Positions 1 through 64,000 of a stretch of DNA of 64,000 bases are shown here, one piece after another; position 1 is the stretch's first letter, and every line of letters begins with the position of its first letter. The stretch is from Clostridia bacterium. GTDB taxonomy: Bacteria > Bacillota > Clostridia > Lutisporales > Lutisporaceae. The notes under the pieces are model-generated. The model saw only the letters and a list, made by a program, of their open reading frames with translations. It was not told the DNA's origin and did no database searches. The position numbers were made by a program, and so were the translations under genes. The DNA lies in NCBI GenBank assembly GCA_035628995.1, contig DASPIR010000012.1, positions 1-64,000 of the forward strand, written 5' to 3'.

Positions 1-113
1 TGCTATATGTGCTTATATATACGAATAACCAAAGATACTTTAACATATAAAGGTAATTGATAAAAAATCCAATGCATAATCATTCAACCCGAAGAAAAAT
101 CTTATTTTTTATA

Positions 114-145
114 GCCGTTTTTCAGCGGTTTCCCTGGCACCTATT
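114..145. repeat. GTGCCAGG-type repeat arm, solitary copy
   Basis: The segment ends in a 19-bp string (127-145) that is identical to the right arm of the inverted-repeat element at 2074-2092. It lies just beyond the 3' end of the L,D-transpeptidase gene. Only one arm is seen here, so it may be a decayed end of the same repeat family or the partner of an arm outside the window. Confidence 0.5.
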
Positions 146-166
146 ATCTCATAATTAACTATATTT

Positions 167-1561
167 CTATTCTTCGTAACAAATAACAGGTGTTCCATCT
201 TCTATATTGTTAAAAATCTTTTTAGCCAAATACATTGGGACATTTACGCATCCATGGGTTCCGTTTCTCTTATAGATATTTCCGCCAAAAGAATATCTCC
301 AGCTAGCATCATGTATTCCTATATTCCCATTAAAAGGCATCCAATAGGTTACTTCAGCTTCATAATTCGGTCCTCTTAGAGTCGATCCTGTTTGTTTATA
401 ATTAAGCATATAGACCCCAACCTTAGTAGCGTTTCCTCTGTTGGGATTGCCTGTTACTATGGGGCCTTGCGTTATAAGCATCCCATCTTTATAAAACCAT
501 AAATACTGCCTTGTTATATTGATTTCTACATAAGTATTGCCTATATCATTTTCGCCCCTAGATAAAGCCTTTTGAACATATATAGGTTCTTTTTCAAGCA
601 CTTCGCCGCGTTTTATATTTTCTAATAGTGCTTGTGTTTCAGCAGCACAATTCATTTTCCACCCGTAAAAACCGCCCTTAACTTCTACCGTTTTATTTGT
701 AGATGTTTTAATTTTTCTTGCTGCACCAGCTGTATCATACTTTTTGCTCAATTCCTGCACATAGTGCTTAACTGCTTTTTCGTCTGTTACTACTTCCAAA
801 TCTTCATCAACACTAAGCCATTGATTTATAGTATTTTGATCCAATATTTCTTTTTCACTTCTAAGTATATAAGTGATTTTTGTTGATACATACTTATTTA
901 ATAAATTTTTAGTTACAAGAGTTTTATCAGAACTTAATGTGTACTTCGGATTTTCGTAGCAACGGCTTTTATTCAAATCCAATTTTGTTTGTCCTTTTAA
1001 CACACTCATTTTTATAGCTTCATATAACCTATCTTTATGAATCTTATTCCCATATACCTCTCCAATCGCTTCATAATAGCCATTTGCATACTTAAAGCTT
1101 ACATTTTGGGGTTCTATAATATCTTTGTTTAAACAATTTAATTCACTTATTCTATTTTCCAAATTCTCTTTATTATAAACAAACAGATCTTTTACATAAT
1201 ATCTTTGTTCCTTTAATAATGAACTTAGCCATTTAAACGAACTTTGCATTTTATCAATTTTATAAATACTGTTTTTTCTATTGTATTGCATTCCTATTTC
1301 TTGTCCTATGATTTCTTCTATTTCTCCATTTCTTTCTATTAACTGTAATCTATAATCCTTAACATAACTTATAAATATATCATCTACTCCGTCATGGGCT
1401 TTTAGTGGGACATCTACTCCATTTACTACTGTATTAAAAAAGAAATGATTCACAAAGTATAATGAAATAAGTAAATATATCAGTATTATTGAAGCTGTTA
1501 AAATTATTGCATTTTCAACAAACCCGCTTTTAAAAAGCTTTTTTGTATTAATATCCTTCAT
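167..1561 (-). CDS. L,D-transpeptidase (YkuD domain), membrane-anchored
   Basis: This 464-residue protein is predicted to cross-link peptidoglycan through meso-diaminopimelate residues (3-3 cross-links) or to attach surface groups, acting outside the membrane. One membrane segment lies at about residues 18-42. A long extracytoplasmic region follows that resembles the peptidoglycan-binding-like domain often placed before YkuD. The C-terminal YkuD domain (about 340-464) carries the signature HGCVNV with the catalytic Cys at about 438, and the upstream His in GIHDASW. The ATG at 1561 has a weak, somewhat distant AAAGGA as ribosome site. No partner gene is adjacent. The family call rests on the active-site motif; the precise substrate is inferred. 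Confidence 0.85.
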   Translation of the reverse strand: MKDINTKKLFKSGFVENAIILTASIILIYLLISLYFVNHFFFNTVVNGVDVPLKAHDGVDDIFISYVKDYRLQLIERNGEIEEIIGQEIGMQYNRKNSIYKIDKMQSSFKWLSSLLKEQRYYVKDLFVYNKENLENRISELNCLNKDIIEPQNVSFKYANGYYEAIGEVYGNKIHKDRLYEAIKMSVLKGQTKLDLNKSRCYENPKYTLSSDKTLVTKNLLNKYVSTKITYILRSEKEILDQNTINQWLSVDEDLEVVTDEKAVKHYVQELSKKYDTAGAARKIKTSTNKTVEVKGGFYGWKMNCAAETQALLENIKRGEVLEKEPIYVQKALSRGENDIGNTYVEINITRQYLWFYKDGMLITQGPIVTGNPNRGNATKVGVYMLNYKQTGSTLRGPNYEAEVTYWMPFNGNIGIHDASWRYSFGGNIYKRNGTHGCVNVPMYLAKKIFNNIEDGTPVICYEE

Positions 1562-1657
1562 ACCGATTTAAGTCCTTTACCCAAAATACAATCTATTTAA
1601 ACATAATAACTAATTTATACTATGTTTGTGCTTTTGGTTTTAAGACTTAGAAATAAA

Positions 1658-1730
1658 GGTGCCAGGCGCCGAACTTTAGAACTTTTTTGATTACCCCACC
1701 TTGTAAGTTCTTTATTCGACATCTGGTACC
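1658..1730. repeat. Imperfect inverted repeat, GTGCCAGG type
   Basis: The left arm begins GGTGCCAGGCGCCGAA (1658). The right arm, read on the other strand, begins GGTACCAGATGTCGAA (1730). The two arms agree at most positions and flank a short loop. The GGTGCCAGG tip is shared with the elements at 114-145 and 1914-2088. Such tips are typical of REP-like or transposon-end palindromes, but no transposase is present here. Confidence 0.45.
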
Positions 1731-1780
1731 TAATCATTTGTGTTATAGTTAATTACAAAAGGCTAAGGAGATGATATGCC

Positions 1781-1843
1781 TTGACAAAAAAAGCAGCGCT
1801 GCTGGTTGTTGATATGCAAAGTATCATCCTGCGCTGTGCTTGA
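1781..1843 (+). pseudogene. Truncated isochorismatase-family hydrolase start (20 codons)
   Basis: A TTG start at 1781 with a well-placed AAGGAG (1765-1770) reads TKKAALLVVDMQ and then stops at 1841 after only 20 codons. The ALLVVDMQ string is the hallmark N-terminus of cysteine hydrolases of the isochorismatase/nicotinamidase family, in which this Asp is catalytic. A functional member would be about 170-200 residues, so this is a remnant. No homologous continuation is visible before the inverted-repeat element at 1914. The good ribosome site argues that it was once expressed. Confidence 0.6.
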
Positions 1844-1913
1844 GTATTTCATATAGATGACCGTGCTGATTGTCAAAATGTTTTTTTGTACCTTAAATTT
1901 GCATAATTTATAA

Positions 1914-2088
1914 GTGCCAGGGAAAGCTCCGAAAAACTCCATATCAAAAAAATAAAACTAACGATTCGAAAATACAAGACTCAAAAATTCGTTCTATGGG
2001 ACTTATTTATATCAGGTAATGATTTACCATTCCCAATAAACGTGATATTTTCAAACATTGCGAGTTTTTCGGAGGTTTCCCTGGCACC
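1914..2088. repeat. MITE-like element with ~27-bp terminal inverted repeats
   Basis: The left end (1914-1940) begins GTGCCAGGGAAAGCTCC. The right end (2062-2088), read on the opposite strand, begins GGTGCCAGGGAAACCTCC and continues through the same CGAAAAACTC. About 25 of 27 positions match. The roughly 120-bp interior is AT-rich and has no open frame. Size and structure fit a miniature inverted-repeat element or a large REP-type palindrome. Confidence 0.55.
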
Positions 2089-2155
2089 TATTTATGAAAT
2101 AGTAGACCCCTGGCTATAAGCAATTGTAGAGAGTTCCATTCCATTCAAAATGTTA

Positions 2156-2197
2156 ACAGCCCAGAAGCATTGATATATCACGCTTCTGGGCTGTTTT
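2156..2197. terminator. Strong hairpin, probable terminator
   Basis: A perfect 13-bp stem (ACAGCCCAGAAGC pairing with GCTTCTGGGCTGT) is followed by TTTT on the plus strand. It directly abuts the duplicated rlmH 3' end at 2196-2219. One attractive reading is that this was the original rlmH terminator before the 2-kb insertion moved it away. Confidence 0.6.
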
Positions 2198-2219
2198 CGC
2201 ATTTACTTGTGGTACGGTT
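2196..2219. other. Duplicated rlmH 3'-end sequence (attachment-site-like, distal copy)
   Basis: Twenty-three of 24 bases match the sequence at 4239-4262, which encodes the last codons and stop of rlmH (PYHK-stop on the minus strand). Upstream of this copy the reading frame shows no further similarity to rlmH, so the duplication is limited to the end. The 3' end of rlmH is the known attB of staphylococcal SCC elements. Confidence 0.6.
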
Positions 2220-2275
2220 TTGCGTAACAGCAGTAAATGCCAAACTAGGATGTATCTATTGCATCTTAAGTATAT

Positions 2276-4003
2276 TTACTCAGTGTAGATCGTATTAGTA
2301 TTTATACTGATACTGTTTGTTGCTGCGTTCCACTCCACACCAAAGTTCATCGCCTTTCCAAAATCGCGAAGCTTGAAGTAATTGTTTCCGCCTATTGTAT
2401 ATGCGGTAAACTGAATTTCCTTACCGTTTAAATATATCTTAGAGCTAGTTTGAACTGCTTCCTTAGCTGCAGCACCTGAACCTGCCTTTAATTCTCCCCC
2501 TATCGGGGTATATGACATCCCCGTTGTCAGCTTTATTGCATTGTTTACTCCATCCCAGGCTACAGCAAACTGCTTTTTTGTTCCGTTGACTGCGTAGGCA
2601 AGATCCCGAAGTTTAAAATAGTTGCTTCCGTTTATTGTATACGCTTCAAATGATGTTGCTTCACCATTGACCAAAACTTTTGAATTGTTCGGTATAACTG
2701 TAGGTTTTGGTTCTGAGATCTTCTGTGGGTATGAAATTATACCCCAAACCTCACCCATACGAACCCATGCTACACCATCACTAAAACTATAAACGCCATC
2801 ATAGATGTAAGGAATCACAACTTTACCCGTTTTATCTATAAAACCGGTTTTACCGTCTTTAAGTACTGCTGCCAGGCCTTCTTTAAAATCATATCCATAA
2901 TCATACATGCAAAGAGCTATGACTTTACCCGTTTTATCTATATAACCAGTTTTCCGATCTATTTCTACGCGTGCTATACCTTCTCTAAAACTATTAACAG
3001 CATCATAGCTAATAGGAATAACGACTTTGCCTGTTTTGTCGATATAACCCTTCATACCGTCTTTTACTACTTCTATCAAGCCTTCTCCAGAGAGATTTGC
3101 ACCATCATAAATGAATGGAACCACAACTTTACCCGTTTTATCTAGAAGACCAGTTTTACCGTCTTTTTTCACACGCACTAAGCCTTCGCTAAAACTAAAG
3201 ACCTCATCATAAATTATAGGTATAACAACTTTGCCTGTTTTATCTATAGAACCATATTTATTGTTGTCTTTAACCATTGCCAAACCTTCAGTAAAGGAAC
3301 CTGCCTCTTCATAATCAAGTGGTATAACAACTTTACCTGTTTTATTTATATACCCCCACTTACCGCCGCTCCAACCCCTTTTACCTTTTTCAAACACCTT
3401 TGCTAAATCTTCACTAAAGAAACTTGCATCATCATAATCAAATGGTATGATTACTCTGCCTGTCTTATCGATGTAACCCCATTTACCGTCTTTTTTAACC
3501 TGTGATAACCCTGAGAGAGATAAAACCGGTTTACCATTTGAAGTATATGTTGCTTTATCTACATCATCAAAAATAAAAGGTATAACAACTTGACCTATTT
3601 TGTTTATATAACCCCATTTGTTGTCATTTTTAACCCTTGCCAAACCTTCAACAAAATCACAGCCACCATCATAAATGAATGGAATCGCCATTTTGCCTGA
3701 TTTATCTATATAACCTACATTATAGTCTTTTTTTACTAACGCTAAGCCTTCACTAAAATTTCCTGCTTCATTAAAAACTGTAGGTATGATAACTTTACCT
3801 GTTTTGTCGATATAACCCATCTTGCCGTCTTTTTCTATCAGAGCCAAACCCTCACTAAATATCCCTGTTCCCGAAGGCTGATAGTTATCTCCTAACCAAA
3901 TAACGTTGTTCTCGTCCAAAGCAAATACATTCATATTCATTGCTAAAACTATCATTACCACTGCCATCAATATGGATGTGCTTCTTCTTAATAATTTTTT
4001 CAT
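2276..4003 (-). CDS. Secreted WG-repeat protein with copper-amine-oxidase-N-like tail
   Basis: This 575-residue protein has a signal peptide (about 1-28, ending NVFA). It then has ten tandem WG-type repeats of about 33 residues (core GYIDKTGKVVIP, about 55-430). Two copies of a motif with the core NYFKLRDLAYA or NYFKLRDFGKA follow (about 455-575), like the copper amine oxidase N-terminal/stalk domain of clostridial surface proteins. WG repeats form a beta-rich scaffold, and the role is unknown, probably surface binding. The gene lies alone between two copies of the rlmH 3' end, which marks it as cargo of a possible insertion. The repeat DNA is similar but not identical between units, so expansion is not recent. 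Confidence 0.8.
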   Translation of the reverse strand: MKKLLRRSTSILMAVVMIVLAMNMNVFALDENNVIWLGDNYQPSGTGIFSEGLALIEKDGKMGYIDKTGKVIIPTVFNEAGNFSEGLALVKKDYNVGYIDKSGKMAIPFIYDGGCDFVEGLARVKNDNKWGYINKIGQVVIPFIFDDVDKATYTSNGKPVLSLSGLSQVKKDGKWGYIDKTGRVIIPFDYDDASFFSEDLAKVFEKGKRGWSGGKWGYINKTGKVVIPLDYEEAGSFTEGLAMVKDNNKYGSIDKTGKVVIPIIYDEVFSFSEGLVRVKKDGKTGLLDKTGKVVVPFIYDGANLSGEGLIEVVKDGMKGYIDKTGKVVIPISYDAVNSFREGIARVEIDRKTGYIDKTGKVIALCMYDYGYDFKEGLAAVLKDGKTGFIDKTGKVVIPYIYDGVYSFSDGVAWVRMGEVWGIISYPQKISEPKPTVIPNNSKVLVNGEATSFEAYTINGSNYFKLRDLAYAVNGTKKQFAVAWDGVNNAIKLTTGMSYTPIGGELKAGSGAAAKEAVQTSSKIYLNGKEIQFTAYTIGGNNYFKLRDFGKAMNFGVEWNAATNSISINTNTIYTE

Positions 4004-4183
4004 AAGCCTTATCTCTCCTTAATTAAATATTTAATATCAATATAGATCATTTATACAACAATTTATATACAATCATATGGGAAATTATATTAAGCTTTTA
4101 ACATGAACAATAAGAATTATTTGCTAACTACTTACTTGTATATTTTACCACTATAGGCTTACACTAACAAGCATTTTAAGCTT

Positions 4184-4204
4184 AAGGGCCAGGCACGTCC
4201 CTAA
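4184..4204. repeat. GGGCCAGGCACG fragment related to the GTGCCAGG repeats
   Basis: AAGGGCCAGGCACGTCCC resembles the tips of the inverted repeats at 1658 and 1914. Only one short arm is seen. It lies 40 bp from the rlmH 3' end, inside the putative inserted segment. Confidence 0.3.
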
Positions 4205-4238
4205 CTATGCACTTGAAATCATATTGCTAAATTAAACC

Positions 4239-4262
4239 TTCGCATTTACTTATGGTACGGTT
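4239..4262. other. rlmH 3'-end attachment-site-like sequence (gene copy)
   Basis: This 24-bp sequence spans the stop codon and last codons of rlmH and recurs at 2196-2219 with one mismatch. The two copies are direct repeats and bound about 2.0 kb that contains only the WG-repeat gene. The coding strand reads CATAAGTAAATGCG, close to the staphylococcal SCC core around its rlmH stop. Confidence 0.6.
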
Positions 4263-4725
4263 CACTCTTAATAATCCTAAATCCCCTATACACCTGCTCC
4301 AGCAGTATCACTCGCATAAGCTGGTGTGGGAAGGTCATGGGGGAGAAGGAAAGCTTGTAGTCTGCACGCTTCAGTACTTCATCGCTTAGGCCCAGGGAAC
4401 CACCTATTGCAAAGGCAATATTGCTTCTGCCCTTTATGCCCAGGTCATTGATGAAGTTCGCCAGACCTTCGGAAGACAGCTGTTTGCCCTGTATGGCAAG
4501 GGCTATTACGTAGGTGTCTTCCTTTACATATCTTAGTATGCCTTGTCCTTCTTTTTGAATGATAATAAGCTCCTGGGCGGGGCTTAGGTTCTCGGGAGCC
4601 TTCTCGTCGGTTACTTCTACTATTTCTAGTTTGCAATATTTTGAAAGCCGTGTTGAGTATTCCTCCACGGCTTCCTTGAAATATCTTTCTTTAAGTTTTC
4701 CAACTGTTATAATCGTTATGTTCAT
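4246..4725 (-). CDS. rlmH: 23S rRNA (pseudouridine1915-N3)-methyltransferase
   Basis: RlmH is a SPOUT-class methyltransferase that methylates pseudouridine 1915 in helix 69 of 23S rRNA using S-adenosylmethionine. The 159-residue length is standard. The knotted C-terminal half shows [14 protein letters not shown] (SAM-binding loop) and the invariant end [13 protein letters not shown]. The start overlaps the htrA stop by one base (TAATG), so it is translated as the last gene of the wal operon. Its 3' end is duplicated 2 kb downstream, and the normal terminator may have been displaced. Confidence 0.95.
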
Positions 4726-5990
4726 TACCTGTATTCCTCCGGCATCTCTGCAAGTTTTATATCTACAGAGTATTCCGTGCTATTCTTTATGTATCTTATT
4801 GTGATGGTATCACCGGGGTTTAAGCTGTAAAGTATGCTTTTGAACTTTACAAGGGTGTTCACTTCTTCACCATTGATATGGGTTATAACATCCCCTACCT
4901 TGAGTCCTGCCTCAGCTGCAGGAGTGCGCTCATTGACGTTGTATACATATATCCCCTTCTGTATCTCTATGTCTGTGGCGTAATAGCCAAGCATTTCGCT
5001 GTCCAGTGGGGTGATTCCCATATATGTAGCTACGAACTTACCATCTCTTATCAGCTTTTGGGTTATCGGCTTCGTAATATTTATCGGTATTGCAAAACCC
5101 AAACCCTCTGCCGATGCTTTTATTGTGTTTATCCCTATTATCTGTCCTCTGCCGTTTATCAAGGGTCCGCCGCTGTTTCCGGGGTTGATGGCGGCATCTG
5201 TCTGTATCAGGTCCTCCATTACGGAGCCCTCCTCAACCATTATGCTCCTGTTGAGCCCGGATACTATGCCTTGGGTGACAGTTCTTTCAAAACGCATACC
5301 CAGAGGATTTCCTATTGCAATAGTGGTCTCGCCTACTATAAGTGCATCAGAGTCTCCAAGCTCTGCAGCCGGCAAATCTGTTGCATCTACCTTGACAACT
5401 GCCAAATCTAGCAGAGTGTCCTTCCACAGCACCTTTCCGTCAAGCTCTCTTCCATCCTTAAAAAACACTGTAAGCTCTTCAGGATGTTCACCTACTACAT
5501 GGGCATTGGTAAGTATGTATCCGTTTGGGTTTATTATAACTCCCGACCCTACACCTTCGTAGGACCGCTTCCCATAGAAAAGATCCCTCTCTACCGTTAC
5601 AGTACTGATCCTTACTACTGTAGGTGTAACCTTTTGTGCTACTGCTGCCGCTACATTCAAATTCTCAGAAGGTGTTATTACCATCTGCTGACCTACCTGA
5701 GCATTGCCGCCCTGCTGTATAGGTGCCAGTCTATTATCCAAATATGAGGGCACTATTGCTGCGACAATAACTCCACCAATTACGGCACCAACAAGTGCAG
5801 TAGCAAAACATGAAAGTCCCGATGGTCTTTTATAGCTTCTGTGCGGGTCTTGCTCTTTGACCAAAGGCACATCTATAGTTTCAATAATGTTTTGTGCTGT
5901 GCTGTTGCTTTGTTCTGCTTCCCGAACTTCCTGTATTTCCTGATCAGCCTCTTCTTGCTGCTCTTTTGTCTTGTCATCATAATTGTCCAA
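4725..5990 (-). CDS. htrA: HtrA/DegP-type membrane serine protease with PDZ domain
   Basis: This envelope quality-control protease matches the one at the end of the B. subtilis wal operon. An acidic cytoplasmic N-terminus is followed by one membrane segment (about 62-84), a trypsin-like domain and one C-terminal PDZ domain (about 325-415). The catalytic triad is visible: His in TNAHVVG, Asp in LDLAVVKVD, and Ser in GNSGGPL. Start choice is uncertain. ATG codons at 5999 and 5996 sit too close to the GGAGG, and the TTG at 5990 has ideal spacing. It overlaps rlmH by one base and follows the MBL-fold gene. Confidence 0.92.
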
Positions 5991-6074
5991 AAACATCATC
6001 CTCCATAGGTAAAATGATTATATACAGATTATTCCCTCTGACATTAGCATATCCACCTAATGGTTACAAATGCA

Positions 6075-6884
6075 TTAATCTTTATTCTGTTCAATATAAT
6101 AGCACCGGCTAACGGAGCTCCTTGGTGCAAGCTCCAGCTTAATATCCTGGTTAACCTTTACTTTTTTCTCTTCCAGTATACTCTTTACTGTCTCATAGGC
6201 AAGCTCAGGAAAATTGTTTTCCTTGCTCAAATGACCTAACAGCACTTCGCGTACTCCAGTCTGCAGCAGCTCATATACTGCATTCCCTGCTGCTTCGTTT
6301 GAAAGATGGCCTTCATCGCTTAATATTCTTCTCTTTAAAAAATAAGGATATCTTCCTGCCTTAAGCATTTCTACATCATGGTTGGCTTCCAGCATAACCA
6401 TATCTGAGCCGCTGATATTCTCTCTTACTGTATCGCTGAAATAACCTAGGTCAGTGGCTATGCTTATCTTTCTGCTGCCTTCATAGAAGCAGTAGCCTAC
6501 AGGGTCTGCCGCATCATGGGGAATACTGAAGGTTTTAATGTCAATTCCTGCAATCTCCAGCTCTTCTCCTACTGCAATATGTCTGATATTCTCAGGCTTT
6601 ACTGCTCCTATTAAAGAGGCCATGCTGTCCCATGTATTTATGTTGGCATAAATAGGAATTCCGAGCTTCCTTGATATTATACCGACGCTCTTTATATGGT
6701 CTGAATGCTCATGGGTGACCACTACGGCTTTTATCGCGCTGGTGCATACTCCTATGTTTTTTAAATTGTTCAGTATTTCCTTACCGCTTACACCACAGTC
6801 CACCAGCACTCCACTGTCATCGTTGCCTACATAAACACAATTGCCGCTGCTCCCGCTCGAAAGCGAGCATAGTCTTATCCCCAT
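6075..6884 (-). CDS. MBL-fold metallohydrolase, WalJ/YycJ family
   Basis: This metallo-beta-lactamase-fold phosphodiesterase has the metal motif THEHSDH, a further His-Asp region and a late GHLS. YycJ/WalJ homologues are 5'-3' exonuclease-like proteins linked to mismatch repair and cell-division coordination. The ATG at 6884 has GGAGGA four bases away and gives the family's usual start (GIRLCSLSSGSSGNC). A longer TTG start at 6917, right after the murA stop, is possible but has a poorer ribosome site. It is encoded between murA and htrA in the wal operon. Confidence 0.88.
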   Translation of the reverse strand: MGIRLCSLSSGSSGNCVYVGNDDSGVLVDCGVSGKEILNNLKNIGVCTSAIKAVVVTHEHSDHIKSVGIISRKLGIPIYANINTWDSMASLIGAVKPENIRHIAVGEELEIAGIDIKTFSIPHDAADPVGYCFYEGSRKISIATDLGYFSDTVRENISGSDMVMLEANHDVEMLKAGRYPYFLKRRILSDEGHLSNEAAGNAVYELLQTGVREVLLGHLSKENNFPELAYETVKSILEEKKVKVNQDIKLELAPRSSVSRCYYIEQNKD

Positions 6885-6917
6885 TTTTCCTCCAACGCAG
6901 ATTGCACCTGATGCCAA

Positions 6918-8177
6918 CTAGCGCTCCACTCTCGTGATATCTGCTCCTACGCTTTTTAATTTATCTACGAGGTTCTCATAGCCTCTATCTATATGTCTTA
7001 AATTACTTATCTCTGTCTCGCCTTCAGCTGCCAATCCTGCTATGACCATTGCCGCTCCTGCCCTCAGGTCTGTCGCACAAACTGGAGATCCCGAAAGCTT
7101 ATGTATTCCCTCGATGATGGCAACGCGACCTTCAACCTTGATATTCGCGCCCATCCTTTTTAGCTCATCCACATGCTTGAACCTGCCCTCCCATATACTC
7201 TCAGTGATAATTCCCGTACCTTCAGCTATGGAAAGCAATACGCTCATAGGCTGCTGCAAGTCAGTAGGAAAGCCTGGATAGGGTATTGTCTTAATGTTGA
7301 TGGCCTTTGGCCTTGCTACCGTCCTCACTCTTATGGAGTCTTCGTTCTCATCTATTTCTATGCCCATCTCTCTGAGCTTTGCAGATACCGATTCAAGATG
7401 TGTCGGGATTACATTCTTTATAAGGACATCTCCCTGAGTAGCAGCTGCTGCAATCATATATGTGCCAGCTTCCATCATGTCAGGTATAATTGCATGCTCA
7501 CAGCCGCCCAAATGCTCGACTCCCTTTATCTTTATGACATCGGTGCCTGCTCCCTTTATATTAGCCCCCATTGCATTCAATAGGTTGGCTATATCAACTA
7601 TGTATGGCTCCTTGGCCGCATTCTCGATTGTAGTAATGCCTGTGGCCTTGCATGCCGCCAGTATTATGTTTATAGTTGCACCTACACTTACCACGTCCAT
7701 ATATATCTGTGCGCCTATAAGCTCCGTTGCTCTGGCTTTTATTATCCCATGCTCAATCTTTATCTTAGCGCCCAAAGCCTCAAAGCCCTTTATGTGCTGG
7801 TCTATAGGCCTTATTCCTATGTCGCAGCCTCCCGGAAATGGTACTTCGGCCTTCTTAAACTTGCCAAGAAACGCTCCTATGAAGTAGTAAGATGCTCTCA
7901 TCTTCTTGGCTATTTCGAAATCTACCTTATAGCCCTTCATACTAGTGCTGTCAATCTCAAGCTCTCCAGGATTACCCACATTCACCTTTGCGCCAACCTG
8001 CAGCAAGAGCTCCTTGAGATATTTTACATCATCTATGTCAGGCAGATTCTTTATAAAACATTTCGAATCTGATAATATCGCTGCCGGAATGATTCCTACT
8101 GCAGAATTTTTTGCTCCGCTTATGCACAATTCACCGTGAAGCTTTTTATTTCCCTTGATTATCAGTTTTTCTTCCAA
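6918..8177 (-). CDS. murA: UDP-N-acetylglucosamine 1-carboxyvinyltransferase
   Basis: MurA performs the first committed step of peptidoglycan synthesis, transferring enolpyruvate from PEP to UDP-GlcNAc in the cytosol. The 419-residue length and motifs are typical: [10 protein letters not shown] near the N-terminus, the catalytic Cys at about 118 in [10 protein letters not shown] (fosfomycin target), and [17 protein letters not shown] near the end. Its place between yycI and the MBL-fold gene puts a key wall enzyme inside the wall-homeostasis operon. B. subtilis does not have this arrangement in its wal operon. Confidence 0.96.
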
Positions 8178-8312
8178 AGCATAAACCCCTTTTACTTAGT
8201 ATTGTAAATAAATAAGTTAAAACCTACTTTAAATCATTGCCTTTATATAGGCTGGCTATAACATTCTAATTATATCATTGTTTTATAAATTTGATAATAT
8301 AGCAAAAAAAGG

Positions 8313-9194
8313 CTATTTTCTAGCCTTTTCCACACTTTCTACCTTTTCATTATACGCATTTATATAAATCATATCCTTGTCTGTCGTTATCTTCCATACC
8401 GGAAAGGCTGTTCCTTCCACTACTTTGGAAGTATCCACCTGACCACTTGCACCAGTACCGAAATAGTATCCCTGCTGGACCTCCCATACTTCAATGCTCT
8501 GAGCCGCAATGTCCGCCTTATACTTCGTCAAGGATAACAAAGCAATTTCCGGTGAAATCACATTTGCTTTCCTGCTCGCCTGCTTTACAGTATCAAACCA
8601 TGTAATCCTTGCTCTTTGCACACCAGCATCATTTACATAAAATTCCATGACACTATTGTATATAACAGCTCCCTTGAAGGACTGACCATAAACAAACCTT
8701 TTATACCCCTCAAGGTCCTCTACCTGCCTGATATCAGCATTATCCTTCAATCCAAGCCTATCTAAAAACTCTTTTATGTGATTGCTGCAAGTCTTCTGGT
8801 CAATGGCCGCTGATGGCTTGATGCTGCTGTCTATGAAGACAAGCTCTCTGCTGTCCTTGATACTGATCTCCAAACTATCCCCTGAGAGCTTCACAGTGCT
8901 GCCATCTATTGATTCCTTCACCTTTATCTCAGGCAAAAAAATCCTCTTAGCGATATCTTCCTTGTTAAAGAGCTGGTACTTCACAGTTATTGAAGGCATC
9001 TCCAACTTTTTGAGCGGAACCTGGCCTTTTACTTTTATATCCCTTTCAGCCAGATAATTGGTGATTTGTTTTACACTTTCATCATCCACATAGCCAATAC
9101 TGCCAGTGTTTGCCCCAATAATCATATATGCAAGGAAGATGTTAATTGCCAGAAAAACAGTTATCAAGATTGTTTTTGCTTTTGACCAATCCAT
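8313..9194 (-). CDS. yycI: WalK regulatory membrane protein YycI
   Basis: YycI and YycH are single-pass membrane proteins that adjust WalK activity. The protein starts MDWSKAKTILITVFLAINIFL, the characteristic opening of YycI, with one membrane segment at about 7-27. The rest (about 30-293) is extracytoplasmic with tandem YycI folds. A GAGAGGG ribosome site precedes the ATG. The shared hairpin leader element (9212-9300) lies immediately upstream. Confidence 0.88.
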   Translation of the reverse strand: MDWSKAKTILITVFLAINIFLAYMIIGANTGSIGYVDDESVKQITNYLAERDIKVKGQVPLKKLEMPSITVKYQLFNKEDIAKRIFLPEIKVKESIDGSTVKLSGDSLEISIKDSRELVFIDSSIKPSAAIDQKTCSNHIKEFLDRLGLKDNADIRQVEDLEGYKRFVYGQSFKGAVIYNSVMEFYVNDAGVQRARITWFDTVKQASRKANVISPEIALLSLTKYKADIAAQSIEVWEVQQGYYFGTGASGQVDTSKVVEGTAFPVWKITTDKDMIYINAYNEKVESVEKARK

Positions 9195-9211
9195 TCAAAA
9201 ATCCCTCTCTC

Positions 9212-9300
9212 ATATGTTTTGCACTAAACACTTTAAACTGAATTCAGAATGTGCAAAACATTTTCCTTGATTAAGGCTTCGTCGCCGGAGGGACAAAGCC
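9212..9300 (-). promoter_or_regulatory. Hairpin leader element, copy 1 (upstream of yycI)
   Basis: Read on the minus strand, the segment contains TCAAGGAAAATGTTTTGCAC, a loop, then GTGCAAAACATATGAG, and it ends 18 bp before the yycI ATG. An outer hairpin (GGCTT/AAGCC) precedes it. The same core and the AAACATAT tail recur before dnaD (19045-19157) and twice before parA. It may be a cis-acting RNA or protein site, or a promoter-bearing repeat. Function is inferred only from its recurrence and position. Confidence 0.5.
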
Positions 9301-9403
9301 CATATGTTGCGAAAAGTACATAATCAATAAAACAAAAGCAAATGCTTCTACTGCTTTTGTAAATGATAAATCTTAATCACAACATATATGGGTGTCATAG
9401 AAT

Positions 9404-10825
9404 TTATTTATCCAGTATTACCCCTATCTCTGCGTTTATAATATAACGCTGGTTCAATACTGTACCCGTTTCTGTTCTTTTTACTGTAACCTCTGCGACC
9501 CATACGGGTATGTAGTTAATATTATCTTTACTATAGTTTTCATAGTAAGCAAGGTACATATCTTTTACTTTAATGATTTTTTCACCACTTTGCACTTCTA
9601 CTTTTTCGTCAAGGATTATATCCAGCACATCTCTGAATTCCATAACCTGCTTATACTCCAGCTCATCATTAAACTCCCTTACCACCCTTTTATAGCGTCT
9701 GACTTCATCGCCGACAATTTCCACTTCTATTGTATCGCTGCTCAAACCTGAATCCAATATTATCGGCAGTCCTTCATAGGTGTACCTGTATCGGATAATA
9801 TAGCGGTCTCCATTCATGGTCTTTATTATATCAGATATATAGCTGTTTTTCGGAAACTCCATCGGAAACTCCAAATGCTTGCTTACAAAATCCGTACTTA
9901 TATCAATTGCACTGCTTACATTAATGGGACTGCTTACAGTAGACTGCAAATTATAGTTTACATATTCCAGCATACCATTTGTATATAGCTTTACCACTTG
10001 GTCCTCTCTGTCGGTATAGACCAGCGTACCATCAATGTTTTTTATTATGCTTAATGAAGATATTTCATCATTGAAAAAAGCCGCTATACTGTCTGGTATC
10101 CCTTCCTTTGCCTCCAGCTCCTTTACACCGGACAAAACCGGCAATCCCTTTTCTCCAATCTTTGTGGGAACTACTGCGTTCTTGCCGTAAAACTTTGACT
10201 GGAACCTGTCAAGAAAGAGACATGATACTGTCGGCTGTTTTTCTAGGTTTGAAATTATAAAGTTCAAATTGTTCTGAATCCCGCTTGCACTCAATTCAAA
10301 AAGAACATTCTGCGCATTATCCTGCAGATACACCTTGTTTAGGCTCTGGGAGACAATTATCCCATCTATATCCTTCACTCCGATATCAGCAGCGTTGCTG
10401 ATATTCATTAGCTTATATACTGCCTCTATTTTAAGCGGCATATTAAAAATAAAGCTTACTCCCCTTGTAGCCCTTATTTTGCTCAATTCCTCCTGTGGGA
10501 GCTTTTTCACAGCTTCCTTGCTGCTTGTCAGTATGGCTGTTCGAATTATTCTCTTGGTTTCTTTGAATATTCTGTTATATATTTCGTTATTTGCTTCATT
10601 GTCATATAGCAGTGTGCTTCTTTTCCCAAAGCTTACTACAAGCTTTGGGGGCTTCAAGAGATCAGACTTGTCATACTCGGCATTAAAATCAGGCTTTATT
10701 GATTTATTTCCAGGCATAATAAAAATACCCTCAATGGAAGTGTAAAACCATATTCGGGTAGTCAATATAAAACTCAATATAACTAAAAATAATAAGACTA
10801 TTGATTTAAATCGTTCACGGTTCAA
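9404..10825 (-). CDS. yycH: WalK regulatory membrane protein YycH
   Basis: YycH partners with YycI to control the WalK sensor kinase. The N-terminus has one membrane segment (about 10-30, SIVLLFLVILSFILTTRIW), matching the family opening, followed by a roughly 440-residue outer domain. The TTG at 10825 (NRERFKSIV) has AGGTG at good spacing. A GTG three codons earlier lacks a clear ribosome site. A 208-bp gap with a repeated leader element separates it from yycI, so the two may not be co-translated. Confidence 0.88.
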   Translation of the reverse strand: MNRERFKSIVLLFLVILSFILTTRIWFYTSIEGIFIMPGNKSIKPDFNAEYDKSDLLKPPKLVVSFGKRSTLLYDNEANNEIYNRIFKETKRIIRTAILTSSKEAVKKLPQEELSKIRATRGVSFIFNMPLKIEAVYKLMNISNAADIGVKDIDGIIVSQSLNKVYLQDNAQNVLFELSASGIQNNLNFIISNLEKQPTVSCLFLDRFQSKFYGKNAVVPTKIGEKGLPVLSGVKELEAKEGIPDSIAAFFNDEISSLSIIKNIDGTLVYTDREDQVVKLYTNGMLEYVNYNLQSTVSSPINVSSAIDISTDFVSKHLEFPMEFPKNSYISDIIKTMNGDRYIIRYRYTYEGLPIILDSGLSSDTIEVEIVGDEVRRYKRVVREFNDELEYKQVMEFRDVLDIILDEKVEVQSGEKIIKVKDMYLAYYENYSKDNINYIPVWVAEVTVKRTETGTVLNQRYIINAEIGVILDK

Positions 10826-10850
10826 TATAATCACCTATATGATACATTAT

Positions 10851-10945
10851 AGTCGCAGAAAATATTTTATAAGGATTTATTTTACTTTCCGCGATGTATA
10901 CTAAGGAAACAAAAGTGCGAAATACAATTTCGTATTTTGTATTAT
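10851..10945. repeat. ~95-bp structured dispersed repeat, copy 1
   Basis: Two consecutive hairpins are present: a first stem closing with TTTCCGCG, a linker GATGTATACTAAGGAAAC, and a second stem AAGTGCGAAAT/ATTTCGTATTTT. The unit aligns with 62627-62715 over its whole length in the same orientation, with several differences inside the stems. Here it lies between yycH and the upstream secreted-protein gene. Confidence 0.6.
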
Positions 10946-10969
10946 AGCCGGTTTCATCACAAACTTGTT

Positions 10970-11500
10970 CTATTTATTTACGTTTACACTGTTTGTTATG
11001 TCTTCTACAAATTTGTTGAGAGTATCTCCGTTGACTTCTTCACTAGCCTGCTTCTCCCAGAATCGCTCTACTTCGAATGCCTTCTCAGTTGTGTTTCCCT
11101 CTTTGTCTTTTATAAAAAGCACTATTCTGTTTTTCCCAAGGCTTAAAGTCACTGGTTCTGCAAAAATACCGGATGATCCTACAGTAAATTCTTTAGACTG
11201 TTGTAAAATCCAGCTTCCTTTCACTCCAGAGCTCTCCAAGGATTTCTTCTTGGCTAAAATGCTCTTTTCGTCTTCTTTTTTAAACCAGTAAAGGTTCATA
11301 CTAACTTCTGTATCTTCCTTGGCCATAGCAGAAATAACATACTCGCTTTCAAAGGTTTTTGATTCCTCTTTATCTGAAAGCAGCTCAAATACCGGAGCAT
11401 TATCCCGTTTGTACTCCGCCTCCGATTGAGCGTACACTGACGCTCCTGCTGCAAATACTGCTGTTACAACGATTGCTGAAATCAGCAACTTCCTAAACAT
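10970..11500 (-). CDS. Small secreted protein of unknown function in the wal operon
   Basis: I do not recognise this family. The 176-residue protein has a clear signal peptide (about 1-24, ending SVYAQ). It has a charged middle and a stretch (about 95-150) whose pattern SLGKNRIVLFIKDKEGNTTEKAFEVERF resembles an Ig-like or fibronectin-like beta sandwich of bacterial surface proteins. It lies between walK and yycH on the same strand, where B. subtilis has no gene. It could be an extracytoplasmic adaptor for the WalK/YycHI sensing complex, but that is inference. Gaps of 140-170 bp on both sides allow its own promoter. Confidence 0.75.
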   Translation of the reverse strand: MFRKLLISAIVVTAVFAAGASVYAQSEAEYKRDNAPVFELLSDKEESKTFESEYVISAMAKEDTEVSMNLYWFKKEDEKSILAKKKSLESSGVKGSWILQQSKEFTVGSSGIFAEPVTLSLGKNRIVLFIKDKEGNTTEKAFEVERFWEKQASEEVNGDTLNKFVEDITNSVNVNK

Positions 11501-11667
11501 GACAATTCCCCCTGTGGTTTTTAATCAAATAATAATTTAATCATATTAATCCTTATTATTATTATACAAGAAATTTATTACAGTATTATTACAGTCTAAT
11601 TAAGCTTATTTTACATTACGGGAATATATATGAAATGCTTTAAGCAAAACTCCTGTATATAATAGTA

Positions 11668-13425
11668 CTATGCACAAGGGAAATTTATTATCACTTCTGT
11701 ACCTTTTCCATATTCGCTCTCTATTCTGATTGAGCCTCTATGTGCTTCTACAATATTCTTAGCTATTGAAAGTCCCAACCCGGTGCCTCCCATTGCTCTT
11801 GAACGGGCTTTGTCAACCCTATAGAACCTTTCAAACAGTCTTGGAATATCATCCTTGGGGATACCCATGCCTGTATCTGCTATTTTTATCTCTACATTAT
11901 CCTCAAGCTTGTCTGCGGTCACTTTAATACTGCCATTTTCAGGAGTATATTTTATCGCGTTGCTTATAATATTTATTATTACTTGCTCAATTCTATCCTT
12001 GTCGCCGTTTATCTCACACAGCTCACCAAGAGCTTCAAAAGACAAAACCTGGTTTTTCTGCTTGGCTGACATTTCCAGCTTGACAACACAATCACTGACT
12101 ATATTCAATACATTCTGCTTTTTCATATTCCATTCCATCTTGTCATAATCAAGTTTGGAAAGCTGCAGCAGGTCTTTTACCAGCCTTGTCATTCTATCCG
12201 ACTCACTGTTTATGACTTGTAGGAAATTTGCTGTGTACTCCGTGTTTTCCAATGCCCCGTCCAGAAGAGTTTCAGTATAGCTCTTGATTGTTGTAAGAGG
12301 AGTTCTCAGCTCGTGGGATACATTCGCCACAAACTCCTTGCGCATCTTATCCAGCTTTTCCTGCTCGGTAACATCCTGGAGTACAAGCATAGCACCTTCA
12401 GTTTCGTTGTGCTCGTTCATTATAGGCACTGCACTGATTTTTACTATCAGGTTATTGATGCTCAATATATTAAAATTCTTTTCACTATCATTCAGAAGCT
12501 CATTGAAGGTCATACCAAGCTTCAGCTCCTGAGCCAAATCATCAAACTTCCTATTGTACAGAGCTTCCTTTTCGATGTTGAATATACTGTAAGCAGCCGG
12601 GTTTGCGTGAATTACTGTTCCTGCTGCATTTACTGCTATAATACCATCAGTCATATTGGTCAAAATTGCATCAACCTTATTCTTCTCTCTGTACATTTCA
12701 TCAATGGTACTCTTAAGCCTTACTGTGAGATAGTTGAACGTTTCAGTCAACTGACCTACCTCATCTCGGGACTTTACAGCAATTATCTGTCCAAAATCTC
12801 CTTTAGCAAGCTTCTCTGCCTTAGAGGTTACTTCCTTTATAGGTCCTGTAAAGGTCTTTGCGAGTAGGTTGCCCAAAAGCGCTGTTATGCAGAGAGCCCA
12901 AATAGTCGCATTTGTAAGTATGTTCCTGATGCTCTTCACATTCTCTTCAACACTGGACAAATCCGCACTGATATATATTGCGCCTATGACATCATTATTT
13001 GAAGAGATTATTGGCACAGCAATACTCTTGTGATATTTGTTGTTGTCATCCACCCACTCTTGTTCTTTTGCTTCGTCTATAGCTTCCTCCACTATCCATA
13101 AGCCAAGAAGGTCATATTCGGTTGTACCCCCGTAATTCGGCTGACTGGCTATGAAGTCTCCGTTTTCATATACATATACGGCCCTTACCTGCTTTCCCTG
13201 CCCTACAAACCAATTGGATACAACTTCTTGAATGTTAGGCGCTCCCACTGTCTTGTCCTTTAGGTTGTCAGCCAGATAATAACCCCTGGCTATTATAGTC
13301 TCTGTCATGCTGCCAATCTGATCTTTCTTAATAGCCTCGGTTATATAAACGCCTACAATAGCCATTGCAAGCCATACCAGCAGAAAGGATATTATTACAA
13401 GCTTCCATTGGATGCTTTTAAACAT
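11668..13425 (-). CDS. walK: Sensor histidine kinase WalK
   Basis: WalK is the essential cell-wall sensor kinase that phosphorylates WalR. Domain order over 585 residues: membrane segment (about 8-29), extracytoplasmic PAS-like domain (about 35-165), second membrane segment (about 170-190), HAMP (about 190-240), cytoplasmic PAS (about 245-355), HisKA with phospho-acceptor His371 in NVSHELRTPL, and HATPase_c with RFYRVDKARS and GGTGLGLSIAKNI. The start is four bases beyond the walR stop and uses an AGGAGG inside the walR end. Confidence 0.95.
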   Translation of the reverse strand: MFKSIQWKLVIISFLLVWLAMAIVGVYITEAIKKDQIGSMTETIIARGYYLADNLKDKTVGAPNIQEVVSNWFVGQGKQVRAVYVYENGDFIASQPNYGGTTEYDLLGLWIVEEAIDEAKEQEWVDDNNKYHKSIAVPIISSNNDVIGAIYISADLSSVEENVKSIRNILTNATIWALCITALLGNLLAKTFTGPIKEVTSKAEKLAKGDFGQIIAVKSRDEVGQLTETFNYLTVRLKSTIDEMYREKNKVDAILTNMTDGIIAVNAAGTVIHANPAAYSIFNIEKEALYNRKFDDLAQELKLGMTFNELLNDSEKNFNILSINNLIVKISAVPIMNEHNETEGAMLVLQDVTEQEKLDKMRKEFVANVSHELRTPLTTIKSYTETLLDGALENTEYTANFLQVINSESDRMTRLVKDLLQLSKLDYDKMEWNMKKQNVLNIVSDCVVKLEMSAKQKNQVLSFEALGELCEINGDKDRIEQVIINIISNAIKYTPENGSIKVTADKLEDNVEIKIADTGMGIPKDDIPRLFERFYRVDKARSRAMGGTGLGLSIAKNIVEAHRGSIRIESEYGKGTEVIINFPCA

Positions 13426-13429
13426 TTAA

Positions 13430-14128
13430 CTAAATCCTCCTGAAGTAATAGCCTACGCCTCTTTTTGTCTGCACGTACTTCGCATTGCTGGGGTCATCCT
13501 CTACTTTCTCTCTTAATCGTCTTACTGTTACGTCAACAGTTCTGACATCCCCGTAGTATTCATAGCCCCAGACCTCTTCCAACAGTGTCTCCCTTGAGAA
13601 TACCTGTTCAGCATGAAGTGCAAGATACTTTAATAACTCAAATTCTCTTAGGGTAAGCTCTAATATAGTATCCCCCTTGCGCACCTCGTACCTGTTAAGG
13701 TCAATTACAAGATTTCCGGATTTTACAACTTGACCGCTGCCTTCCATCCCGGAATTCAAGAAGTTTGCCCTTCTTATATTGGCTTTTACTCTCGCCATAA
13801 GCTCTCTGACACTGAAGGGCTTTGTCATATAGTCATCTGCCCCCAGCTCCAGCCCAAGCACCTTGTCTACTTCTTCTTCCTTGGCTGTAAGCATTATTAT
13901 CGGAGTGCTTACATTCTCTCTAAGCTTCTTGCAAACAGTAAAACCATCCATTATTGGAAGCATAATGTCAAGTACTATCAGGTCAGGCTTGTGCTCGTAA
14001 GTCATATCCACAGCCTGCTGCCCGTCCTCAGCTACAAAAACTTTGTAGCCTTCCTTTTCGAGGTTGAATTTTATGATGTCTGCTATTGGTCTTTCATCAT
14101 CTACCACAAGGATTCTTCTATTGTCCAT
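13430..14128 (-). CDS. walR: Response regulator WalR (OmpR/PhoB family)
   Basis: This is the DNA-binding partner of WalK and controls wall hydrolase genes. The receiver domain (about 1-120) shows VVDDE, phospho-acceptor Asp54 in VLDIMLP, and TAKEEE and KPFSVRELMARV. The C-terminal winged helix (about 135-232) ends YVQTKRGVGYYFRRI. The ATG at 14128 has GGGGTGGTG at good spacing, whereas the GTG at 14140 lies within that ribosome site. It is the first gene of the operon that runs through to rlmH. Confidence 0.95.
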   Translation of the reverse strand: MDNRRILVVDDERPIADIIKFNLEKEGYKVFVAEDGQQAVDMTYEHKPDLIVLDIMLPIMDGFTVCKKLRENVSTPIIMLTAKEEEVDKVLGLELGADDYMTKPFSVRELMARVKANIRRANFLNSGMEGSGQVVKSGNLVIDLNRYEVRKGDTILELTLREFELLKYLALHAEQVFSRETLLEEVWGYEYYGDVRTVDVTVRRLREKVEDDPSNAKYVQTKRGVGYYFRRI

Positions 14129-14446
14129 TAAATACACCACCCCAAAATTATTAATATATCTATAACTCTTGAGTTATACAAAATGCGAAAAGAAATGTGT
14201 CATACATATTTTACTACTTATGCATCTATTACGCAACTGATCAGGCTGTGGCAGACATTCGTCAAGTCAAGCAATACCATAGACCCAAAGTCCGCATTCT
14301 AAATTAAGGACTCTAGTCCTATTAATATAAGGCCTGCTTCTTATACTAATTTTTGTCGAAATAGGTTAGAATTAGGGTATCTCAACAAAATAGTTTTATA
14401 TCCCCCCGGATATAGGAAACAGATTAGTTTATTTGTTTTCTTTTTT
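14129..14446. other. Intergenic region upstream of walR
   Basis: About 320 bp separate walR from the end of the preceding minus-strand gene. Two short palindromes are visible: AGGACTCTAGTCCT (about 14307-14320) and a 7-bp stem around CCCC at 14397-14414. The walR promoter is expected here, but no confident -35/-10 pair could be picked. Confidence 0.4.
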
Positions 14447-15280
14447 TTATCCTCTCCATGCCGCCGAATCAATATACTTATCCAATTTGACCCGATATAT
14501 CTTATTGAAAGCAGCATCTAAAGTGTTTCCTTTTTTCAATTCATCAAGCATGTTTATCATCTTTTCCCTTCCTTGGGTCTCAATAAGCTTCCTGACTATA
14601 TCATAGGACTGCTTGTAGGATTGGGTTTCATCTAGATTCATAAAGCCGTTCCTGAGCTCATTGCTTGAAAAGTACCTCTCATAATTGAAGTCTTCAGCCC
14701 ATTCTGTTCCATACACAGCATACTCTTCATAAATGGCAAGTCCTTCTGTAAGCCAAAGCTCTACGTTTCCTCCACTTTTATCGTCAATTACCCTGTGAAC
14801 ATATTCATGAAGTATAGGTCCATTCTCTTCAAACTGCTTTGCGGCAATTTGCATTTGGTTCAAATACCCCTTCGGTGACAAAACATGTATTATACCCATA
14901 TTATAGAGTCCCATGACAGCTTGTCCCCTTACAGATTCCTGATAATCCCACATGCTTTGCTGGTCACTGTATACAAACACTATGGTTTTACTTTTTGGGT
15001 AATCATCATAATGTAATCCTTCCACTTTGTAGCTCTTTTCAAATATCCTCCCGATGTCTCTTACTACATCTTCGTCTTTATCTGTATACTTGATTATAAA
15101 ATTCTCCGTTTCATATATATTAAACTCCGGTGTCAATTCACTGCTCTTTACCTGGGCAAATACCTTGAGAGCCTTATAACCCTGCATTCTTGCCGCTATA
15201 AAACCTCTGTCATTTGTGAAAAAAAATAGTACTGAAACTAATGCTAGTACTATTGCGAGCCTCATTATTCTTTTTTTCAT
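14447..15280 (-). CDS. Peptidase MA-like zinc metalloprotease, secreted or anchored
   Basis: The 277-residue protein has an N-terminal hydrophobic segment (about 5-22), either a signal peptide or an anchor. The zinc motif HEYVH lies at about 158-162, and a downstream WLTEGLA supplies the probable third ligand (Glu about 179). This arrangement is typical of gluzincins of the peptidase MA type. Natural substrates are unknown. The ATG follows GAGGAATTAG. It is probably a single-gene unit between the FmdB-like gene and walR. Confidence 0.75.
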   Translation of the reverse strand: MKKRIMRLAIVLALVSVLFFFTNDRGFIAARMQGYKALKVFAQVKSSELTPEFNIYETENFIIKYTDKDEDVVRDIGRIFEKSYKVEGLHYDDYPKSKTIVFVYSDQQSMWDYQESVRGQAVMGLYNMGIIHVLSPKGYLNQMQIAAKQFEENGPILHEYVHRVIDDKSGGNVELWLTEGLAIYEEYAVYGTEWAEDFNYERYFSSNELRNGFMNLDETQSYKQSYDIVRKLIETQGREKMINMLDELKKGNTLDAAFNKIYRVKLDKYIDSAAWRG

Positions 15281-15396
15281 ATATCTAATTCCTCTCTAAC
15301 AAGAATCCTTGGGATTCCCGAAACTAAAGACAACTAGATATATTATACTATGAGTTTATGTAAACTTCATTGGTATATTTTGAAACCGAGGTCGCC

Positions 15397-15606
15397 TTAA
15401 TGGCAGCCGCTGCAGCCTCCGCAGCTTCCACTGCTGCAGCCTCCTCCACCTTTTCCCGAGCCGCCAGCGTTGCATTTCCCTTCAAAAAGCTGCTGTACTT
15501 CCTTGCTTCCGCATTTTGGGCACCTAATATTTTCCCTGTTTGATTGTTTCACGATTTCATCAAATTTCTCGCCGCACTTATTGCATTTAAAATCTATTAA
15601 AGCCAT
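15397..15606 (-). CDS. FmdB-family zinc-ribbon protein
   Basis: This 69-residue protein begins ALIDFKCNKCGEKFDE and has two CxxC pairs (CNKC, CPKC) that form a zinc ribbon. It ends in a Gly/Cys-rich tail (GGCSSGSCGGCSGCH) that could bind a second metal. The ATG at 15606 with AAGGAGG upstream is clearly the start, since the open frame further upstream runs through a repetitive hairpin. FmdB-like ribbons are common regulators or small metal-binding proteins with no settled function. Confidence 0.8.
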   Translation of the reverse strand: MALIDFKCNKCGEKFDEIVKQSNRENIRCPKCGSKEVQQLFEGKCNAGGSGKGGGGCSSGSCGGCSGCH

Positions 15607-15624
15607 ATCAAAACCTCCTTTTTT

Positions 15625-15712
15625 TACAGAACGACGAGGGCGTCGTTCTGTACTGCGGGCGAACACTGTTCGCCCCTACCCCCGCACCTCGAACCTCGAA
15701 CCTCGCACCATG
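15625..15712. repeat. Compound palindromic repeat upstream of the zinc-ribbon gene
   Basis: A perfect 12-bp stem (TACAGAACGACG with its complement, 15625-15652) is followed by a perfect 8-bp stem (GGGCGAAC/GTTCGCCC, 15657-15675) and three imperfect ACCTCGA direct repeats (about 15685-15710). The GC content is far above that of the surroundings. This has the look of a dispersed intergenic repeat rather than a gene-specific leader. It directly precedes the ribosome site of the 15397-15606 gene. Confidence 0.6.
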
Positions 15713-15824
15713 CCCATCAGGAATACCTTATAGAAATATTTATATAACATTCACCAATTTTTTTCAATAGCATATTATGAAATAAGGCTTTTGCGCAATA
15801 CATTTTCTATACTGGGGGATAGCT

Positions 15825-17063
15825 ATGAAATCCATCAAGGAACTAATAAAAAGCACTCCTTTTTCTTCATATTTCAAAAAAGTTGATCCGGCAATAAACA
15901 GGTTTATTTCTATTAAGAAAGTTAAAACTATACCTGTAATTATAACCTTTAGAAAAACCCTTGAAAAGCAGACCGAGTCCCGATTAAAAAGAATGGGCTT
16001 CAAGGTAAAATATCATCTTCCCTTTTTAAACGCCGTCACAGGCAGGATTAATATCAGCAGCTTCGATTCTATTTGTAGTATTATCGAAATCAAAAAAATT
16101 TATTTTGACGGCACCGCACGCCTTATGGGCAGTACTGACCACACAGTGAGCGAAAAGGATAAAAGTGAAGCAGCCTCCTTTCATCTAAGTGGGAAAGGCA
16201 TAACTGCAGCTTTTATTGATTCGGGCATATATCCTCATCCTGATTTTGTAAGGCCACGAAACAGAATCGTAGAATTTAAGGATTATATAAATGAAATTGA
16301 TGAGCCCTATGATGATAATGGCCATGGCACCGCATGTATAGGGGCGGCTTTTGGAGCCTCAGCGGACGGCAAATTCAAAACAGCAGCTTACAACTCAAAT
16401 ATTGTCTGCGCAAAAACCTTCAACAGCCTTGGGTATGGTTTTTTTTCCGATATACTGACTGCGATGCAATGGATTTTTAGCATTAAGGAAAAACATAATA
16501 TAAGAGTTGTTGTGCTTCCCTTCGGAGTCTGCAGTTTCCACAAATCCTTTGACATTTTGAGCCTGGCGGCAGAAGCTCTCTGGAAGAATGGCTTATTTGT
16601 CTGCACCTGCACCGGAAACCTTGGTCCAAATGAAGTCAGCATAACCTCTCCCGGAATTTGCGGTTCAAGCTTCACAACCGGAGCTTGTGAAACAACCGGA
16701 CCTTCTCCCAAAGTTGCCCTTTTCAGCGGCTGCGGCCCGGTAGAGGGTAAGTTTGACAAGCCGGATGCCGTAATGCCCGGATATAAAGTAGCTACACTCA
16801 ATGCAGATATCAACTATATACCCCGGAACAAATCCCATTCCCAGTCAAACCTTCAAAGCCAGCACTATACCGAGGTAAGCGGGACTTCCGTTGCAGCAAG
16901 TATGACTGCAGCTGCTGCTGTGCTCCTATGTCAGAAAAAGCCCAATCTCTCCCCAGAAGATCTGAGAGGTGCTCTAAAAAGATTCTGCACTTCAATAAAT
17001 GAGCTTAAAACCGCCCAAGGGTTAGGAATGATAGACATGAAAAAGCTTGAGGAGTTCGAATGA
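15825..17063 (+). CDS. Subtilisin-like serine protease (S8), no signal peptide
   Basis: The 412-residue protein carries the complete S8 catalytic set: Asp132 in AAFIDSGIYPHPDF, His167 in NGHGTACIGA, oxyanion Asn265 in CTGNLGPNE and Ser355 in VSGTSVAASMTAAAAVLL. An inhibitor-like N-terminal propeptide region (about 35-105) precedes the catalytic domain. No hydrophobic signal is seen, so it is probably cytoplasmic, like intracellular subtilisins or SpoIVCA-era mother-cell proteases. The gene runs against the surrounding minus-strand genes, and its stop lies in the hairpin shared with the next gene. Confidence 0.88.
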   Translation: MKSIKELIKSTPFSSYFKKVDPAINRFISIKKVKTIPVIITFRKTLEKQTESRLKRMGFKVKYHLPFLNAVTGRINISSFDSICSIIEIKKIYFDGTARLMGSTDHTVSEKDKSEAASFHLSGKGITAAFIDSGIYPHPDFVRPRNRIVEFKDYINEIDEPYDDNGHGTACIGAAFGASADGKFKTAAYNSNIVCAKTFNSLGYGFFSDILTAMQWIFSIKEKHNIRVVVLPFGVCSFHKSFDILSLAAEALWKNGLFVCTCTGNLGPNEVSITSPGICGSSFTTGACETTGPSPKVALFSGCGPVEGKFDKPDAVMPGYKVATLNADINYIPRNKSHSQSNLQSQHYTEVSGTSVAASMTAAAAVLLCQKKPNLSPEDLRGALKRFCTSINELKTAQGLGMIDMKKLEEFE

Positions 17064-17078
17064 TTCCTCAAGCTTTTT
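17040..17078. terminator. Bidirectional terminator hairpin
   Basis: AAAAGCTTGAGGA pairs with TCCTCAAGCTTTT, giving a 13-bp stem with A- and T-rich flanks. It lies between the converging subtilase and M23 genes and overlaps the last codons of the subtilase. It can stop transcription from both sides. Confidence 0.8.
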
Positions 17079-17081
17079 GAG

Positions 17082-18566
17082 TTACTTCAAATAATTTAAT
17101 GGATTGGTCACAGCCCCGTTTTTCCGGATTTCAAAGTGCAGGTGGGGTCCGGTACTGTTGCCGCTGTTTCCTACCGCTCCTATTTTCTCACCCTTATAAA
17201 CCTTCTGTCCGACCTTTACATTATATTTACTAAGATGTCCATAGTAGGACACATAGTTGGCGCCGTGGTCAATCTTTATCAGCTTGCCGTAGCCTCCCTC
17301 ATAGCCAACCCAGGTAACTACTCCTCCGTCAGAGGCTTTTACAGCAGAACCGTAGGAAGCTGCTATATCTATCCCAGTATGCCTTCTGCCCCATCTCATT
17401 CCATATCTTGACGAAATGCTTCCTCTGGCTGGATATGAGAAAGTTCCCGTACCCTTCTTAGGTGGAGGAATCTTAGTTCCTTTTACAATTACTTGCGTCT
17501 TGGGTTCTTTAGTGATTTTCTCACTTATAACTGTTCTACCGGTTTCAATGCCATTTACCTTTGTAACATCAGCGACGACTTGCTTTTCGCCATATACGCC
17601 TTTAACCTTAATACTGGTCTCATCCTTATATTGTGAATTACTGAACTCAACCTTTTGCTCAAACTCCGCTTTTTCTATCGAAGTGATGGTTTGGATTGTT
17701 TTTACACTAATAAGCGGCTTCGGGACAATAAGGTTTATTACTTGGCCTATTTTAACCTTTTCCGGATTGACTTCAGGATTAGCCTTCTGCAAATCTTCAA
17801 GGGACATATTGTACCTTTTGGAAATAGACCAGAAGCTCTCACCCGACTCAATCTTATGGGTCCGCATTTCATTTGTCCCTTTTATGATGAAGTTGACTAT
17901 CTCATCTTTCTCAGATAGTTTTGATGCCTCTATAAATTCATTCTTCAGTTCTACCTTTTCAGCAAAACTGATTTCCTTCATTTTCGATTTGTCTGCCCCG
18001 ATCAGGCTCTTGTCCTGCACTTCCTTCAGCATGCCCTCGGCTTGTTCCTTTGTCTTAAAAGCTGCTATTACATTGCCGTCCACATATACGCTGCAGGCCT
18101 GTACTTGGAATTTGAGATTTTTGCTCAAAGTCTCAATAAGAGCAGTATCCTTAAGAATCTCTTTACCTGATGCTCTCGCCTTCTCAAAAGTTACCTCGCT
18201 GGTGAAGCTTATTTCGGAATTTTCACTCTCCTGATATTTCTGCTTCAAGGCTTGTAATGCGCTTTCAACAACCTTCTGGCTTCTGACCTTGCCGATGGTG
18301 TTTCCATTCACTTTAACAGTGTATGCACTTCCTGAAAACACAACAAATATTGAGGTGAATACTAGCAATGCAATTATACTGCAGACTATGCCAAATCTCT
18401 TTCTATCTACAATCCGCTTTGTAAATTTATATTTATTTGATGAACCAGCACCAAAACTTACAATCTTCTTACGGCAATTTTTAATTAAATCCTTTGCATT
18501 TGCAATTCCACGAGAAAGCTTGTTTCTACATAGCGCTACCGCTTCATGTAACTTGCTTCCCTCCAT
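17082..18566 (-). CDS. Membrane-anchored LysM-G5-M23 peptidoglycan endopeptidase
   Basis: Domain order over 494 residues: basic cytoplasmic N-terminus, membrane segment (about 57-77), a long spacer, LysM (about 232-282, ESGESFWSISKRYNMS), G5 (about 285-365) and M23 (about 385-494). The zinc residues are visible as HTGID and HLHFEI. It should bind and cleave peptide cross-links of the wall. Proteins with this plan are common in Clostridia and some act in sporulation. The ATG at 18566 has AAGGAGG. A perfect inverted repeat ATAGTAC/GTACTAT (18609-18626) lies just upstream. Confidence 0.88.
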   Translation of the reverse strand: MEGSKLHEAVALCRNKLSRGIANAKDLIKNCRKKIVSFGAGSSNKYKFTKRIVDRKRFGIVCSIIALLVFTSIFVVFSGSAYTVKVNGNTIGKVRSQKVVESALQALKQKYQESENSEISFTSEVTFEKARASGKEILKDTALIETLSKNLKFQVQACSVYVDGNVIAAFKTKEQAEGMLKEVQDKSLIGADKSKMKEISFAEKVELKNEFIEASKLSEKDEIVNFIIKGTNEMRTHKIESGESFWSISKRYNMSLEDLQKANPEVNPEKVKIGQVINLIVPKPLISVKTIQTITSIEKAEFEQKVEFSNSQYKDETSIKVKGVYGEKQVVADVTKVNGIETGRTVISEKITKEPKTQVIVKGTKIPPPKKGTGTFSYPARGSISSRYGMRWGRRHTGIDIAASYGSAVKASDGGVVTWVGYEGGYGKLIKIDHGANYVSYYGHLSKYNVKVGQKVYKGEKIGAVGNSGNSTGPHLHFEIRKNGAVTNPLNYLK

Positions 18567-18992
18567 CCATTCGCCTCCTTTAGTTGAGATTAGAACCTAT
18601 TCAAATATATAGTACATGAGTACTATTTTACAACAAAAATAATCATAGTTCAAATAATTATGTCTACCTCCAAATTCTGACACATAGTATACAACCTCCC
18701 ATACTTATTAATATTCAAAATTGTTTTTTTTATACCATTTATTTTGTACAAGCAGTTAACCATAAACGACTTATTTTGATAGATAAATTAGCAGTCTTTC
18801 ATCCTATTTCCCGAGTTTACATGCTTATATTACATTTTTCCGCAATTTAAATTTTAAAGCCATGTGTTATTTTTTTCATATATTGGCAATATTTAAGTTA
18901 GTTTATACCATCTATTAGCTCAAAACCTAAGTAAAACAAAGCTGCTTTGAATTATGTAAAGCTAATGGATTAAAAAGATATACTTTCCACAT
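18567..18992. other. AT-rich intergenic region between divergent genes
   Basis: This stretch between the M23 gene (minus) and dnaD (plus) is very AT-rich and has no open frame. Only the 7-bp inverted repeat ATAGTAC-ATGA-GTACTAT at 18609-18626 stands out, in the promoter or leader zone of the M23 gene. Nothing else could be assigned. Confidence 0.4.
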
Positions 18993-19012
18993 ACTTTTGA
19001 AAATGTCATTTG

Positions 19013-19021
19013 TGGTATAAT
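19013..19021 (+). promoter_or_regulatory. Extended -10 promoter for dnaD-dnaI
   Basis: TGGTATAAT is a perfect extended -10 (TGnTATAAT) about 150 bp before dnaD. The -35 position is weak. Transcription from here would include the whole hairpin leader at 19045-19157. Confidence 0.5.
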
Positions 19022-19044
19022 TATGATATGTTGGTACTATTATT

Positions 19045-19157
19045 AGACATGCTCAAATACTGCCATGTCCCCTACGGGCAAAGCGTTGCCCTAAGGCATA
19101 GTTAAGCGGAGCTTACCTAAAAGGACAAGTCAAGGAAAATGTTTTTAACAAAACATA
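19045..19157 (+). promoter_or_regulatory. Hairpin leader element, copy 2 (upstream of dnaD)
   Basis: Several stems follow in series: GACATG/CATGTC, GGGCAA/TTGCCC, then the conserved TCAAGGAAAATGTTTT (19130-19145). The short hairpin ATGTTTT/AAAACAT closes the series, with the tail AAAACATATAGGAG. The last bases are the dnaD ribosome site itself, so folding could control translation. The core is shared with leaders of yycI and parA. Confidence 0.55.
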
Positions 19158-19172
19158 TAGGAGTGCATTAAT

Positions 19173-20198
19173 ATGAATATATTCAAAATAAAATCAAATA
19201 ACGAAGACTTGGGGCAAACCCTTGTGGAAAACCTTTTCATAAGCCATTACATGCCTTCTGCTCCAGCAAACCATGTAAAGGTCTACCTTTTGGGACTCAA
19301 ATATTCCCAAAGCTATGTAAACAATATGCTTTCCAATGAGACTGTCGCAAAGACCCTTGGGATTTCCTGCGACGAGGTTAATGATGCATGGGGATATTGG
19401 ACGGAGCAGGGTATCGTAAAGCTGTATCCATATACAAACGCAGGGTCTGATGGAGGCTTTACTGTGGAATACCTCAGTATCAAGGAAATTGTATTAAATA
19501 TAAAGGAAAAGAAAGAAATCTCCGGCAAGTATAGTCCGGAGCGCATTATAGCCGCCAGGGGCAATCAGAGTGTGAGAGAGATGTTTGACTGCTTCCGCAA
19601 GCTGTTTGGAAGGGAACTGTCACCCAATGAGCTTTTCGTCTTTCTTGATTGGATGGACGACTACAACTTTCCTTCTGATGTTATTATGCTTCTGGTGGAG
19701 GACTGCATATCCAGGGATAAGAAAGACATGCCATACCTTAAGCAGGTTGCAAAGAACTGGTTCGATGCGGGCATTGACTCTTTGGAAAAGGCTGTCCAGT
19801 ACAATTCACGACATAAGGAAAAGTGGCAAAAATACAGTAAAGTGCGTAGCTTCTTAAGGCTTGGCCGGCAGCCAACCTCAGCAGAGGAAGAAATGCTGCA
19901 GAAGTGGTTCTATACCTTTGAATACAGCGATGATATCATACTTAAAGCATGTGAGCTTACCGCAAAGACCTTGAAGCCTTCGTTTTATTATATCGATAAG
20001 ATATTGACCGAATGGCGTGAGAAGGGCCTTTCTACTATACAAGAGGTTGAAGCATACCAGGTAAAGACTCCGAAGGAAGACAAGAAGACATCAAAGAATC
20101 AGAAACCCTCCTTTAATAATTTTACGAATCGTACTTATGATTCAAAAGCCTTAGAGGAAGCATGGCTAAAAAAAAGCAGGGGTGAATTAAGTGAATAA
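19173..20198 (+). CDS. dnaD: DnaD-domain replication initiation protein
   Basis: DnaD-family proteins remodel the origin and help load the helicase. The 341-residue protein has an N-terminal winged-helix region (about 20-110) and two DnaD C-domain-like repeats (about 120-200 and 215-290). YYIDKILTEWREKG fits the conserved DnaD YxxxI-W motif. The start has AGGAG at 19159. Its last eight bases overlap the next gene, the helicase loader, so the two are translationally coupled. Confidence 0.85.
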   Translation: MNIFKIKSNNEDLGQTLVENLFISHYMPSAPANHVKVYLLGLKYSQSYVNNMLSNETVAKTLGISCDEVNDAWGYWTEQGIVKLYPYTNAGSDGGFTVEYLSIKEIVLNIKEKKEISGKYSPERIIAARGNQSVREMFDCFRKLFGRELSPNELFVFLDWMDDYNFPSDVIMLLVEDCISRDKKDMPYLKQVAKNWFDAGIDSLEKAVQYNSRHKEKWQKYSKVRSFLRLGRQPTSAEEEMLQKWFYTFEYSDDIILKACELTAKTLKPSFYYIDKILTEWREKGLSTIQEVEAYQVKTPKEDKKTSKNQKPSFNNFTNRTYDSKALEEAWLKKSRGELSE

Positions 20199-21168
20199 TA
20201 GCCAAGATATCTTAAAGCAATATGAATTAATACAGAAAAAAAATAAAGAAGAGACAGAACAGCGCAAACTCACCCTTTACAGTAAGCTGCCACGTCTTAA
20301 ACAAATTGAAGATGAATTGGTAAGAGTAAGTATAGACATAACGCGCGCCATACTTAATGAATCTCAAATTGCTGAAGCTCTTCTAGAACAGCTTAGAAAA
20401 AAGCAATTGGATTTAAAAGTAGAGAAAGCTGAAATACTCTCTGCCAATAAGTATCCTATTGACTATTTGGATCCCATATATCTATGTAAAGCGTGCAAGG
20501 ATACGGGCTTTATCAGCTTTAATAAATGCAAATGCTATAGGCAGAAAGAAATATACTTGAATTATGAACAATCAAATTTAGTATCTACACTCAATAAAGA
20601 GAACTTTGAACAGTTCCGTTGGGACTATTATTCCAACGAGCCTGATGAGAGCGGCAGATCCCCTTTAAAAAACATGCAGGAAATATACAGAATGTGTATC
20701 GACTTTGTTGAGGGCTTTGATAAGCATGATACAAACTTGTTTTTTATTGGCAGCCCGGGACTTGGAAAGACATTCCTCTGCAACTCCATAGCCAAGGACC
20801 TGCTGGATAAGGGAAAAAGTGTTCTTTATAAGACAGTACCCGATTTAATTGATGCAATGAGAAAATATAAGTTTGACTTTGACAATGAAGAAAACAATAT
20901 GCCTTATTTACATGAGATATATAATTGCGACCTTCTGATAATGGATGATTTGGGTACTGAGCTTTCCACACAGTTCTCCAATCAAGTTATCTACAATATA
21001 TTGAATAAGCGAATAATCAGCAGCAAGAAGATGGTTATATCCACAAACTTAAGTGTTCCTGATTTTCAAAGCACATATTCCGAAAGGATAGTGTCAAGAA
21101 TTATTGGTAATTTTGAAGCATGTAAGTTTATGGGGAAAGACATAAGACTTAAAATGAAAGGTATCTAA
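20191..21168 (+). CDS. dnaI: DnaC/DnaI-like helicase loader ATPase
   Basis: This AAA+ ATPase is predicted to load the DnaB helicase made by the gene at 25.7-27.1 kb. The N-terminus is coiled (about 1-90). A Cys-rich patch follows (CKACKDTGFISFNKCKCY, about 105-123), a zinc-binding feature of DnaI N-domains. Then come Walker A GSPGLGKTF, Walker B LLIMDDLGTE and the SERIVSRI arginine-finger region. The start is a GTG with AGGGGTG, eight bases inside dnaD. The family is also called DnaC, and the symbol follows Firmicutes usage. Confidence 0.85.
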   Translation: MNNSQDILKQYELIQKKNKEETEQRKLTLYSKLPRLKQIEDELVRVSIDITRAILNESQIAEALLEQLRKKQLDLKVEKAEILSANKYPIDYLDPIYLCKACKDTGFISFNKCKCYRQKEIYLNYEQSNLVSTLNKENFEQFRWDYYSNEPDESGRSPLKNMQEIYRMCIDFVEGFDKHDTNLFFIGSPGLGKTFLCNSIAKDLLDKGKSVLYKTVPDLIDAMRKYKFDFDNEENNMPYLHEIYNCDLLIMDDLGTELSTQFSNQVIYNILNKRIISSKKMVISTNLSVPDFQSTYSERIVSRIIGNFEACKFMGKDIRLKMKGI

Positions 21169-21174
21169 CAGCAG

Positions 21175-21232
21175 CAAAACTTGTTATTCCAGCTAAATCA
21201 AAATTTGCTTGAATAACAAGTTTTGTTTTTTA
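21175..21232 (+). terminator. Terminator after dnaI
   Basis: A perfect 15-bp stem (CAAAACTTGTTATTC and its complement) is followed by a T-rich run. It ends the dnaD-dnaI unit. Confidence 0.85.
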
Positions 21233-21283
21233 TTATCCTATGATATAGAAATGAAAATAGCTTATATGTAAGGAGGTTCGACC

Positions 21284-21628
21284 TTGGAAATTAAAAATGT
21301 AAATGATAGCATTGTATTTAACGACAAAACCTTTACAAAACGTGTACTTTTTGCAACAAATGATGTGCTGAGCTTTGTGCTTAATATGAAAAGAGGCCAC
21401 GTACTGCCTGTACATAAGCATGAAAATACTTCTCTGGTTATGATAGTGCTCTCCGGAGGCGGAGAAATACAAATAAACGATGAAGTTGAAAAGCTGACAA
21501 AGGGCTCTGTAGTATATGCAAAAGGCGAGGATGACTTCAGCATCCCATCAGTTACAGAGGATATGACTGTTTATGTAACCATAAGCCCCAACCCAACGAA
21601 TCAATTGTATTCAAAGGAAATAGGTTAG
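21284..21628 (+). CDS. Small single-domain cupin protein
   Basis: This 114-residue protein forms one cupin beta barrel. Motif 1 is recognisable as HVLPVHKHENTSLVMIVLSGGGEI, with two His and one Glu-like position, and KGSVVYAKGEDDFS forms motif 2. It likely binds a metal and a small ligand, which cannot be told from sequence. It starts with TTG, supported by a perfect AAGGAGG at 21270-21276. It is a single-gene unit between two terminators. Confidence 0.8.
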   Translation: MEIKNVNDSIVFNDKTFTKRVLFATNDVLSFVLNMKRGHVLPVHKHENTSLVMIVLSGGGEIQINDEVEKLTKGSVVYAKGEDDFSIPSVTEDMTVYVTISPNPTNQLYSKEIG

Positions 21629-21642
21629 TGCTTAAATCAAAA

Positions 21643-21690
21643 AAACAAGAACCGCACTTAACTCTCAAAGTTAGTGCGGTTTTATTATCT
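21643..21690. terminator. Bidirectional terminator (cupin gene / tRNA cluster)
   Basis: ACCGCACTTAACT pairs with AGTTAGTGCGGT with one bulge. A-rich and T-rich flanks make it usable for the plus-strand cupin gene and for the minus-strand tRNA unit. Confidence 0.75.
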
Positions 21691-21700
21691 AAAAAATAAA

Positions 21701-21776
21701 TGGAGCTGGTGATGGGACTCGAACCCGCGACCTGCTGATTACAAGTCAGCTGCTCTACCAATTGAGCTACACCAGC
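21701..21776 (-). tRNA. tRNA-Thr (anticodon TGT)
   Basis: Minus strand: GCTGGTGTAGCTC opening, anticodon loop CTTGTAA giving TGT, T-arm GGTTCGAGTCC, and an encoded CCA end. All four stems fold. It is the last of five tRNAs on the minus strand. Confidence 0.95.
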
Positions 21777-21786
21777 ATTAAAAAAA

Positions 21787-21863
21787 TGGCGACCCAGAAC
21801 GGGCTCGAACCGTCGACCTCCAGCGTGACAGGCTGGCATTCTAACCAACTGAACTACTGGGCC
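21787..21863 (-). tRNA. tRNA-Asp (anticodon GTC)
   Basis: Minus strand: GGCCCAGTAGTTCAG opening, anticodon loop CTGTCAC giving GTC, T-arm GGTTCGAGCCC, and an encoded CCA. Ten bases separate it from the Thr gene. Confidence 0.95.
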
Positions 21864-22140
21864 ATGTTTTTTTCTCAATCAGCAATATCTATTATATATA
21901 AAACCTGGCTGATTGTCAAATGGGTAATTTTGTAGTTTTACACTTTGTTTCCCTTTGTGCTTTGGGGTTTTGCTGTTTTTCCTCCGTAGCCTCCAAGGTA
22001 CTCCGCAAATGCTACGTACTACATTAAGGAATTTTGGTCTTTTTTTCTCCGCTGCTTCGCGGGCTTAAGTTGCTCCGCATATGCTACGCATCAAACTAAG
22101 GAATGTTAGCCTTTGTTCCTCCACTGCGTTACGGAAAAAT
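21864..22140. repeat. tRNA spacer with two imperfect ~70-bp tandem units
   Basis: Units at about 22000-22064 and 22071-22133 share CTCCGCA.ATGCTACG, then TAAGGAAT, then CCTTTGTT-like and CTCC.CTGC strings. The spacer splits the tRNA cluster into Lys-Glu-Val and Asp-Thr. No tRNA or rRNA gene could be recognised in it. It may be decayed sequence duplicated during tRNA rearrangement. Confidence 0.45.
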
Positions 22141-22216
22141 TGGTGGGGACAATAGGGCTCGAACCTATGACCCTCTGCTTGTAAGGCAGATGCTCTCCCA
22201 GCTGAGCTATGCCCCC
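22141..22216 (-). tRNA. tRNA-Val (anticodon TAC)
   Basis: Minus strand: GGGGGCATAGCTCAG opening, anticodon loop CTTACAA giving TAC, T-arm GGTTCGAGCCC, and an encoded CCA. Confidence 0.95.
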
Positions 22217-22223
22217 GTAAATG

Positions 22224-22298
22224 TGGTGACCCATAGGGGATTCGAACCCCTGTAGCCGCCGTGAAAGGGCGGTGTCTTAACCGCTTGACCAATGGGCC
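22224..22298 (-). tRNA. tRNA-Glu (anticodon TTC)
   Basis: Minus strand: GGCCCATTGGTCAAG opening, anticodon loop CTTTCAC giving TTC, T-arm GGTTCGAATCC, and an encoded CCA. It is seven bases from the Val gene. Confidence 0.95.
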
Positions 22299-22306
22299 AA
22301 TTTTAA

Positions 22307-22382
22307 TGGTGACTCACCGGAGGATCGAACTCCGGACACCATGATTAAAAGTCATGTGCTCTACCAACTGAGCTAGTGAGTC
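22307..22382 (-). tRNA. tRNA-Lys (anticodon TTT)
   Basis: Minus strand: GACTCACTAGCTCAG opening, anticodon loop CTTTTAA giving TTT, T-arm AGTTCGATCCT, and an encoded CCA. It is the first gene of the cluster. Confidence 0.95.
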
Positions 22383-22417
22383 AAGATGTGAGCAATTTCT
22401 GCGGCTCACATTTATAC

Positions 22418-22446
22418 ATTCTACAATGTTACAGTCATTTTGTCAA
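22418..22446 (-). promoter_or_regulatory. Promoter of the tRNA cluster
   Basis: On the minus strand, TTGACA and TAGAAT are separated by 17 bases, close to the vegetative consensus. It lies about 36 bp before tRNA-Lys. A GTGAGC/GCTCAC hairpin at 22388-22409 lies in between. Confidence 0.75.
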
Positions 22447-22485
22447 CACACTTTTTATATTTTCAATAATCTTCCAAGAATCACT

Positions 22486-23781
<1,296 letters not shown>

Positions 23782-23799
23782 TTATTTTCTCTTGTTTTA

Positions 23800-25179
23800 T
23801 TAATGCTTGCTGTATTCTTCTCCAAGCAGCCTAGCAACATACACGCCACTTGCTGATGCTTGAGACAAGGAATGTGTCACTCCTGAGCTGTCGCCTAAAA
23901 TATATAGTCCTTTTATCGATGTCTCAAGATTATTATCCACTTCTACCTGAGAATTATAGAACTTCACTTCAACACCATACAATAAAGTGTCTTCATTTGC
24001 TGTACCGGGAGCAATCTTATCCAAAGCATAGATCATCTCTATTATATCATCCAACTGTCTTTTAGGAATGACAAGACTCAAATCTCCATATGTAGCATTT
24101 AAAGTAGGACTCAAAAAACTTTTCTCCATTCTTCTGTCGCTGGACCTACGTCCCTTTACCAGGTCCCCAAAGCGCTGCACCAGCACTCCACCGCCCAACA
24201 TATTGCTCAGCCTTGCTATGGACTCCCCATACTCATTGCTGTTCTTAAAAGGTTCTGTGAACCTGTTGGAAACAAGCAGTGCAAAATTTGTATTCTCTGT
24301 ATGGTACTTAGGGTCTGAGTAACTATGACCGTTTACTGTCACAATTCCATTGGTGTTTTCTGTAACAACCTCTCCATGTGGGTTCATACAGAAGGTCCTA
24401 ACCAAGTCATTGTATTTCTCTGTTCTATATACAATCTTACTTTCATATACCTGGCTTGTTATATGTTCAAATATTGATGCAGGAAGCTCGACACGCACTC
24501 CAATGTCAACCCGGTTGCTTTCTGTCTTTATACCTAGCTTCTCACTTATCTTAGATATCCACTTCGAGCCTGAGCGACCTGTGGCAAGAATCAGCCGATG
24601 ACTGGAGTACTCTTCCTTATCAGTTGCAACAGAGAACACCTCTCCTCGCTTTTCAATATCCACCACTTCAGTATTGAATATTATGTCTATCTTATCCTTA
24701 AGATAATCATATAGATTGTTCAGTATAACCCTGTTCCTGTCTGTACCCAAATGCCGCACCTTGGCATCAAGCAGGTGGAGGTCAAACCGTAATGCTTTTG
24801 TTCTTAGTTCATTGTTTTCTGTAGAATAAAGCCTGGCTTCAGCACCGCCCATTTTGCAGTTCACTTCGTCCACATAGTACATCAGATCTAAAGCTTCGTC
24901 CCTGCCAACATACTTGTAAAGATCCCCGCCAAAGTTATTGGTTATGTTATATTTTCCATCAGACATGCCTCCGGCTCCGCCAAAACCGTTCATAATACTG
25001 CATGTTGGGCAGTGTATGCATGACTTGATTTTTATATTATCTATAGGACATACTCTTTTTATGAGCATATTTCCTTTTTCAAGCATAGCGACCTTTATCT
25101 CCGGGTTGTATTGCATCAGCTCATATGCAGCAAATATTCCACTTGCACCAGCTCCGACTATTATTACATCATATTTCAT
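23800..25179 (-). CDS. FAD-dependent dehydrogenase-like protein
   Basis: The 459-residue protein has an N-terminal dinucleotide-binding motif (VIVGAGASGIFAA). A Cys-rich segment CIHCPTCS follows, leading into GFGGAGGMSDGKYN. The C-terminal FAD motif is GLYILGDSSGVTHSLSQASASG. This matches the broad group of uncharacterised NAD(P)/FAD-dependent oxidoreductases common in Clostridia, whose reaction is unknown. The ATG has AAGGAGG. It lies just upstream of purA (36 bp) on the same strand, so the two may be cotranscribed. Confidence 0.8.
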   Translation of the reverse strand: MKYDVIIVGAGASGIFAAYELMQYNPEIKVAMLEKGNMLIKRVCPIDNIKIKSCIHCPTCSIMNGFGGAGGMSDGKYNITNNFGGDLYKYVGRDEALDLMYYVDEVNCKMGGAEARLYSTENNELRTKALRFDLHLLDAKVRHLGTDRNRVILNNLYDYLKDKIDIIFNTEVVDIEKRGEVFSVATDKEEYSSHRLILATGRSGSKWISKISEKLGIKTESNRVDIGVRVELPASIFEHITSQVYESKIVYRTEKYNDLVRTFCMNPHGEVVTENTNGIVTVNGHSYSDPKYHTENTNFALLVSNRFTEPFKNSNEYGESIARLSNMLGGGVLVQRFGDLVKGRRSSDRRMEKSFLSPTLNATYGDLSLVIPKRQLDDIIEMIYALDKIAPGTANEDTLLYGVEVKFYNSQVEVDNNLETSIKGLYILGDSSGVTHSLSQASASGVYVARLLGEEYSKH

Positions 25180-25746
25180 ATAGACTGTGGCCTCCTTTAC
25201 TCAGACAATATGTAAAAAACAGTGTTTTCTATAATATGGAACACATTTTTACCCAAATTTCATCCTAACAGAATATGCATTTTAAGTCAATACAACACAG
25301 CTTTATTAAATATTTCACTAACTTTCGCAGTGCAATTATCTTCATTATTATATGGAGTTTGTGCAATAAATATGGAGTATGCAAACACTTTTTTGTGTTT
25401 GCTGGGCAGAATATGTAAACTGTTGACATTTTTCTCAATATTATTAAAAAAAGAAACAATCGTAAGAATCATAAGTTTCCGAATATTCTGATTCACACTA
25501 TCCACATTATCCACAGAGATATGCACATATGTTCGATTGGCTGTACAAACCCACTTGTATCAATATTTATACTACTATGTATATTTATTTGGTTAGCTTT
25601 ATGTTAATCCTTAAAATGCGTTATGCACAGTATCCACAGGTTATGCACAGGTAAAAGCAATGTGCATGTTATCAAAAAACAAGAAGCCTTCTACAAAATA
25701 CTACGAAAGCTCCGATATAACTACAAAAATTTTAATATTATGTAAA
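25180..25746. other. 567-bp intergenic region between dnaB and the FAD gene
   Basis: AT-rich and without a convincing gene. Its main content is the DnaA-box cluster at 25498-25649. The promoter of the FAD gene and the end of the dnaB transcript should also lie here, but no clear terminator is visible. Confidence 0.5.
25498..25649. promoter_or_regulatory. DnaA-box cluster beyond dnaB
   Basis: TTATCCACA (25507-25515) is a perfect box. TTATGCACA (25621-25629 and 25641-25649) also fits TTATNCACA. CTATCCACA (25498-25506) and GTATCCACA (25630-25638) differ at the first base. Five boxes in about 150 bp, all in the same orientation, lie about 33 kb from oriC. This resembles the DnaA-box clusters that modulate initiation in B. 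subtilis. Confidence 0.6.
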
Positions 25747-27093
25747 TTAACTGTTGGCTATGTATTTCTCTTTATTCACAAACTTTGTGAACTGTCCAAG
25801 CCAAACCAGCTCAACGTTTCCTGTAGGACCGTTTCTCTGCTTGGCTATAATAACCTCGCCTATGTTCTTTTTATCAGAGTCAGGATGGTAGTAGTCATCC
25901 CTATAAAGGAACATGACCACATCGGCGTCCTGCTCTATGGCTCCGGACTCTCTAAGATCCGAAAGTATCGGTCTGTGGTCTGCTCTCATTTCCGGAGCAC
26001 GGGAAAGCTGAGAAAGTGCAACTACCGGTACGTTGATTTCCCTGGCAAGCGCCTTTAGTGATCTAGATATTTCAGATATTTCCTGCTGTCTGTTGTCAGA
26101 GCTGCTTTTGCCCTGCATCAGCTGAAGATAGTCTATTACTATAAGCCCTAGGTTATGTTCCAGCTTGAGCCTCCTGCATTTTGCCCTCATTTCAGTTATT
26201 GATATAGCCGGAGTGTCATCTATGAAAATTGGAGCTTCCGAAAGTGGTCCCATCGATCTTGCAAGCTTTACCCATTCATCCTCATTAATATCACCTGTCC
26301 TCAGGCGATGCGCATCAATAAGAGCTTCTGCACAAAGCAGTCTCTGGGTAAGCTGCTCCTTTGACATTTCAAGGCTGAATATTGCAGTTGTAATTTTCTC
26401 CCTCACTGCGGCATGCTGGACAATATTCATCATAAAAGAGGATTTGCCCATGGAAGGTCTTGCAGCAATCAGCACCAGATCTGATTTCTGAAGTCCTGAA
26501 AGCATACCGTCCAAATCATTGAATCCGGTTGGCACCCCTGTGAGCTTTCCCTTGTTGAGATACAGCTGTTCTATCATGTCGAAATTTACATTCAATATGT
26601 TCTTTACATGGGTAAAGCCCTGAGTTGACCTATTTAACGAAATGTTAAATATGCCCTTTTCCGCGCCATCTATTATTTCTCCGATATCCTCCGAGGCCTG
26701 ATAGCTCTTGGAAATTATCTCATTTGATGATTTAATAAGCCTTCGGAGCAACGACTTGTCCTCGATAATTTTAGCATAATTTTTGACATTATGAGTAGAT
26801 GGAACAGCATCCATAAGGTTGGTCAGAAAAGTTATTCCTCCGACTGCATCCAGTGTGTTCCTGGTCTTGAGCTTTTCGGTAAGTGTGATGAGATCTACCG
26901 GCTCACCTCTGTCATATATATCCACTATCGCTTCAAATATCTCTTTGTGGGCTTCCCTGTAAAAGTCCTCGCCGCCAATCAGCTCTGTTGCGGTAGATAT
27001 GGCTTCCTTATCAAGGAGCATGGATCCCAAAACAGACTGTTCGGCCTCTATACTGTTGGGAGGTATTCTTTGTATCATATCGCTCAATATCAT
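25747..27093 (-). CDS. dnaB: Replicative DNA helicase DnaB (B. subtilis DnaC)
   Basis: This hexameric helicase unwinds DNA ahead of the fork. The N-terminal primase-interacting domain begins RIPPNSIEAEQSVLGSMLLD. The RecA-like domain has Walker A ARPSMGKSS, Walker B GLIVIDYLQLM and the late LSDLRESGAIEQDADVV. Start choice is ambiguous. The ATG at 27093 sits only three bases from GAGGAG, and a TTG three codons later has better spacing. The gene begins next to the lonC stop and ends the six-gene unit that starts with the MazG-like gene. Confidence 0.93.
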   Translation of the reverse strand: MILSDMIQRIPPNSIEAEQSVLGSMLLDKEAISTATELIGGEDFYREAHKEIFEAIVDIYDRGEPVDLITLTEKLKTRNTLDAVGGITFLTNLMDAVPSTHNVKNYAKIIEDKSLLRRLIKSSNEIISKSYQASEDIGEIIDGAEKGIFNISLNRSTQGFTHVKNILNVNFDMIEQLYLNKGKLTGVPTGFNDLDGMLSGLQKSDLVLIAARPSMGKSSFMMNIVQHAAVREKITTAIFSLEMSKEQLTQRLLCAEALIDAHRLRTGDINEDEWVKLARSMGPLSEAPIFIDDTPAISITEMRAKCRRLKLEHNLGLIVIDYLQLMQGKSSSDNRQQEISEISRSLKALAREINVPVVALSQLSRAPEMRADHRPILSDLRESGAIEQDADVVMFLYRDDYYHPDSDKKNIGEVIIAKQRNGPTGNVELVWLGQFTKFVNKEKYIANS

Positions 27094-27109
27094 CAACTCC
27101 TCGGAATTA

Positions 27110-28942
27110 CTATTCCTCAAACATAAATCTGATCATTTCTTGAATATTGCCTGCAGTAATTATATTTATACCATCTATCCCCTTGGCCTCATCCTTGTTC
27201 TCCTCAGGGATAATAACATTCTTAAAGCCCGCCCTTTTAGCTCCGTATATCTTTTCCACAATGCCCCCAACTGCCTTGATAGAGCCTCTTATGGATATTT
27301 CCCCGGTAATACAAGTGTCCTGCCGTGCCGGACGTTCCAATACCGCCGAATACACAAGACAGGTCATTGCCGCTCCTGCCGAAGGTCCGTCGACTTTCCC
27401 GCCGCCTACGCAATTCACATGTATGTCGAATTTATTCATATTCCTGCCGGTTATATTTCTTACAACTGAAAGGGCATTGAAAAGAGAGTCTTTGGTCATG
27501 CTTCCTGCTGTTTCATTGAACCTTATACTGCCTGTCTCATCTTCTCTTGTAAAACACACCGCTTCAAACTCAATAACACTGCCAAGAAAACCATTTACGC
27601 CAAGACCGTTTATGCGCCCAACTTCTTTTGTACTTCTTGCCTTTTTCTTATTTACAGGTACGAATCTGCCTTTGCTTATTACATCCTGAATGCAATCAGT
27701 GGATATCTCGATATTCTTATCTTCCCCGCTGTCACATATCCTGCTGCTGTAGCAGTCTGCCAAAATATTAACTGCCCTTCTGGCTTCATAGGTGTAACTG
27801 CTTATAAGCTCCGCTCCCTCATCACTTATACCTGCACCAAGCTTATTTGCCGCATTTTTCACTATCTCACTTATATCAGGGCCGTTGAGTGGATTAAAGA
27901 AAACCTCTGTGCAGCGTGACCGTAGAGCCGGGTTTATATCTTCAGGAGATCTGGTAGTTGCTCCTATGAGTACAAAGTCAGCCGGAGCTCCTTCCTCAAA
28001 CAAAAGCTTTATATAAAGCGGTATATTCTCATTATTAATATCATAATAGGAAGAATCAAACTTAACCTTCTTATCCTCAAGCACCTTGAGCAGCTTGTTC
28101 TGGAACATCACGTCCAATTCACCTATCTCGTCTATAAAGAGCACTCCTCCATGGGCTTCTGTGACCAAGCCTGGTTTGGGCTCAGGAACACCCATCTCAG
28201 CAAGCTCCTTATTAGCACCTTGAAAAATAGGGTCGTGCACTGATCCTAATAAAGGGTTTATTGACTCTCTTGGATCCCACCTTAGTGTCGTAGCATCAAC
28301 CTCAACAAATTTGGCATTCTTATCAAAGGGAGTGTATTTCCTGCCCTTGGCAATATCCAGGGCAAGACGTGCGGCAGTGGTTTTTCCGACCCCTGGAGGC
28401 CCATACAATATCACATGCTGTGGAAAGGGCGAGGCTATCTTGGATATTAACGCAGTAACAGAGTTTTGCTGCCCTATTATTTCCTCTTGTTTTTTGGGAC
28501 GCATCACGTCCATTATTGATTTTGAAAGCTTTATTAGCTTCATTCGCTCCAAGTCCGCATATTTTTTGAGGGTAGAAGCATTTTCAATACCTGTATGCTT
28601 TTTGATTACCTGAAGCTTCATTTCATTCAGGTATTCTTTTTCCCTTGTCTCCATACGTAACAATACTTCTTTTTTTATACCGTCTTCTATATACCTCTTG
28701 GCAGCAACATCTGAAAGCTTGTCCTTAATATCTTCGATTAAAAACTCCAGCCTATCCTCCGCGATTTCTTCGGTTTTCATTTTGCCAGATACTATTTCAT
28801 GCAATACATAAACCTTTTCTTTGTTATCCATAACGCTGTCTAGTTTTCTAGTTTTTTCACTAGAATAAAGTTTTTTCGTGAAATCAACAAGCACGTCAAT
28901 TGATACATCTTTGCTGCGAATACTGCTATGATTATGACCCAA
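27110..28942 (-). CDS. lonC: Lon-family ATP-dependent protease, LonC-like
   Basis: The 610-residue protein has no LonA N-terminal domain. It has a coiled helical region (about 1-140), an AAA+ domain with GPPGVGKTTAARL and FIDEIGELD (about 160-400), and a C-terminal Lon protease domain with the catalytic Ser in DGPSAGAAM and the Lys in GGIVEKIYGAKRAG. It resembles sporulation-linked LonB/LonC and is longer than LonB, so I favour LonC, a family restricted to spore formers. It starts with TTG after GAAGGGG. It lies between rplI and dnaB in a continuous operon. Confidence 0.82.
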   Translation of the reverse strand: MGHNHSSIRSKDVSIDVLVDFTKKLYSSEKTRKLDSVMDNKEKVYVLHEIVSGKMKTEEIAEDRLEFLIEDIKDKLSDVAAKRYIEDGIKKEVLLRMETREKEYLNEMKLQVIKKHTGIENASTLKKYADLERMKLIKLSKSIMDVMRPKKQEEIIGQQNSVTALISKIASPFPQHVILYGPPGVGKTTAARLALDIAKGRKYTPFDKNAKFVEVDATTLRWDPRESINPLLGSVHDPIFQGANKELAEMGVPEPKPGLVTEAHGGVLFIDEIGELDVMFQNKLLKVLEDKKVKFDSSYYDINNENIPLYIKLLFEEGAPADFVLIGATTRSPEDINPALRSRCTEVFFNPLNGPDISEIVKNAANKLGAGISDEGAELISSYTYEARRAVNILADCYSSRICDSGEDKNIEISTDCIQDVISKGRFVPVNKKKARSTKEVGRINGLGVNGFLGSVIEFEAVCFTREDETGSIRFNETAGSMTKDSLFNALSVVRNITGRNMNKFDIHVNCVGGGKVDGPSAGAAMTCLVYSAVLERPARQDTCITGEISIRGSIKAVGGIVEKIYGAKRAGFKNVIIPEENKDEAKGIDGINIITAGNIQEMIRFMFEE

Positions 28943-28967
28943 CTTTAATACCCCTTCCTAAGATATC

Positions 28968-29414
28968 CTATTCTTCAATTACCTTCACATTTACCTTGGC
29001 AGAAACCTCTGGATACACCTTGATTTCAACCTGGTAAGTACCTAACGTCTTGATAGCATCGTGAAGCACCACTTTCTTCTTGTCTACTACTATCTTTTGC
29101 TGTGATTTTATTGCATCAGCCACATCCTTGCCTGTAATAGAACCAAATAATTTACCGTTTTCACCGGCTTTTGTCTTGAAGCTGATTTCTATTTTGCTTA
29201 GTCTATCGGCAAGTTCCTTAGCGGCTTTCAGTTCCATATCCTTCTTATTCTTTTCAGAGCTTTTCTTATCCTCTATTTCTTTGAGCCTACCTGATGTAGC
29301 CTCTACCGCAAGCTTTCTAGGGAATAGAAAGTTCCTCGCATATCCATCGCTGGCATTAACCAATTCTCCCTTTTTACCCAAATCCTTAACATCCTGTAAA
29401 AGTACAACCTTCAT
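28968..29414 (-). CDS. rplI: 50S ribosomal protein L9
   Basis: L9 has two globular domains joined by a long helix. The N-terminus [35 protein letters not shown] is diagnostic, and the 148-residue length is standard. The ATG has GAAGGTG. It is directly downstream of gdpP (stop and start adjacent), the conserved Firmicutes pairing. Confidence 0.97.
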
Positions 29415-31412
29415 TTATCTTTCACCTTCCTTAAGATATTCCTCTACCGCATTTTTCAATAAGCTTATGGCCTCTCCCATAGTGAAGCCGGAAAGCTGTG
29501 CACCGGCTACAGTAAGATGGCCGCCACCACCAAGCTTTTCCAATACTACCTGCACGTTGATATCCCCCAGGGACCTTCCGCTTATGAAAATATCCTCGTC
29601 TATGCAAGATAGCACAAAAGAAGCATTTATGCCTTTGATATTCAGCAGCTCATCAGCAGCCTGCGCAGCGACCAGTGCTGGATTCTTTGCATCCTCAGGT
29701 ATAGTGGAAATAGCAATATTGCTCTTGAACATCTGTGCAGCCTTGACCACCTCAGCCCTTGTAAGGAAAGTCGCCATGTCATCCTGGAAAAGCTGCCTTG
29801 TCAACGTAGTATCCGCCCCGATCTTTCTAAGATAGGATGCGGCTTCGAAGGTCCTTACCCCCGTCTGGAATGAGAAATTCTTGGTATCTATAAATATTCC
29901 TGCAAGTAACGCTTCCGCTTCAATTTGCTTTACCTTGGGCTTTTCAAACATATATTGAAGTATCTCTGTAACCAACTCGCTTGTAGAAGATGCATAAGGC
30001 TCTATATAGGTGATAACTGCATCCTCGATGAACTCAGTGCCTCTTCTGTGGTGATCTATGATTGCAATTTTCTCAGCCTTGTCTACAAGCAGTTTTTGCT
30101 CCGTAAAAGCAGGCCTATGCACATCTACAACCACCAAGAGAGTATTTTTCCCACATTTCTGAAGGGCTTCCTGAGGGCTTATGAATACATCCCGGTATTC
30201 CTCATCCTCCTGCAGCTCTGCCCATAGATTTGCAATTCCGGCATTCACTTTACTAAGCACTATGTTTACTTCCTTGTTGAGCCCCTTGCAGCACCTATAT
30301 ATGCCCAAGGCAGCACCCATACAGTCAAGGTCAGGCATTTCGTGGCCCATAATAAGCACATCATCAGACTGCTCCATAAGCTGTCTCAATGCATAAGCTA
30401 TAACCCTGGCCTTTACCCTTGTCCTCTTTTCAACTGCCTTTGTCTTGCCTCCATAGAACGAAAGCTTTTCATTATCTTTAACAACAGCCTGATCTCCACC
30501 CCTGCCTAAGGCGATATCCATGGCACTCCTGCAGAACTTCTGAAGCTCCGCATGTGTCTTGCCGTTTACTCCTACGCCTATACTGAGAGTGACTGGTATC
30601 CTGTTGCCGGAATTAATCTCTCTGATATTGTCCAGTATATCAAACCGCTTATCCTCAACAGCAGTCAGCTGCTTGTTGCTGAAGTGAAGCATATATTCTC
30701 CGTTTGAGTACTTCTGTATGGATGCATTGTTTTGCGCCGCCCATGCATTTATTCTCCTGTCCACTTCTGCCACCAGAGCGGGTTTTGAGGCTTCCTCAGT
30801 CTCTTTAAGCACTTCTTCGATGTTATCCATCTGCAGAACAGCAACCACTGATTTTTCATCATTGTATTTGTTCCTAAGGCTGATAAAATCTGTTTTGTCA
30901 ACAAGATACATTATTATGATGTTCTTTTCCTCATTGTTCTCATTCAGGTTTATTAGGTTGCAGTATATATCATAGTATCTTTCTTTTATGTTTATATTTT
31001 TGAATTCTTCCATCCCGTTCTTAAGTATCCTGCCAATGTCTACTCCGCTTAAATAAGTGGAGAGCTTCTTATCGAGTATGTATTCTCCTTGAAATATATT
31101 CGAAAATAGCATATTGTACCAATTTATTATCCCCTGATCATCAATAATAACCAGCGGGAAGGGCAGGTTCAGAATGGCATTTTTTGTTGCAGTATCTACG
31201 TTCTCTGATAAGTTCTCTATATATAATCGGAGCTCTTCTTTTTTTCTGTTTGCTGCTTGGAGGTTGTGATAAATAAGATATCCTAAAAGCAGTGCACCTG
31301 CCACGGCTAGCAGCACGTTATAATAGCCTACTATAACAACCGCTATGGCAATTATCCAAAGAGATATGCCTACATCAGGCCCCCACAAATTGGAAATTTT
31401 ACGTAGTTTCAT
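29415..31412 (-). CDS. gdpP: c-di-AMP phosphodiesterase GdpP (DHH/DHHA1)
   Basis: The enzyme hydrolyses cyclic di-AMP and so tunes potassium, osmotic and cell-wall homeostasis. Two membrane segments (about 13-50) are followed by a PAS-like region, a degenerate GGDEF domain (about 175-310) and the DHH/DHHA1 module (about 340-660). That module carries [25 protein letters not shown] and [10 protein letters not shown]. The 665-residue length matches the family. The ATG overlaps the yybS stop (ATGA), which gives coupling. Confidence 0.94.
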
Positions 31413-32389
31413 CTCACACCTCCCGGATCTTTAGACTCCAGCTTTCTAAAGTTGAGCACCAAATCTAATATGCCAATAAATCCAATAAACTGCATAAAGG
31501 CGAGTGCAATAATAACAACGATTGTAGTTCTTAGGGCTTTGGGAATACCTTGTCTGTCCCCATAAACCTTTGAGTAGTACACAAGTACAGATACCCCGAT
31601 AGCTGAAAAAATCAACATCAATACTGTTGTAATATTCAAAGCAATTGCAGTAAACCCGGGAACCTTGAAATATGAGGCCACCCCTGCAAGTACTGCCATT
31701 CCAAGCAGAATTAATGAATATGGCTCTTTCAGCCTCCATTTTGAGAATTCCTCTATATCTGGTATTATATGCCCTATCCTTTTAAGTATCATCCTTGTAA
31801 GCTTATAATCTATTAATGCAAATACCATGCCCGATACAACCAACGCAGAGGGAAAAATCAGCTTCATCATTCCTACAGTTTGGCTGAAATAGTCGCTCTT
31901 ATACTTCAAATCCTTCTCAGCCATACCAAACTGCCTGTAAAGCTTCAAAGACATTTCCAGCGACTGTTTAAAGGTTGTGTCTAAGCTGGCAAGAAACTTA
32001 AATGCATCAATTCCTGATGCTTTTAATGAAAGCAAGAACTCCCCTACCATGGTAAATGACAGTACTACGCCGCACAAAAATACAACTGCGTATGGGTTTA
32101 CCCTTTTATTTATCATATAACCCATCAGTATTCCCGGAAGACCGAAGCCTACCAGGAGTCCCACCCCCACCAGGGGATGCGTCAATAAGGATACGATGAG
32201 TCCTGCTGACATGGCAGATAATATGCTTGCCTTCAGACCGTTCCTATAACCTACTATTATTACCGGTACAGGCCAAAGCATTGCTAATATTCCAAGATAC
32301 TGCATGTAATAATATAATATCCCTAAAAGTGCAGTAACACCTGCAAAAATAGCGCCTTCCGCCAGTGCCTTTGTTTGTATTCTATTCAT
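31409..32389 (-). CDS. yybS: YybS-family (DUF2232) multi-pass membrane protein
   Basis: This 326-residue hydrophobic protein has about eight membrane segments. YybS is found beside gdpP-rplI throughout the Firmicutes and resembles substrate-binding subunits of membrane transport systems; its ligand is unknown. The overlap with gdpP by four bases and the shared strand suggest one transcript. The ATG follows GGTGCAGG. Confidence 0.82.
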
Positions 32390-32398
32390 CCTGCACCT

Positions 32399-32716
32399 CT
32401 AGCTCTTCTTCTTCAGGTATTCACCAAGATCAGATAGATCCCCGTACCATTTTTCTGTCTCATGATCTTCCAGCATGCCTATTCTTATCTTTTCCAGTAT
32501 TCTCGAGTCAATCAGAGAATATGATATGCCTAGTCTTTTGCCTAGCAGATATGTAACCAGCACAAGGTTTGCAAGTATATCCTGCATGACATCCTGCCCC
32601 ACCTTGGTACCCTTTAGAAGGTTCTGATATAATGATGCGACGGCAGTCAACAATTCGCTTTTTAAAAACTCAATTACTCTAATGTTTTTTGTAATGTCAG
32701 TATCCTGGTTCAACAA
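32399..32716 (-). CDS. MazG-like family protein
   Basis: The short helical protein (105 residues) matches the MazG-like proteins encoded upstream of yybS in Clostridia. The all-helical layout fits the MazG/NTP-PPase fold, but the acidic metal motif EExxE/D is not obvious, so catalysis is doubtful. It begins with TTG after GGGGGGA. It is the first gene of the unit that runs to dnaB. Confidence 0.65.
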   Translation of the reverse strand: MLNQDTDITKNIRVIEFLKSELLTAVASLYQNLLKGTKVGQDVMQDILANLVLVTYLLGKRLGISYSLIDSRILEKIRIGMLEDHETEKWYGDLSDLGEYLKKKS

Positions 32717-33047
32717 GTAAATCCCCCCAATACCTTTTGTACATTATATTATTATATCTATTATAGTCTTTGTATTTTGAAAATTTAGTCAAATCCTGCT
32801 TGTGAGACTTATTTTATATTACCACAATTAGTCAAGAGAGACAACAAATCAAAATACTCTATATCTCTTGGGACGACTAGTCTTATCGACCATATAACCG
32901 ATGTTCTTCATTTAGCCTAATCCAGTTCTATAATTCGACAAAATTCTTGCAATACCTTCTGAAAAAGCCCTTTTAAATATTGGAATTAGCGGGTTTCAAT
33001 GGTGCATGTACTAGTATTCCACTCTGACATCCTGAAATAACATCAAT
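32717..33047. other. Intergenic region before the mazG-like operon
   Basis: About 330 bp of AT-rich DNA between rpsR and the MazG-like gene. No open frame, repeat or clear promoter pair was found; the promoter for the mazG-like to dnaB unit is expected here. Confidence 0.35.
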
Positions 33048-33080
33048 AAAAAAAAACCCGGAGGTTTTAGATACCTCCGA
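33048..33080 (-). terminator. Terminator of the rpsF-ssb-rpsR operon
   Basis: On the minus strand, CGGAGGTATC pairs with ACCTCCG and is followed by a run of Ts. It lies 13 bp after the rpsR stop. Confidence 0.85.
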
Positions 33081-33092
33081 GTATTACTAACA

Positions 33093-33356
33093 TTAATCTG
33101 TAGTAAATGGTAAGAAAGCTATATTTCTTGCTCTCTTTATAGCTATTGTAAGCTGTCTCTGGTGCTTTGCACAGTTTCCGGAAATTCTTCTTGGAATTAT
33201 CTTTCCTCTTTCCGAGATAAATCTTCTAAGCTTGTTCACATCTTTGTAATCTATACTTTCAACTTTATCTATGCAAAAGTTACAAACTTTTTTCTTTGGC
33301 TTTCTCATCTTTCCGCCTGGTCTTTCGGATCTTTCACCGCCACCACGTCTATTCAT
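33093..33356 (-). CDS. rpsR: 30S ribosomal protein S18
   Basis: The 87-residue protein has the conserved core [24 protein letters not shown] and the ending [17 protein letters not shown] basic, Gly/Arg-rich N-terminal extension and the Cys in CNFCIDK are as in Gram-positive S18. It binds S6 in the 30S platform. It is the third gene of the conserved rpsF-ssb-rpsR operon, with GGAGG before the ATG. Confidence 0.97.
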
Positions 33357-33374
33357 CTATTTCCCTCCTATCTG

Positions 33375-33782
33375 TTAAAATGGAAGATCGTCCTCTTCCT
33401 CTGCAGGGTGGAAATCACCGTAATCTCCTGATCCGCCTTCATTTCCCTGCCCTTTAGCATCGGAACCTCTATCTAAGAAATCAACTTCATCTGCTATTAC
33501 TTCTGTGGCATAATGCCTTTTACCGTCCTGATCATCCCAGCTTCTTGTCTGCAATCTTCCTGAAACAGCAACAAGCCTGCCCTTTTTTATGAACTTTCCG
33601 CAGTTCTCTGCGGATTTTCCAAATACAATTATCGGAATAAAGTCTGCTGTGGGTTGACCATCCTTTTTAAAGGTTCTGTCAACTGCGATAGTAAATTTAG
33701 CGATTGCTGTTTGATTATCTGCTGTATACCTGACTTCAGGGTCCTTTGTTAACCTACCTACAAGAGCGACTCTGTTCAACAT
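33375..33782 (-). CDS. ssb: Single-stranded DNA-binding protein
   Basis: SSB coats single-stranded DNA at forks and repair sites. An OB fold (about 1-105) with LNRVALVGRLTKDPE is followed by a Gly/Asp-rich flexible tail ending EEEDDLPF. This acidic tip recruits partner proteins. The ATG at 33782 has GGCGGTG; the GTG two codons earlier is inside that ribosome site. It sits between rpsF and rpsR as usual. Confidence 0.96.
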   Translation of the reverse strand: MLNRVALVGRLTKDPEVRYTADNQTAIAKFTIAVDRTFKKDGQPTADFIPIIVFGKSAENCGKFIKKGRLVAVSGRLQTRSWDDQDGKRHYATEVIADEVDFLDRGSDAKGQGNEGGSGDYGDFHPAEEEDDLPF

Positions 33783-33812
33783 AATCACACCGCCTAAATT
33801 ATTTCTTCTTAA

Positions 33813-34097
33813 TTACTCTTCTATTCTTATTATCATGTGTCTTAGAATGTCTTCTGTAATACCGAATACTCTATCGAGTTCCTTCGGAATAACCTGCGCT
33901 GCTTTGTATTTCATATATACATAAAAGCCTTCTCCGATATCGTCTATTAGATAAGCAAGCTTTCTTTTGCCCCAATCATCTATAGTTTCGATTTCGCCGT
34001 TTGATTCAATAATTGCCTTGAACTTTTCCTGAAGAGCTTTTACACCTTCTTCATCAACGGTCGGTTTAACTATGTATATAGTTTCGTACCTATTCAT
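33813..34097 (-). CDS. rpsF: 30S ribosomal protein S6
   Basis: S6 (94 residues) opens NRYETIYIVKPTVDEE and carries WGKRKLAYLIDDIGEGFYV and the C-terminal DRVFGITEDILRHMIIRIEE. The ATG at 34097 follows GAGGAGGTG at eight bases; a GTG three codons earlier overlaps this ribosome site. First gene of the rpsF-ssb-rpsR operon. Confidence 0.96.
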   Translation of the reverse strand: MNRYETIYIVKPTVDEEGVKALQEKFKAIIESNGEIETIDDWGKRKLAYLIDDIGEGFYVYMKYKAAQVIPKELDRVFGITEDILRHMIIRIEE

Positions 34098-34165
34098 AAA
34101 ATTCACCTCCTCCCCACGGACTGACGGCCCTATCTAAATATGATAGAGCGAGGATATTAACGCAA
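34098..34165 (-). promoter_or_regulatory. rpsF leader, possible S6:S18 autoregulatory site
   Basis: The leader folds a CTATC/GATAG hairpin, then GGGCCGTCAGTCCGTGGGG just before the ribosome site. The rpsF leaders of many bacteria bind the S6:S18 pair through an exposed CCG; two CCG triplets are present here. The structural match was not computed, so this is suggestive only. Confidence 0.35.
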
Positions 34166-34171
34166 TTATAG

Positions 34172-34200
34172 ATTATAGCACGTTATTAAACTTTTTTCAA
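34172..34200 (-). promoter_or_regulatory. Promoter of rpsF-ssb-rpsR
   Basis: TTGAAA and TATAAT are separated by 17 bases, close to consensus. The -35 overlaps the stop codon region of the DUF951 gene upstream. Confidence 0.8.
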
Positions 34201-34421
34201 CTATCTTGTATATTATTTTCTTCAGGAGCTGCGCTTTTTATAACTTTTTTTACAGACTTTTCAAACTTGGGTCTGGGAAGCATAACTATTCTACTGCAGC
34301 CTAGACATTTTATTTTAAAGTCCGCTCCCACTCTTATAACCTCCCACTGACTACTGCCGCATGGGTGCTGTTTTTTTGTTTCTACAATATCTCCTAGATT
34401 GAACTCCTTGGGGTAGTACAT
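34197..34421 (-). CDS. DUF951 family small protein
   Basis: This 74-residue protein has the family pattern GDIVETKKQHPCGSSQWEVIRVGADFKIKCLGCSRIVMLPR. The Cys/His set in HPCG and CLGC suggests a metal or nucleic-acid-binding small beta barrel. Function is unknown. The ATG at 34421 has GAGGG at good spacing, and the ATG two codons earlier is too close to it. It is encoded between mscS and rpsF as in many Firmicutes. Confidence 0.85.
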   Translation of the reverse strand: MYYPKEFNLGDIVETKKQHPCGSSQWEVIRVGADFKIKCLGCSRIVMLPRPKFEKSVKKVIKSAAPEENNIQDS

Positions 34422-34435
34422 GTGCATCCCTCGCT

Positions 34436-35290
34436 TTAAACTTCTTTTTTATCGATTATGAACTTTTTAGGATAAGGTATTTCTATATTTTCTTCTTTAA
34501 ATGCATCCAATATCAGCTTTCTCAAACTTCTTTCCATTTCCCAATGCAAAAGCGGCTTGGTCTCGACAATAGTTCTTATTACTACTTCCGTCTCGTTCAA
34601 TTTTACTATTCCTAAGACTTCTGGCTGCTTTAGTATACCTTCCGGCCTGGATTTGTAATATCCTTCCGACAGATCCTTCAAAACATCGATGGCTTTTTGG
34701 ACATCTGCAGTATAGGATACACCTATATCTATTATTGCAAGTGAGTTGCCTCTTGAATGATTGGTTACTGTCTTTACCTCGCCATTTGGAATTATATGCA
34801 GATCTCCGTTAAAAGCTCTTATCTTTGTTATCCGGAGTCCAATATCTTCGACAGTTCCCGTCATGCTTCCTATAGTTACATAATCACCTACTCCATATTG
34901 ATCCTCAAACAATATAAAAAAGCCTGTAAAAACATCCTTGACCAGGCTCTGAGCTCCAAAGCCGACAGCAAGGCCTCCAAGTCCCGCTGTTGCAAGGAGA
35001 GGTGCGGTCGGTATGTCAAACACGTTCAATACCGATATTGCCATTATTATATAAACTGTATACTTTACAATACTCTTTAGTATCCCGGCAAGAGTCGTGG
35101 ATTTCTTTTCATCCACTTTAAACTTAGGATACAGCTTGAAGAAGTTTATGATAATCCTATTGAATACGGAAATGGATATTCTGCCTATTATTATTACAAT
35201 AACGGCCTTAATTACCATCATGGTGTAATAACTCAGCATCATACTGTCTATATCCATAAAAGCTTTTATTTCATTTATAATACTCTCCAT
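34436..35290 (-). CDS. MscS-family small-conductance mechanosensitive channel
   Basis: The 284-residue protein has three membrane segments (about 15-110). The pore helix is Gly/Ala-rich (TAGLGGLAVGFGAQSLVKDVFTG), followed by the beta domain (YGVGDYVTIGSMTGTVEDIGLR) and a mixed C-domain. It releases solutes under hypo-osmotic stress. The ATG at 35290 follows GGTTGGAG. It sits 13 bp after yedF. Confidence 0.88.
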   Translation of the reverse strand: MESIINEIKAFMDIDSMMLSYYTMMVIKAVIVIIIGRISISVFNRIIINFFKLYPKFKVDEKKSTTLAGILKSIVKYTVYIIMAISVLNVFDIPTAPLLATAGLGGLAVGFGAQSLVKDVFTGFFILFEDQYGVGDYVTIGSMTGTVEDIGLRITKIRAFNGDLHIIPNGEVKTVTNHSRGNSLAIIDIGVSYTADVQKAIDVLKDLSEGYYKSRPEGILKQPEVLGIVKLNETEVVIRTIVETKPLLHWEMERSLRKLILDAFKEENIEIPYPKKFIIDKKEV

Positions 35291-35303
35291 AAAACACTCC
35301 AAC

Positions 35304-35882
35304 CTATCCTATATTTATTACTTTTCCTGCAGAATTCATCTTCTCAATAATAGAGTACATATTTCCTATTATACCCACCTTAAGCTTATCCTTAAGCTGA
35401 TAGAAGTCCAAGCAGGTTCCGCAGCTTACTATTTCCACCCCTGAGTCTTCAAGTTTTTTGATATTCTCGAGCACCAGAGAACCATCAGAGGTCAGCTTTA
35501 CGCCGCTGTTCAGGAACATCACAGCCTTAGGCAGCGGAGTGGTCTCAGTCAATGCGTAGGTGTAGCTCTTCATAAGCACTTTTCCGAGCTCCTCATCTCC
35601 TTGGCCTAGTTTATCCGAGGTAATGACTATTACTATACTTTCTTCATTTCCTGCCGGCTTTTGAGTTCCAGCTGCTTTTCTTATTTTGATGTAATGGCAG
35701 CCCTTTTCCTCTGACACTTCATATTCATAATTCAAGTTCGCAGCCAAGCGTGAAACATTCTCTTTTGCAGTAATGTTGTCTACTATAGCCACTACTTCTC
35801 CTTCTGCTATTTCTTCGAGAGCCTTCTTGGTCAATATCACCGGCTGTGGGCACACAAGCCCTCTAGCATCAATTTCCTTCAT
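35304..35882 (-). CDS. yedF: YedF-type sulfurtransferase-like selenium metabolism protein
   Basis: An N-terminal TusA-like domain (about 1-75) has the conserved Cys in DARGLVCPQP. A DsrE-like domain (about 85-192) carries SCGTCLDFY near the end. This two-domain form accompanies selenium donor genes in anaerobes, although no selD or selA is in the window. The ATG at 35882 has GGGAGG; the longer frame lacks support. It may be cotranscribed with mscS. Confidence 0.82.
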   Translation of the reverse strand: MKEIDARGLVCPQPVILTKKALEEIAEGEVVAIVDNITAKENVSRLAANLNYEYEVSEEKGCHYIKIRKAAGTQKPAGNEESIVIVITSDKLGQGDEELGKVLMKSYTYALTETTPLPKAVMFLNSGVKLTSDGSLVLENIKKLEDSGVEIVSCGTCLDFYQLKDKLKVGIIGNMYSIIEKMNSAGKVINIG

Positions 35883-36114
35883 TTTATCCTCCCTTATAAT
35901 TTGCAAAATTGTTTTTCCACACTTATATTGCATTTTTTATTAAATTATATAATTAAAATTATAACATTATTTACTTTTTTTTAAAACAAAACACTCTTAA
36001 AGAGAGTATATATTTATAGGATGTGGAGTTAAAATTCTAAATCAAATATATTAAATAATTATTATATATATATCAATTTATGTACATAATTTATTAATAA
36101 TATTAATACACGTA

Positions 36115-36142
36115 TTGACATTGTTAATATTTGCACTATAAT
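36115..36142 (+). promoter_or_regulatory. Promoter of the DUF2089-DUF4097 unit
   Basis: TTGACA and TATAAT are separated by 16 bases, about 35 bp before the DUF2089 start. The surroundings are extremely AT-rich, which fits a strong promoter. Confidence 0.75.
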
Positions 36143-36176
36143 AAATTTATAATGAAAGTGTTAAAGAGGTGAAAAT

Positions 36177-36539
36177 ATGAAACGAGAAGTTATAGGCCAA
36201 TGCCCTATATGCAATGGAGCCGTTGAAATAACTGAGGTGTCTTGCAATTCATGCAAGAGCACTATAAAGGGGCATTTCAAGCCCTGCAAGTTCTGCACTT
36301 TATCTCCGGAGAACAAGGATTTTGCAGAGATATTTATTAAGAACAGGGGAAACATCAAGGAAATTGAACGTGAGTTGGGTGTATCCTACCCAACCGTAAA
36401 GGGCAAGCTGGATTCACTCATTGCTTCCTTGGGCTATAAAAACCAGAGCAGTGATCCTGTTGACAAAAAAGATGTGCTGGAACGGCTTTACAAAGGTGAA
36501 ATTACCTCTGAAGAAGCTGTCCGTCTATTAAATGGGTAG
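36177..36539 (+). CDS. DUF2089 family zinc-ribbon/HTH protein
   Basis: The 120-residue protein has an N-terminal zinc ribbon (CPIC, CNSC and CKFC pairs, about 8-42). A helix-turn-helix-like region (about 48-85, NIKEIERELGVSYPTVKGKLDSLI) follows, then a short C-terminal helical motif (VLERLYKGEITSEEAVRLL). That last motif is nearly the same as the start of the next gene product. It is probably a transcription regulator of this pair. A strong promoter and GAGGTG lie upstream. Confidence 0.82.
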   Translation: MKREVIGQCPICNGAVEITEVSCNSCKSTIKGHFKPCKFCTLSPENKDFAEIFIKNRGNIKEIERELGVSYPTVKGKLDSLIASLGYKNQSSDPVDKKDVLERLYKGEITSEEAVRLLNG

Positions 36540-36597
36540 TCCCATCAGGACTAAATCAATGTATGCTTTAATAAATCAAAGCTAGGAGGAAAAAGTA

Positions 36598-37848
36598 ATG
36601 GAAGAGAAAATGCTAATACTAAAAATGCTCCAGGAGGGTAAGATAACAACCGATGAAGCGGTGAAGCTTTTGGAGGCTCTTGAGAAAAGCAGCGCAAGCG
36701 CAGCACCATCCGGTTCAAGGATAAATGAAATCAAAGATGAACTTGCTGCTAAGTTAAACGAGATGAAAATTGATGAGAAGCTGAATAAGTTTGGTGAGAA
36801 GGCTACAAAGTTCGCTGAAACCTTAGGCGAAAAGGCAGGCAAGCTCGCAGGACAATTTGGCGAAAATATGAGCTCAGAGAAGATCAACAGTAATACCGAA
36901 AAATTCACAGAAGAGTTCGCAAAAAGAATGGAAAGCCTCGGACAGGATATTGCCGAATCCACATCAAAATTAGCAGACACCTTTGCAAGCCAATTGGGCG
37001 GATTGTTTGAAACCGGCTATGAAAAGTTCAAATATAGCAGCAGTTATAACTATCCTGTGACGGAAGGAGCCAGTCTCTACCTCAGAACAAATAATTTTTC
37101 AATAAAGGTTAACCCCACCGAGGCCAAGGAAATTGTAGTGAATTTATATGCCAACTCCAGTCTGCCTCAATTGGTAATTGATGAATATTTCAAAGCCATA
37201 GTTGATGGAAGCAGCTACAGACTTTCATCAGATTTCCCTGGTAGAACCTGGGGTAAGATAGAGGTTCAACTGCCAAAGGGAATGGAAATATTAAGCTTTT
37301 CCACAGACAACGCAAAATCCGAGATAAACGATATGCAAGCCAAACTCATAAATTGCAGTACTTCAAATGGTAGAGTGGTCATAGCAAGGTGCAGTGCAGA
37401 TGAGATAGAAATACTTACTGATAATGAAAGAGTGCTTTTAGATGAGACTTCAGCAAGGACAGTAAATATAAGGACTTCAAACTCTAAAATTGCCATAGGG
37501 AATTGCCGCTTGGACAATGTAGATGCAAAGACGACCAATGGCTCAATTATGGTATCGACCTCTCGAAAGGGAGACTCTTTAAGCGCTAATTATATTCTCA
37601 GCACCTCCAACGGTAAAATTGATGTGGGGCTGGGTTCGTCAGAAGGCTTTGAGCACATGGTGGATGCACATACAACAATGGGCAGTATAACTGTTAACCT
37701 CGCAAATCTCACTTATTCAATGGATAAGAAGAGCATAGGCATGGAAAGTACTGCACAGGTAAAAAGCGAAGGCTTCGACACAGCCTCAAACAAGATTACG
37801 ATTAAAGCCAATACCTCCAATGCACCGATAAATATCGAAAAAAGCTAA
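36598..37848 (+). CDS. DUF4097 beta-strand repeat protein with SHOCT-like N-terminus
   Basis: The 416-residue protein begins with a helical motif (LKMLQEGKITTDEAVKLLEAL) shared with the preceding DUF2089 protein. A long coiled region (about 40-135) follows, and then a right-handed beta-helix-like DUF4097 domain (about 150-416) with repeated TSNGxI units. No signal or membrane segment is seen. YvlB/LiaX-like relatives act in envelope-stress responses. It is probably cotranscribed with DUF2089, and the LiaF-like gene faces it downstream. Confidence 0.8.
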   Translation: MEEKMLILKMLQEGKITTDEAVKLLEALEKSSASAAPSGSRINEIKDELAAKLNEMKIDEKLNKFGEKATKFAETLGEKAGKLAGQFGENMSSEKINSNTEKFTEEFAKRMESLGQDIAESTSKLADTFASQLGGLFETGYEKFKYSSSYNYPVTEGASLYLRTNNFSIKVNPTEAKEIVVNLYANSSLPQLVIDEYFKAIVDGSSYRLSSDFPGRTWGKIEVQLPKGMEILSFSTDNAKSEINDMQAKLINCSTSNGRVVIARCSADEIEILTDNERVLLDETSARTVNIRTSNSKIAIGNCRLDNVDAKTTNGSIMVSTSRKGDSLSANYILSTSNGKIDVGLGSSEGFEHMVDAHTTMGSITVNLANLTYSMDKKSIGMESTAQVKSEGFDTASNKITIKANTSNAPINIEKS

Positions 37849-37870
37849 TAAGAACTATTAAAACAGATTT

Positions 37871-37908
37871 AAAAAGGTAGAGCGTATTAAATACGTTCTA
37901 CCTTTTTT
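37871..37908 (+). terminator. Terminator after the DUF4097 gene
   Basis: AAAAAGGTAGAGCGTA pairs with TACGTTCTACCTTTTT and is followed by a T run. Confidence 0.85.
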
Positions 37909-37988
37909 TCTATTAACTATCCAACAATGGTATGCACTTATGGTAGCAGCCCTGTAATAGCCAAGGTGTACTTATACAAAGCTTGTTA

Positions 37989-38117
37989 ATGGTACTTAGG
38001 AACGTAGCCTTAGAAACAGTCGTATGTGAGGCAAGGATGCCGAGCAAGCCTTCAAGGTCAAGGATGACCATTTGAAGGCGTTAGACTTTTCTTAGGCGAA
38101 GTGAGTTAGTACCATCA
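37989..38117. other. Multi-hairpin element with two AGGA-loop hairpins
   Basis: An outer stem pairs ATGGTACT with AGTACCAT. Inside it, GCCTTAG pairs with CTTAGGC, AGTC with GACT, and two terminal hairpins follow: GGCA-AGGA-TGCC and a long GCCTTCAA/TTGAAGGC stem capped by GGTCA-AGGA-TGACC. Both terminal loops read CAAGGATG, matching the CsrA consensus core. It could be a non-coding RNA or a folded mobile repeat. It lies between converging genes and transcription is unproven. Confidence 0.4.
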
Positions 38118-38163
38118 AGATTCGTATAGCTATACCGTGCTATACATGACTGCTCTATTGTTG

Positions 38164-38796
38164 CTAAACCCTTTTTTTCAACCTGTTTATCAATATCAGC
38201 AACCCTATCGCAATCAGCGCTAAAGGCCAGATATAATCCCACTTCAATAACACCATGTTCCATGTGATTACTTCAAAGTTAAAAGCATAAGACAATATTC
38301 CAATAAGCAGCAATATTGACGCGGGGATCAGCGGCCAACTGGACCTGCCCATGTAAGCTATGAAATATATCGCATAAAATGAGAAACCCAGCAGCAGGAA
38401 TATAGATGAGCCAACAAGCCTGTCACTGAAGGTTCTAAGTAATATAAAGTATATCCCCAGGGCAGGGAGTATCATTCCCGGAAAGATAAAGCCCTGAATG
38501 TGTTTTCCGTAGTACATGAATATGAATATTATACCCAGTATTATAAGCACTGCTTCAAAAGTCACATCTATACGAAAGAATCTTATGTCACCCAAGATAG
38601 ACATCAAGCCTATGACTGTAAATATGCCTCCAAAAATAATAAAGGGGTGTTCTCTCTTAGTATAATATGCATAAAGCAACCCTAAACCCAGAAAAAGTGT
38701 AAACATACTTCCGGTGCCGATGTGGAAATTTCTCAAATATATGGATATGCCAAGGAGTATTAGTACCACCCCTATGGTAGTGTTTCTTTTACTCAT
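38164..38796 (-). CDS. LiaF/LiaI-like transmembrane protein
   Basis: The 210-residue protein is almost wholly hydrophobic, with about seven short membrane segments in LiaI-LiaF-TM-like pairs (GVVLILLGISIYL, ILPALGIYFILL, IWPLALIAIGLLILI). It probably senses or anchors envelope-stress components together with the converging DUF4097 product. It ends in a basic LKKRV. The ATG has AGGAG. The CvpA gene lies 15 bp upstream on the same strand. Confidence 0.72.
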   Translation of the reverse strand: MSKRNTTIGVVLILLGISIYLRNFHIGTGSMFTLFLGLGLLYAYYTKREHPFIIFGGIFTVIGLMSILGDIRFFRIDVTFEAVLIILGIIFIFMYYGKHIQGFIFPGMILPALGIYFILLRTFSDRLVGSSIFLLLGFSFYAIYFIAYMGRSSWPLIPASILLLIGILSYAFNFEVITWNMVLLKWDYIWPLALIAIGLLILINRLKKRV

Positions 38797-38811
38797 CTAT
38801 GCGACAACTCC

Positions 38812-39441
38812 TTACTTCTTTAATAAATCCAGGGCAGCAGACCATATCCATCCAAGTATAAAATTATAAGTATAGAAGTACTTGGCAAAGGTTGATCCTT
38901 CTATTCCGTTTGCAATTGCTGAAAGAGGTTTGATTGCTGTAGCAGGTGTTATTATAGTAAAAATAAGCATGATGATAAGGACATTCCTTGCAACGCCAAC
39001 GACTGCCCCTCCAATGCTATTTACTTCCCTTAGACCAGGTATTTCAACGACTCCAATCAAAAAACCCTCTGCGAAACCAAGTATTAATCTTACAACCAGA
39101 AAGATCATCAATACTGATATTGCATTTATTATTAGTACTGTGGCAAAAGAGTTCAAATCACTGGTAAAGTTTTTACTGATAGAAAAAACAGCGCTTTCTC
39201 CCACTGGTGCCAATATCATGCTTTTTGCAATGGCCTTTTCAGAAAGGAAGCTTGTTATTTTTTCTTCTATCGGAGTGTTTTCAACAAGAAATATTGTTAC
39301 TGCCTTATAATAGGTTTTAGCTACCATAATCGATGCCAGTAGGCATATAATGCTGGATATGGACATCACAAGCCCTTTCCTCAAACCAGAAATGACTCCC
39401 AAGACAAGAATTGCAATTATTCCATAATCAACCCAATTCAT
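38812..39441 (-). CDS. CvpA-family membrane protein
   Basis: The 209-residue protein has four membrane segments and the CvpA opening NWVDYGIIAILVLGVISGLRKG. It contains the family motif SIGGAVVGVARNVLI near residue 150. CvpA homologues relate to colicin V export in E. coli and to envelope integrity elsewhere; the role in Clostridia is undefined. AGGAGG precedes the ATG. Confidence 0.82.
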   Translation of the reverse strand: MNWVDYGIIAILVLGVISGLRKGLVMSISSIICLLASIMVAKTYYKAVTIFLVENTPIEEKITSFLSEKAIAKSMILAPVGESAVFSISKNFTSDLNSFATVLIINAISVLMIFLVVRLILGFAEGFLIGVVEIPGLREVNSIGGAVVGVARNVLIIMLIFTIITPATAIKPLSAIANGIEGSTFAKYFYTYNFILGWIWSAALDLLKK

Positions 39442-39458
39442 AAGTGCCTCCTAATTAA

Positions 39459-40556
39459 CTATTGATTGTACTCCAGCTGCTGGAGAGTTCTGTTCGATAC
39501 TATATATAACTTATCGTCCGAAGTCATATATACTCTGTTTATATCTGTATTGGACTTAAATCGTGCTATAAGCTCACCTTTTACCGTGAGCACCATTAGT
39601 TCATCGTTATAGTATACTATCAGACTGCTTTTCATCGGATATAATCCAAGGGGAGCGGCATTTATCTCTACACGGCTTAACTCCCGCATATTTGCATCGT
39701 AGCAAATGGAATAATGCTTTCCTTTATCCTGCAGAGCTATGGTGACGATATAATCACCCATAGCTACATTGCTGATTTTTCCTTTTATTTTGGTTTCCTC
39801 TTGCAGACTTCCATCATTTTTAAATATGTATACTGCGTTCTCTCCCATGGCAAGCAGCTTATTGTTTTTGCTGTATTTGAGATTTGAGATTATCTTGTTG
39901 TCGAAATTCTGGGCCCAAAGTATATCTCCTTTGAAGTTATAGGTTATTATTTTAGTTTTTATTGCTTCTGCCGATGTGTCCAATACAGATATCGAAAAAG
40001 CGCTGCTCCCTACTGAGAAGGAAAGTACATGAGCATTTTCCACTGAAATGTTTCCAGCTTTACTGCCACTTTGTGTAAATACTTCTGCAATACTCCCTGT
40101 CATACCCTTGTACTCCACTAAGAAACTGCCATTGTCCTCGGTGAATATATCAATGACCTCATAGGGGGCTTTATAGGTCCACAATAGCTTTCCCTGAAGC
40201 GAGTAATAATTGATGTTATTCAGAGAATCTATAATGATTATGCTTTCTCCTGCCTCAGCCAGCTTCATTATTTTACCCGGGAGCCTCTGGCTCCACGTAA
40301 CGTTTCCCTTTATATTCTTCACTCTCAAATTCGACCCTTGAGCCTCTACAAGCAAGTCCTTAACACAATATATAAGACTGCTGTTATTCGATACTGCCGC
40401 TACCGCCCCTGCAACTGACAGCTTTTCCTTCCCTTCCATTATGAAGGAGGATGTTTGTGCTGTTCTGCTGTTCACATACAAGAGAATTACAAGCACCAAT
40501 ATTGCTGCTAGCAGAAGAAATAGAGCAGTCTTTTTTTTTGCCCTTAAATTGCCCAA
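39459..40556 (-). CDS. DUF5711-like membrane-anchored beta-propeller protein
   Basis: The protein (about 365 residues) has one membrane segment near the N-terminus (about 10-28) and then PQQ-like repeats (LLWTYKAPYEVI, ILWAQNFDNKII and similar), which suggest a six- to eight-bladed propeller outside the cell. Function unknown. TTG at 40556 has GAGAGGTG at good spacing; the GTG three codons before overlaps it. It lies 17 bp upstream of cvpA and is likely cotranscribed. Confidence 0.72.
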   Translation of the reverse strand: MGNLRAKKKTALFLLLAAILVLVILLYVNSRTAQTSSFIMEGKEKLSVAGAVAAVSNNSSLIYCVKDLLVEAQGSNLRVKNIKGNVTWSQRLPGKIMKLAEAGESIIIIDSLNNINYYSLQGKLLWTYKAPYEVIDIFTEDNGSFLVEYKGMTGSIAEVFTQSGSKAGNISVENAHVLSFSVGSSAFSISVLDTSAEAIKTKIITYNFKGDILWAQNFDNKIISNLKYSKNNKLLAMGENAVYIFKNDGSLQEETKIKGKISNVAMGDYIVTIALQDKGKHYSICYDANMRELSRVEINAAPLGLYPMKSSLIVYYNDELMVLTVKGELIARFKSNTDINRVYMTSDDKLYIVSNRTLQQLEYNQ

Positions 40557-40840
40557 ATTAAGCACCTCTCATAATATATACGAATGACTTCATAAATAAT
40601 ATTCACGAATAATTTAATATAAATCGTCCAAAGAAGATTAGATTGTTAAGTGCAGACATATTGGACAACTTATTTTTGTTGATTTGTTCTAGTAATATAC
40701 TCTTGTGACTATCATAGATTATAAAACAATTATACAATAAATACTTGCTTGTCACACCTCATTTATTTTAAAACCGCTGAATTTACGTAATGTGTTTGGG
40801 TAATACTTTATATAAATATATTCATATAAAGGAGTTAGGA

Positions 40841-41500
40841 ATGTTGAAGGTTAAATTTGAGCGAACGATTGATGTTAATAAACCCTATTCCTTTTCTTAT
40901 TTTTGTAATTACTTTGAGGAATGCATGAACAAATTCTATGATGAGAGCTACAGCGATATTATAATTGTATGCATAGGAACTGACAGAGCAACCGGTGACT
41001 GCCTTGGACCTTTGATTGGCTATAAAGTAAAGGACATGAAATATTACAATGTACATGTATATGGAACCTTAGATGAGCCGGTACATGCAAAGAACCTTTG
41101 TGAATATATAGAGATTTTTAATAAATTTGATAATCCGTTCATTATAGCCATAGATGCATGCCTCGGCAGATTAGAAAGGATTGGTTTTGTAAATATTAAG
41201 GAAGGTCCATTATCTCCGGGATCAGGAGTGAATAAGAACCTACCCGCTATTGGACATGTAAATATCACAGGTATCGTAAATGTCGGGGGCTTCATGGAAA
41301 TTATGATATTGCAAAATACACGTCTGAGTGTAGTAATGAATATGGCAAACCTCGTTGCCAACGGCCTTAAATATAATATGTGGAAAATGAATAAAAAGGT
41401 TACTATGCCTGATGTGTCGGTGGTAAATCAGCAAATTGCTTCCACGCTGAACGAGAATATATATGTCAACAATGATTACGCAAGCTCAACTGAAAAATAA
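40841..41500 (+). CDS. yyaC: Spore protease YyaC (DUF1256)
   Basis: The 219-residue protein shows the family core IIIVCIGTDRATGDCLGPLIGYKV and IIAIDACLGRLERIG. YyaC belongs to the germination-protease (GPR)-like group and is found only in spore formers; in B. subtilis the gene is near spo0J. The ATG at 40841 with AAGGAG is the real start, and an upstream frame extension has no ribosome site. It runs against its minus-strand neighbours and ends at a strong hairpin. Confidence 0.88.
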   Translation: MLKVKFERTIDVNKPYSFSYFCNYFEECMNKFYDESYSDIIIVCIGTDRATGDCLGPLIGYKVKDMKYYNVHVYGTLDEPVHAKNLCEYIEIFNKFDNPFIIAIDACLGRLERIGFVNIKEGPLSPGSGVNKNLPAIGHVNITGIVNVGGFMEIMILQNTRLSVVMNMANLVANGLKYNMWKMNKKVTMPDVSVVNQQIASTLNENIYVNNDYASSTEK

Positions 41501-41524
41501 AAGCGGCACACGCCGCTTTTATTT
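41497..41524. terminator. Bidirectional terminator (yyaC / HD-GYP)
   Basis: AAAAGCGGC pairs with GCCGCTTTT. It overlaps the yyaC stop and precedes the HD-GYP stop, so it serves both converging genes. Confidence 0.85.
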
Positions 41525-43037
41525 ATTCTACCGCTTCATATATATCACAGAACTCCTTATGCCGATTCTTGAATATCTCCAATATCTGCGGATCGAAATG
41601 TTGTGGCATCACCCTTCCATCTCCTTTTGTAATTATATCAAAGGCAGTTGAGTGTCCATATGCAGGCTTGTATACCCTTTCAGTTCTGAGAGCGTCATAT
41701 ATGTCTGCCATCGCCACAATTCTGCCCGAAAGGGGAATTTCTTCTCCTGCCTTCCCGAATGGGTACCCTGAACCATCATACTTCTCATGATGACTTATAG
41801 CTATTTCAGATGCCATTGCAAGCTGTGGTGAATCACCTATTATCTTGGCGCCATAAATCGTATGGCTTTTCATTATATCAAACTCATCTATTGTAAGCTT
41901 GCCTGGCTTTATCAGTATGTTCTTTGGCACTGAGAGCTTGCCTACATCATGCATCTGTGCAGAGAATGCAATTGTATCCTTGAACTTCTTATCGAGCCTC
42001 AGACTCTCTGCTATCAGCTTGGAGTACGCATTCACCCTCTTTATATGCATTCCTGTGTCGTCGTCATTTACCTCCGAAGCTCTCGACAAGGCATTTACTG
42101 TATATATAAATGCAGAGTTTACTTTATTCATCTGACTGTATATGTTCTGAATGAGATTGTAGTTTATGCAGAGCTCCTTTATGATTCCTGCATCAAACTG
42201 TGAAACACTACTTTCATAGTTGACCCCTAGTATCGCTGTATCTGTTGTGATATAGCCGGCGAAGTTAGATATTTTTCCAAGTCTGCGCCTCAATTCTTCA
42301 TCAAAAATACTTTCACTGCTATCCAAATCAGAGTGTTCCTGCTTGTCGCAGTTCATATAGAAGGCGTTTTCTAACTCACTAATTGAACCAAACAACTTAT
42401 TTACATCCATAAGTGCTATAGCATCCTTATCCTTAACCATCACACCATCGCCGCACGAATATACCTCCACCGAAGTCGCATCTACTTGCCGGCTTGCAAT
42501 TAATATGTTTCCAGGCATATTTATCAATTGCCCGTTATCAGTAAAAACACATTTTAAGAGCATATCTATAGACTCAAAATAAAGAAACTCATTGCCTATG
42601 AATTTCTTTAATAAGCTGTCTGTCTTGCTGTTTATCAGATCATTAATGCTGTAGCACTGCTTTATGCCAGTGTATTTACTCTTAAAGTCTGTAAAGATCT
42701 TTAATATATTAGGAAGGTTTGTCCCTATTTCTGACTTGTGCATGTAATATTCCATGGCTGCATCTACATAAGGCAGGGTCATCCTCTCTTTTGAATGCAG
42801 AGCCAGTACTGGAATATAATTGTCTGAATCTGACATGTATATTGATTTATATATGGTATAGTCATACTCGTCCAGGTCCACAATTATTGCTACAGGATTA
42901 AACTTATATATGTACATCATTAATTTTGTTTGATTAAATTTCTGTCGTGTTATTTCATACCTATTCAACAGTCTGCTGATTTTTAAATGAAGCTCCGAGT
43001 CATTTGTAAGTAGAAGTATATTTCCGGCGTAATGCAT
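41523..43037 (-). CDS. HD-GYP domain phosphodiesterase with receiver-like N-terminus
   Basis: The 504-residue protein has a degenerate receiver-like domain (about 1-120), a linker of unknown type, and an HD-GYP domain (about 310-504). That domain has HDVGKLSVP, HHEKYDGSGYP and AMADIYDALRTERVYKPA, the full metal and GYP signature of c-di-GMP phosphodiesterases. The receiver lacks the usual DD pair, so phosphorylation is unlikely. AGGAGG precedes the ATG. A diguanylate cyclase gene lies directly upstream. Confidence 0.85.
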   Translation of the reverse strand: MHYAGNILLLTNDSELHLKISRLLNRYEITRQKFNQTKLMMYIYKFNPVAIIVDLDEYDYTIYKSIYMSDSDNYIPVLALHSKERMTLPYVDAAMEYYMHKSEIGTNLPNILKIFTDFKSKYTGIKQCYSINDLINSKTDSLLKKFIGNEFLYFESIDMLLKCVFTDNGQLINMPGNILIASRQVDATSVEVYSCGDGVMVKDKDAIALMDVNKLFGSISELENAFYMNCDKQEHSDLDSSESIFDEELRRRLGKISNFAGYITTDTAILGVNYESSVSQFDAGIIKELCINYNLIQNIYSQMNKVNSAFIYTVNALSRASEVNDDDTGMHIKRVNAYSKLIAESLRLDKKFKDTIAFSAQMHDVGKLSVPKNILIKPGKLTIDEFDIMKSHTIYGAKIIGDSPQLAMASEIAISHHEKYDGSGYPFGKAGEEIPLSGRIVAMADIYDALRTERVYKPAYGHSTAFDIITKGDGRVMPQHFDPQILEIFKNRHKEFCDIYEAVE

Positions 43038-43261
43038 AAAGTGTCCTCCTCCAAATATTGCAACATATATGCTATTTATTTATAATTATTAATTATGATT
43101 CATATATATGAAATTTTACCAAATTTACATAATAAGAACCATACTATTATATGAAATGTTCTTTTTATTATGTAATATGTCACATTATGATGAAATTTGT
43201 TAATTTACATAAGCATACACACTCCGGTTGGAATGTGTATCTTATTAATAAGTTAAAAGAG

Positions 43262-44434
43262 CTAAGCGTGAGAAATGGTATTTTTCCCTCTATTCTTTGA
43301 TTTATATAAGCCCTTGTCTGCTGCAGATATCAGGTCTTTTACCGTTTGTCCGTCATGGGGATAAGTCGATATGCCAATGGATACAGTGAACTTAGGATTG
43401 CTTGTCTCATTTACCTTCTTCTTGAAACGTTCGGCAACAAATTTGGCTTCGTTTTCTGCTAAGGATGGAAGTACTATTACGAACTCGTCTCCACCATACC
43501 TTCCCAGAAAATCAACCTCCCTAATATTGCTCGAGGCAATATTAGCAAGGGTCTTTAGGCACAAATCCCCTGTTACATGCCCCAGGGAATCATTTATAGT
43601 TTTAAAATTGTCTATATCAAACATAAGTATTGAAAAGACTTCTTCTTTTTTGCTGTTAATAATCTTCTCTATTATATTAAGTATGGTGATTTTATTAAAG
43701 GATTTGGTAAGCAGGTCTGTCTTGGACATCTCCAGCAGCCTTTCGTTTGACCGTTCTATTTCAAACACCCTTTTCTTTACCTCTTTGTTGAGAGAACGCT
43801 CCATTGTATCTATAAGCTTCTCTGACTCATCAATTCTTTTTATATAAGCATTATAGGTTGTTTTATAAAAGTAGAGAAAAAAGGCAGTGTAAGCGCTCAT
43901 CTTGACAATAAGTGCTGCTTCCCTGACATATGCCTGTCCTTCAAAAAAACCTAACAGTATTCCTGCAAGCCATATGGACAATGGTATCATCAATTTTTGC
44001 TCAATGTTTCTTTTTTTAATGTATATTATTGCTGTACTGATGCATGCGGCTATTAATATATTCCGTACAATAACTGAAAAGGAAAAGTATATGAATTGCT
44101 CTGACTGAATTGAATATGCAGCAAGCAGTAAAGGAAAAATAACAATCATATATGTTTTTATATAATGGTTCTTTGTATTGTATGGATGAAGTAAAAGCAG
44201 GAGAATGCCTGCAGATAAACAAAACTCAGAAAGCGATAGTGCAAGACTTGCGGTCGTATCGGCAGAAAAAAGAAAAGTGAAACTGCATAAACCAAAAGGA
44301 ATAAAGAAAACGAATCCCAAAAGCTTGAAGCGAGATACTGATTTATTCATGCTCATGGTATATACTACGTTGAGAAAAGAAGAGCACATTATTATTAGAA
44401 ATAATATTTTGTCATATATATCAGTGTAATACAT
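43262..44434 (-). CDS. Membrane GGDEF diguanylate cyclase
   Basis: The 390-residue protein has six or seven membrane segments (about 8-200), a coiled linker (about 205-235) and a GGDEF domain with intact RYGGDEF. The REVD five residues before the RYGGDEF motif fits an inhibitory I-site (RxxD), so product feedback is likely. It should make c-di-GMP. ATG follows GGAGGGGG. Facing the HD-GYP gene on the same strand 220 bp away, it completes a make-and-break pair. Confidence 0.9.
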   Translation of the reverse strand: MYYTDIYDKILFLIIMCSSFLNVVYTMSMNKSVSRFKLLGFVFFIPFGLCSFTFLFSADTTASLALSLSEFCLSAGILLLLLHPYNTKNHYIKTYMIVIFPLLLAAYSIQSEQFIYFSFSVIVRNILIAACISTAIIYIKKRNIEQKLMIPLSIWLAGILLGFFEGQAYVREAALIVKMSAYTAFFLYFYKTTYNAYIKRIDESEKLIDTMERSLNKEVKKRVFEIERSNERLLEMSKTDLLTKSFNKITILNIIEKIINSKKEEVFSILMFDIDNFKTINDSLGHVTGDLCLKTLANIASSNIREVDFLGRYGGDEFVIVLPSLAENEAKFVAERFKKKVNETSNPKFTVSIGISTYPHDGQTVKDLISAADKGLYKSKNRGKNTISHA

Positions 44435-44689
44435 GGCGTGCCCCCTCCATTCATCATATTTCTAGCTATATAATATATCGAATAAACGAACTAAAAAGTT
44501 AAATATTATATTTCCTTTACATTTCGAGCCTTATAGTCGTTGAATTAATTATCTTTTTTTAATATTATTATACCATAATATAGTAATATTGTTTGAGAAA
44601 TTTGTCAGTATTTGTGCTATGATAGTACCTCGTTATTATTCTTAAGTCTTTCTCCCGATGCAGAGACGATAGGATCAGCTAATTATAAA

Positions 44690-44739
44690 TAGAAGAGTTT
44701 AAGCCCCTGCTTATATCAGAGGACTATAAACTCTTCTAT
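44690..44739 (-). terminator. Hairpin at the 3' end of the YkuS-like gene
   Basis: AGAAGAGTTTA pairs with TAAACTCTTCT. The right arm lies within the last codons of the YkuS-like gene. The T-content after it on the minus strand is only moderate, so a terminator is likely but not certain. Confidence 0.5.
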
Positions 44740-44992
44740 CTAATATACGGATGATATCTTCTATTGATTTGTTTGTTACATTTACCAACAAAGCCCCATA
44801 TGATATGTTTCCACTTATCGAAGCAGAAACTGCAGATGGAACATTATTTACCTCATAGTATGGATGTGTATCTACTTCTTTGTAGAGGACTGCGTCAGCG
44901 ACCCTATTCTCTCCTATATAGAATACTTCATTACCCCTACTTTCAAGTTCCTCTTTGATGTTATCCAAATCTCTCTGTATAGCAATTACCAT
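44711..44992 (-). CDS. YkuS-like (UPF0180) small protein
   Basis: The 93-residue protein has the pattern of YkuS/UPF0180 proteins: an N-terminal VIAIQRDLDNIKEELESRGNEV, a central strand-rich part and a C-terminal VNVTNKSIEDIIRIL. Function unknown. TGGAGGTG precedes the ATG. It is 49 bp downstream of the DUF4446 gene. Confidence 0.7.
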   Translation of the reverse strand: MVIAIQRDLDNIKEELESRGNEVFYIGENRVADAVLYKEVDTHPYYEVNNVPSAVSASISGNISYGALLVNVTNKSIEDIIRILDRRVYSPLI

Positions 44993-45041
44993 AAAAAAAC
45001 ACCTCCATATATTAGTATCCTATGAAGGTGTCATTTTTATT

Positions 45042-45548
45042 CTATATTTGAGTACCTTTCAAGCTCCTATTAAGTACCAATTCCTCTTCAACAGAAAGCG
45101 GATACTTAGATGTTCCTTTAGATATAGGCTTTGCATAGTTAACGGACTCATTCCTACCATATATACCCGTTATTATTATGCCGTCATTGAAATTATCAAG
45201 CATTGCAATAGAATAACTCAAATCACTTCCCGTATCACTAAACGCATTATATCTTACTATATTACACTTCTGAATGCCCTTATCCATTTGGTTCTTTAGA
45301 TTTACAAGCTCCTCGTTCATTATGTTAACCCGTTCTACTGCTGCCTCAATGTCAGTAATATGATCCAGCAGCATGTTTTCGAAGTTTTTCCCAGAGGAAC
45401 CTCTTGTAAACTTCTTATACTTTCCGGCCAACGAGGCAAATTTAAAAGATAATACTATGTTCCATATTAGTACGATTAAAATTAGAGTTATAATAGCAAT
45501 AATAATTATATTACTGTACTCTCTTAATAAAGTTTCTAGTGTGCTCAT
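45042..45548 (-). CDS. DUF4446 family membrane protein
   Basis: The 168-residue protein has one N-terminal membrane segment (about 12-33). A coiled region (about 55-85, DHITDIEAAVERVNIMNEELVNLK) follows, then a compact C-terminal part (YNAFSDTGSDLSYSIAMLDNFNDGIIITGIYGR). This pattern is DUF4446, whose genes sit near parB in many Clostridia. Function unknown; a link to chromosome segregation is only by position. Confidence 0.78.
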   Translation of the reverse strand: MSTLETLLREYSNIIIIAIITLILIVLIWNIVLSFKFASLAGKYKKFTRGSSGKNFENMLLDHITDIEAAVERVNIMNEELVNLKNQMDKGIQKCNIVRYNAFSDTGSDLSYSIAMLDNFNDGIIITGIYGRNESVNYAKPISKGTSKYPLSVEEELVLNRSLKGTQI

Positions 45549-45559
45549 TCTCTACTCCC

Positions 45560-46702
45560 CTATAATTCCTTTGTAATTTTATGAATAGCTGCTACTGATG
45601 CTTCAATCTGTTCTTTTGTGTTGAAATAGCCAAAGCTGAACCTAACAGTGCCCTGGCGCAATGTTCCCAACGTCTTGTGAGCGATGGGAGCACAGTGCAA
45701 TCCCGATCTGGTTGCTATGTCAAAGGTCTGGTCCAGAATATAGCTTATTTCAGAGGACCCTATATCTGCAATGTTTATAGATACCACTGCCACCTGTTTT
45801 TCTATGTCTTTAGTTCCATATATCTTAACACTTTTTAGTTTTTCTAGCTCATATAAAAAATAGCGTGTTAGCTCTTGTTCATGTCTTCTTATATTGGCAA
45901 TTCCCTTACTCTTTATAAAGCTTATACCTGCACACAGTCCAGCGATACCCGGGGTGTTGTGCGTGCCACTCTCATAGCGGTCCGGAAGAATGTCGGGCTG
46001 ATACAGCGACTCGGATTTGCTGCCTGTGCCGCCTTCCTTCAAAGGATTCAATTCAAGCCCTTTTCTTATATATAACCCGCCTGTACCCTGCGGTCCCATT
46101 AAGCTTTTGTGACCAGTAAAAGCAAGCATGCTAATATTCATTTTATCCACATCAATTTCGCATACTCCTGCTGTCTGTGATGCATCAACAAGATATTCCA
46201 GGTTGTAACCCTTTGCTAAGCTCCCGATTTCTTTTATTGGAATAATTGTACCCACTATGTTAGAGGCGTGGGTGACAGCTATGAGCACTGTTTCCTTCCT
46301 TATTTCCTTTTCTATCTCACGGATATCTATTTCACCGTCCTTATTGCACTGAACAATAGTTGTTTCTATGCCTGATTGTTCAAGTGCCTTTAGAGGCCGC
46401 AGGACGGAATTGTGCTCCATACTGGTTGTTATTATATGGTTTCCTTTTTTCAGAAACCCTTTAAAAGCTAGATTCAATGCCTCTGTAGCATTATGAGTGA
46501 GTATAATCCTTTCGGGAGAATCGGAGTTAAATAACTCAGCTAATAACTCCCTTGCTTCAAGGATCACCCTTCCGGATTGGAGTGCCATCTTGTGCCCGCC
46601 CCTGCCAGGATTAGCGCAAAATCCCCTTAAGCAATCATCTACAGCTTTGTATACTGATTCTGGTTTTGGATATGTTGTTGCTGCATTATCGAAATATATC
46701 AT
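45560..46702 (-). CDS. Cysteine desulfurase-like aminotransferase class V
   Basis: The 380-residue PLP enzyme has IYFDNAATTYPKP at the start, the PLP lysine in AFTGHKSLMGPQGTGG (about 203), and the active-site Cys in RSGLHCAPIAHKTLGT. It should release sulfur from cysteine for Fe-S clusters or thio-cofactors, but no scaffold protein is nearby. The ATG has AAAGGAG, 12 bp downstream of a perfect parS site. Confidence 0.85.
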   Translation of the reverse strand: MIYFDNAATTYPKPESVYKAVDDCLRGFCANPGRGGHKMALQSGRVILEARELLAELFNSDSPERIILTHNATEALNLAFKGFLKKGNHIITTSMEHNSVLRPLKALEQSGIETTIVQCNKDGEIDIREIEKEIRKETVLIAVTHASNIVGTIIPIKEIGSLAKGYNLEYLVDASQTAGVCEIDVDKMNISMLAFTGHKSLMGPQGTGGLYIRKGLELNPLKEGGTGSKSESLYQPDILPDRYESGTHNTPGIAGLCAGISFIKSKGIANIRRHEQELTRYFLYELEKLKSVKIYGTKDIEKQVAVVSINIADIGSSEISYILDQTFDIATRSGLHCAPIAHKTLGTLRQGTVRFSFGYFNTKEQIEASVAAIHKITKEL

Positions 46703-46713
46703 GAATACTCCTT

Positions 46714-46729
46714 TGTTTCACGTGAAACA
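46714..46729. promoter_or_regulatory. parS site (perfect)
   Basis: TGTTTCACGTGAAACA is the exact 16-bp Firmicutes parS palindrome recognised by ParB/Spo0J. It lies in the leader of the cysteine desulfurase gene about 12 kb from dnaA. ParB spreading from here could affect that gene's expression. Confidence 0.95.
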
Positions 46730-46773
46730 TTTTATTACTGATACACAATATATAAATGATGCGTCTTAAGCAA

Positions 46774-46987
46774 CGGGGAACGGGTACCACGGTTTTCCTT
46801 CGGAAAAACACTGAAATCCACTAAACACACGGTGGGAAAAATATTCTGAAACATAAGTAATAATCGATAAAGAGTAAGTATCAAAACTCTCTAATGTCGC
46901 TATATATTATATAAAATTAACCGTGCAATTCCGTAGGAATCCGTGGAACATCCGTGTGTTCAGTGGTATCCGTTCCTCCGTTCCCCT
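46774..46987. repeat. MITE-like element with long imperfect inverted ends
   Basis: The left end starts GGGGAACGGGTACCAC and runs to ACTAAACACACGG. The right end, read on the other strand, starts GGGGAACGGAGGAACGG and runs to CACTGAACACACGG. The roughly 115-bp interior is AT-rich and non-coding. The element occupies most of the gap between phzF and the cysteine desulfurase gene. Confidence 0.6.
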
Positions 46988-47030
46988 GTGTCACATTATT
47001 CTACATATATGTCATATTATCAATCTCGAT

Positions 47031-47894
47031 TTATAGTATAATATCTTCTACCTTCTCTATTTTTGCGATTCCTCCGACAAATATACTTCCTGTATCCTTA
47101 TCTGCTTTTGCATATATATTGCTGGGACTGCCCATGAAGTAACCCTGCTCAATTCTATAAGTCTTACTATAGTTAAAATTATTACTATTTCTTATAATGT
47201 AATATAACAATGATGCATTTGATGTTCCAGTGGCACTTTCCTCATCAATTCCTACTGCAGGTGCAAAATTTCTGCAACAAAAATCAGAATCGTGCCCAAT
47301 TGTTTCACGTGAAACAACATGCATCCCTACAAGCTCATATTGCTTACAAATCTCAATCATTTCTTCCTTAAGAATATTCATATTCTTCAAAGTTTCAATT
47401 CCATCTACTTCTAATATAATATCCTTTAGGCCGGTTGATATTACGTCTACCAATGCATTTTTCCCTGCGATTATATTTGTTTTGTATAAATCAGTAGCTT
47501 TCATAATCGTCTCTATAGTTAATTGCATTATTACTTCTGGTCTTTCCATTTCTATTAGTATTTTATCGACTTCAAGCAACACTTTAAGCTCTCCAGCTTT
47601 GGTAAGGTGATACGCTGTTTTTTCCTTTAAATATCCAAGCTGCTTCAAAACTTGAAAAGATGCAAGTGCAGCATGCCCACATATATCAACTTCTTCAGTG
47701 GGAGTAAAATACCTGATGCTAAACTTGTTCTCTTCACTATTTTTAAAATCTATAAATGCAGTCTCGGAAAAATTATTTTTCTTTGCTATCTCAAGCATCT
47801 GCTGACAAGATAACCCCAAATTGTCAAAAACAACAGCTGCCTTATTGCCTCCACCGCCTTCTGATATAAACGAGCTAAGAATATATTGCTGCAA
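47031..47894 (-). CDS. PhzF-family isomerase-like protein
   Basis: The 287-residue protein folds as two similar halves of the DAP-epimerase type. The N-terminal half has GGGGNKAAVVFDN, ETAFI and CGHAALA; the C-terminal half shows EESATGTSNASLLYYI. The ring-like catalytic Glu of PhzF corresponds to the ETAF motif. Substrate unknown. A TTG at 47894 has GAGGGGG seven bases upstream; an ATG eight codons earlier has no ribosome site. A perfect parS lies within the coding sequence. Confidence 0.8.
   Translation of the reverse strand: MQQYILSSFISEGGGGNKAAVVFDNLGLSCQQMLEIAKKNNFSETAFIDFKNSEENKFSIRYFTPTEEVDICGHAALASFQVLKQLGYLKEKTAYHLTKAGELKVLLEVDKILIEMERPEVIMQLTIETIMKATDLYKTNIIAGKNALVDVISTGLKDIILEVDGIETLKNMNILKEEMIEICKQYELVGMHVVSRETIGHDSDFCCRNFAPAVGIDEESATGTSNASLLYYIIRNSNNFNYSKTYRIEQGYFMGSPSNIYAKADKDTGSIFVGGIAKIEKVEDIIL
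47301..47316. promoter_or_regulatory. parS site (perfect), inside phzF-like gene
   Basis: A second exact TGTTTCACGTGAAACA, 587 bp from the first. It is read as normal codons of the PhzF-like protein (VSRETI on the minus strand). Confidence 0.95.
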
Positions 47895-48008
47895 TTTACG
47901 ACCCCCTCTATAACGCATTTATATAGCTTATACGTAATTTTTTTCTCTAATAGTATTAACACTTTACCCTATAAAAAATAATCATTTATAGACAATTTAA
48001 AAAGGCCC

Positions 48009-48851
48009 TTATTTTTCCAATAAATCTACTATTCTATCAAGTTCTTCATTGCTGTAATATTCAATTTCTATTCTACCCCTATTTCTTTTATGCTGTATTG
48101 TTACTTTCGTACCAAGCGATGCTTTAAGCTTTTCTTCAAGCTGATTAATTTCCAATTGATACTTATCTGGTGGTGTATCGGTTTTTTCTTTGTGCTTTGT
48201 TTCCTGTGCCAGCTTTTCTATTTGTCTTACATTCAATTGCTGACTAATAATCTTCTCAGCCATTTCAAGTTGTTTCTTTTCTCCCTCTATTGCCAGTAAA
48301 GCTCTTGCATGGCCTTGAGATATTTTTCCCTCCGCAATCATGCTCTTTATATTCTGCGGCAACTGCAGAAGCCTAAGTGAATTGGCAATAGCCGGTCTGC
48401 TTTTGCCAATCTGCTTCGCAATTTCATCCTGTGTCATACTATATTCTTCAATAAGACTCTTATATGCCAATGCTTCTTCTATTGAGTTCAAATCTTCTCT
48501 TTGCAGATTTTCTATAAGAGCCAGCTCCATAACCTCAAGATTACTGCAGTCCTTTACTATCGCTGGTATAGTCTTTTTCTCTGCTAATCTGGAAGCTCTC
48601 CATCTTCTTTCCCCAGCTATTATCTGATAGCCGCTCCCTACCTGCCTTACTATTATTGGTTGAACAACGCCGTGTTCTTTTATTGATTCTGAAAGATCTG
48701 TAAGAGCCTGGTCGTCAAAAGCTTTTCTTGGCTGATTTTCATTGGGCTCAACATCAGTTATCTTTAATTCAATTATTGCATTCTGTATTTTTTCTTCATT
48801 TTCAGGTATTAATGCACCAAGTCCTTTTCCTAGTCCCCTTTTGTTGATCAT
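48009..48851 (-). CDS. parB: Chromosome partitioning protein ParB (Spo0J)
   Basis: ParB binds parS, spreads as a CTP-dependent clamp and loads SMC near the origin. Motifs in order: NQPRKAF, IKEHGVVQPIIVR, CTP-binding GERRWRASRLA and ENLQREDLN, then the helix-turn-helix MTQDEIAKQIGKSRPAIANSLRLLQLP, and a C-terminal dimer domain ending LDRIVDLLEK. It starts immediately after the parA stop (TAA then ATG), so the two are coupled. Confidence 0.96.
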   Translation of the reverse strand: MINKRGLGKGLGALIPENEEKIQNAIIELKITDVEPNENQPRKAFDDQALTDLSESIKEHGVVQPIIVRQVGSGYQIIAGERRWRASRLAEKKTIPAIVKDCSNLEVMELALIENLQREDLNSIEEALAYKSLIEEYSMTQDEIAKQIGKSRPAIANSLRLLQLPQNIKSMIAEGKISQGHARALLAIEGEKKQLEMAEKIISQQLNVRQIEKLAQETKHKEKTDTPPDKYQLEINQLEEKLKASLGTKVTIQHKRNRGRIEIEYYSNEELDRIVDLLEK

Positions 48852-49625
48852 TTATATCACATCCTCACATAAATCTATAAACTCATCTGCCAGATCCAAA
48901 TATGCTTCTGCACCCTTTGATTTTAGATCGTATTCGATAATTGACATTCCAAAGCTTGGTGCTTCAGCAAGTCTGACATTTCTAGGAATCATCGTGGTGT
49001 ATACCTTTCCTCTGAAGTACTTTTTCACTTCATCTACCACTTGAATAGAAAGATTTGTCCTTCCATCGAACATACTCAATACAACTCCCTCAATATCCAA
49101 GTCAGGGTTAAGCCCTTTCTTTACCAGCTTTATAGTATTCATCAGTTGGCTGACACCTTCCAGGGCATAGTATTCGCATTGTATGGGTATCAATACACTG
49201 TCTACTGCAGATAAAGCGTTTATCGATAGCAAACCCAGAGATGGCGGGCAGTCAATGAATATGTAATCAAACTCAGATTTTATGCTGTCCAAGCATTCCC
49301 GAAGCTTCAGCTCCCTTTTATTCATTTGTGTCAATTCAATCTCTGCACCTGCCAGTTGAACACTTGAAGGTATTATAAACAAGTTCTCTCTGCTTGTAGC
49401 CACAATACACTCTTTAGGGTTATCTCCATTTATCAGTACGTCATAGATAGTTTTCTCCAGAGTAGTTTTGTCAATCCCAACTCCACTGGTTGTATTGCCC
49501 TGGGGGTCTATGTCAAGCATAAGGACCTTCTTGCCTTTGCTTGCCAAACATGCCGACAAATTAACGACAGTCGTAGTTTTTCCTACGCCACCCTTCTGGT
49601 TAAAGACAGCTATTGATTTAGACAT
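48852..49625 (-). CDS. parA: Chromosome partitioning ATPase ParA (Soj)
   Basis: Soj is a Walker-type ATPase that acts with Spo0J in origin segregation and also regulates DnaA. The deviant Walker A KGGVGKTTTVVNLSA, FIDCPPSLG and TMIPRNVRLAEAPSFG are all present. The ATG at 49625 follows GTGAGGTG; the GTG three codons earlier lies inside that ribosome site. The 546-bp region upstream holds two copies of the hairpin leader element. Confidence 0.96.
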   Translation of the reverse strand: MSKSIAVFNQKGGVGKTTTVVNLSACLASKGKKVLMLDIDPQGNTTSGVGIDKTTLEKTIYDVLINGDNPKECIVATSRENLFIIPSSVQLAGAEIELTQMNKRELKLRECLDSIKSEFDYIFIDCPPSLGLLSINALSAVDSVLIPIQCEYYALEGVSQLMNTIKLVKKGLNPDLDIEGVVLSMFDGRTNLSIQVVDEVKKYFRGKVYTTMIPRNVRLAEAPSFGMSIIEYDLKSKGAEAYLDLADEFIDLCEDVI

Positions 49626-49648
49626 CGCGTACACCTCACAAGTTATTT

Positions 49649-49850
49649 GTTTCGCACTAACTCCTTTAATAATGTACCCTGCAATAGCATCTGCTTATAG
49701 CTGCAGGGCCCACCATCAAGAAGTGGATTATTAACATTTTGATTGTATATAAAGCAGTGATATTAAAAAGCACTGGTTTAATAGTGCGAAACGTTTTCAT
49801 TAATGCTATAAATCGCAACTATTCTAAGGATTCTTTTAATGCGATTTATA
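49649..49850 (-). promoter_or_regulatory. Hairpin leader element, copy 3 (proximal to parA)
   Basis: On the minus strand an ATAAATCGC/GCGATTTAT hairpin is followed by ATGAAAACGTTTCGCACTA and, after an enlarged loop of about 120 bases, TTAGTGCGAAACAAATA. The loop has its own stem (CCCTGCA/TGCAGGG). The core is less conserved than in the other copies, as if an insertion had expanded the loop. It ends about 24 bp before the parA start. Confidence 0.5.
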
Positions 49851-49958
49851 TCTTACATTTAGATTTATTTCCTCATTTTTCGTCAAGTTATATATTCTAA
49901 TAATATAATAAACTATTAATATATTAAAGGCATTTCGAATAAATATATTGTGAACTAT

Positions 49959-50062
49959 ATGTTTCGCACTAAATCCTTTGCAAAACAGTTCAATAGTGCG
50001 AAACATTTTCCTTGATGTTATAAATCGCTTCTATTCAAAGTGAGCTTCTTGTGCGATTTATA
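49959..50062 (-). promoter_or_regulatory. Hairpin leader element, copy 4 (distal to parA)
   Basis: On the minus strand TATAAATCGC/GCGATTTATA is followed by CATCAAGGAAAATGTTTCGC, a loop, and GTGCGAAACATATAG. The 11-bp stem GTTTCGCACTA is perfect. The core agrees with those before yycI and dnaD. It lies about 330 bp before parA, in tandem with copy 3. Confidence 0.55.
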
Positions 50063-50171
50063 TAGTCTTTTGCGTAAAACTTCCATATCTATACTATAAC
50101 AGATTGAAAATATAAATTAAAGAACGTGCCTTTTCATTAGGCTGTATACAATAGAAATAAGGAGGACTAAA

Positions 50172-50441
50172 ATGTTAAAAACTGTAATGTACACTTTTTT
50201 CCTGGTCTTTATCGCCGAGCTTGGTGACAAGACACAGCTCGCTACCATGCTGCTATCAGCAAAGTCAAACTCCTTAATAACTGTATTCATTGGTTCAAGC
50301 CTTGCATTGATATGTTCATCATTCATTGGGGTCTTTGCTGGAGCTTATATAACCAGGTATATACCTCCACATTATATTCAAAACTCAGCAGGTGTTCTAT
50401 TCATAGCAATGGGGATACTCATATTGTCCGGAAAGTTATAA
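50172..50441 (+). CDS. GDT1/TMEM165 (UPF0016) family transporter, single-repeat form
   Basis: The 89-residue protein has three membrane segments and one copy of the signature motif ELGDKTQLATMLL. Full-length family members have two such repeats, so this half-size form must work as a dimer or with a second half elsewhere. Relatives move manganese or calcium. AAGGAGG precedes the ATG. It is a single plus-strand gene between parA and noc. Confidence 0.82.
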   Translation: MLKTVMYTFFLVFIAELGDKTQLATMLLSAKSNSLITVFIGSSLALICSSFIGVFAGAYITRYIPPHYIQNSAGVLFIAMGILILSGKL

Positions 50442-50453
50442 TGGGGAACTCAT

Positions 50454-50486
50454 TAAAAAAGGAACGCATTCAATTCAATGCGTTCC
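50454..50486 (-). terminator. Terminator of noc
   Basis: GGAACGCATT pairs with AATGCGTTCC, followed by a run of six Ts on the minus strand. It lies six bases after the noc stop and may also end the plus-strand GDT1 gene. Confidence 0.85.
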
Positions 50487-50491
50487 CTACA

Positions 50492-51286
50492 TTATATGTT
50501 TTTGGGTATTCTCATTGTAACTTCTATAAACTCTCCTTTATCAACCTGACCGTATTCAACCATGCAGCCTGCTTTGAGGATTTCTTTATAAGCATTCTTC
50601 AAAGTATTTACGTATATAGTATATTGCATTTTCCCTTTTATTCGGCTCTTCTTTGGTTCCTCCGATGCAGCAGCTGCTTCATTCAGCATCTTTTCTACCA
50701 ATTCCTCGGATTTCTTAACATTAAGAGACTTCTTTAGTATGCTCTGAAGGACCTTTTCCTGAAGAATATCATCCGGAAGCTTTAGAAGTGCCCTTGCATG
50801 TCTTTCGGTCAGATCGTTTTGAAGAATTGTTTTTTTGATATTGCTGTTAAGCTTTAATAACCTAAGCTTATTAGCTACTGTAGATTGCTTCTTCCCTACT
50901 TTTTTAGCAAGCTCCTCCTGGGTCATTCCGTGATCATTTATTAAGTTATGGTAACCTTCTGCTTCCTCCATAAAATTCAAATCTTCTCTTTGAAGGTTTT
51001 CTATCAGCGCAATAACTGCAGAATCCTGCTCAACTACCTCTATAACTAATGCCGGTACAAAGCTCATACCAGCAAGCTTTGATGCCCTAAGTCTTCTCTC
51101 GCCGGAAACCAACTCATAACCACCTTCACCGATTTTCCTTACGTTTAAAGGCTGCAGCACTCCATATTCCTTAATAGATGCAGCTAACTCCTCAAGGGAC
51201 GATCCGCTGAATTCCTTTCTTGGCTGATACGGGTTAGGCGCTATTATATCGATTGGTATATTGATTATTGCCTTATTGTCATTCAA
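50492..51286 (-). CDS. noc: Nucleoid occlusion protein Noc (ParB-like)
   Basis: Noc blocks division over the nucleoid and is a ParB paralogue. Motifs: NPYQPRKEF, IKEYGVLQPLNVR, SGERRLRASKLAG, ENLQREDLNFMEEAEGY and MTQEELAKKVGKKQSTVANKLRLLKL. The position directly downstream of rsmG-mnmG matches noc in Bacillus rather than spo0J. The TTG at 51286 has AGAGGA at good spacing; an ATG three codons earlier is almost on top of it. No clear Noc-binding palindrome was spotted nearby. Confidence 0.88.
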   Translation of the reverse strand: MNDNKAIINIPIDIIAPNPYQPRKEFSGSSLEELAASIKEYGVLQPLNVRKIGEGGYELVSGERRLRASKLAGMSFVPALVIEVVEQDSAVIALIENLQREDLNFMEEAEGYHNLINDHGMTQEELAKKVGKKQSTVANKLRLLKLNSNIKKTILQNDLTERHARALLKLPDDILQEKVLQSILKKSLNVKKSEELVEKMLNEAAAASEEPKKSRIKGKMQYTIYVNTLKNAYKEILKAGCMVEYGQVDKGEFIEVTMRIPKNI

Positions 51287-51418
51287 GTTTCTCATTCCTC
51301 TCTTAACCGCATAGGTTCTATTAACTTATTCGCCATAGCCTCCAGACTTCCTCCATGCGAAAGGCTGATTTTACTCGTATTCAGCTAATTATTTTCCTAC
51401 AAATTTCTAGCTTTTCAC

Positions 51419-52147
51419 TTATTTTATCGGACTTGCTGCTGGTTTTCCCGGCTTCCTGGGGTATTTTGTCGGTGTAGCTGTAACTTTCTCGATTACTATT
51501 ATGTTATGTTTAATATCACTGAAGGGCAGCTGGTACTCCCTTACTTCCCTTACCTTGCCGCCCAGTATTTTAATGGCCGAATCTGCTTCCTTCATTTCAT
51601 CCTTGATATCCGGACCCTTTTGGCAGAGGAAGAAACCTCCAACCTTAGCTAAAGGTAAGCAGTATTCACATAAAACATTCATAGCTGCAACAGCCCTGGA
51701 CAGCACAATGTCATAAGCCTCCCGATGATCCTTGCTGCTGCCCGCTTCTTCCGCCCTGGAATGTACAATATTAATATTCCTAAGGTTAAGCTTTTTTGCC
51801 ACATCATTCAAATAGATGATCCTCTTGTTCAGTGAATCCAAAAGTGTCATTTTTAAATCATCTTTGAGAATCTTCAGTGGAACACCTGGAAATCCAGCGC
51901 CTGTACCAACATCAATTACTGCCATGCCATTTTTAATATAACCGGTTGATAAACAGGTAACCGAATCAAGAAAATGCTTTATAACGACTTCTCTCTCTTC
52001 TGTTATAGCTGTGAGGTTCACCTTTTCATTCCATTCCAGCATTATCTTCATAAAAGTCAAAAGCCTTTCAACTGTTTCATGTGAAACATCCACTCCAAGC
52101 TCCTTCATTCCATTAATCAGTACTTCCTTGTTTTCCAGCTTGCTCAC
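51419..52147 (-). CDS. rsmG: 16S rRNA (guanine527-N7)-methyltransferase
   Basis: RsmG (GidB) methylates G527 of 16S rRNA. The SAM-binding motif is [18 protein letters not shown], with [18 protein letters not shown] and FLCQKGPD further on. The 242-residue length is usual. It starts with a GTG 35 bp inside the end of mnmG, as in most Firmicutes. A one-mismatch parS (52073-52088) lies in its first codons. It ends with an unusual Pro/Lys-rich tail ([19 protein letters not shown]). Confidence 0.94.
52073..52088. promoter_or_regulatory. parS-like site with one central mismatch, in rsmG
   Basis: TGTTTCATGTGAAACA differs from the perfect parS by one central base (C to T) and remains an imperfect palindrome. 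It lies near the start of rsmG, a region that carries parS sites in Bacillus. It may be a weak ParB site. Confidence 0.6.
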
Positions 52148-54026
52148 CCTTTCTTTCCCTTCTCTTCTGCTCTATATATATCATCAGCACTGACACATCT
52201 GCCGGCGAAACCCCGGAAATCCTTGAGGCCTGGCCCAAATTTGCAGGATTGATATTATTCAACTTCTGCCTTGCCTCAAGTGATAGTCCTTTAATGATCG
52301 TAAAATCAATATCTTGAGGCACTTTCTTATTCTCAAGCTTCTTGAACTGTTCAGCTTGCTGAAGCTGTCTCTTAATATATCCTTCATACTTTATTACTAT
52401 CTCTATTTCCTCAGCAGTCTCTCTATCTAATTCAGGCATAGCCTCGTCAATTCCCTTTAAGGAGTTATAAGTAATCTCCGGTCTCTTCAAAAGCTCATAA
52501 AGACTTATGCCACCTTTTATTTCTGCACTCTCCATCTTTGTCAGATACTCTCTTACCTTATCATTCATTGAAATGTTCTTCTTCTTCATTCTATTTAACT
52601 CTAAATCAATTTTTTTCTTCTTCTCAATAAATCTATTATATCTATCCTCGGACACCAATCCTATATCGTACCCCTTCTGCGTAAGTCTCAAGTCTGCATT
52701 ATCCTGCCGTAAAATAAGCCTGTATTCAGCTCTGGAGGTCATTAGTCTGTATGGCTCATTGGTTCCTTTTGTCACAAGGTCGTCAATAAGGACTCCTATA
52801 TAAGCTTCCGATCTGTCCAGAATAAGCGGTTCTTCAACTTTAAGCTTAAGGGCTGCATTTATTCCTGCTATTATCCCTTGGGCAGCAGCTTCCTCATACC
52901 CTGAAGTGCCGTTTATCTGACCTGCAAAGAACAAGCCCGATATTTTCTTGTGCTCCAGATTCAATTGAAGCTGTGTTGGATCTATGCAATCATATTCAAT
53001 GGCATAGGCCGTTCTCATCATATGGCAGTCTTCCAGGCCTTCCACACTGTGCAGAACATCAAGCTGCACGTCCTCCGGCAAGCTTGAGGACATTCCCTGA
53101 ACATACATCTCTCTGGTATTCAGTCCCTCCGGCTCAATAAATATCTGATGCTCATCTTTATCTGGAAAGGTTATTATTTTAGTCTCTATAGAAGGACAAT
53201 ATCTCGGACCGACACCTACTATATCTCCGGTATAAAGAGGTGATCTTTCAATATTCTTTCGTATAATATCATGGGTTCCTTTATTCGTATATGTAAGATA
53301 GCATGGCAGCTGATCTATATCCATTTCACCAGTCATGAAAGAAAAGGTGTTAATATCATAATCTCCAGGCTGCTCTGCCATCTTGCTGAAATTCACCGTC
53401 TTACCATCTATTCTGGCAGGAGTTCCTGTTTTGAATCTCATCAGCTTTACTCCCAACGCTTCAAGGCAGTCTGAAAGCTTAGCAGCAGGAAATAGCCCAT
53501 TAGGTCCTCCGTCATAGCTTACCTCTCCTATAACTACTTTTCCTTTCAGATAAACGCCCGCAGCCAGAATTACACATTTGCATTTAAAAATTGCTCCAAG
53601 ACTAGTCACAACTCCTGTTACACTACCATTTTCAACATCAATTCTGACTATTTCGGCTTGCTTAATTTGCAGGTTTTCTTGGTTTTCCATAACACTTTTC
53701 ATTCTATCCTGATACATCTTCTTATCCACTTGTGCCCTTAACGCCCTTACGGCAGGACCCTTCTTAGTGTTCAGCATTCTAATCTGCAGCATTGTCTTGT
53801 CAGTATTTACTCCCATTTCTCCGCCTAGGGCGTCCAGTTCCCTCACAAGATTTCCCTTTGCCGGACCACCTATAGAGGGATTGCATGCCATCATTGCAAT
53901 ACTGTCAAGATTCATTGCCGTGGCAAGAGTCTTCATTCCCATTCTTGCGGATGCCAGAGCAGCTTCACTTCCTGCATGTCCTGCCCCAATTACTACAATA
54001 TCATATTCGCCTGCTAAATATTCCAC
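52113..54026 (-). CDS. mnmG: tRNA uridine-5-carboxymethylaminomethyl modification protein MnmG
   Basis: MnmG (GidA) works with MnmE to modify the wobble uridine of several tRNAs. The FAD motif [19 protein letters not shown] opens the 637-residue protein. [30 protein letters not shown] and the C-terminal domain with [18 protein letters not shown] follow. It starts with a GTG after GGGGTGAG. It ends by overlapping rsmG by 35 bp and starts 10 bp after mnmE. Confidence 0.96.
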
Positions 54027-54036
54027 AGTCTCACCC

Positions 54037-55416
54037 CTATTTACCTATACAGAATTTACTAAAAATCTCTTTCATAATATCTTCCTCGACAGTGTCTCCT
54101 GTTATTGCTCCAAGGCAGCTCCAAGCCTCCCTTATGTCCACAGATATCAAATCAATCGGTATTTCATCCTCAATAGAGGAAAGCGCCCTATCCATATTCT
54201 CCAAAGCTCTATCCAGAAGACTCTTATGTCTTATACTGGTAACCATGCTATTCTTGTTTGTGCTCAGTTTGCCTTGGAATACAAGCCCTTTTATTCGCTC
54301 TTCAAGAATGTCTATCCCAAACTGGTCTTTCACAGACATTTTAATAACATTATCCTGTCCGAACAATTCTGTTAAATATTTTATGTCTATAGCCAATCCC
54401 AAATCAATCTTATTCAATACAGCTATTACTTTTTTAGTTTTTAATAATTCAATTATCTGATTATCCTCTTGGAGCAGCTGATGGGAAGCATCCAGTACAA
54501 ATATCACGAGATCCGAACTGCTAATTGCCTCCTTCGTCCTCTCTACCCCTATTCTTTCAACGATATCCTCTGTCTCTCTGATACCCGCAGTATCAATAAG
54601 CCTTAATAGTACTCCGCCTATGTTTAGATATTCCTCTATTATATCTCTTGTTGTCCCCGGAACCTCAGTCACTATGGCCCGATTTTCCTTTAAAAGAACA
54701 TTAAGAAGTGATGACTTGCCAACATTTGGACGTCCTGCTATTGTTGTTCTCAATCCGTCTCTCACAATTTTGCCTTCATCAAAGGTTTCAACCAAGGCTG
54801 AAGCAGAAGCCCTTGCTTCCATAAGAAGATCCTTTATATTGCTAATCGTCATTTCTTCAACATCATGCTCCGGAAAATCTATTGAAGCTTCTATATGCGC
54901 CAGCATTGAAAGAAGCTTATCCATTATGCTCCTTACAGCTCTGGAGAGTTCTCCCTCCAGTTGGTTCAGCGCTGCGTTAAGCCCTGTCTCTGTCTTTGAG
55001 GTTATCACATCAATTACAGCTTCTGCCTGTGCCAAATCTATTCTTCCATTTAAAAATGCCCTCTTAGTGAATTCACCCGGCTCTGCAATATCTGCACCGT
55101 TTCTCAATACCTCTTGCATAATCCTTCTGACAGGTACAATACCGCCATGGCAGTGCAGCTCTACAACATTCTCAGTAGTATATGAATATGGCTTTCGCAT
55201 AATAATTGCAAGTACTTCGTCCAAAATCATTCCGTTCTTGTCAACCGCATGACCATATGTCACTGTTCTTGAAGAGATTTTATCTATATCAATATTCTTT
55301 TTGGGTTTGAATACCTCTTTTAATATTTCAATGGATCTTTCCCCGCTTATTCTAACTATGCCTATACCGGCTTCTCCCGGTGCTGTAGCTATAGCAGCTA
55401 TTGTCTTCTCAATCAT
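54037..55416 (-). CDS. mnmE: tRNA modification GTPase MnmE
   Basis: MnmE (TrmE) is the GTPase partner of MnmG. The N-terminal folate-binding domain begins [21 protein letters not shown]. The inserted G domain carries [28 protein letters not shown] and NKID. The C-terminus ends with the invariant FCIGK, whose Cys is required. The ATG has AAGGAG. The 459-residue length is standard. Confidence 0.97.
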
Positions 55417-55570
55417 AATAATATTCTCCTTCGAGACGGCATTTTTATCTTTATTATTGTATATGATGGCTTATTTATGTACTTTCTTATGCTATTATAT
55501 ATTACTGCGTGCAATAATGGAAATAAAATCTATCCGGAATCAAGCTTAAACACATAGCAAAAAATCATAA

Positions 55571-55597
55571 GACCCAGTACTTATGTACCGGGTCTTT
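55571..55597 (-). terminator. Hairpin after jag
   Basis: AGACCCAGTAC pairs with GTACCGGGTCT (one G-T pair). It lies six bases after the jag stop and 155 bp before mnmE, so it separates the rpmH-jag unit from the mnmE-mnmG-rsmG unit. Confidence 0.75.
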
Positions 55598-55602
55598 ATA
55601 TA

Positions 55603-56304
55603 TTACTTAAGTGATATTATGACCTTTCTATATGGTTCTTCCCCTTCACTAAAGGTTGTAATATCCTCAAATTCCTGAAGAGTTGAATGTATTATTCTTC
55701 TTTCGTATGGGTTCATAGGCTCAAGTTCAACATTCTTACCAGTCTTTTGAACTCTCTCTGCCAATCTCTTGGCAAGTCTTTGAAGCGTTTCTTCCCTCTT
55801 CTTTCTGTAGTCCTCAGTATCAAGAATTACCTTGACAAAGCTGTCTCTTTCCTTATCCTTATTAACCACCAGACTAACAAGATATTGAAGAGAGTCAAGG
55901 GTCTGCCCTCGTCTTCCTATAATGACACCCATTTTGGGTCCAGCCAGATTTATATAAAAGCCTTCATTCGTATCTCGAATTCTAATCTCTGCCTTTATAT
56001 CCATTGACTCTAATACGTCCCTTAAAAACTTTTTTGCCTTTTCCTTCTCGAGCGTTAAATCTGTTATTCTTGGCTCTTTATTCTCTGCTCTCTTTTCTGT
56101 TTTCTTCTCACGAGCTTTATTCGGAGCCTTTTCTTCCTTAATTGATACTTTTACTTTTGCAAGCTTAGAACCAATACCAAATATCCCTTTAGTCGGCTTT
56201 TCCAGTACCTCAATCTCCACGTTTTCCTTGTCAGCCTTTAATTCTTCTAAAGCTAATTTAACAGCTTCATCTATTGTCTTTGCTGACTTTTCTATCATCA
56301 CCAT
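55603..56304 (-). CDS. jag: Jag/KhpB RNA-binding protein
   Basis: The protein has an N-terminal Jag domain (about 5-55, SAKTIDEAVKLALEELK), an acidic-basic linker (about 60-95), a KH domain with the GRRGQTLDSLQYLV loop, and an R3H domain ending RRIIHSTLQE. KhpB pairs with KhpA to bind RNAs linked to elongation and division. The ATG has AGGAGG. It directly follows yidC, as in most Firmicutes. Confidence 0.94.
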   Translation of the reverse strand: MVMIEKSAKTIDEAVKLALEELKADKENVEIEVLEKPTKGIFGIGSKLAKVKVSIKEEKAPNKAREKKTEKRAENKEPRITDLTLEKEKAKKFLRDVLESMDIKAEIRIRDTNEGFYINLAGPKMGVIIGRRGQTLDSLQYLVSLVVNKDKERDSFVKVILDTEDYRKKREETLQRLAKRLAERVQKTGKNVELEPMNPYERRIIHSTLQEFEDITTFSEGEEPYRKVIISLK

Positions 56305-56306
56305 TT

Positions 56307-57008
56307 TTATTCTACCTCCTTTTTTTCTTTTGAAGGCTTCATCATAAAATACTGCTGAACTATAGTAAAGACATTACCTGCTATCCAGTACAATGCAAGT
56401 CCTGCAGGTACACTAAGGGTTATCCATCCAAACATTATAGGCATCATATTTGTCATCATTTTCTGTGTCGGATCTACTTTGCCTTTATTTGGAGTTATCA
56501 TTCTCATCTGATAATATGTAGTTGCTGCTGATAATATTGCTAAAATCGGCAGTCCGAAGCCTGCAACCCTAATCACCGTTGACGCCATTTCTGATTTGCT
56601 AAGATCAGTAATCCACCAGAAGTTTTTTGCAATTCCTGCATATATATTAGCGTCTAAAAAAACATATTTGACCGGATCCTGTATAACATAGTACAAAGAG
56701 AAAAGAATAGGCATTTGTATAAGAGCCGGTAAACATCCCGAAGCCGGATTGTAATTATGCTCTTTATAAAGCTCCAGAAGCTTCTGATTCATCTTTTCTT
56801 TATCATTTTTGTACTTCTCTTGTATTTCCTTCATCATAGGGCTTATTACATTCATTCGTTTAGTAGACTCGGTCTGCTTGATGTTGATCGGGAGCAGCAG
56901 TACCTTAGTCAATATTGTAAAAATGATTATTGAGTATCCATAATCTCCTACAAAATCAAATATGATTCTCAACAAACTACCTAGCGGGCCAGCAATAAAA
57001 TCTAACAA
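56307..57008 (-). CDS. yidC: Membrane protein insertase YidC/Oxa1
   Basis: YidC inserts and folds membrane proteins. The 233-residue protein has the Gram-positive layout with five membrane segments: YSIIIFTILTKVLLLPIN, a helical hairpin (MNVISPMMKEIQEKYKNDKEKM), then NPASGCLPALIQMPILFSLY. The conserved Arg is missing at its usual place in TM1, where Lys/Thr (ILTKVLL) is seen. No lipobox Cys is visible at the start, unlike SpoIIIJ. TTG start after GGGGG. It lies between yidD and jag. Confidence 0.93.
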   Translation of the reverse strand: MLDFIAGPLGSLLRIIFDFVGDYGYSIIIFTILTKVLLLPINIKQTESTKRMNVISPMMKEIQEKYKNDKEKMNQKLLELYKEHNYNPASGCLPALIQMPILFSLYYVIQDPVKYVFLDANIYAGIAKNFWWITDLSKSEMASTVIRVAGFGLPILAILSAATTYYQMRMITPNKGKVDPTQKMMTNMMPIMFGWITLSVPAGLALYWIAGNVFTIVQQYFMMKPSKEKKEVE

Positions 57009-57043
57009 GTTTTTTCCCCCTTATATTCTGTTTATATTAAAAC

Positions 57044-57271
57044 CTAAGGTTTTTCTTTCTTTTCCGGTACAGGATCATATCCGCCGGGGTTAAAAGGATT
57101 ACATCTTAGGATACGTCCTGCAGACAGATATACGCCAAATATTACTCCATGGGTATTAATTGCTTCAATAGCATAATTCGAGCATGTGGGTATGAACCTG
57201 CACTTGCCCGTAGCCAATGGCGAAATAAATATCTGATATGCTCTTATAATAATAATGAAAAACTTCTTCAT
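57044..57271 (-). CDS. yidD: Membrane protein insertion efficiency factor YidD
   Basis: The 75-residue protein has the diagnostic core [27 protein letters not shown] and [13 protein letters not shown]. It assists YidC-dependent insertion from the inner face of the membrane. The ATG begins directly after the rnpA stop, in the conserved rnpA-yidD-yidC order. Confidence 0.95.
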
Positions 57272-57616
57272 TTATTCCTCGCTTTTTTTAAGCTTGGCTT
57301 TCCTCATTATTGACATAATATTATTCTCAATTAATTTATAATCGGCTGCTGCGCTTCCAACTCTCGCAGTAAAGACAATGTCAAAACCCAGTTTATTGTT
57401 GTCGGAATATTTTCGGTATACTTCCTTCATGAGTCTTTTTACTCTATTTCTTACAACACTATTTCCTACTTTCTTACTTACCGAGAAACCTACCCTGTTT
57501 GAGGCAGAATTATTCAAAATTATATACATGACAACATATTTTTCAACGTAATATCTTCCTTCACTATATACCTTTTTAAATTGGTAATTCTTCTTTAGCT
57601 TATACAACGTTGTCAT
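57272..57616 (-). CDS. rnpA: Ribonuclease P protein component
   Basis: RnpA binds the RNase P RNA and helps cut tRNA 5' leaders. The motif GFSVSKKVGNSVVRNRVKRLMKEVYRK (basic RNR helix) is diagnostic, and the 114-residue length is standard. The ATG follows GGAGGCAGG. It is separated from rpmH by a hairpin that may attenuate the transcript. Confidence 0.96.
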   Translation of the reverse strand: MTTLYKLKKNYQFKKVYSEGRYYVEKYVVMYIILNNSASNRVGFSVSKKVGNSVVRNRVKRLMKEVYRKYSDNNKLGFDIVFTARVGSAAADYKLIENNIMSIMRKAKLKKSEE

Positions 57617-57642
57617 ATCCTGCCTCCATTTTAAAGACTACA

Positions 57643-57667
57643 GAAAAAGGCCACAGTTGCGGCCTTA
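57643..57667 (-). terminator. Hairpin at the rpmH stop
   Basis: AAGGCC pairs with GGCCTT across an 8-base loop, followed by Ts on the minus strand. The stem overlaps the rpmH stop codon. Partial termination here would make L34 more abundant than RnpA. Confidence 0.7.
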
Positions 57668-57799
57668 TACTGTCAATCTTTTTCTACCTTTTAATCTTCT
57701 TCTTCTAAGAACGTTCCTACCTGTAGCAGTACTCATTCTCTCTCTGAAGCCATGAACTTTCTTTCTTTGCCTTTTCTTTGGCTGATATGTCATTAACAC
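57665..57799 (-). CDS. rpmH: 50S ribosomal protein L34
   Basis: This 44-residue, highly basic protein was found by reading the minus strand. The core [15 protein letters not shown] and the tail [13 protein letters not shown] identify L34. It starts with GTG (57799) after AGGGGGTG; an internal ATG two codons later is possible. It is the first gene of the rpmH-rnpA-yidD-yidC-jag unit that diverges from dnaA across oriC. Confidence 0.95.
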
Positions 57800-58519
57800 A
57801 ATACACACCCCCTAACTTCTGTACTACATAAATCACACTAGCATTCTTACATTTTATCAAACAGACAGCTCTGTATAATAGGTTAGGCCTAATGTTGGCT
57901 GCGATGATGGAATGTAATCGCATTTGTAAGATCTATATCATGCATTTATACAATAAAGCATAATTCACCACTTTACTATTAAAATTATATAGACATTGAC
58001 AGTTCGTGTCAATATAATATTTTGTCCCAATTCTATACATTTTACTACCCTTCAAGGTGTTTAGCATATTGACAATTTATCAATTTCGACTATTAGTATA
58101 TGCATTATTGCTTTCCGTTCTTGTGGATAAATGTATCATCTCACCTCAAATATTGTGGATAATTATCTTATTTTTATTGAACTTAGCCTTTTGTTTTGCT
58201 ATTATAGTTATATGATTGTGTATAACCCTATAATTTTATAAAAGTTATCAACAACTGTGTATAATTTGTGTATAACTCAAGGGTATTGTGTATTAATTAC
58301 TTCTTTGTTGTCTATAATCTAATAAATACCTATAAGTTATATGTGAATAAGTACATTTTTTTCTTGTTGACAAGATAAAATATATTATTTTTATACAGAA
58401 TTATATTAACAATTTATACACATTTTTATTCATTATTATGTTGTCATATGGCTGTCTACGTTTCATAAAGTCGTTGTGTATAAGCATGTTAATAATTTAG
58501 TTGGTTAAGGAGGCTGGGT
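57800..58519. other. oriC: oriC, rpmH-dnaA part: DnaA-box cluster
   Basis: This 720-bp AT-rich gap between divergent rpmH and dnaA holds at least seven perfect TTATNCACA boxes: minus-strand boxes at 58122, 58154, 58217, 58256, 58267 and 58475, and a plus-strand box at 58414. One-mismatch boxes lie at 58245 and 58391. It is the upstream half of a bipartite Firmicutes origin and should also contain the dnaA promoter, which DnaA can repress. The rpmH promoter lies at the left end. Confidence 0.88.
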
Positions 58520-59851
58520 ATGTACTCTCATATCACAGATATCTGGGAAAAGACTCTAGATGTAATAAAAGTTGAATTAACAGAAGTAAGTTTCAATACT
58601 TGGCTTAAAGCAATACAACCTATTTCTACGCGGGACAACCTTGTTACGTTTTCCGTGCCTGATGATTTTACAAAGGGAATACTTGAAGCAAGATATGTTA
58701 CTCTTATAAAAAACGCTTTGAAGCAGGTTTCCTCTGAATATTACGATATCAAATTCATAATACCTACTGAAGAGAATTATGCTTCTATAATGAGGGAGAA
58801 TACTGAGCGAAATCAAATAGAGGAAACAGTTAACACCTCCCTAAATCCCAAGTATACTTTTGATACCTTCGTTATAGGCAACAGCAACCGCCTTGCCCAT
58901 GCAGCCTCGGTTGCAGTAGCAGAATCACCCGCAAAGGCGTACAACCCTCTTTTTATTTATGGAGGTGTTGGGTTGGGAAAAACTCATCTTATGCACGCAA
59001 TAGGCCACTATATATCAAAACAGAATAAAAAAGCAAAAGTGGTTTATATTTCTTCTGAAACCTTCACAAATGAACTTATTAACTCAATTAGAGATGATAG
59101 AAACAATGAGTTCAGAGGTAAATATAGAAATGTAGACGTACTATTAATTGACGATATACAATTCATTGCTGGAAAGGAAAGTACCCAGGAGGAGTTCTTC
59201 CACACGTTCAACTCTTTATATGATGCAAATAAGCAAATAATTATCTCAAGTGATAGACCTCCAAAAGAAATCCGAACCTTGGAGGATAGGCTCAGATCAA
59301 GGTTTGAGCAAGGGTTGATAGCAGATATACAACCACCTGATCTTGAAACCAGGGTAGCTATATTGAAGAAAAAGGCAAGATCAGAAAACCTCTCTATTTC
59401 AGATAATGTAATGCTTCTTATAGCAAAAAAAATTCATTCAAATATTAGAGAGCTTGAAGGAGCTTTAATTAGAATAGTAGCGTATTCTTCTCTTACAAAT
59501 GGTGAGATAAATGAAGATCTTACAAATGAAGCTTTAAAGGACATAATATCCAACTCCAAGCCAAAGCTGGTTACACCCGCTGCTATAAAAGATGTTGTTG
59601 GTCAGTACTACAGTATAAAGCTGGAAGATTTCAATGCAAAGAAAAGAAACAAATCAATAGTTTTGCCAAGGCAAATTGCGATGTTCCTTTGCAGAGAACT
59701 TACAGACCTTTCCTTGCCAAGGATTGGTGAAGAATTTGGCAGGGACCACACCACTATAATGCATGCTTATGAGAAGATATCTAATGATATGAAAATTGAC
59801 AGTCAATTGAAATCAGTTTTAGAAGAGCTCAAAAGCAAAGTTGAAACCTAA
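58520..59851 (+). CDS. dnaA: Chromosomal replication initiator protein DnaA
   Basis: DnaA binds DnaA boxes and opens the origin. Domains over 443 residues: helicase-interacting domain I (about 1-80), a short linker, AAA+ domain III ([35 protein letters not shown], box [11 protein letters not shown]), and DNA-binding domain IV with the signature [21 protein letters not shown] precedes the ATG. It is the first gene of the operon running through dnaN to gyrB. Confidence 0.98.
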
Positions 59852-60100
59852 AGGATATGATTTTAACACTAATATCCTGTTGATATATTATTGATAAACT
59901 GTTGATAATTTTTTTTAGTATTTTAGTTGTCCTTTTCTATCAACAATTTTTGTTAAAATACTCCACAGATTATGAACACAAGGTTTCATAGCGTAACAAC
60001 AACATTAAGGGCTTTTGCACTTATTAACAGCCCCTACTACTATTACTACTATAATTATTATATTATATTATATTAAAATGATTTTCGGAGGTTATCCACA
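59852..60100. other. oriC: oriC, dnaA-dnaN part: DNA unwinding element with DnaA-trios
   Basis: The gap holds a TTATTAACA box-like site (60021-60029), a short GC step CCCC, and then triplets CTACTACTATTACTACTAT (60034-60052). On the complementary strand these read as consecutive 3'-GAT-5'/3'-AAT-5' DnaA-trios. A pure A/T tract follows (60050-60076). A perfect TTATCCACA (60092-60100) ends against the dnaN ATG. The order box, GC step, trios, AT tract matches the basal unwinding system described in B. subtilis. Confidence 0.78.
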
Positions 60101-61207
60101 ATGAAAATAATTACTACAAAATCTTCTCTCCTGGAAAGCATAAATATAGTTCAAAAAGCAGTACCGTCAAAAACTACTTTACCAATTCTAGAAGGTATTC
60201 TTTTTGAGGCTAAAAACGGAAAGCTGAAGCTAACAGCAACAGATCTGGAAATAGGAATAGAGACACTATCAAATGTAGATGTAATAGAGCCCGGTAAAGT
60301 AGTGCTATCCTCCAGAATAGTTGGAGATATTGTTAGAAAGCTTCCAGATGCAGATATAGAGATAGAAACAGCAGGGGGAAACCTGGTATATATAAAAAGT
60401 GAACGGTCAAATTTTAAAATTGTTACTCTTCCTCATGATGAATTCCCAGAGCTTCCAGTAGTAAAGAAAGAAAATGGAATTACTCTTTCCCAAAATCTTC
60501 TTAAAGATACTATAAAGCAAACAATATTTGCCGTATCATCAGATGAAGTAAGACCTATACTTACAGGAGTACTTTTTGATGTAGATGGTGAAAAACTTAC
60601 AATGGTAGCTCTTGACGGCTTTAGAATGGCTGTAAAATGGAACGGAATAATAAATGACAACAGCTTTAAGGCAGTTATTCCAGGAAAAACTCTTTTAGAA
60701 ATAGGTAAAATACTGAATGAGAATGAGAATCCTATAAATATTTATTTTTCGAAAAATCACATTCAAGTCCAAATTGAGGATACAATAATTATATCAAGAC
60801 TCCTGGAAGGAGAATTCATTAATTATAAACAGATAATACCATCAGAATACAAGATAAAAGTAAAAGTATCTTCAAGCAAACTTATGGAAGCTTGTGACAG
60901 AGCTGCTTTGTTTGCCAGAGACTCCAGCAATAATATGATTAAGTTTGAAATAAATGATGATATTATGGTTATTACGTCAAACTCTCAAAATGGTGATGTT
61001 CATGAAGAACTGAAGATTCAAAAAGAAGGAAACGATATAGAAATAGCTTTTAATGCAAAATATTTTATAGATGTGCTAAAGGTTATTGAAGGTGAAGAAA
61101 TAACAATAGAGTTTACTACAAATGTAAGCCCAAGCATAATAAGGCCAGGTGACAATACAGGATACTTATACCTTGTACTTCCGGCAAGGTTCAAAAAGAA
61201 TAATTAA
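60101..61207 (+). CDS. dnaN: DNA polymerase III beta clamp
   Basis: DnaN is the sliding clamp that holds polymerase on DNA. The 368-residue protein shows the three-domain layout, with TTLPILEGILFEA, RPILTGVLFDVDGEKLTMVALDGFRMA and the C-terminal YLVLPARF. GGAG lies at the end of the unwinding region directly before the ATG, so a DnaA box overlaps its translation start zone. Confidence 0.97.
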   Translation: MKIITTKSSLLESINIVQKAVPSKTTLPILEGILFEAKNGKLKLTATDLEIGIETLSNVDVIEPGKVVLSSRIVGDIVRKLPDADIEIETAGGNLVYIKSERSNFKIVTLPHDEFPELPVVKKENGITLSQNLLKDTIKQTIFAVSSDEVRPILTGVLFDVDGEKLTMVALDGFRMAVKWNGIINDNSFKAVIPGKTLLEIGKILNENENPINIYFSKNHIQVQIEDTIIISRLLEGEFINYKQIIPSEYKIKVKVSSSKLMEACDRAALFARDSSNNMIKFEINDDIMVITSNSQNGDVHEELKIQKEGNDIEIAFNAKYFIDVLKVIEGEEITIEFTTNVSPSIIRPGDNTGYLYLVLPARFKKNN

Positions 61208-61216
61208 ATGTGTTTT

Positions 61217-61242
61217 AAAAACCACCCAATCAGGGTGGTTTT
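61217..61242 (+). terminator. Hairpin between dnaN and yaaA
   Basis: AAAACCACCC pairs with GGGTGGTTTT, followed by TTAATC. It resembles a weak terminator and could reduce transcription into yaaA-recF-gyrB. Confidence 0.65.
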
Positions 61243-61268
61243 AATCAAAATAGGAAGAGAGTGAAAAA

Positions 61269-61475
61269 ATGCGAGAAGTAAAGATAGCTACAGAATTTAT
61301 AAAACTGGACCAGTTTTTGAAATTTGAGAGTCTTGTTGGATCAGGCGGAGAAGCAAAAAACATAATAAAAGATGGAATGGTGAAGGTCAATGGAAGCATT
61401 GAAACGGCTAGAGGCAAGAAGCTTCATAAAGGAGATACAGTAGAAGTTTTTAGTAAAGTAATTAAGATAATATAA
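61269..61475 (+). CDS. yaaA: S4-domain RNA-binding protein YaaA (RlbA)
   Basis: The 68-residue protein consists of one S4 RNA-binding domain (FIKLDQFLKFESLVGSGGEAKNIIKDGMVKVNG). It sits between dnaN and recF throughout Firmicutes and is thought to act in large ribosomal subunit maturation. Ribosome site GAGAG before the ATG. Confidence 0.93.
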   Translation: MREVKIATEFIKLDQFLKFESLVGSGGEAKNIIKDGMVKVNGSIETARGKKLHKGDTVEVFSKVIKII

Positions 61476-61496
61476 TTTATTGTCGGGGTGCTTATA

Positions 61497-62606
61497 TTGT
61501 ATATTAAAAGGGTTAATTTAAAAAGTTATAGAAATTATCCGACTCTTGAAATAGAATTAGGTAAAGGGGTTAATATATTTTATGGTCAAAATGCACAAGG
61601 AAAGACAAACATTATAGAATCCATATATATGGCCTCAACCGGTAAGTCGCATCGAACACAGAAGGATTCGGAGCTTATTATGTGGAATTGCGATAATGCC
61701 AAAATAAAAATTGAGTTTCAAAAAGAAAATGATGAAAAGACAGTAGAAATATATTTAAATAAAAGTTTAAAAAAACAAATAAAGCTGAACGGAGTAAGGA
61801 TAAGCAAAATAGGTGAGCTTATAGGCAACCTAAACACTGTAATATTCTCTCCGGATCATATGAAAGTAATAAAAGAAGGACCCGTTGAAAGAAGAAGATT
61901 CATGGACATAATATTGTCTCAGGTCAAACCAGGGTATTATTATAATCTGGTTCAATATTTGAAGGTACTTGAGCAAAGAAATAATCTTCTAAATGAAGCG
62001 AGAAAGAATGGAAGCTTGCTTAAGACAATTGATATATGGAATGAGCAGTTGGCTGACTTTGGTACTAAGATAATTATGACAAGACATTATTTCGTTGATA
62101 AAATATGCAGCATGGCAGCAGAGACTCATGAAAGAATATCAAATGGTAAAGAGAAGCTGGAGCTTAAATATAAATCCTCTATAGATTATCTGGACTGTTC
62201 AGAAAATGAAATCAAAAAAGCCTTTATAGATGCACTGGAGAAGTCAGTCAGTATTGATTTAAAAAGAGGTGCTACTCATAAGGGGCCTCATAGGGATGAA
62301 ATAATGTTCTATATAAATGAAAATGAGGTGAAAACCTATTCATCCCAAGGACAGCAGAGAACAGCCCTGCTTTCTCTGAAAATATCCGAGCTGAAATACA
62401 TGGAAAACGAGACAGGAGAATTGCCTATACTCCTTTTGGATGATGTTTTTTCCGAACTTGATACAGAAAGGCAAAAATATTTGGTTGATTTTATAAAAAA
62501 CATACAAACTATTATAACTTGTACAGATGTAGAGTATCTTGAAAAGCTCAAGCTTGAAGGTTCGAAGGTGTATGAAGTTGTTGATGGAATGGTAATAAAA
62601 GTATAA
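61497..62606 (+). CDS. recF: DNA replication and repair protein RecF
   Basis: RecF is an SMC-like ATPase that loads RecA at gaps. Motifs: Walker A GQNAQGKTNIIE, the signature YSSQGQQRTALLSLK, and Walker B PILLLDDVFSELD. The TTG at 61497 has GGGGTG at six bases and gives the family start YIKRVNLKSYRNY; a GTG three codons earlier is inside that ribosome site. About 369 residues. Confidence 0.96.
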   Translation: MYIKRVNLKSYRNYPTLEIELGKGVNIFYGQNAQGKTNIIESIYMASTGKSHRTQKDSELIMWNCDNAKIKIEFQKENDEKTVEIYLNKSLKKQIKLNGVRISKIGELIGNLNTVIFSPDHMKVIKEGPVERRRFMDIILSQVKPGYYYNLVQYLKVLEQRNNLLNEARKNGSLLKTIDIWNEQLADFGTKIIMTRHYFVDKICSMAAETHERISNGKEKLELKYKSSIDYLDCSENEIKKAFIDALEKSVSIDLKRGATHKGPHRDEIMFYINENEVKTYSSQGQQRTALLSLKISELKYMENETGELPILLLDDVFSELDTERQKYLVDFIKNIQTIITCTDVEYLEKLKLEGSKVYEVVDGMVIKV

Positions 62607-62626
62607 TAAACACATTTTAAAAAAAA

Positions 62627-62715
62627 TCACGGAAAAGATTTTAAGGACTAATTTAATTTCCGTGATGTACACTAGGGAAACAGAAGTGTGAAAAATCTTT
62701 TTCACATTCTGTTTT
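62627..62715. repeat. ~90-bp structured dispersed repeat, copy 2
   Basis: The stem CACGGAAA/TTTCCGTG is followed by ATGTACACTAGGGAAAC and a near-perfect hairpin ACAGAAGTGTGAAAA/TTTTCACATTCTGT. It aligns with 10851-10945 in the same orientation. It lies between recF and remB, in a place where the operon is otherwise tight. The second hairpin could act as a partial terminator. Confidence 0.65.
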
Positions 62716-62804
62716 GGATAAAGCTTTTAGTTTTTTGCACAAAAGGTTATAATAATATAGTATGGACAAAATATGGCTATTTGGAAGCAAGGGAGGACAA
62801 GTTG

Positions 62805-63074
62805 ATGTTTATGCATCTTGGCGGAGATGTTGTAATATCTCTAAAGGATATAATTTCAATAATGGATATAGAATCCAGCAATACATCCAGCAATACTAGG
62901 GATTTTCTAAAGACTGCTGAGGATGAGGGCTTCATAAGGAGAATATCACAGGATGAAGCTAAATCTTTTGTTTTGGCGGAAAAGGATAAAAAGACAATAA
63001 TATATTTGTCTCCCATATCTTCTGTGACCTTATACAAAAGAGCCGGATTCATAGATGATATATCGTTGAAGTAA
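62805..63074 (+). CDS. remB: Extracellular matrix regulator RemB (YaaB, DUF370)
   Basis: The 89-residue protein begins [22 protein letters not shown], the DUF370 signature, and has [16 protein letters not shown] near the end. RemA/RemB proteins regulate matrix genes in B. subtilis. The ATG at 62805 has GGGAGG; the frame upstream has no ribosome site and crosses the repeat at 62627-62715. It precedes gyrB as in Bacillus. Confidence 0.9.
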
Positions 63075-63091
63075 AGGGGGAACGTACAGAA

Positions 63092-64000
63092 ATGGTAGAA
63101 AAAAAGAATACATCAGCATATGAAGCAGAGCAGATTCAAGTACTTGAGGGGTTAGAGGCCGTAAGAAAAAGGCCTGGAATGTATATAGGCAGCACTGGTG
63201 CTAAGGGTCTTCACCACCTGGTTTGGGAGGTAGTCGACAACAGTATAGATGAAGCATTGGTAGGCGTCTGCAAAAATATTAACGTAACAATTCATTCTGA
63301 CAATTCAATAAGCAATGAAGACGATGGCAGAGGCTTCCCTGTAGGAATTCATCCAAAGCTTGGCAAGCCTGCAGTAGAAGTTGCTCTTACAGTTCTTCAT
63401 GCAGGAAGTAAATTCGGAGGCGGAGGCTACAAGGTTTCTGGCGGATTGCACGGAGTTGGTGTTTCTGTAGTTAATGCTTTATCTGAATGGCTTGTGGTAG
63501 AAGTAAAGAGAGATGGAAAAGTATATCAGCAAAGGTATGAAAGAGGAACACCTGTTACTGAGCTGAAGGTTATAGGCTCAAGTAAAAATACAGGAACAAC
63601 GGTAACTTTCAAACCGGATAATCAAGTATTTGATGAACTGGAGTATAGCTTTGAAACTTTAGAGCATAGACTCAGGGAGTTGGCATTCCTTAACAAGGGG
63701 ATAAAGATAAACCTCAAGGATGAGAGGGATAATACTGAAAAGACCTTTCAATATGAGGGCGGAATAATATCCTTTGTGAAATATCTAAACAAAAATAGAG
63801 AGGTTCTTCATAAAGACCCAATATATTTTGAAGCCAGAAAAGAAGATATTGATGTTGAAATAGCACTTCAGTATAATGACGGGTATTCTGAAAGTATTTT
63901 CAGCTTTGCCAATAACATAAACACCTTAGAGGGTGGAAGTCATATGACTGGCTTTAAAAATGCAGTAACCAAAGTAATAAATGATTATGCCAGAAAGTAC
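63092..64000 (+). CDS. gyrB: DNA gyrase subunit B (partial, cut by the window end)
   Basis: The frame opens with an ATG after AAGGGGG and stays open through the last base (303 codons seen; a full GyrB has about 630-640). The GHKL ATPase signatures are [31 protein letters not shown] and [17 protein letters not shown]. The transducer domain begins near the edge. GyrB supplies ATP hydrolysis for negative supercoiling. The usual DGRGIP reads DGRGFP here. Confidence 0.95.

Follow-up and report, generated by a model that had tools for sequence, protein, structure and literature searches.

Little is known about how clostridia time the initiation of chromosome replication; a review reports datA and DARS to be absent from B. 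subtilis, and the DnaA-box clusters of B. subtilis have been studied in that lineage. Here, we focus on a group of predicted DnaA boxes beside the helicase gene dnaB in a Clostridia genome of the Lutispora group, and ask whether it is more than a chance assembly and whether it is likely to act on initiation, on a neighbouring gene or in some other way. The window is a stretch of 64,000 nucleotides, and positions given without another source refer to it.

Architecture and density of the cluster

The cluster lies in an A+T-rich intergenic gap of 567 bp, flanked on one side by the 3′ end of dnaB and on the other by a gene for a FAD-dependent protein (hereafter the FAD gene), at a distance of 32.9 kb from dnaA. 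The features are listed below.

23800–25179, minus strand: FAD-dependent protein gene
25489–25649, plus strand: whole DnaA-box cluster, predicted from sequence, non-chance and conserved in the Lutispora family
25489–25497, plus strand: weak DnaA box TGATTCACA, its place retained in the Lutispora family; other genera have TAATCCACA/AAATCCACA
25498–25506, plus strand: DnaA box CTATCCACA; most relatives have TTATCCACA here
25507–25527, plus strand: double DnaA box TTATCCACA-GAG-ATATGCACA (single boxes at 25507 and 25519), laid out as in E. coli double boxes
25511–25535, plus strand: 25-bp core CCACAGAGATATGCACATATGTTCG, identical in 19/19 aligned family loci
25522–25535, minus strand: LexA-operator-like site CGAACATATGTGCA, overlapping a DnaA box, with a perfect first half and two mismatches in the second
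25621–25649, plus strand: distal box set TTATGCACA, GTATCCACA, TTATGCACA (at 25621, 25630 and 25641)
25747–27120, minus strand: dnaB, replicative helicase
25772–25780, plus strand: exact DnaA box in the dnaB 3′ end, probably outside the element
58122–58495, unstranded: oriC box set upstream of dnaA (58520–59851)

Boxes were called on the same (plus) strand with at most one mismatch to TTATNCACA, which yields seven predicted boxes, every one on the plus strand: three exact copies of TTATNCACA, three that differ in the first base only and one weaker site. The first-pass annotation had counted five boxes between 25498 and 25649; its three exact copies stand, but this interval holds six boxes, and three rather than two of them miss the first base. 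A gap of 93 bp separates the proximal boxes (from the end of the box at 25519) from the distal set, and in relatives a distal box lies 100–105 bp from the core box.

When a cluster was defined as at least three sites (at most one mismatch, CACA kept, at least one exact) inside 160 bp, the window contained the dnaB-side cluster, two clusters at oriC and no other, in agreement with the initial claim that such a density is matched in the window only at oriC. When the 567-bp gap was shuffled 2000 times with its dinucleotides preserved, no shuffle reached seven sites (mean 0.8) or three exact sites, and 100 shuffles of the whole window gave a mean of 0.03 clusters. The genome carries 190 exact boxes per 3.65 Mb, and the Poisson expectation for three exact boxes in 143 bp is ~0.0017 per genome; the random density across the genome that the annotation held against its own proposal was not what was found. 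These shuffles and the Poisson estimate rule out a chance origin. In having a density well above chance outside oriC, the cluster resembles the extra-oriC DnaA-box clusters (DBCs) of the B. subtilis type. Genome-wide scans covered 3-bp-spaced double boxes and exact boxes paired on one strand within 30 bp; five such exact pairs were returned (one at the dnaB side, three at oriC and one upstream of hpf), and the scans point to the site upstream of hpf as the one comparable non-oriC spot in the 3.65-Mb genome besides the dnaB-side cluster. An RNA element was rejected, as Rfam gave no hit in region 24900–26100 at E values up to 1. The intergenic gap of the window contains no terminator-like site, and its promoter-like sites are not above those in shuffles.

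Conservation of sequence, position and spacing

The search for dnaB covered 61 genomes. In the window's family, a cluster is found downstream of dnaB in all 20 assessable genomes; counted by locus, 19/21 carry it 3′ of dnaB, one stops at a contig end 45 bp past dnaB, and the last (G009) has the core ~1.6 kb downstream of dnaB. When 19 loci were aligned, 34 of the 38 columns of the core showed no variation, and all loci shared the 25-bp CCACAGAGATATGCACATATGTTCG without a difference, whereas outside the core 11 of 179 ungapped columns are invariant. In the class sample, 18 of 19 family genomes have the core, each in a single copy, which led us to reject a repeat or mobile element; with two mismatches, it occurs in one of 372 other genomes. 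Control regions were empty: no cluster was present in the 58 kb that comprise dnaB and the DNA upstream of it at family loci, nor in 107 kb around lexA. Named genomes were also scanned and yielded 21 contigs with the core, whose titles include Lutispora, Sporosalibacterium and Thermohalobacteraceae. One contig titled Calditrichales (L059, JAJGRE010000005.1) has a Lutispora-type core, and its title is probably wrong. An exact TATGCACANNTGTTCG is present in 23 genomes, and in three of them (L079, L080 and L101) the match was judged to be chance; none of the three adjoins dnaB, two lie inside coding frames and that in L101 lies between frames.

The second extra-oriC cluster (G000 contig 33, 196429–196495; L217, L225) is situated upstream of hpf. 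A cluster of similar build is present in 17/17 family loci (hpf was matched in 17 of 22 genomes), so that two or more extra-oriC clusters are retained in the family.

Beyond the family, the match in G326, whose core carries two mismatches, sits exactly between dnaB and purA and thus behaves as a true homologue should. In this second family, 18 of 19 genomes have a cluster at the equivalent place: it lies within 1.5 kb at 15 of 19 dnaB loci, and at three more the core is 1.9–2.1 kb off, behind inserted genes, while the cluster definition is not reached in G406. For further families of the same order, 40 loci were taken from a sample of 98 genomes. A cluster is present in 24 of the 40, namely in f88 (4/4), f89 (3/3), f58 (6/7), f92 (5/7), f87 (3/4), f91 (2/3) and f48 (1/1), and is absent from f77 (0/5), f81 (0/3), f90 (0/2) and f2 (0/1, with a second f2 locus also lacking it). 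Among 26 loci from 26 more distant families, none has a cluster. Two loci with short flanks and no cluster, L027 (418 bp) and L029 (261 bp), are not part of these tallies. The absence of conservation in relatives, which the first-pass annotation had named as speaking against the site, did not materialize: the cluster is retained in the family and beyond.

Box spacing is stereotyped, with tandem steps of 9 and 12 bp in the window's family and, for most other families, head-to-head pairs spaced by 25/26 or 36 bp. Both tandem steps occur in each of the 16 family loci counted. Head-to-head pairs at 25 or 26 bp are found in f70 (16/17), f88 (4/4), f89 (2/3), f58 (5/7) and f91 (2/2), as well as at 15 of 17 hpf loci, and pairs at 36 bp in f92 (4/5) and f87 (3/3); the 25- and 36-bp spacings are about one helical turn apart. 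The counts for f92, f87 and f91 concern cluster-positive loci only. The f70 count omits L115, which has no cluster, and L103, which is close to L102, and uses L050, L053 and L054 in place of three loci with the cluster more than 1.5 kb away. Probabilities attached to these spacings are a guide at most, the distances having been picked after inspection and related families treated as independent. The window's own dnaB cluster has no head-to-head pair at 25/26 or 36 bp.

The surrounding genes are far from constant. The interval between dnaB and the cluster is empty or holds a GNAT acetyltransferase gene or a rubrerythrin-like gene (L188, two boxes only), and boxes overlap the final codons of the GNAT gene at several loci; the gene past the cluster is, depending on the lineage, the FAD gene, a DUF1858 gene, an HD-domain gene, ilvD, purA or a convergent loader gene. 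Neighbours thus turn over while the cluster persists, which argues against control of one particular gene. The site had been proposed to control either initiation or the adjacent FAD gene. The first half of this proposal holds up, in that the cluster is oriC-proximal and, from its sequence and position conserved across families, may control initiation, whereas FAD-gene control appears unlikely, as the FAD gene is not retained beside the cluster in other families. In one genus (g7, L015–L021), dnaB is separated from the cluster by a GC-rich inverted repeat, located just 3′ of dnaB and with T following it, which looks terminator-like by eye.

Less likely readings: transcription, a second origin, DARS and LexA

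DnaA could serve here as a transcription factor or roadblock, controlling read-through from dnaB or a downstream unit such as the FAD gene or purA. B. subtilis DnaA regulates genes close to its clusters, E. coli DnaA binds upstream of purH, and purA lies downstream at many of the loci; since the gene directly past the cluster varies by lineage, some cluster loci have no purA in the stretch read (≤2.6 kb) and promoter-like sites are no more frequent than in shuffles, we regard this account as unlikely. The same loci weaken control specific to purA, although some stretches may fall short of that gene. We give hardly any credence to a cryptic second replication origin next to the helicase gene, which would draw on the seven boxes in an A+T-rich gap and on the DnaD-like and loader genes 4–6 kb away: the sign of the GC skew switches at 56–64 kb rather than at 25 kb, and the window has an ordinary oriC, accompanied by dnaA, at a distance of 33 kb.

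Two further accounts take up details of the box arrangement. The site might be a DARS- or datA-like element that alters the nucleotide state of DnaA rather than merely holding the protein. Like E. coli DARS1, DARS2 and datA, it is a conserved extra-oriC locus with fixed box spacing and a 12-bp tandem step, relatives and the hpf site combine opposed boxes with the 12-bp tandem pair, and head-to-head DnaA contacts matter at DARS. DARS1 and DARS2 have boxes at 0(+), 12(+) and 26(−), a spacing similar to but not the same as that seen here; their opposed box, 14 (nearest) and 26 bp away, has its counterpart at 25/26 or 36 bp in relatives and is missing from the window's dnaB cluster, where no opposed box occurs near 25533–25541. 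A review also gives datA, DARS, IHF and Hda as absent from B. subtilis, and we consider such an element very improbable. The remaining account would make the core a composite switch, with LexA on CGAACATATGTGCA competing with DnaA and SOS induction altering the amount of DnaA held. In the same genome, lexA is preceded by the operator CGAACATATGTTTG, which has CGAACATATGT in common with the core tail; GAACANNTGTG is seen again in the second family, where 15 of 19 genomes have it; and in f48 (G088, L212 ~732–776, dnaB orientation) a full LexA-type site, CGAACAATTGTTTG, directly adjoins the DnaA boxes. Competition between DnaA and LexA on overlapping sites is known at the E. coli uvrB promoter (PMC6015884), where DnaA-box6 lies over LexA-box4; that, however, is a repair-gene promoter, whereas no promoter is evident here and the LexA site is good in one half only. 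The two mismatches in the second half-site rule out a full LexA operator (CGAAC N4 GTTYG) in the core, the tail has been lost from G403, G404 and G406 despite their having lexA (G408 has GAACG), most other families are without it, and the likeness was spotted after the fact. No match in the own genome with at most one mismatch to CGAACNNNNGTTCG includes the core tail. We therefore hold a LexA switch to be quite unlikely, and the overlap of the core with half a LexA operator, as predicted, to be intriguing but unproven.

Probable holding of DnaA near oriC

The cluster is thus a real and conserved set of predicted DnaA boxes, and probably a true control site that holds DnaA near oriC. Its best explanation, which we favour with some reserve, is an oriC-proximal DnaA-box cluster of the B. 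subtilis type that holds DnaA and acts on initiation. The density above chance argues for this reading, as do the core, identical in 19/19 loci against 11/179 invariant columns outside it, and a place kept across families while controls are empty and neighbours change. The DnaA of the window's genome contains the C-terminal domain that binds such boxes. In the five genomes of the order for which a position of dnaA was obtained, dnaB lies 32.9, 27.4, 32.0, 45.6 and 31.0 kb from it; the 45.6-kb case belongs to f81, which has no cluster, and the 32.9-kb case (G417) has two boxes only. The four genomes outside f81, at 27–33 kb, further favour DnaA holding. Support also comes from the layout of the core, which is that of DnaA-bound E. 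coli boxes: in vivo, E. coli DnaA binds pairs of boxes that are 2–3 bp apart, with GAG as the spacer in several of them (PMC11317965), and the two same-strand boxes at 25507–25527 share this 3-bp GAG spacer, although here they are predicted sites set in a longer same-strand array. Finally, deletion of six such clusters in B. subtilis leads to early initiation (PMC5295017, PMC13220808).

From these observations, we infer DnaA binding, bridging and an effect on timing. Several DnaA molecules would assemble at the cluster: the double box with its 3-bp spacer and the adjacent tandem boxes would serve as the loading site, from which DnaA might bridge to the distal set about ten helical turns off. 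Lying ~33 kb from oriC, the cluster would be duplicated soon after initiation, and the duplicated copies could draw DnaA away from oriC and damp early or repeated initiation. Against DnaA holding, the cluster is missing in f77, f81, f90 and 26 distant-family loci and is not generally required, its seven boxes are a small share of the genome's DnaA sites, titration alone does not explain why the core is also invariant outside its DnaA boxes, and a review states that no significant roles of single DBCs have been found in B. subtilis.

The B. subtilis DBCs (Okumura 2012, via PMC5295017, PMC13220808 and PMC4447404) likewise pack DnaA boxes densely at places other than oriC, in several cases close to it, and are thought to set free DnaA. 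None of the eight strong B. subtilis regions lies at dnaC-purA or hpf, and the cluster considered here differs in its conserved core and LexA-like tail and in being predicted from sequence. E. coli also concentrates boxes near oriC, which has been linked to titration (PMC12371093). In our literature search, no paper was recognised as describing the dnaB-adjacent site. A bolder proposal, to which we assign a small chance, is that several clostridial families share a so far undescribed element for replication control that is deeply conserved. It would be a stereotyped site of DnaA assembly ~30 kb from oriC by dnaB, paired with the hpf site in the Lutispora family, and its LexA half-operator, fused with a DnaA box, would couple DnaA storage to DNA damage. 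The place kept across families, the turnover of neighbours and an invariant 25-bp core to mutate make the question testable. As a separate observation, genes for a DnaD-like and a helicase-loader-like protein lie at 19173–21168 of the window, convergent to purA, the FAD gene and dnaB, and the genes for the helicase, its loader and the DnaD-like protein all fall inside 8 kb.
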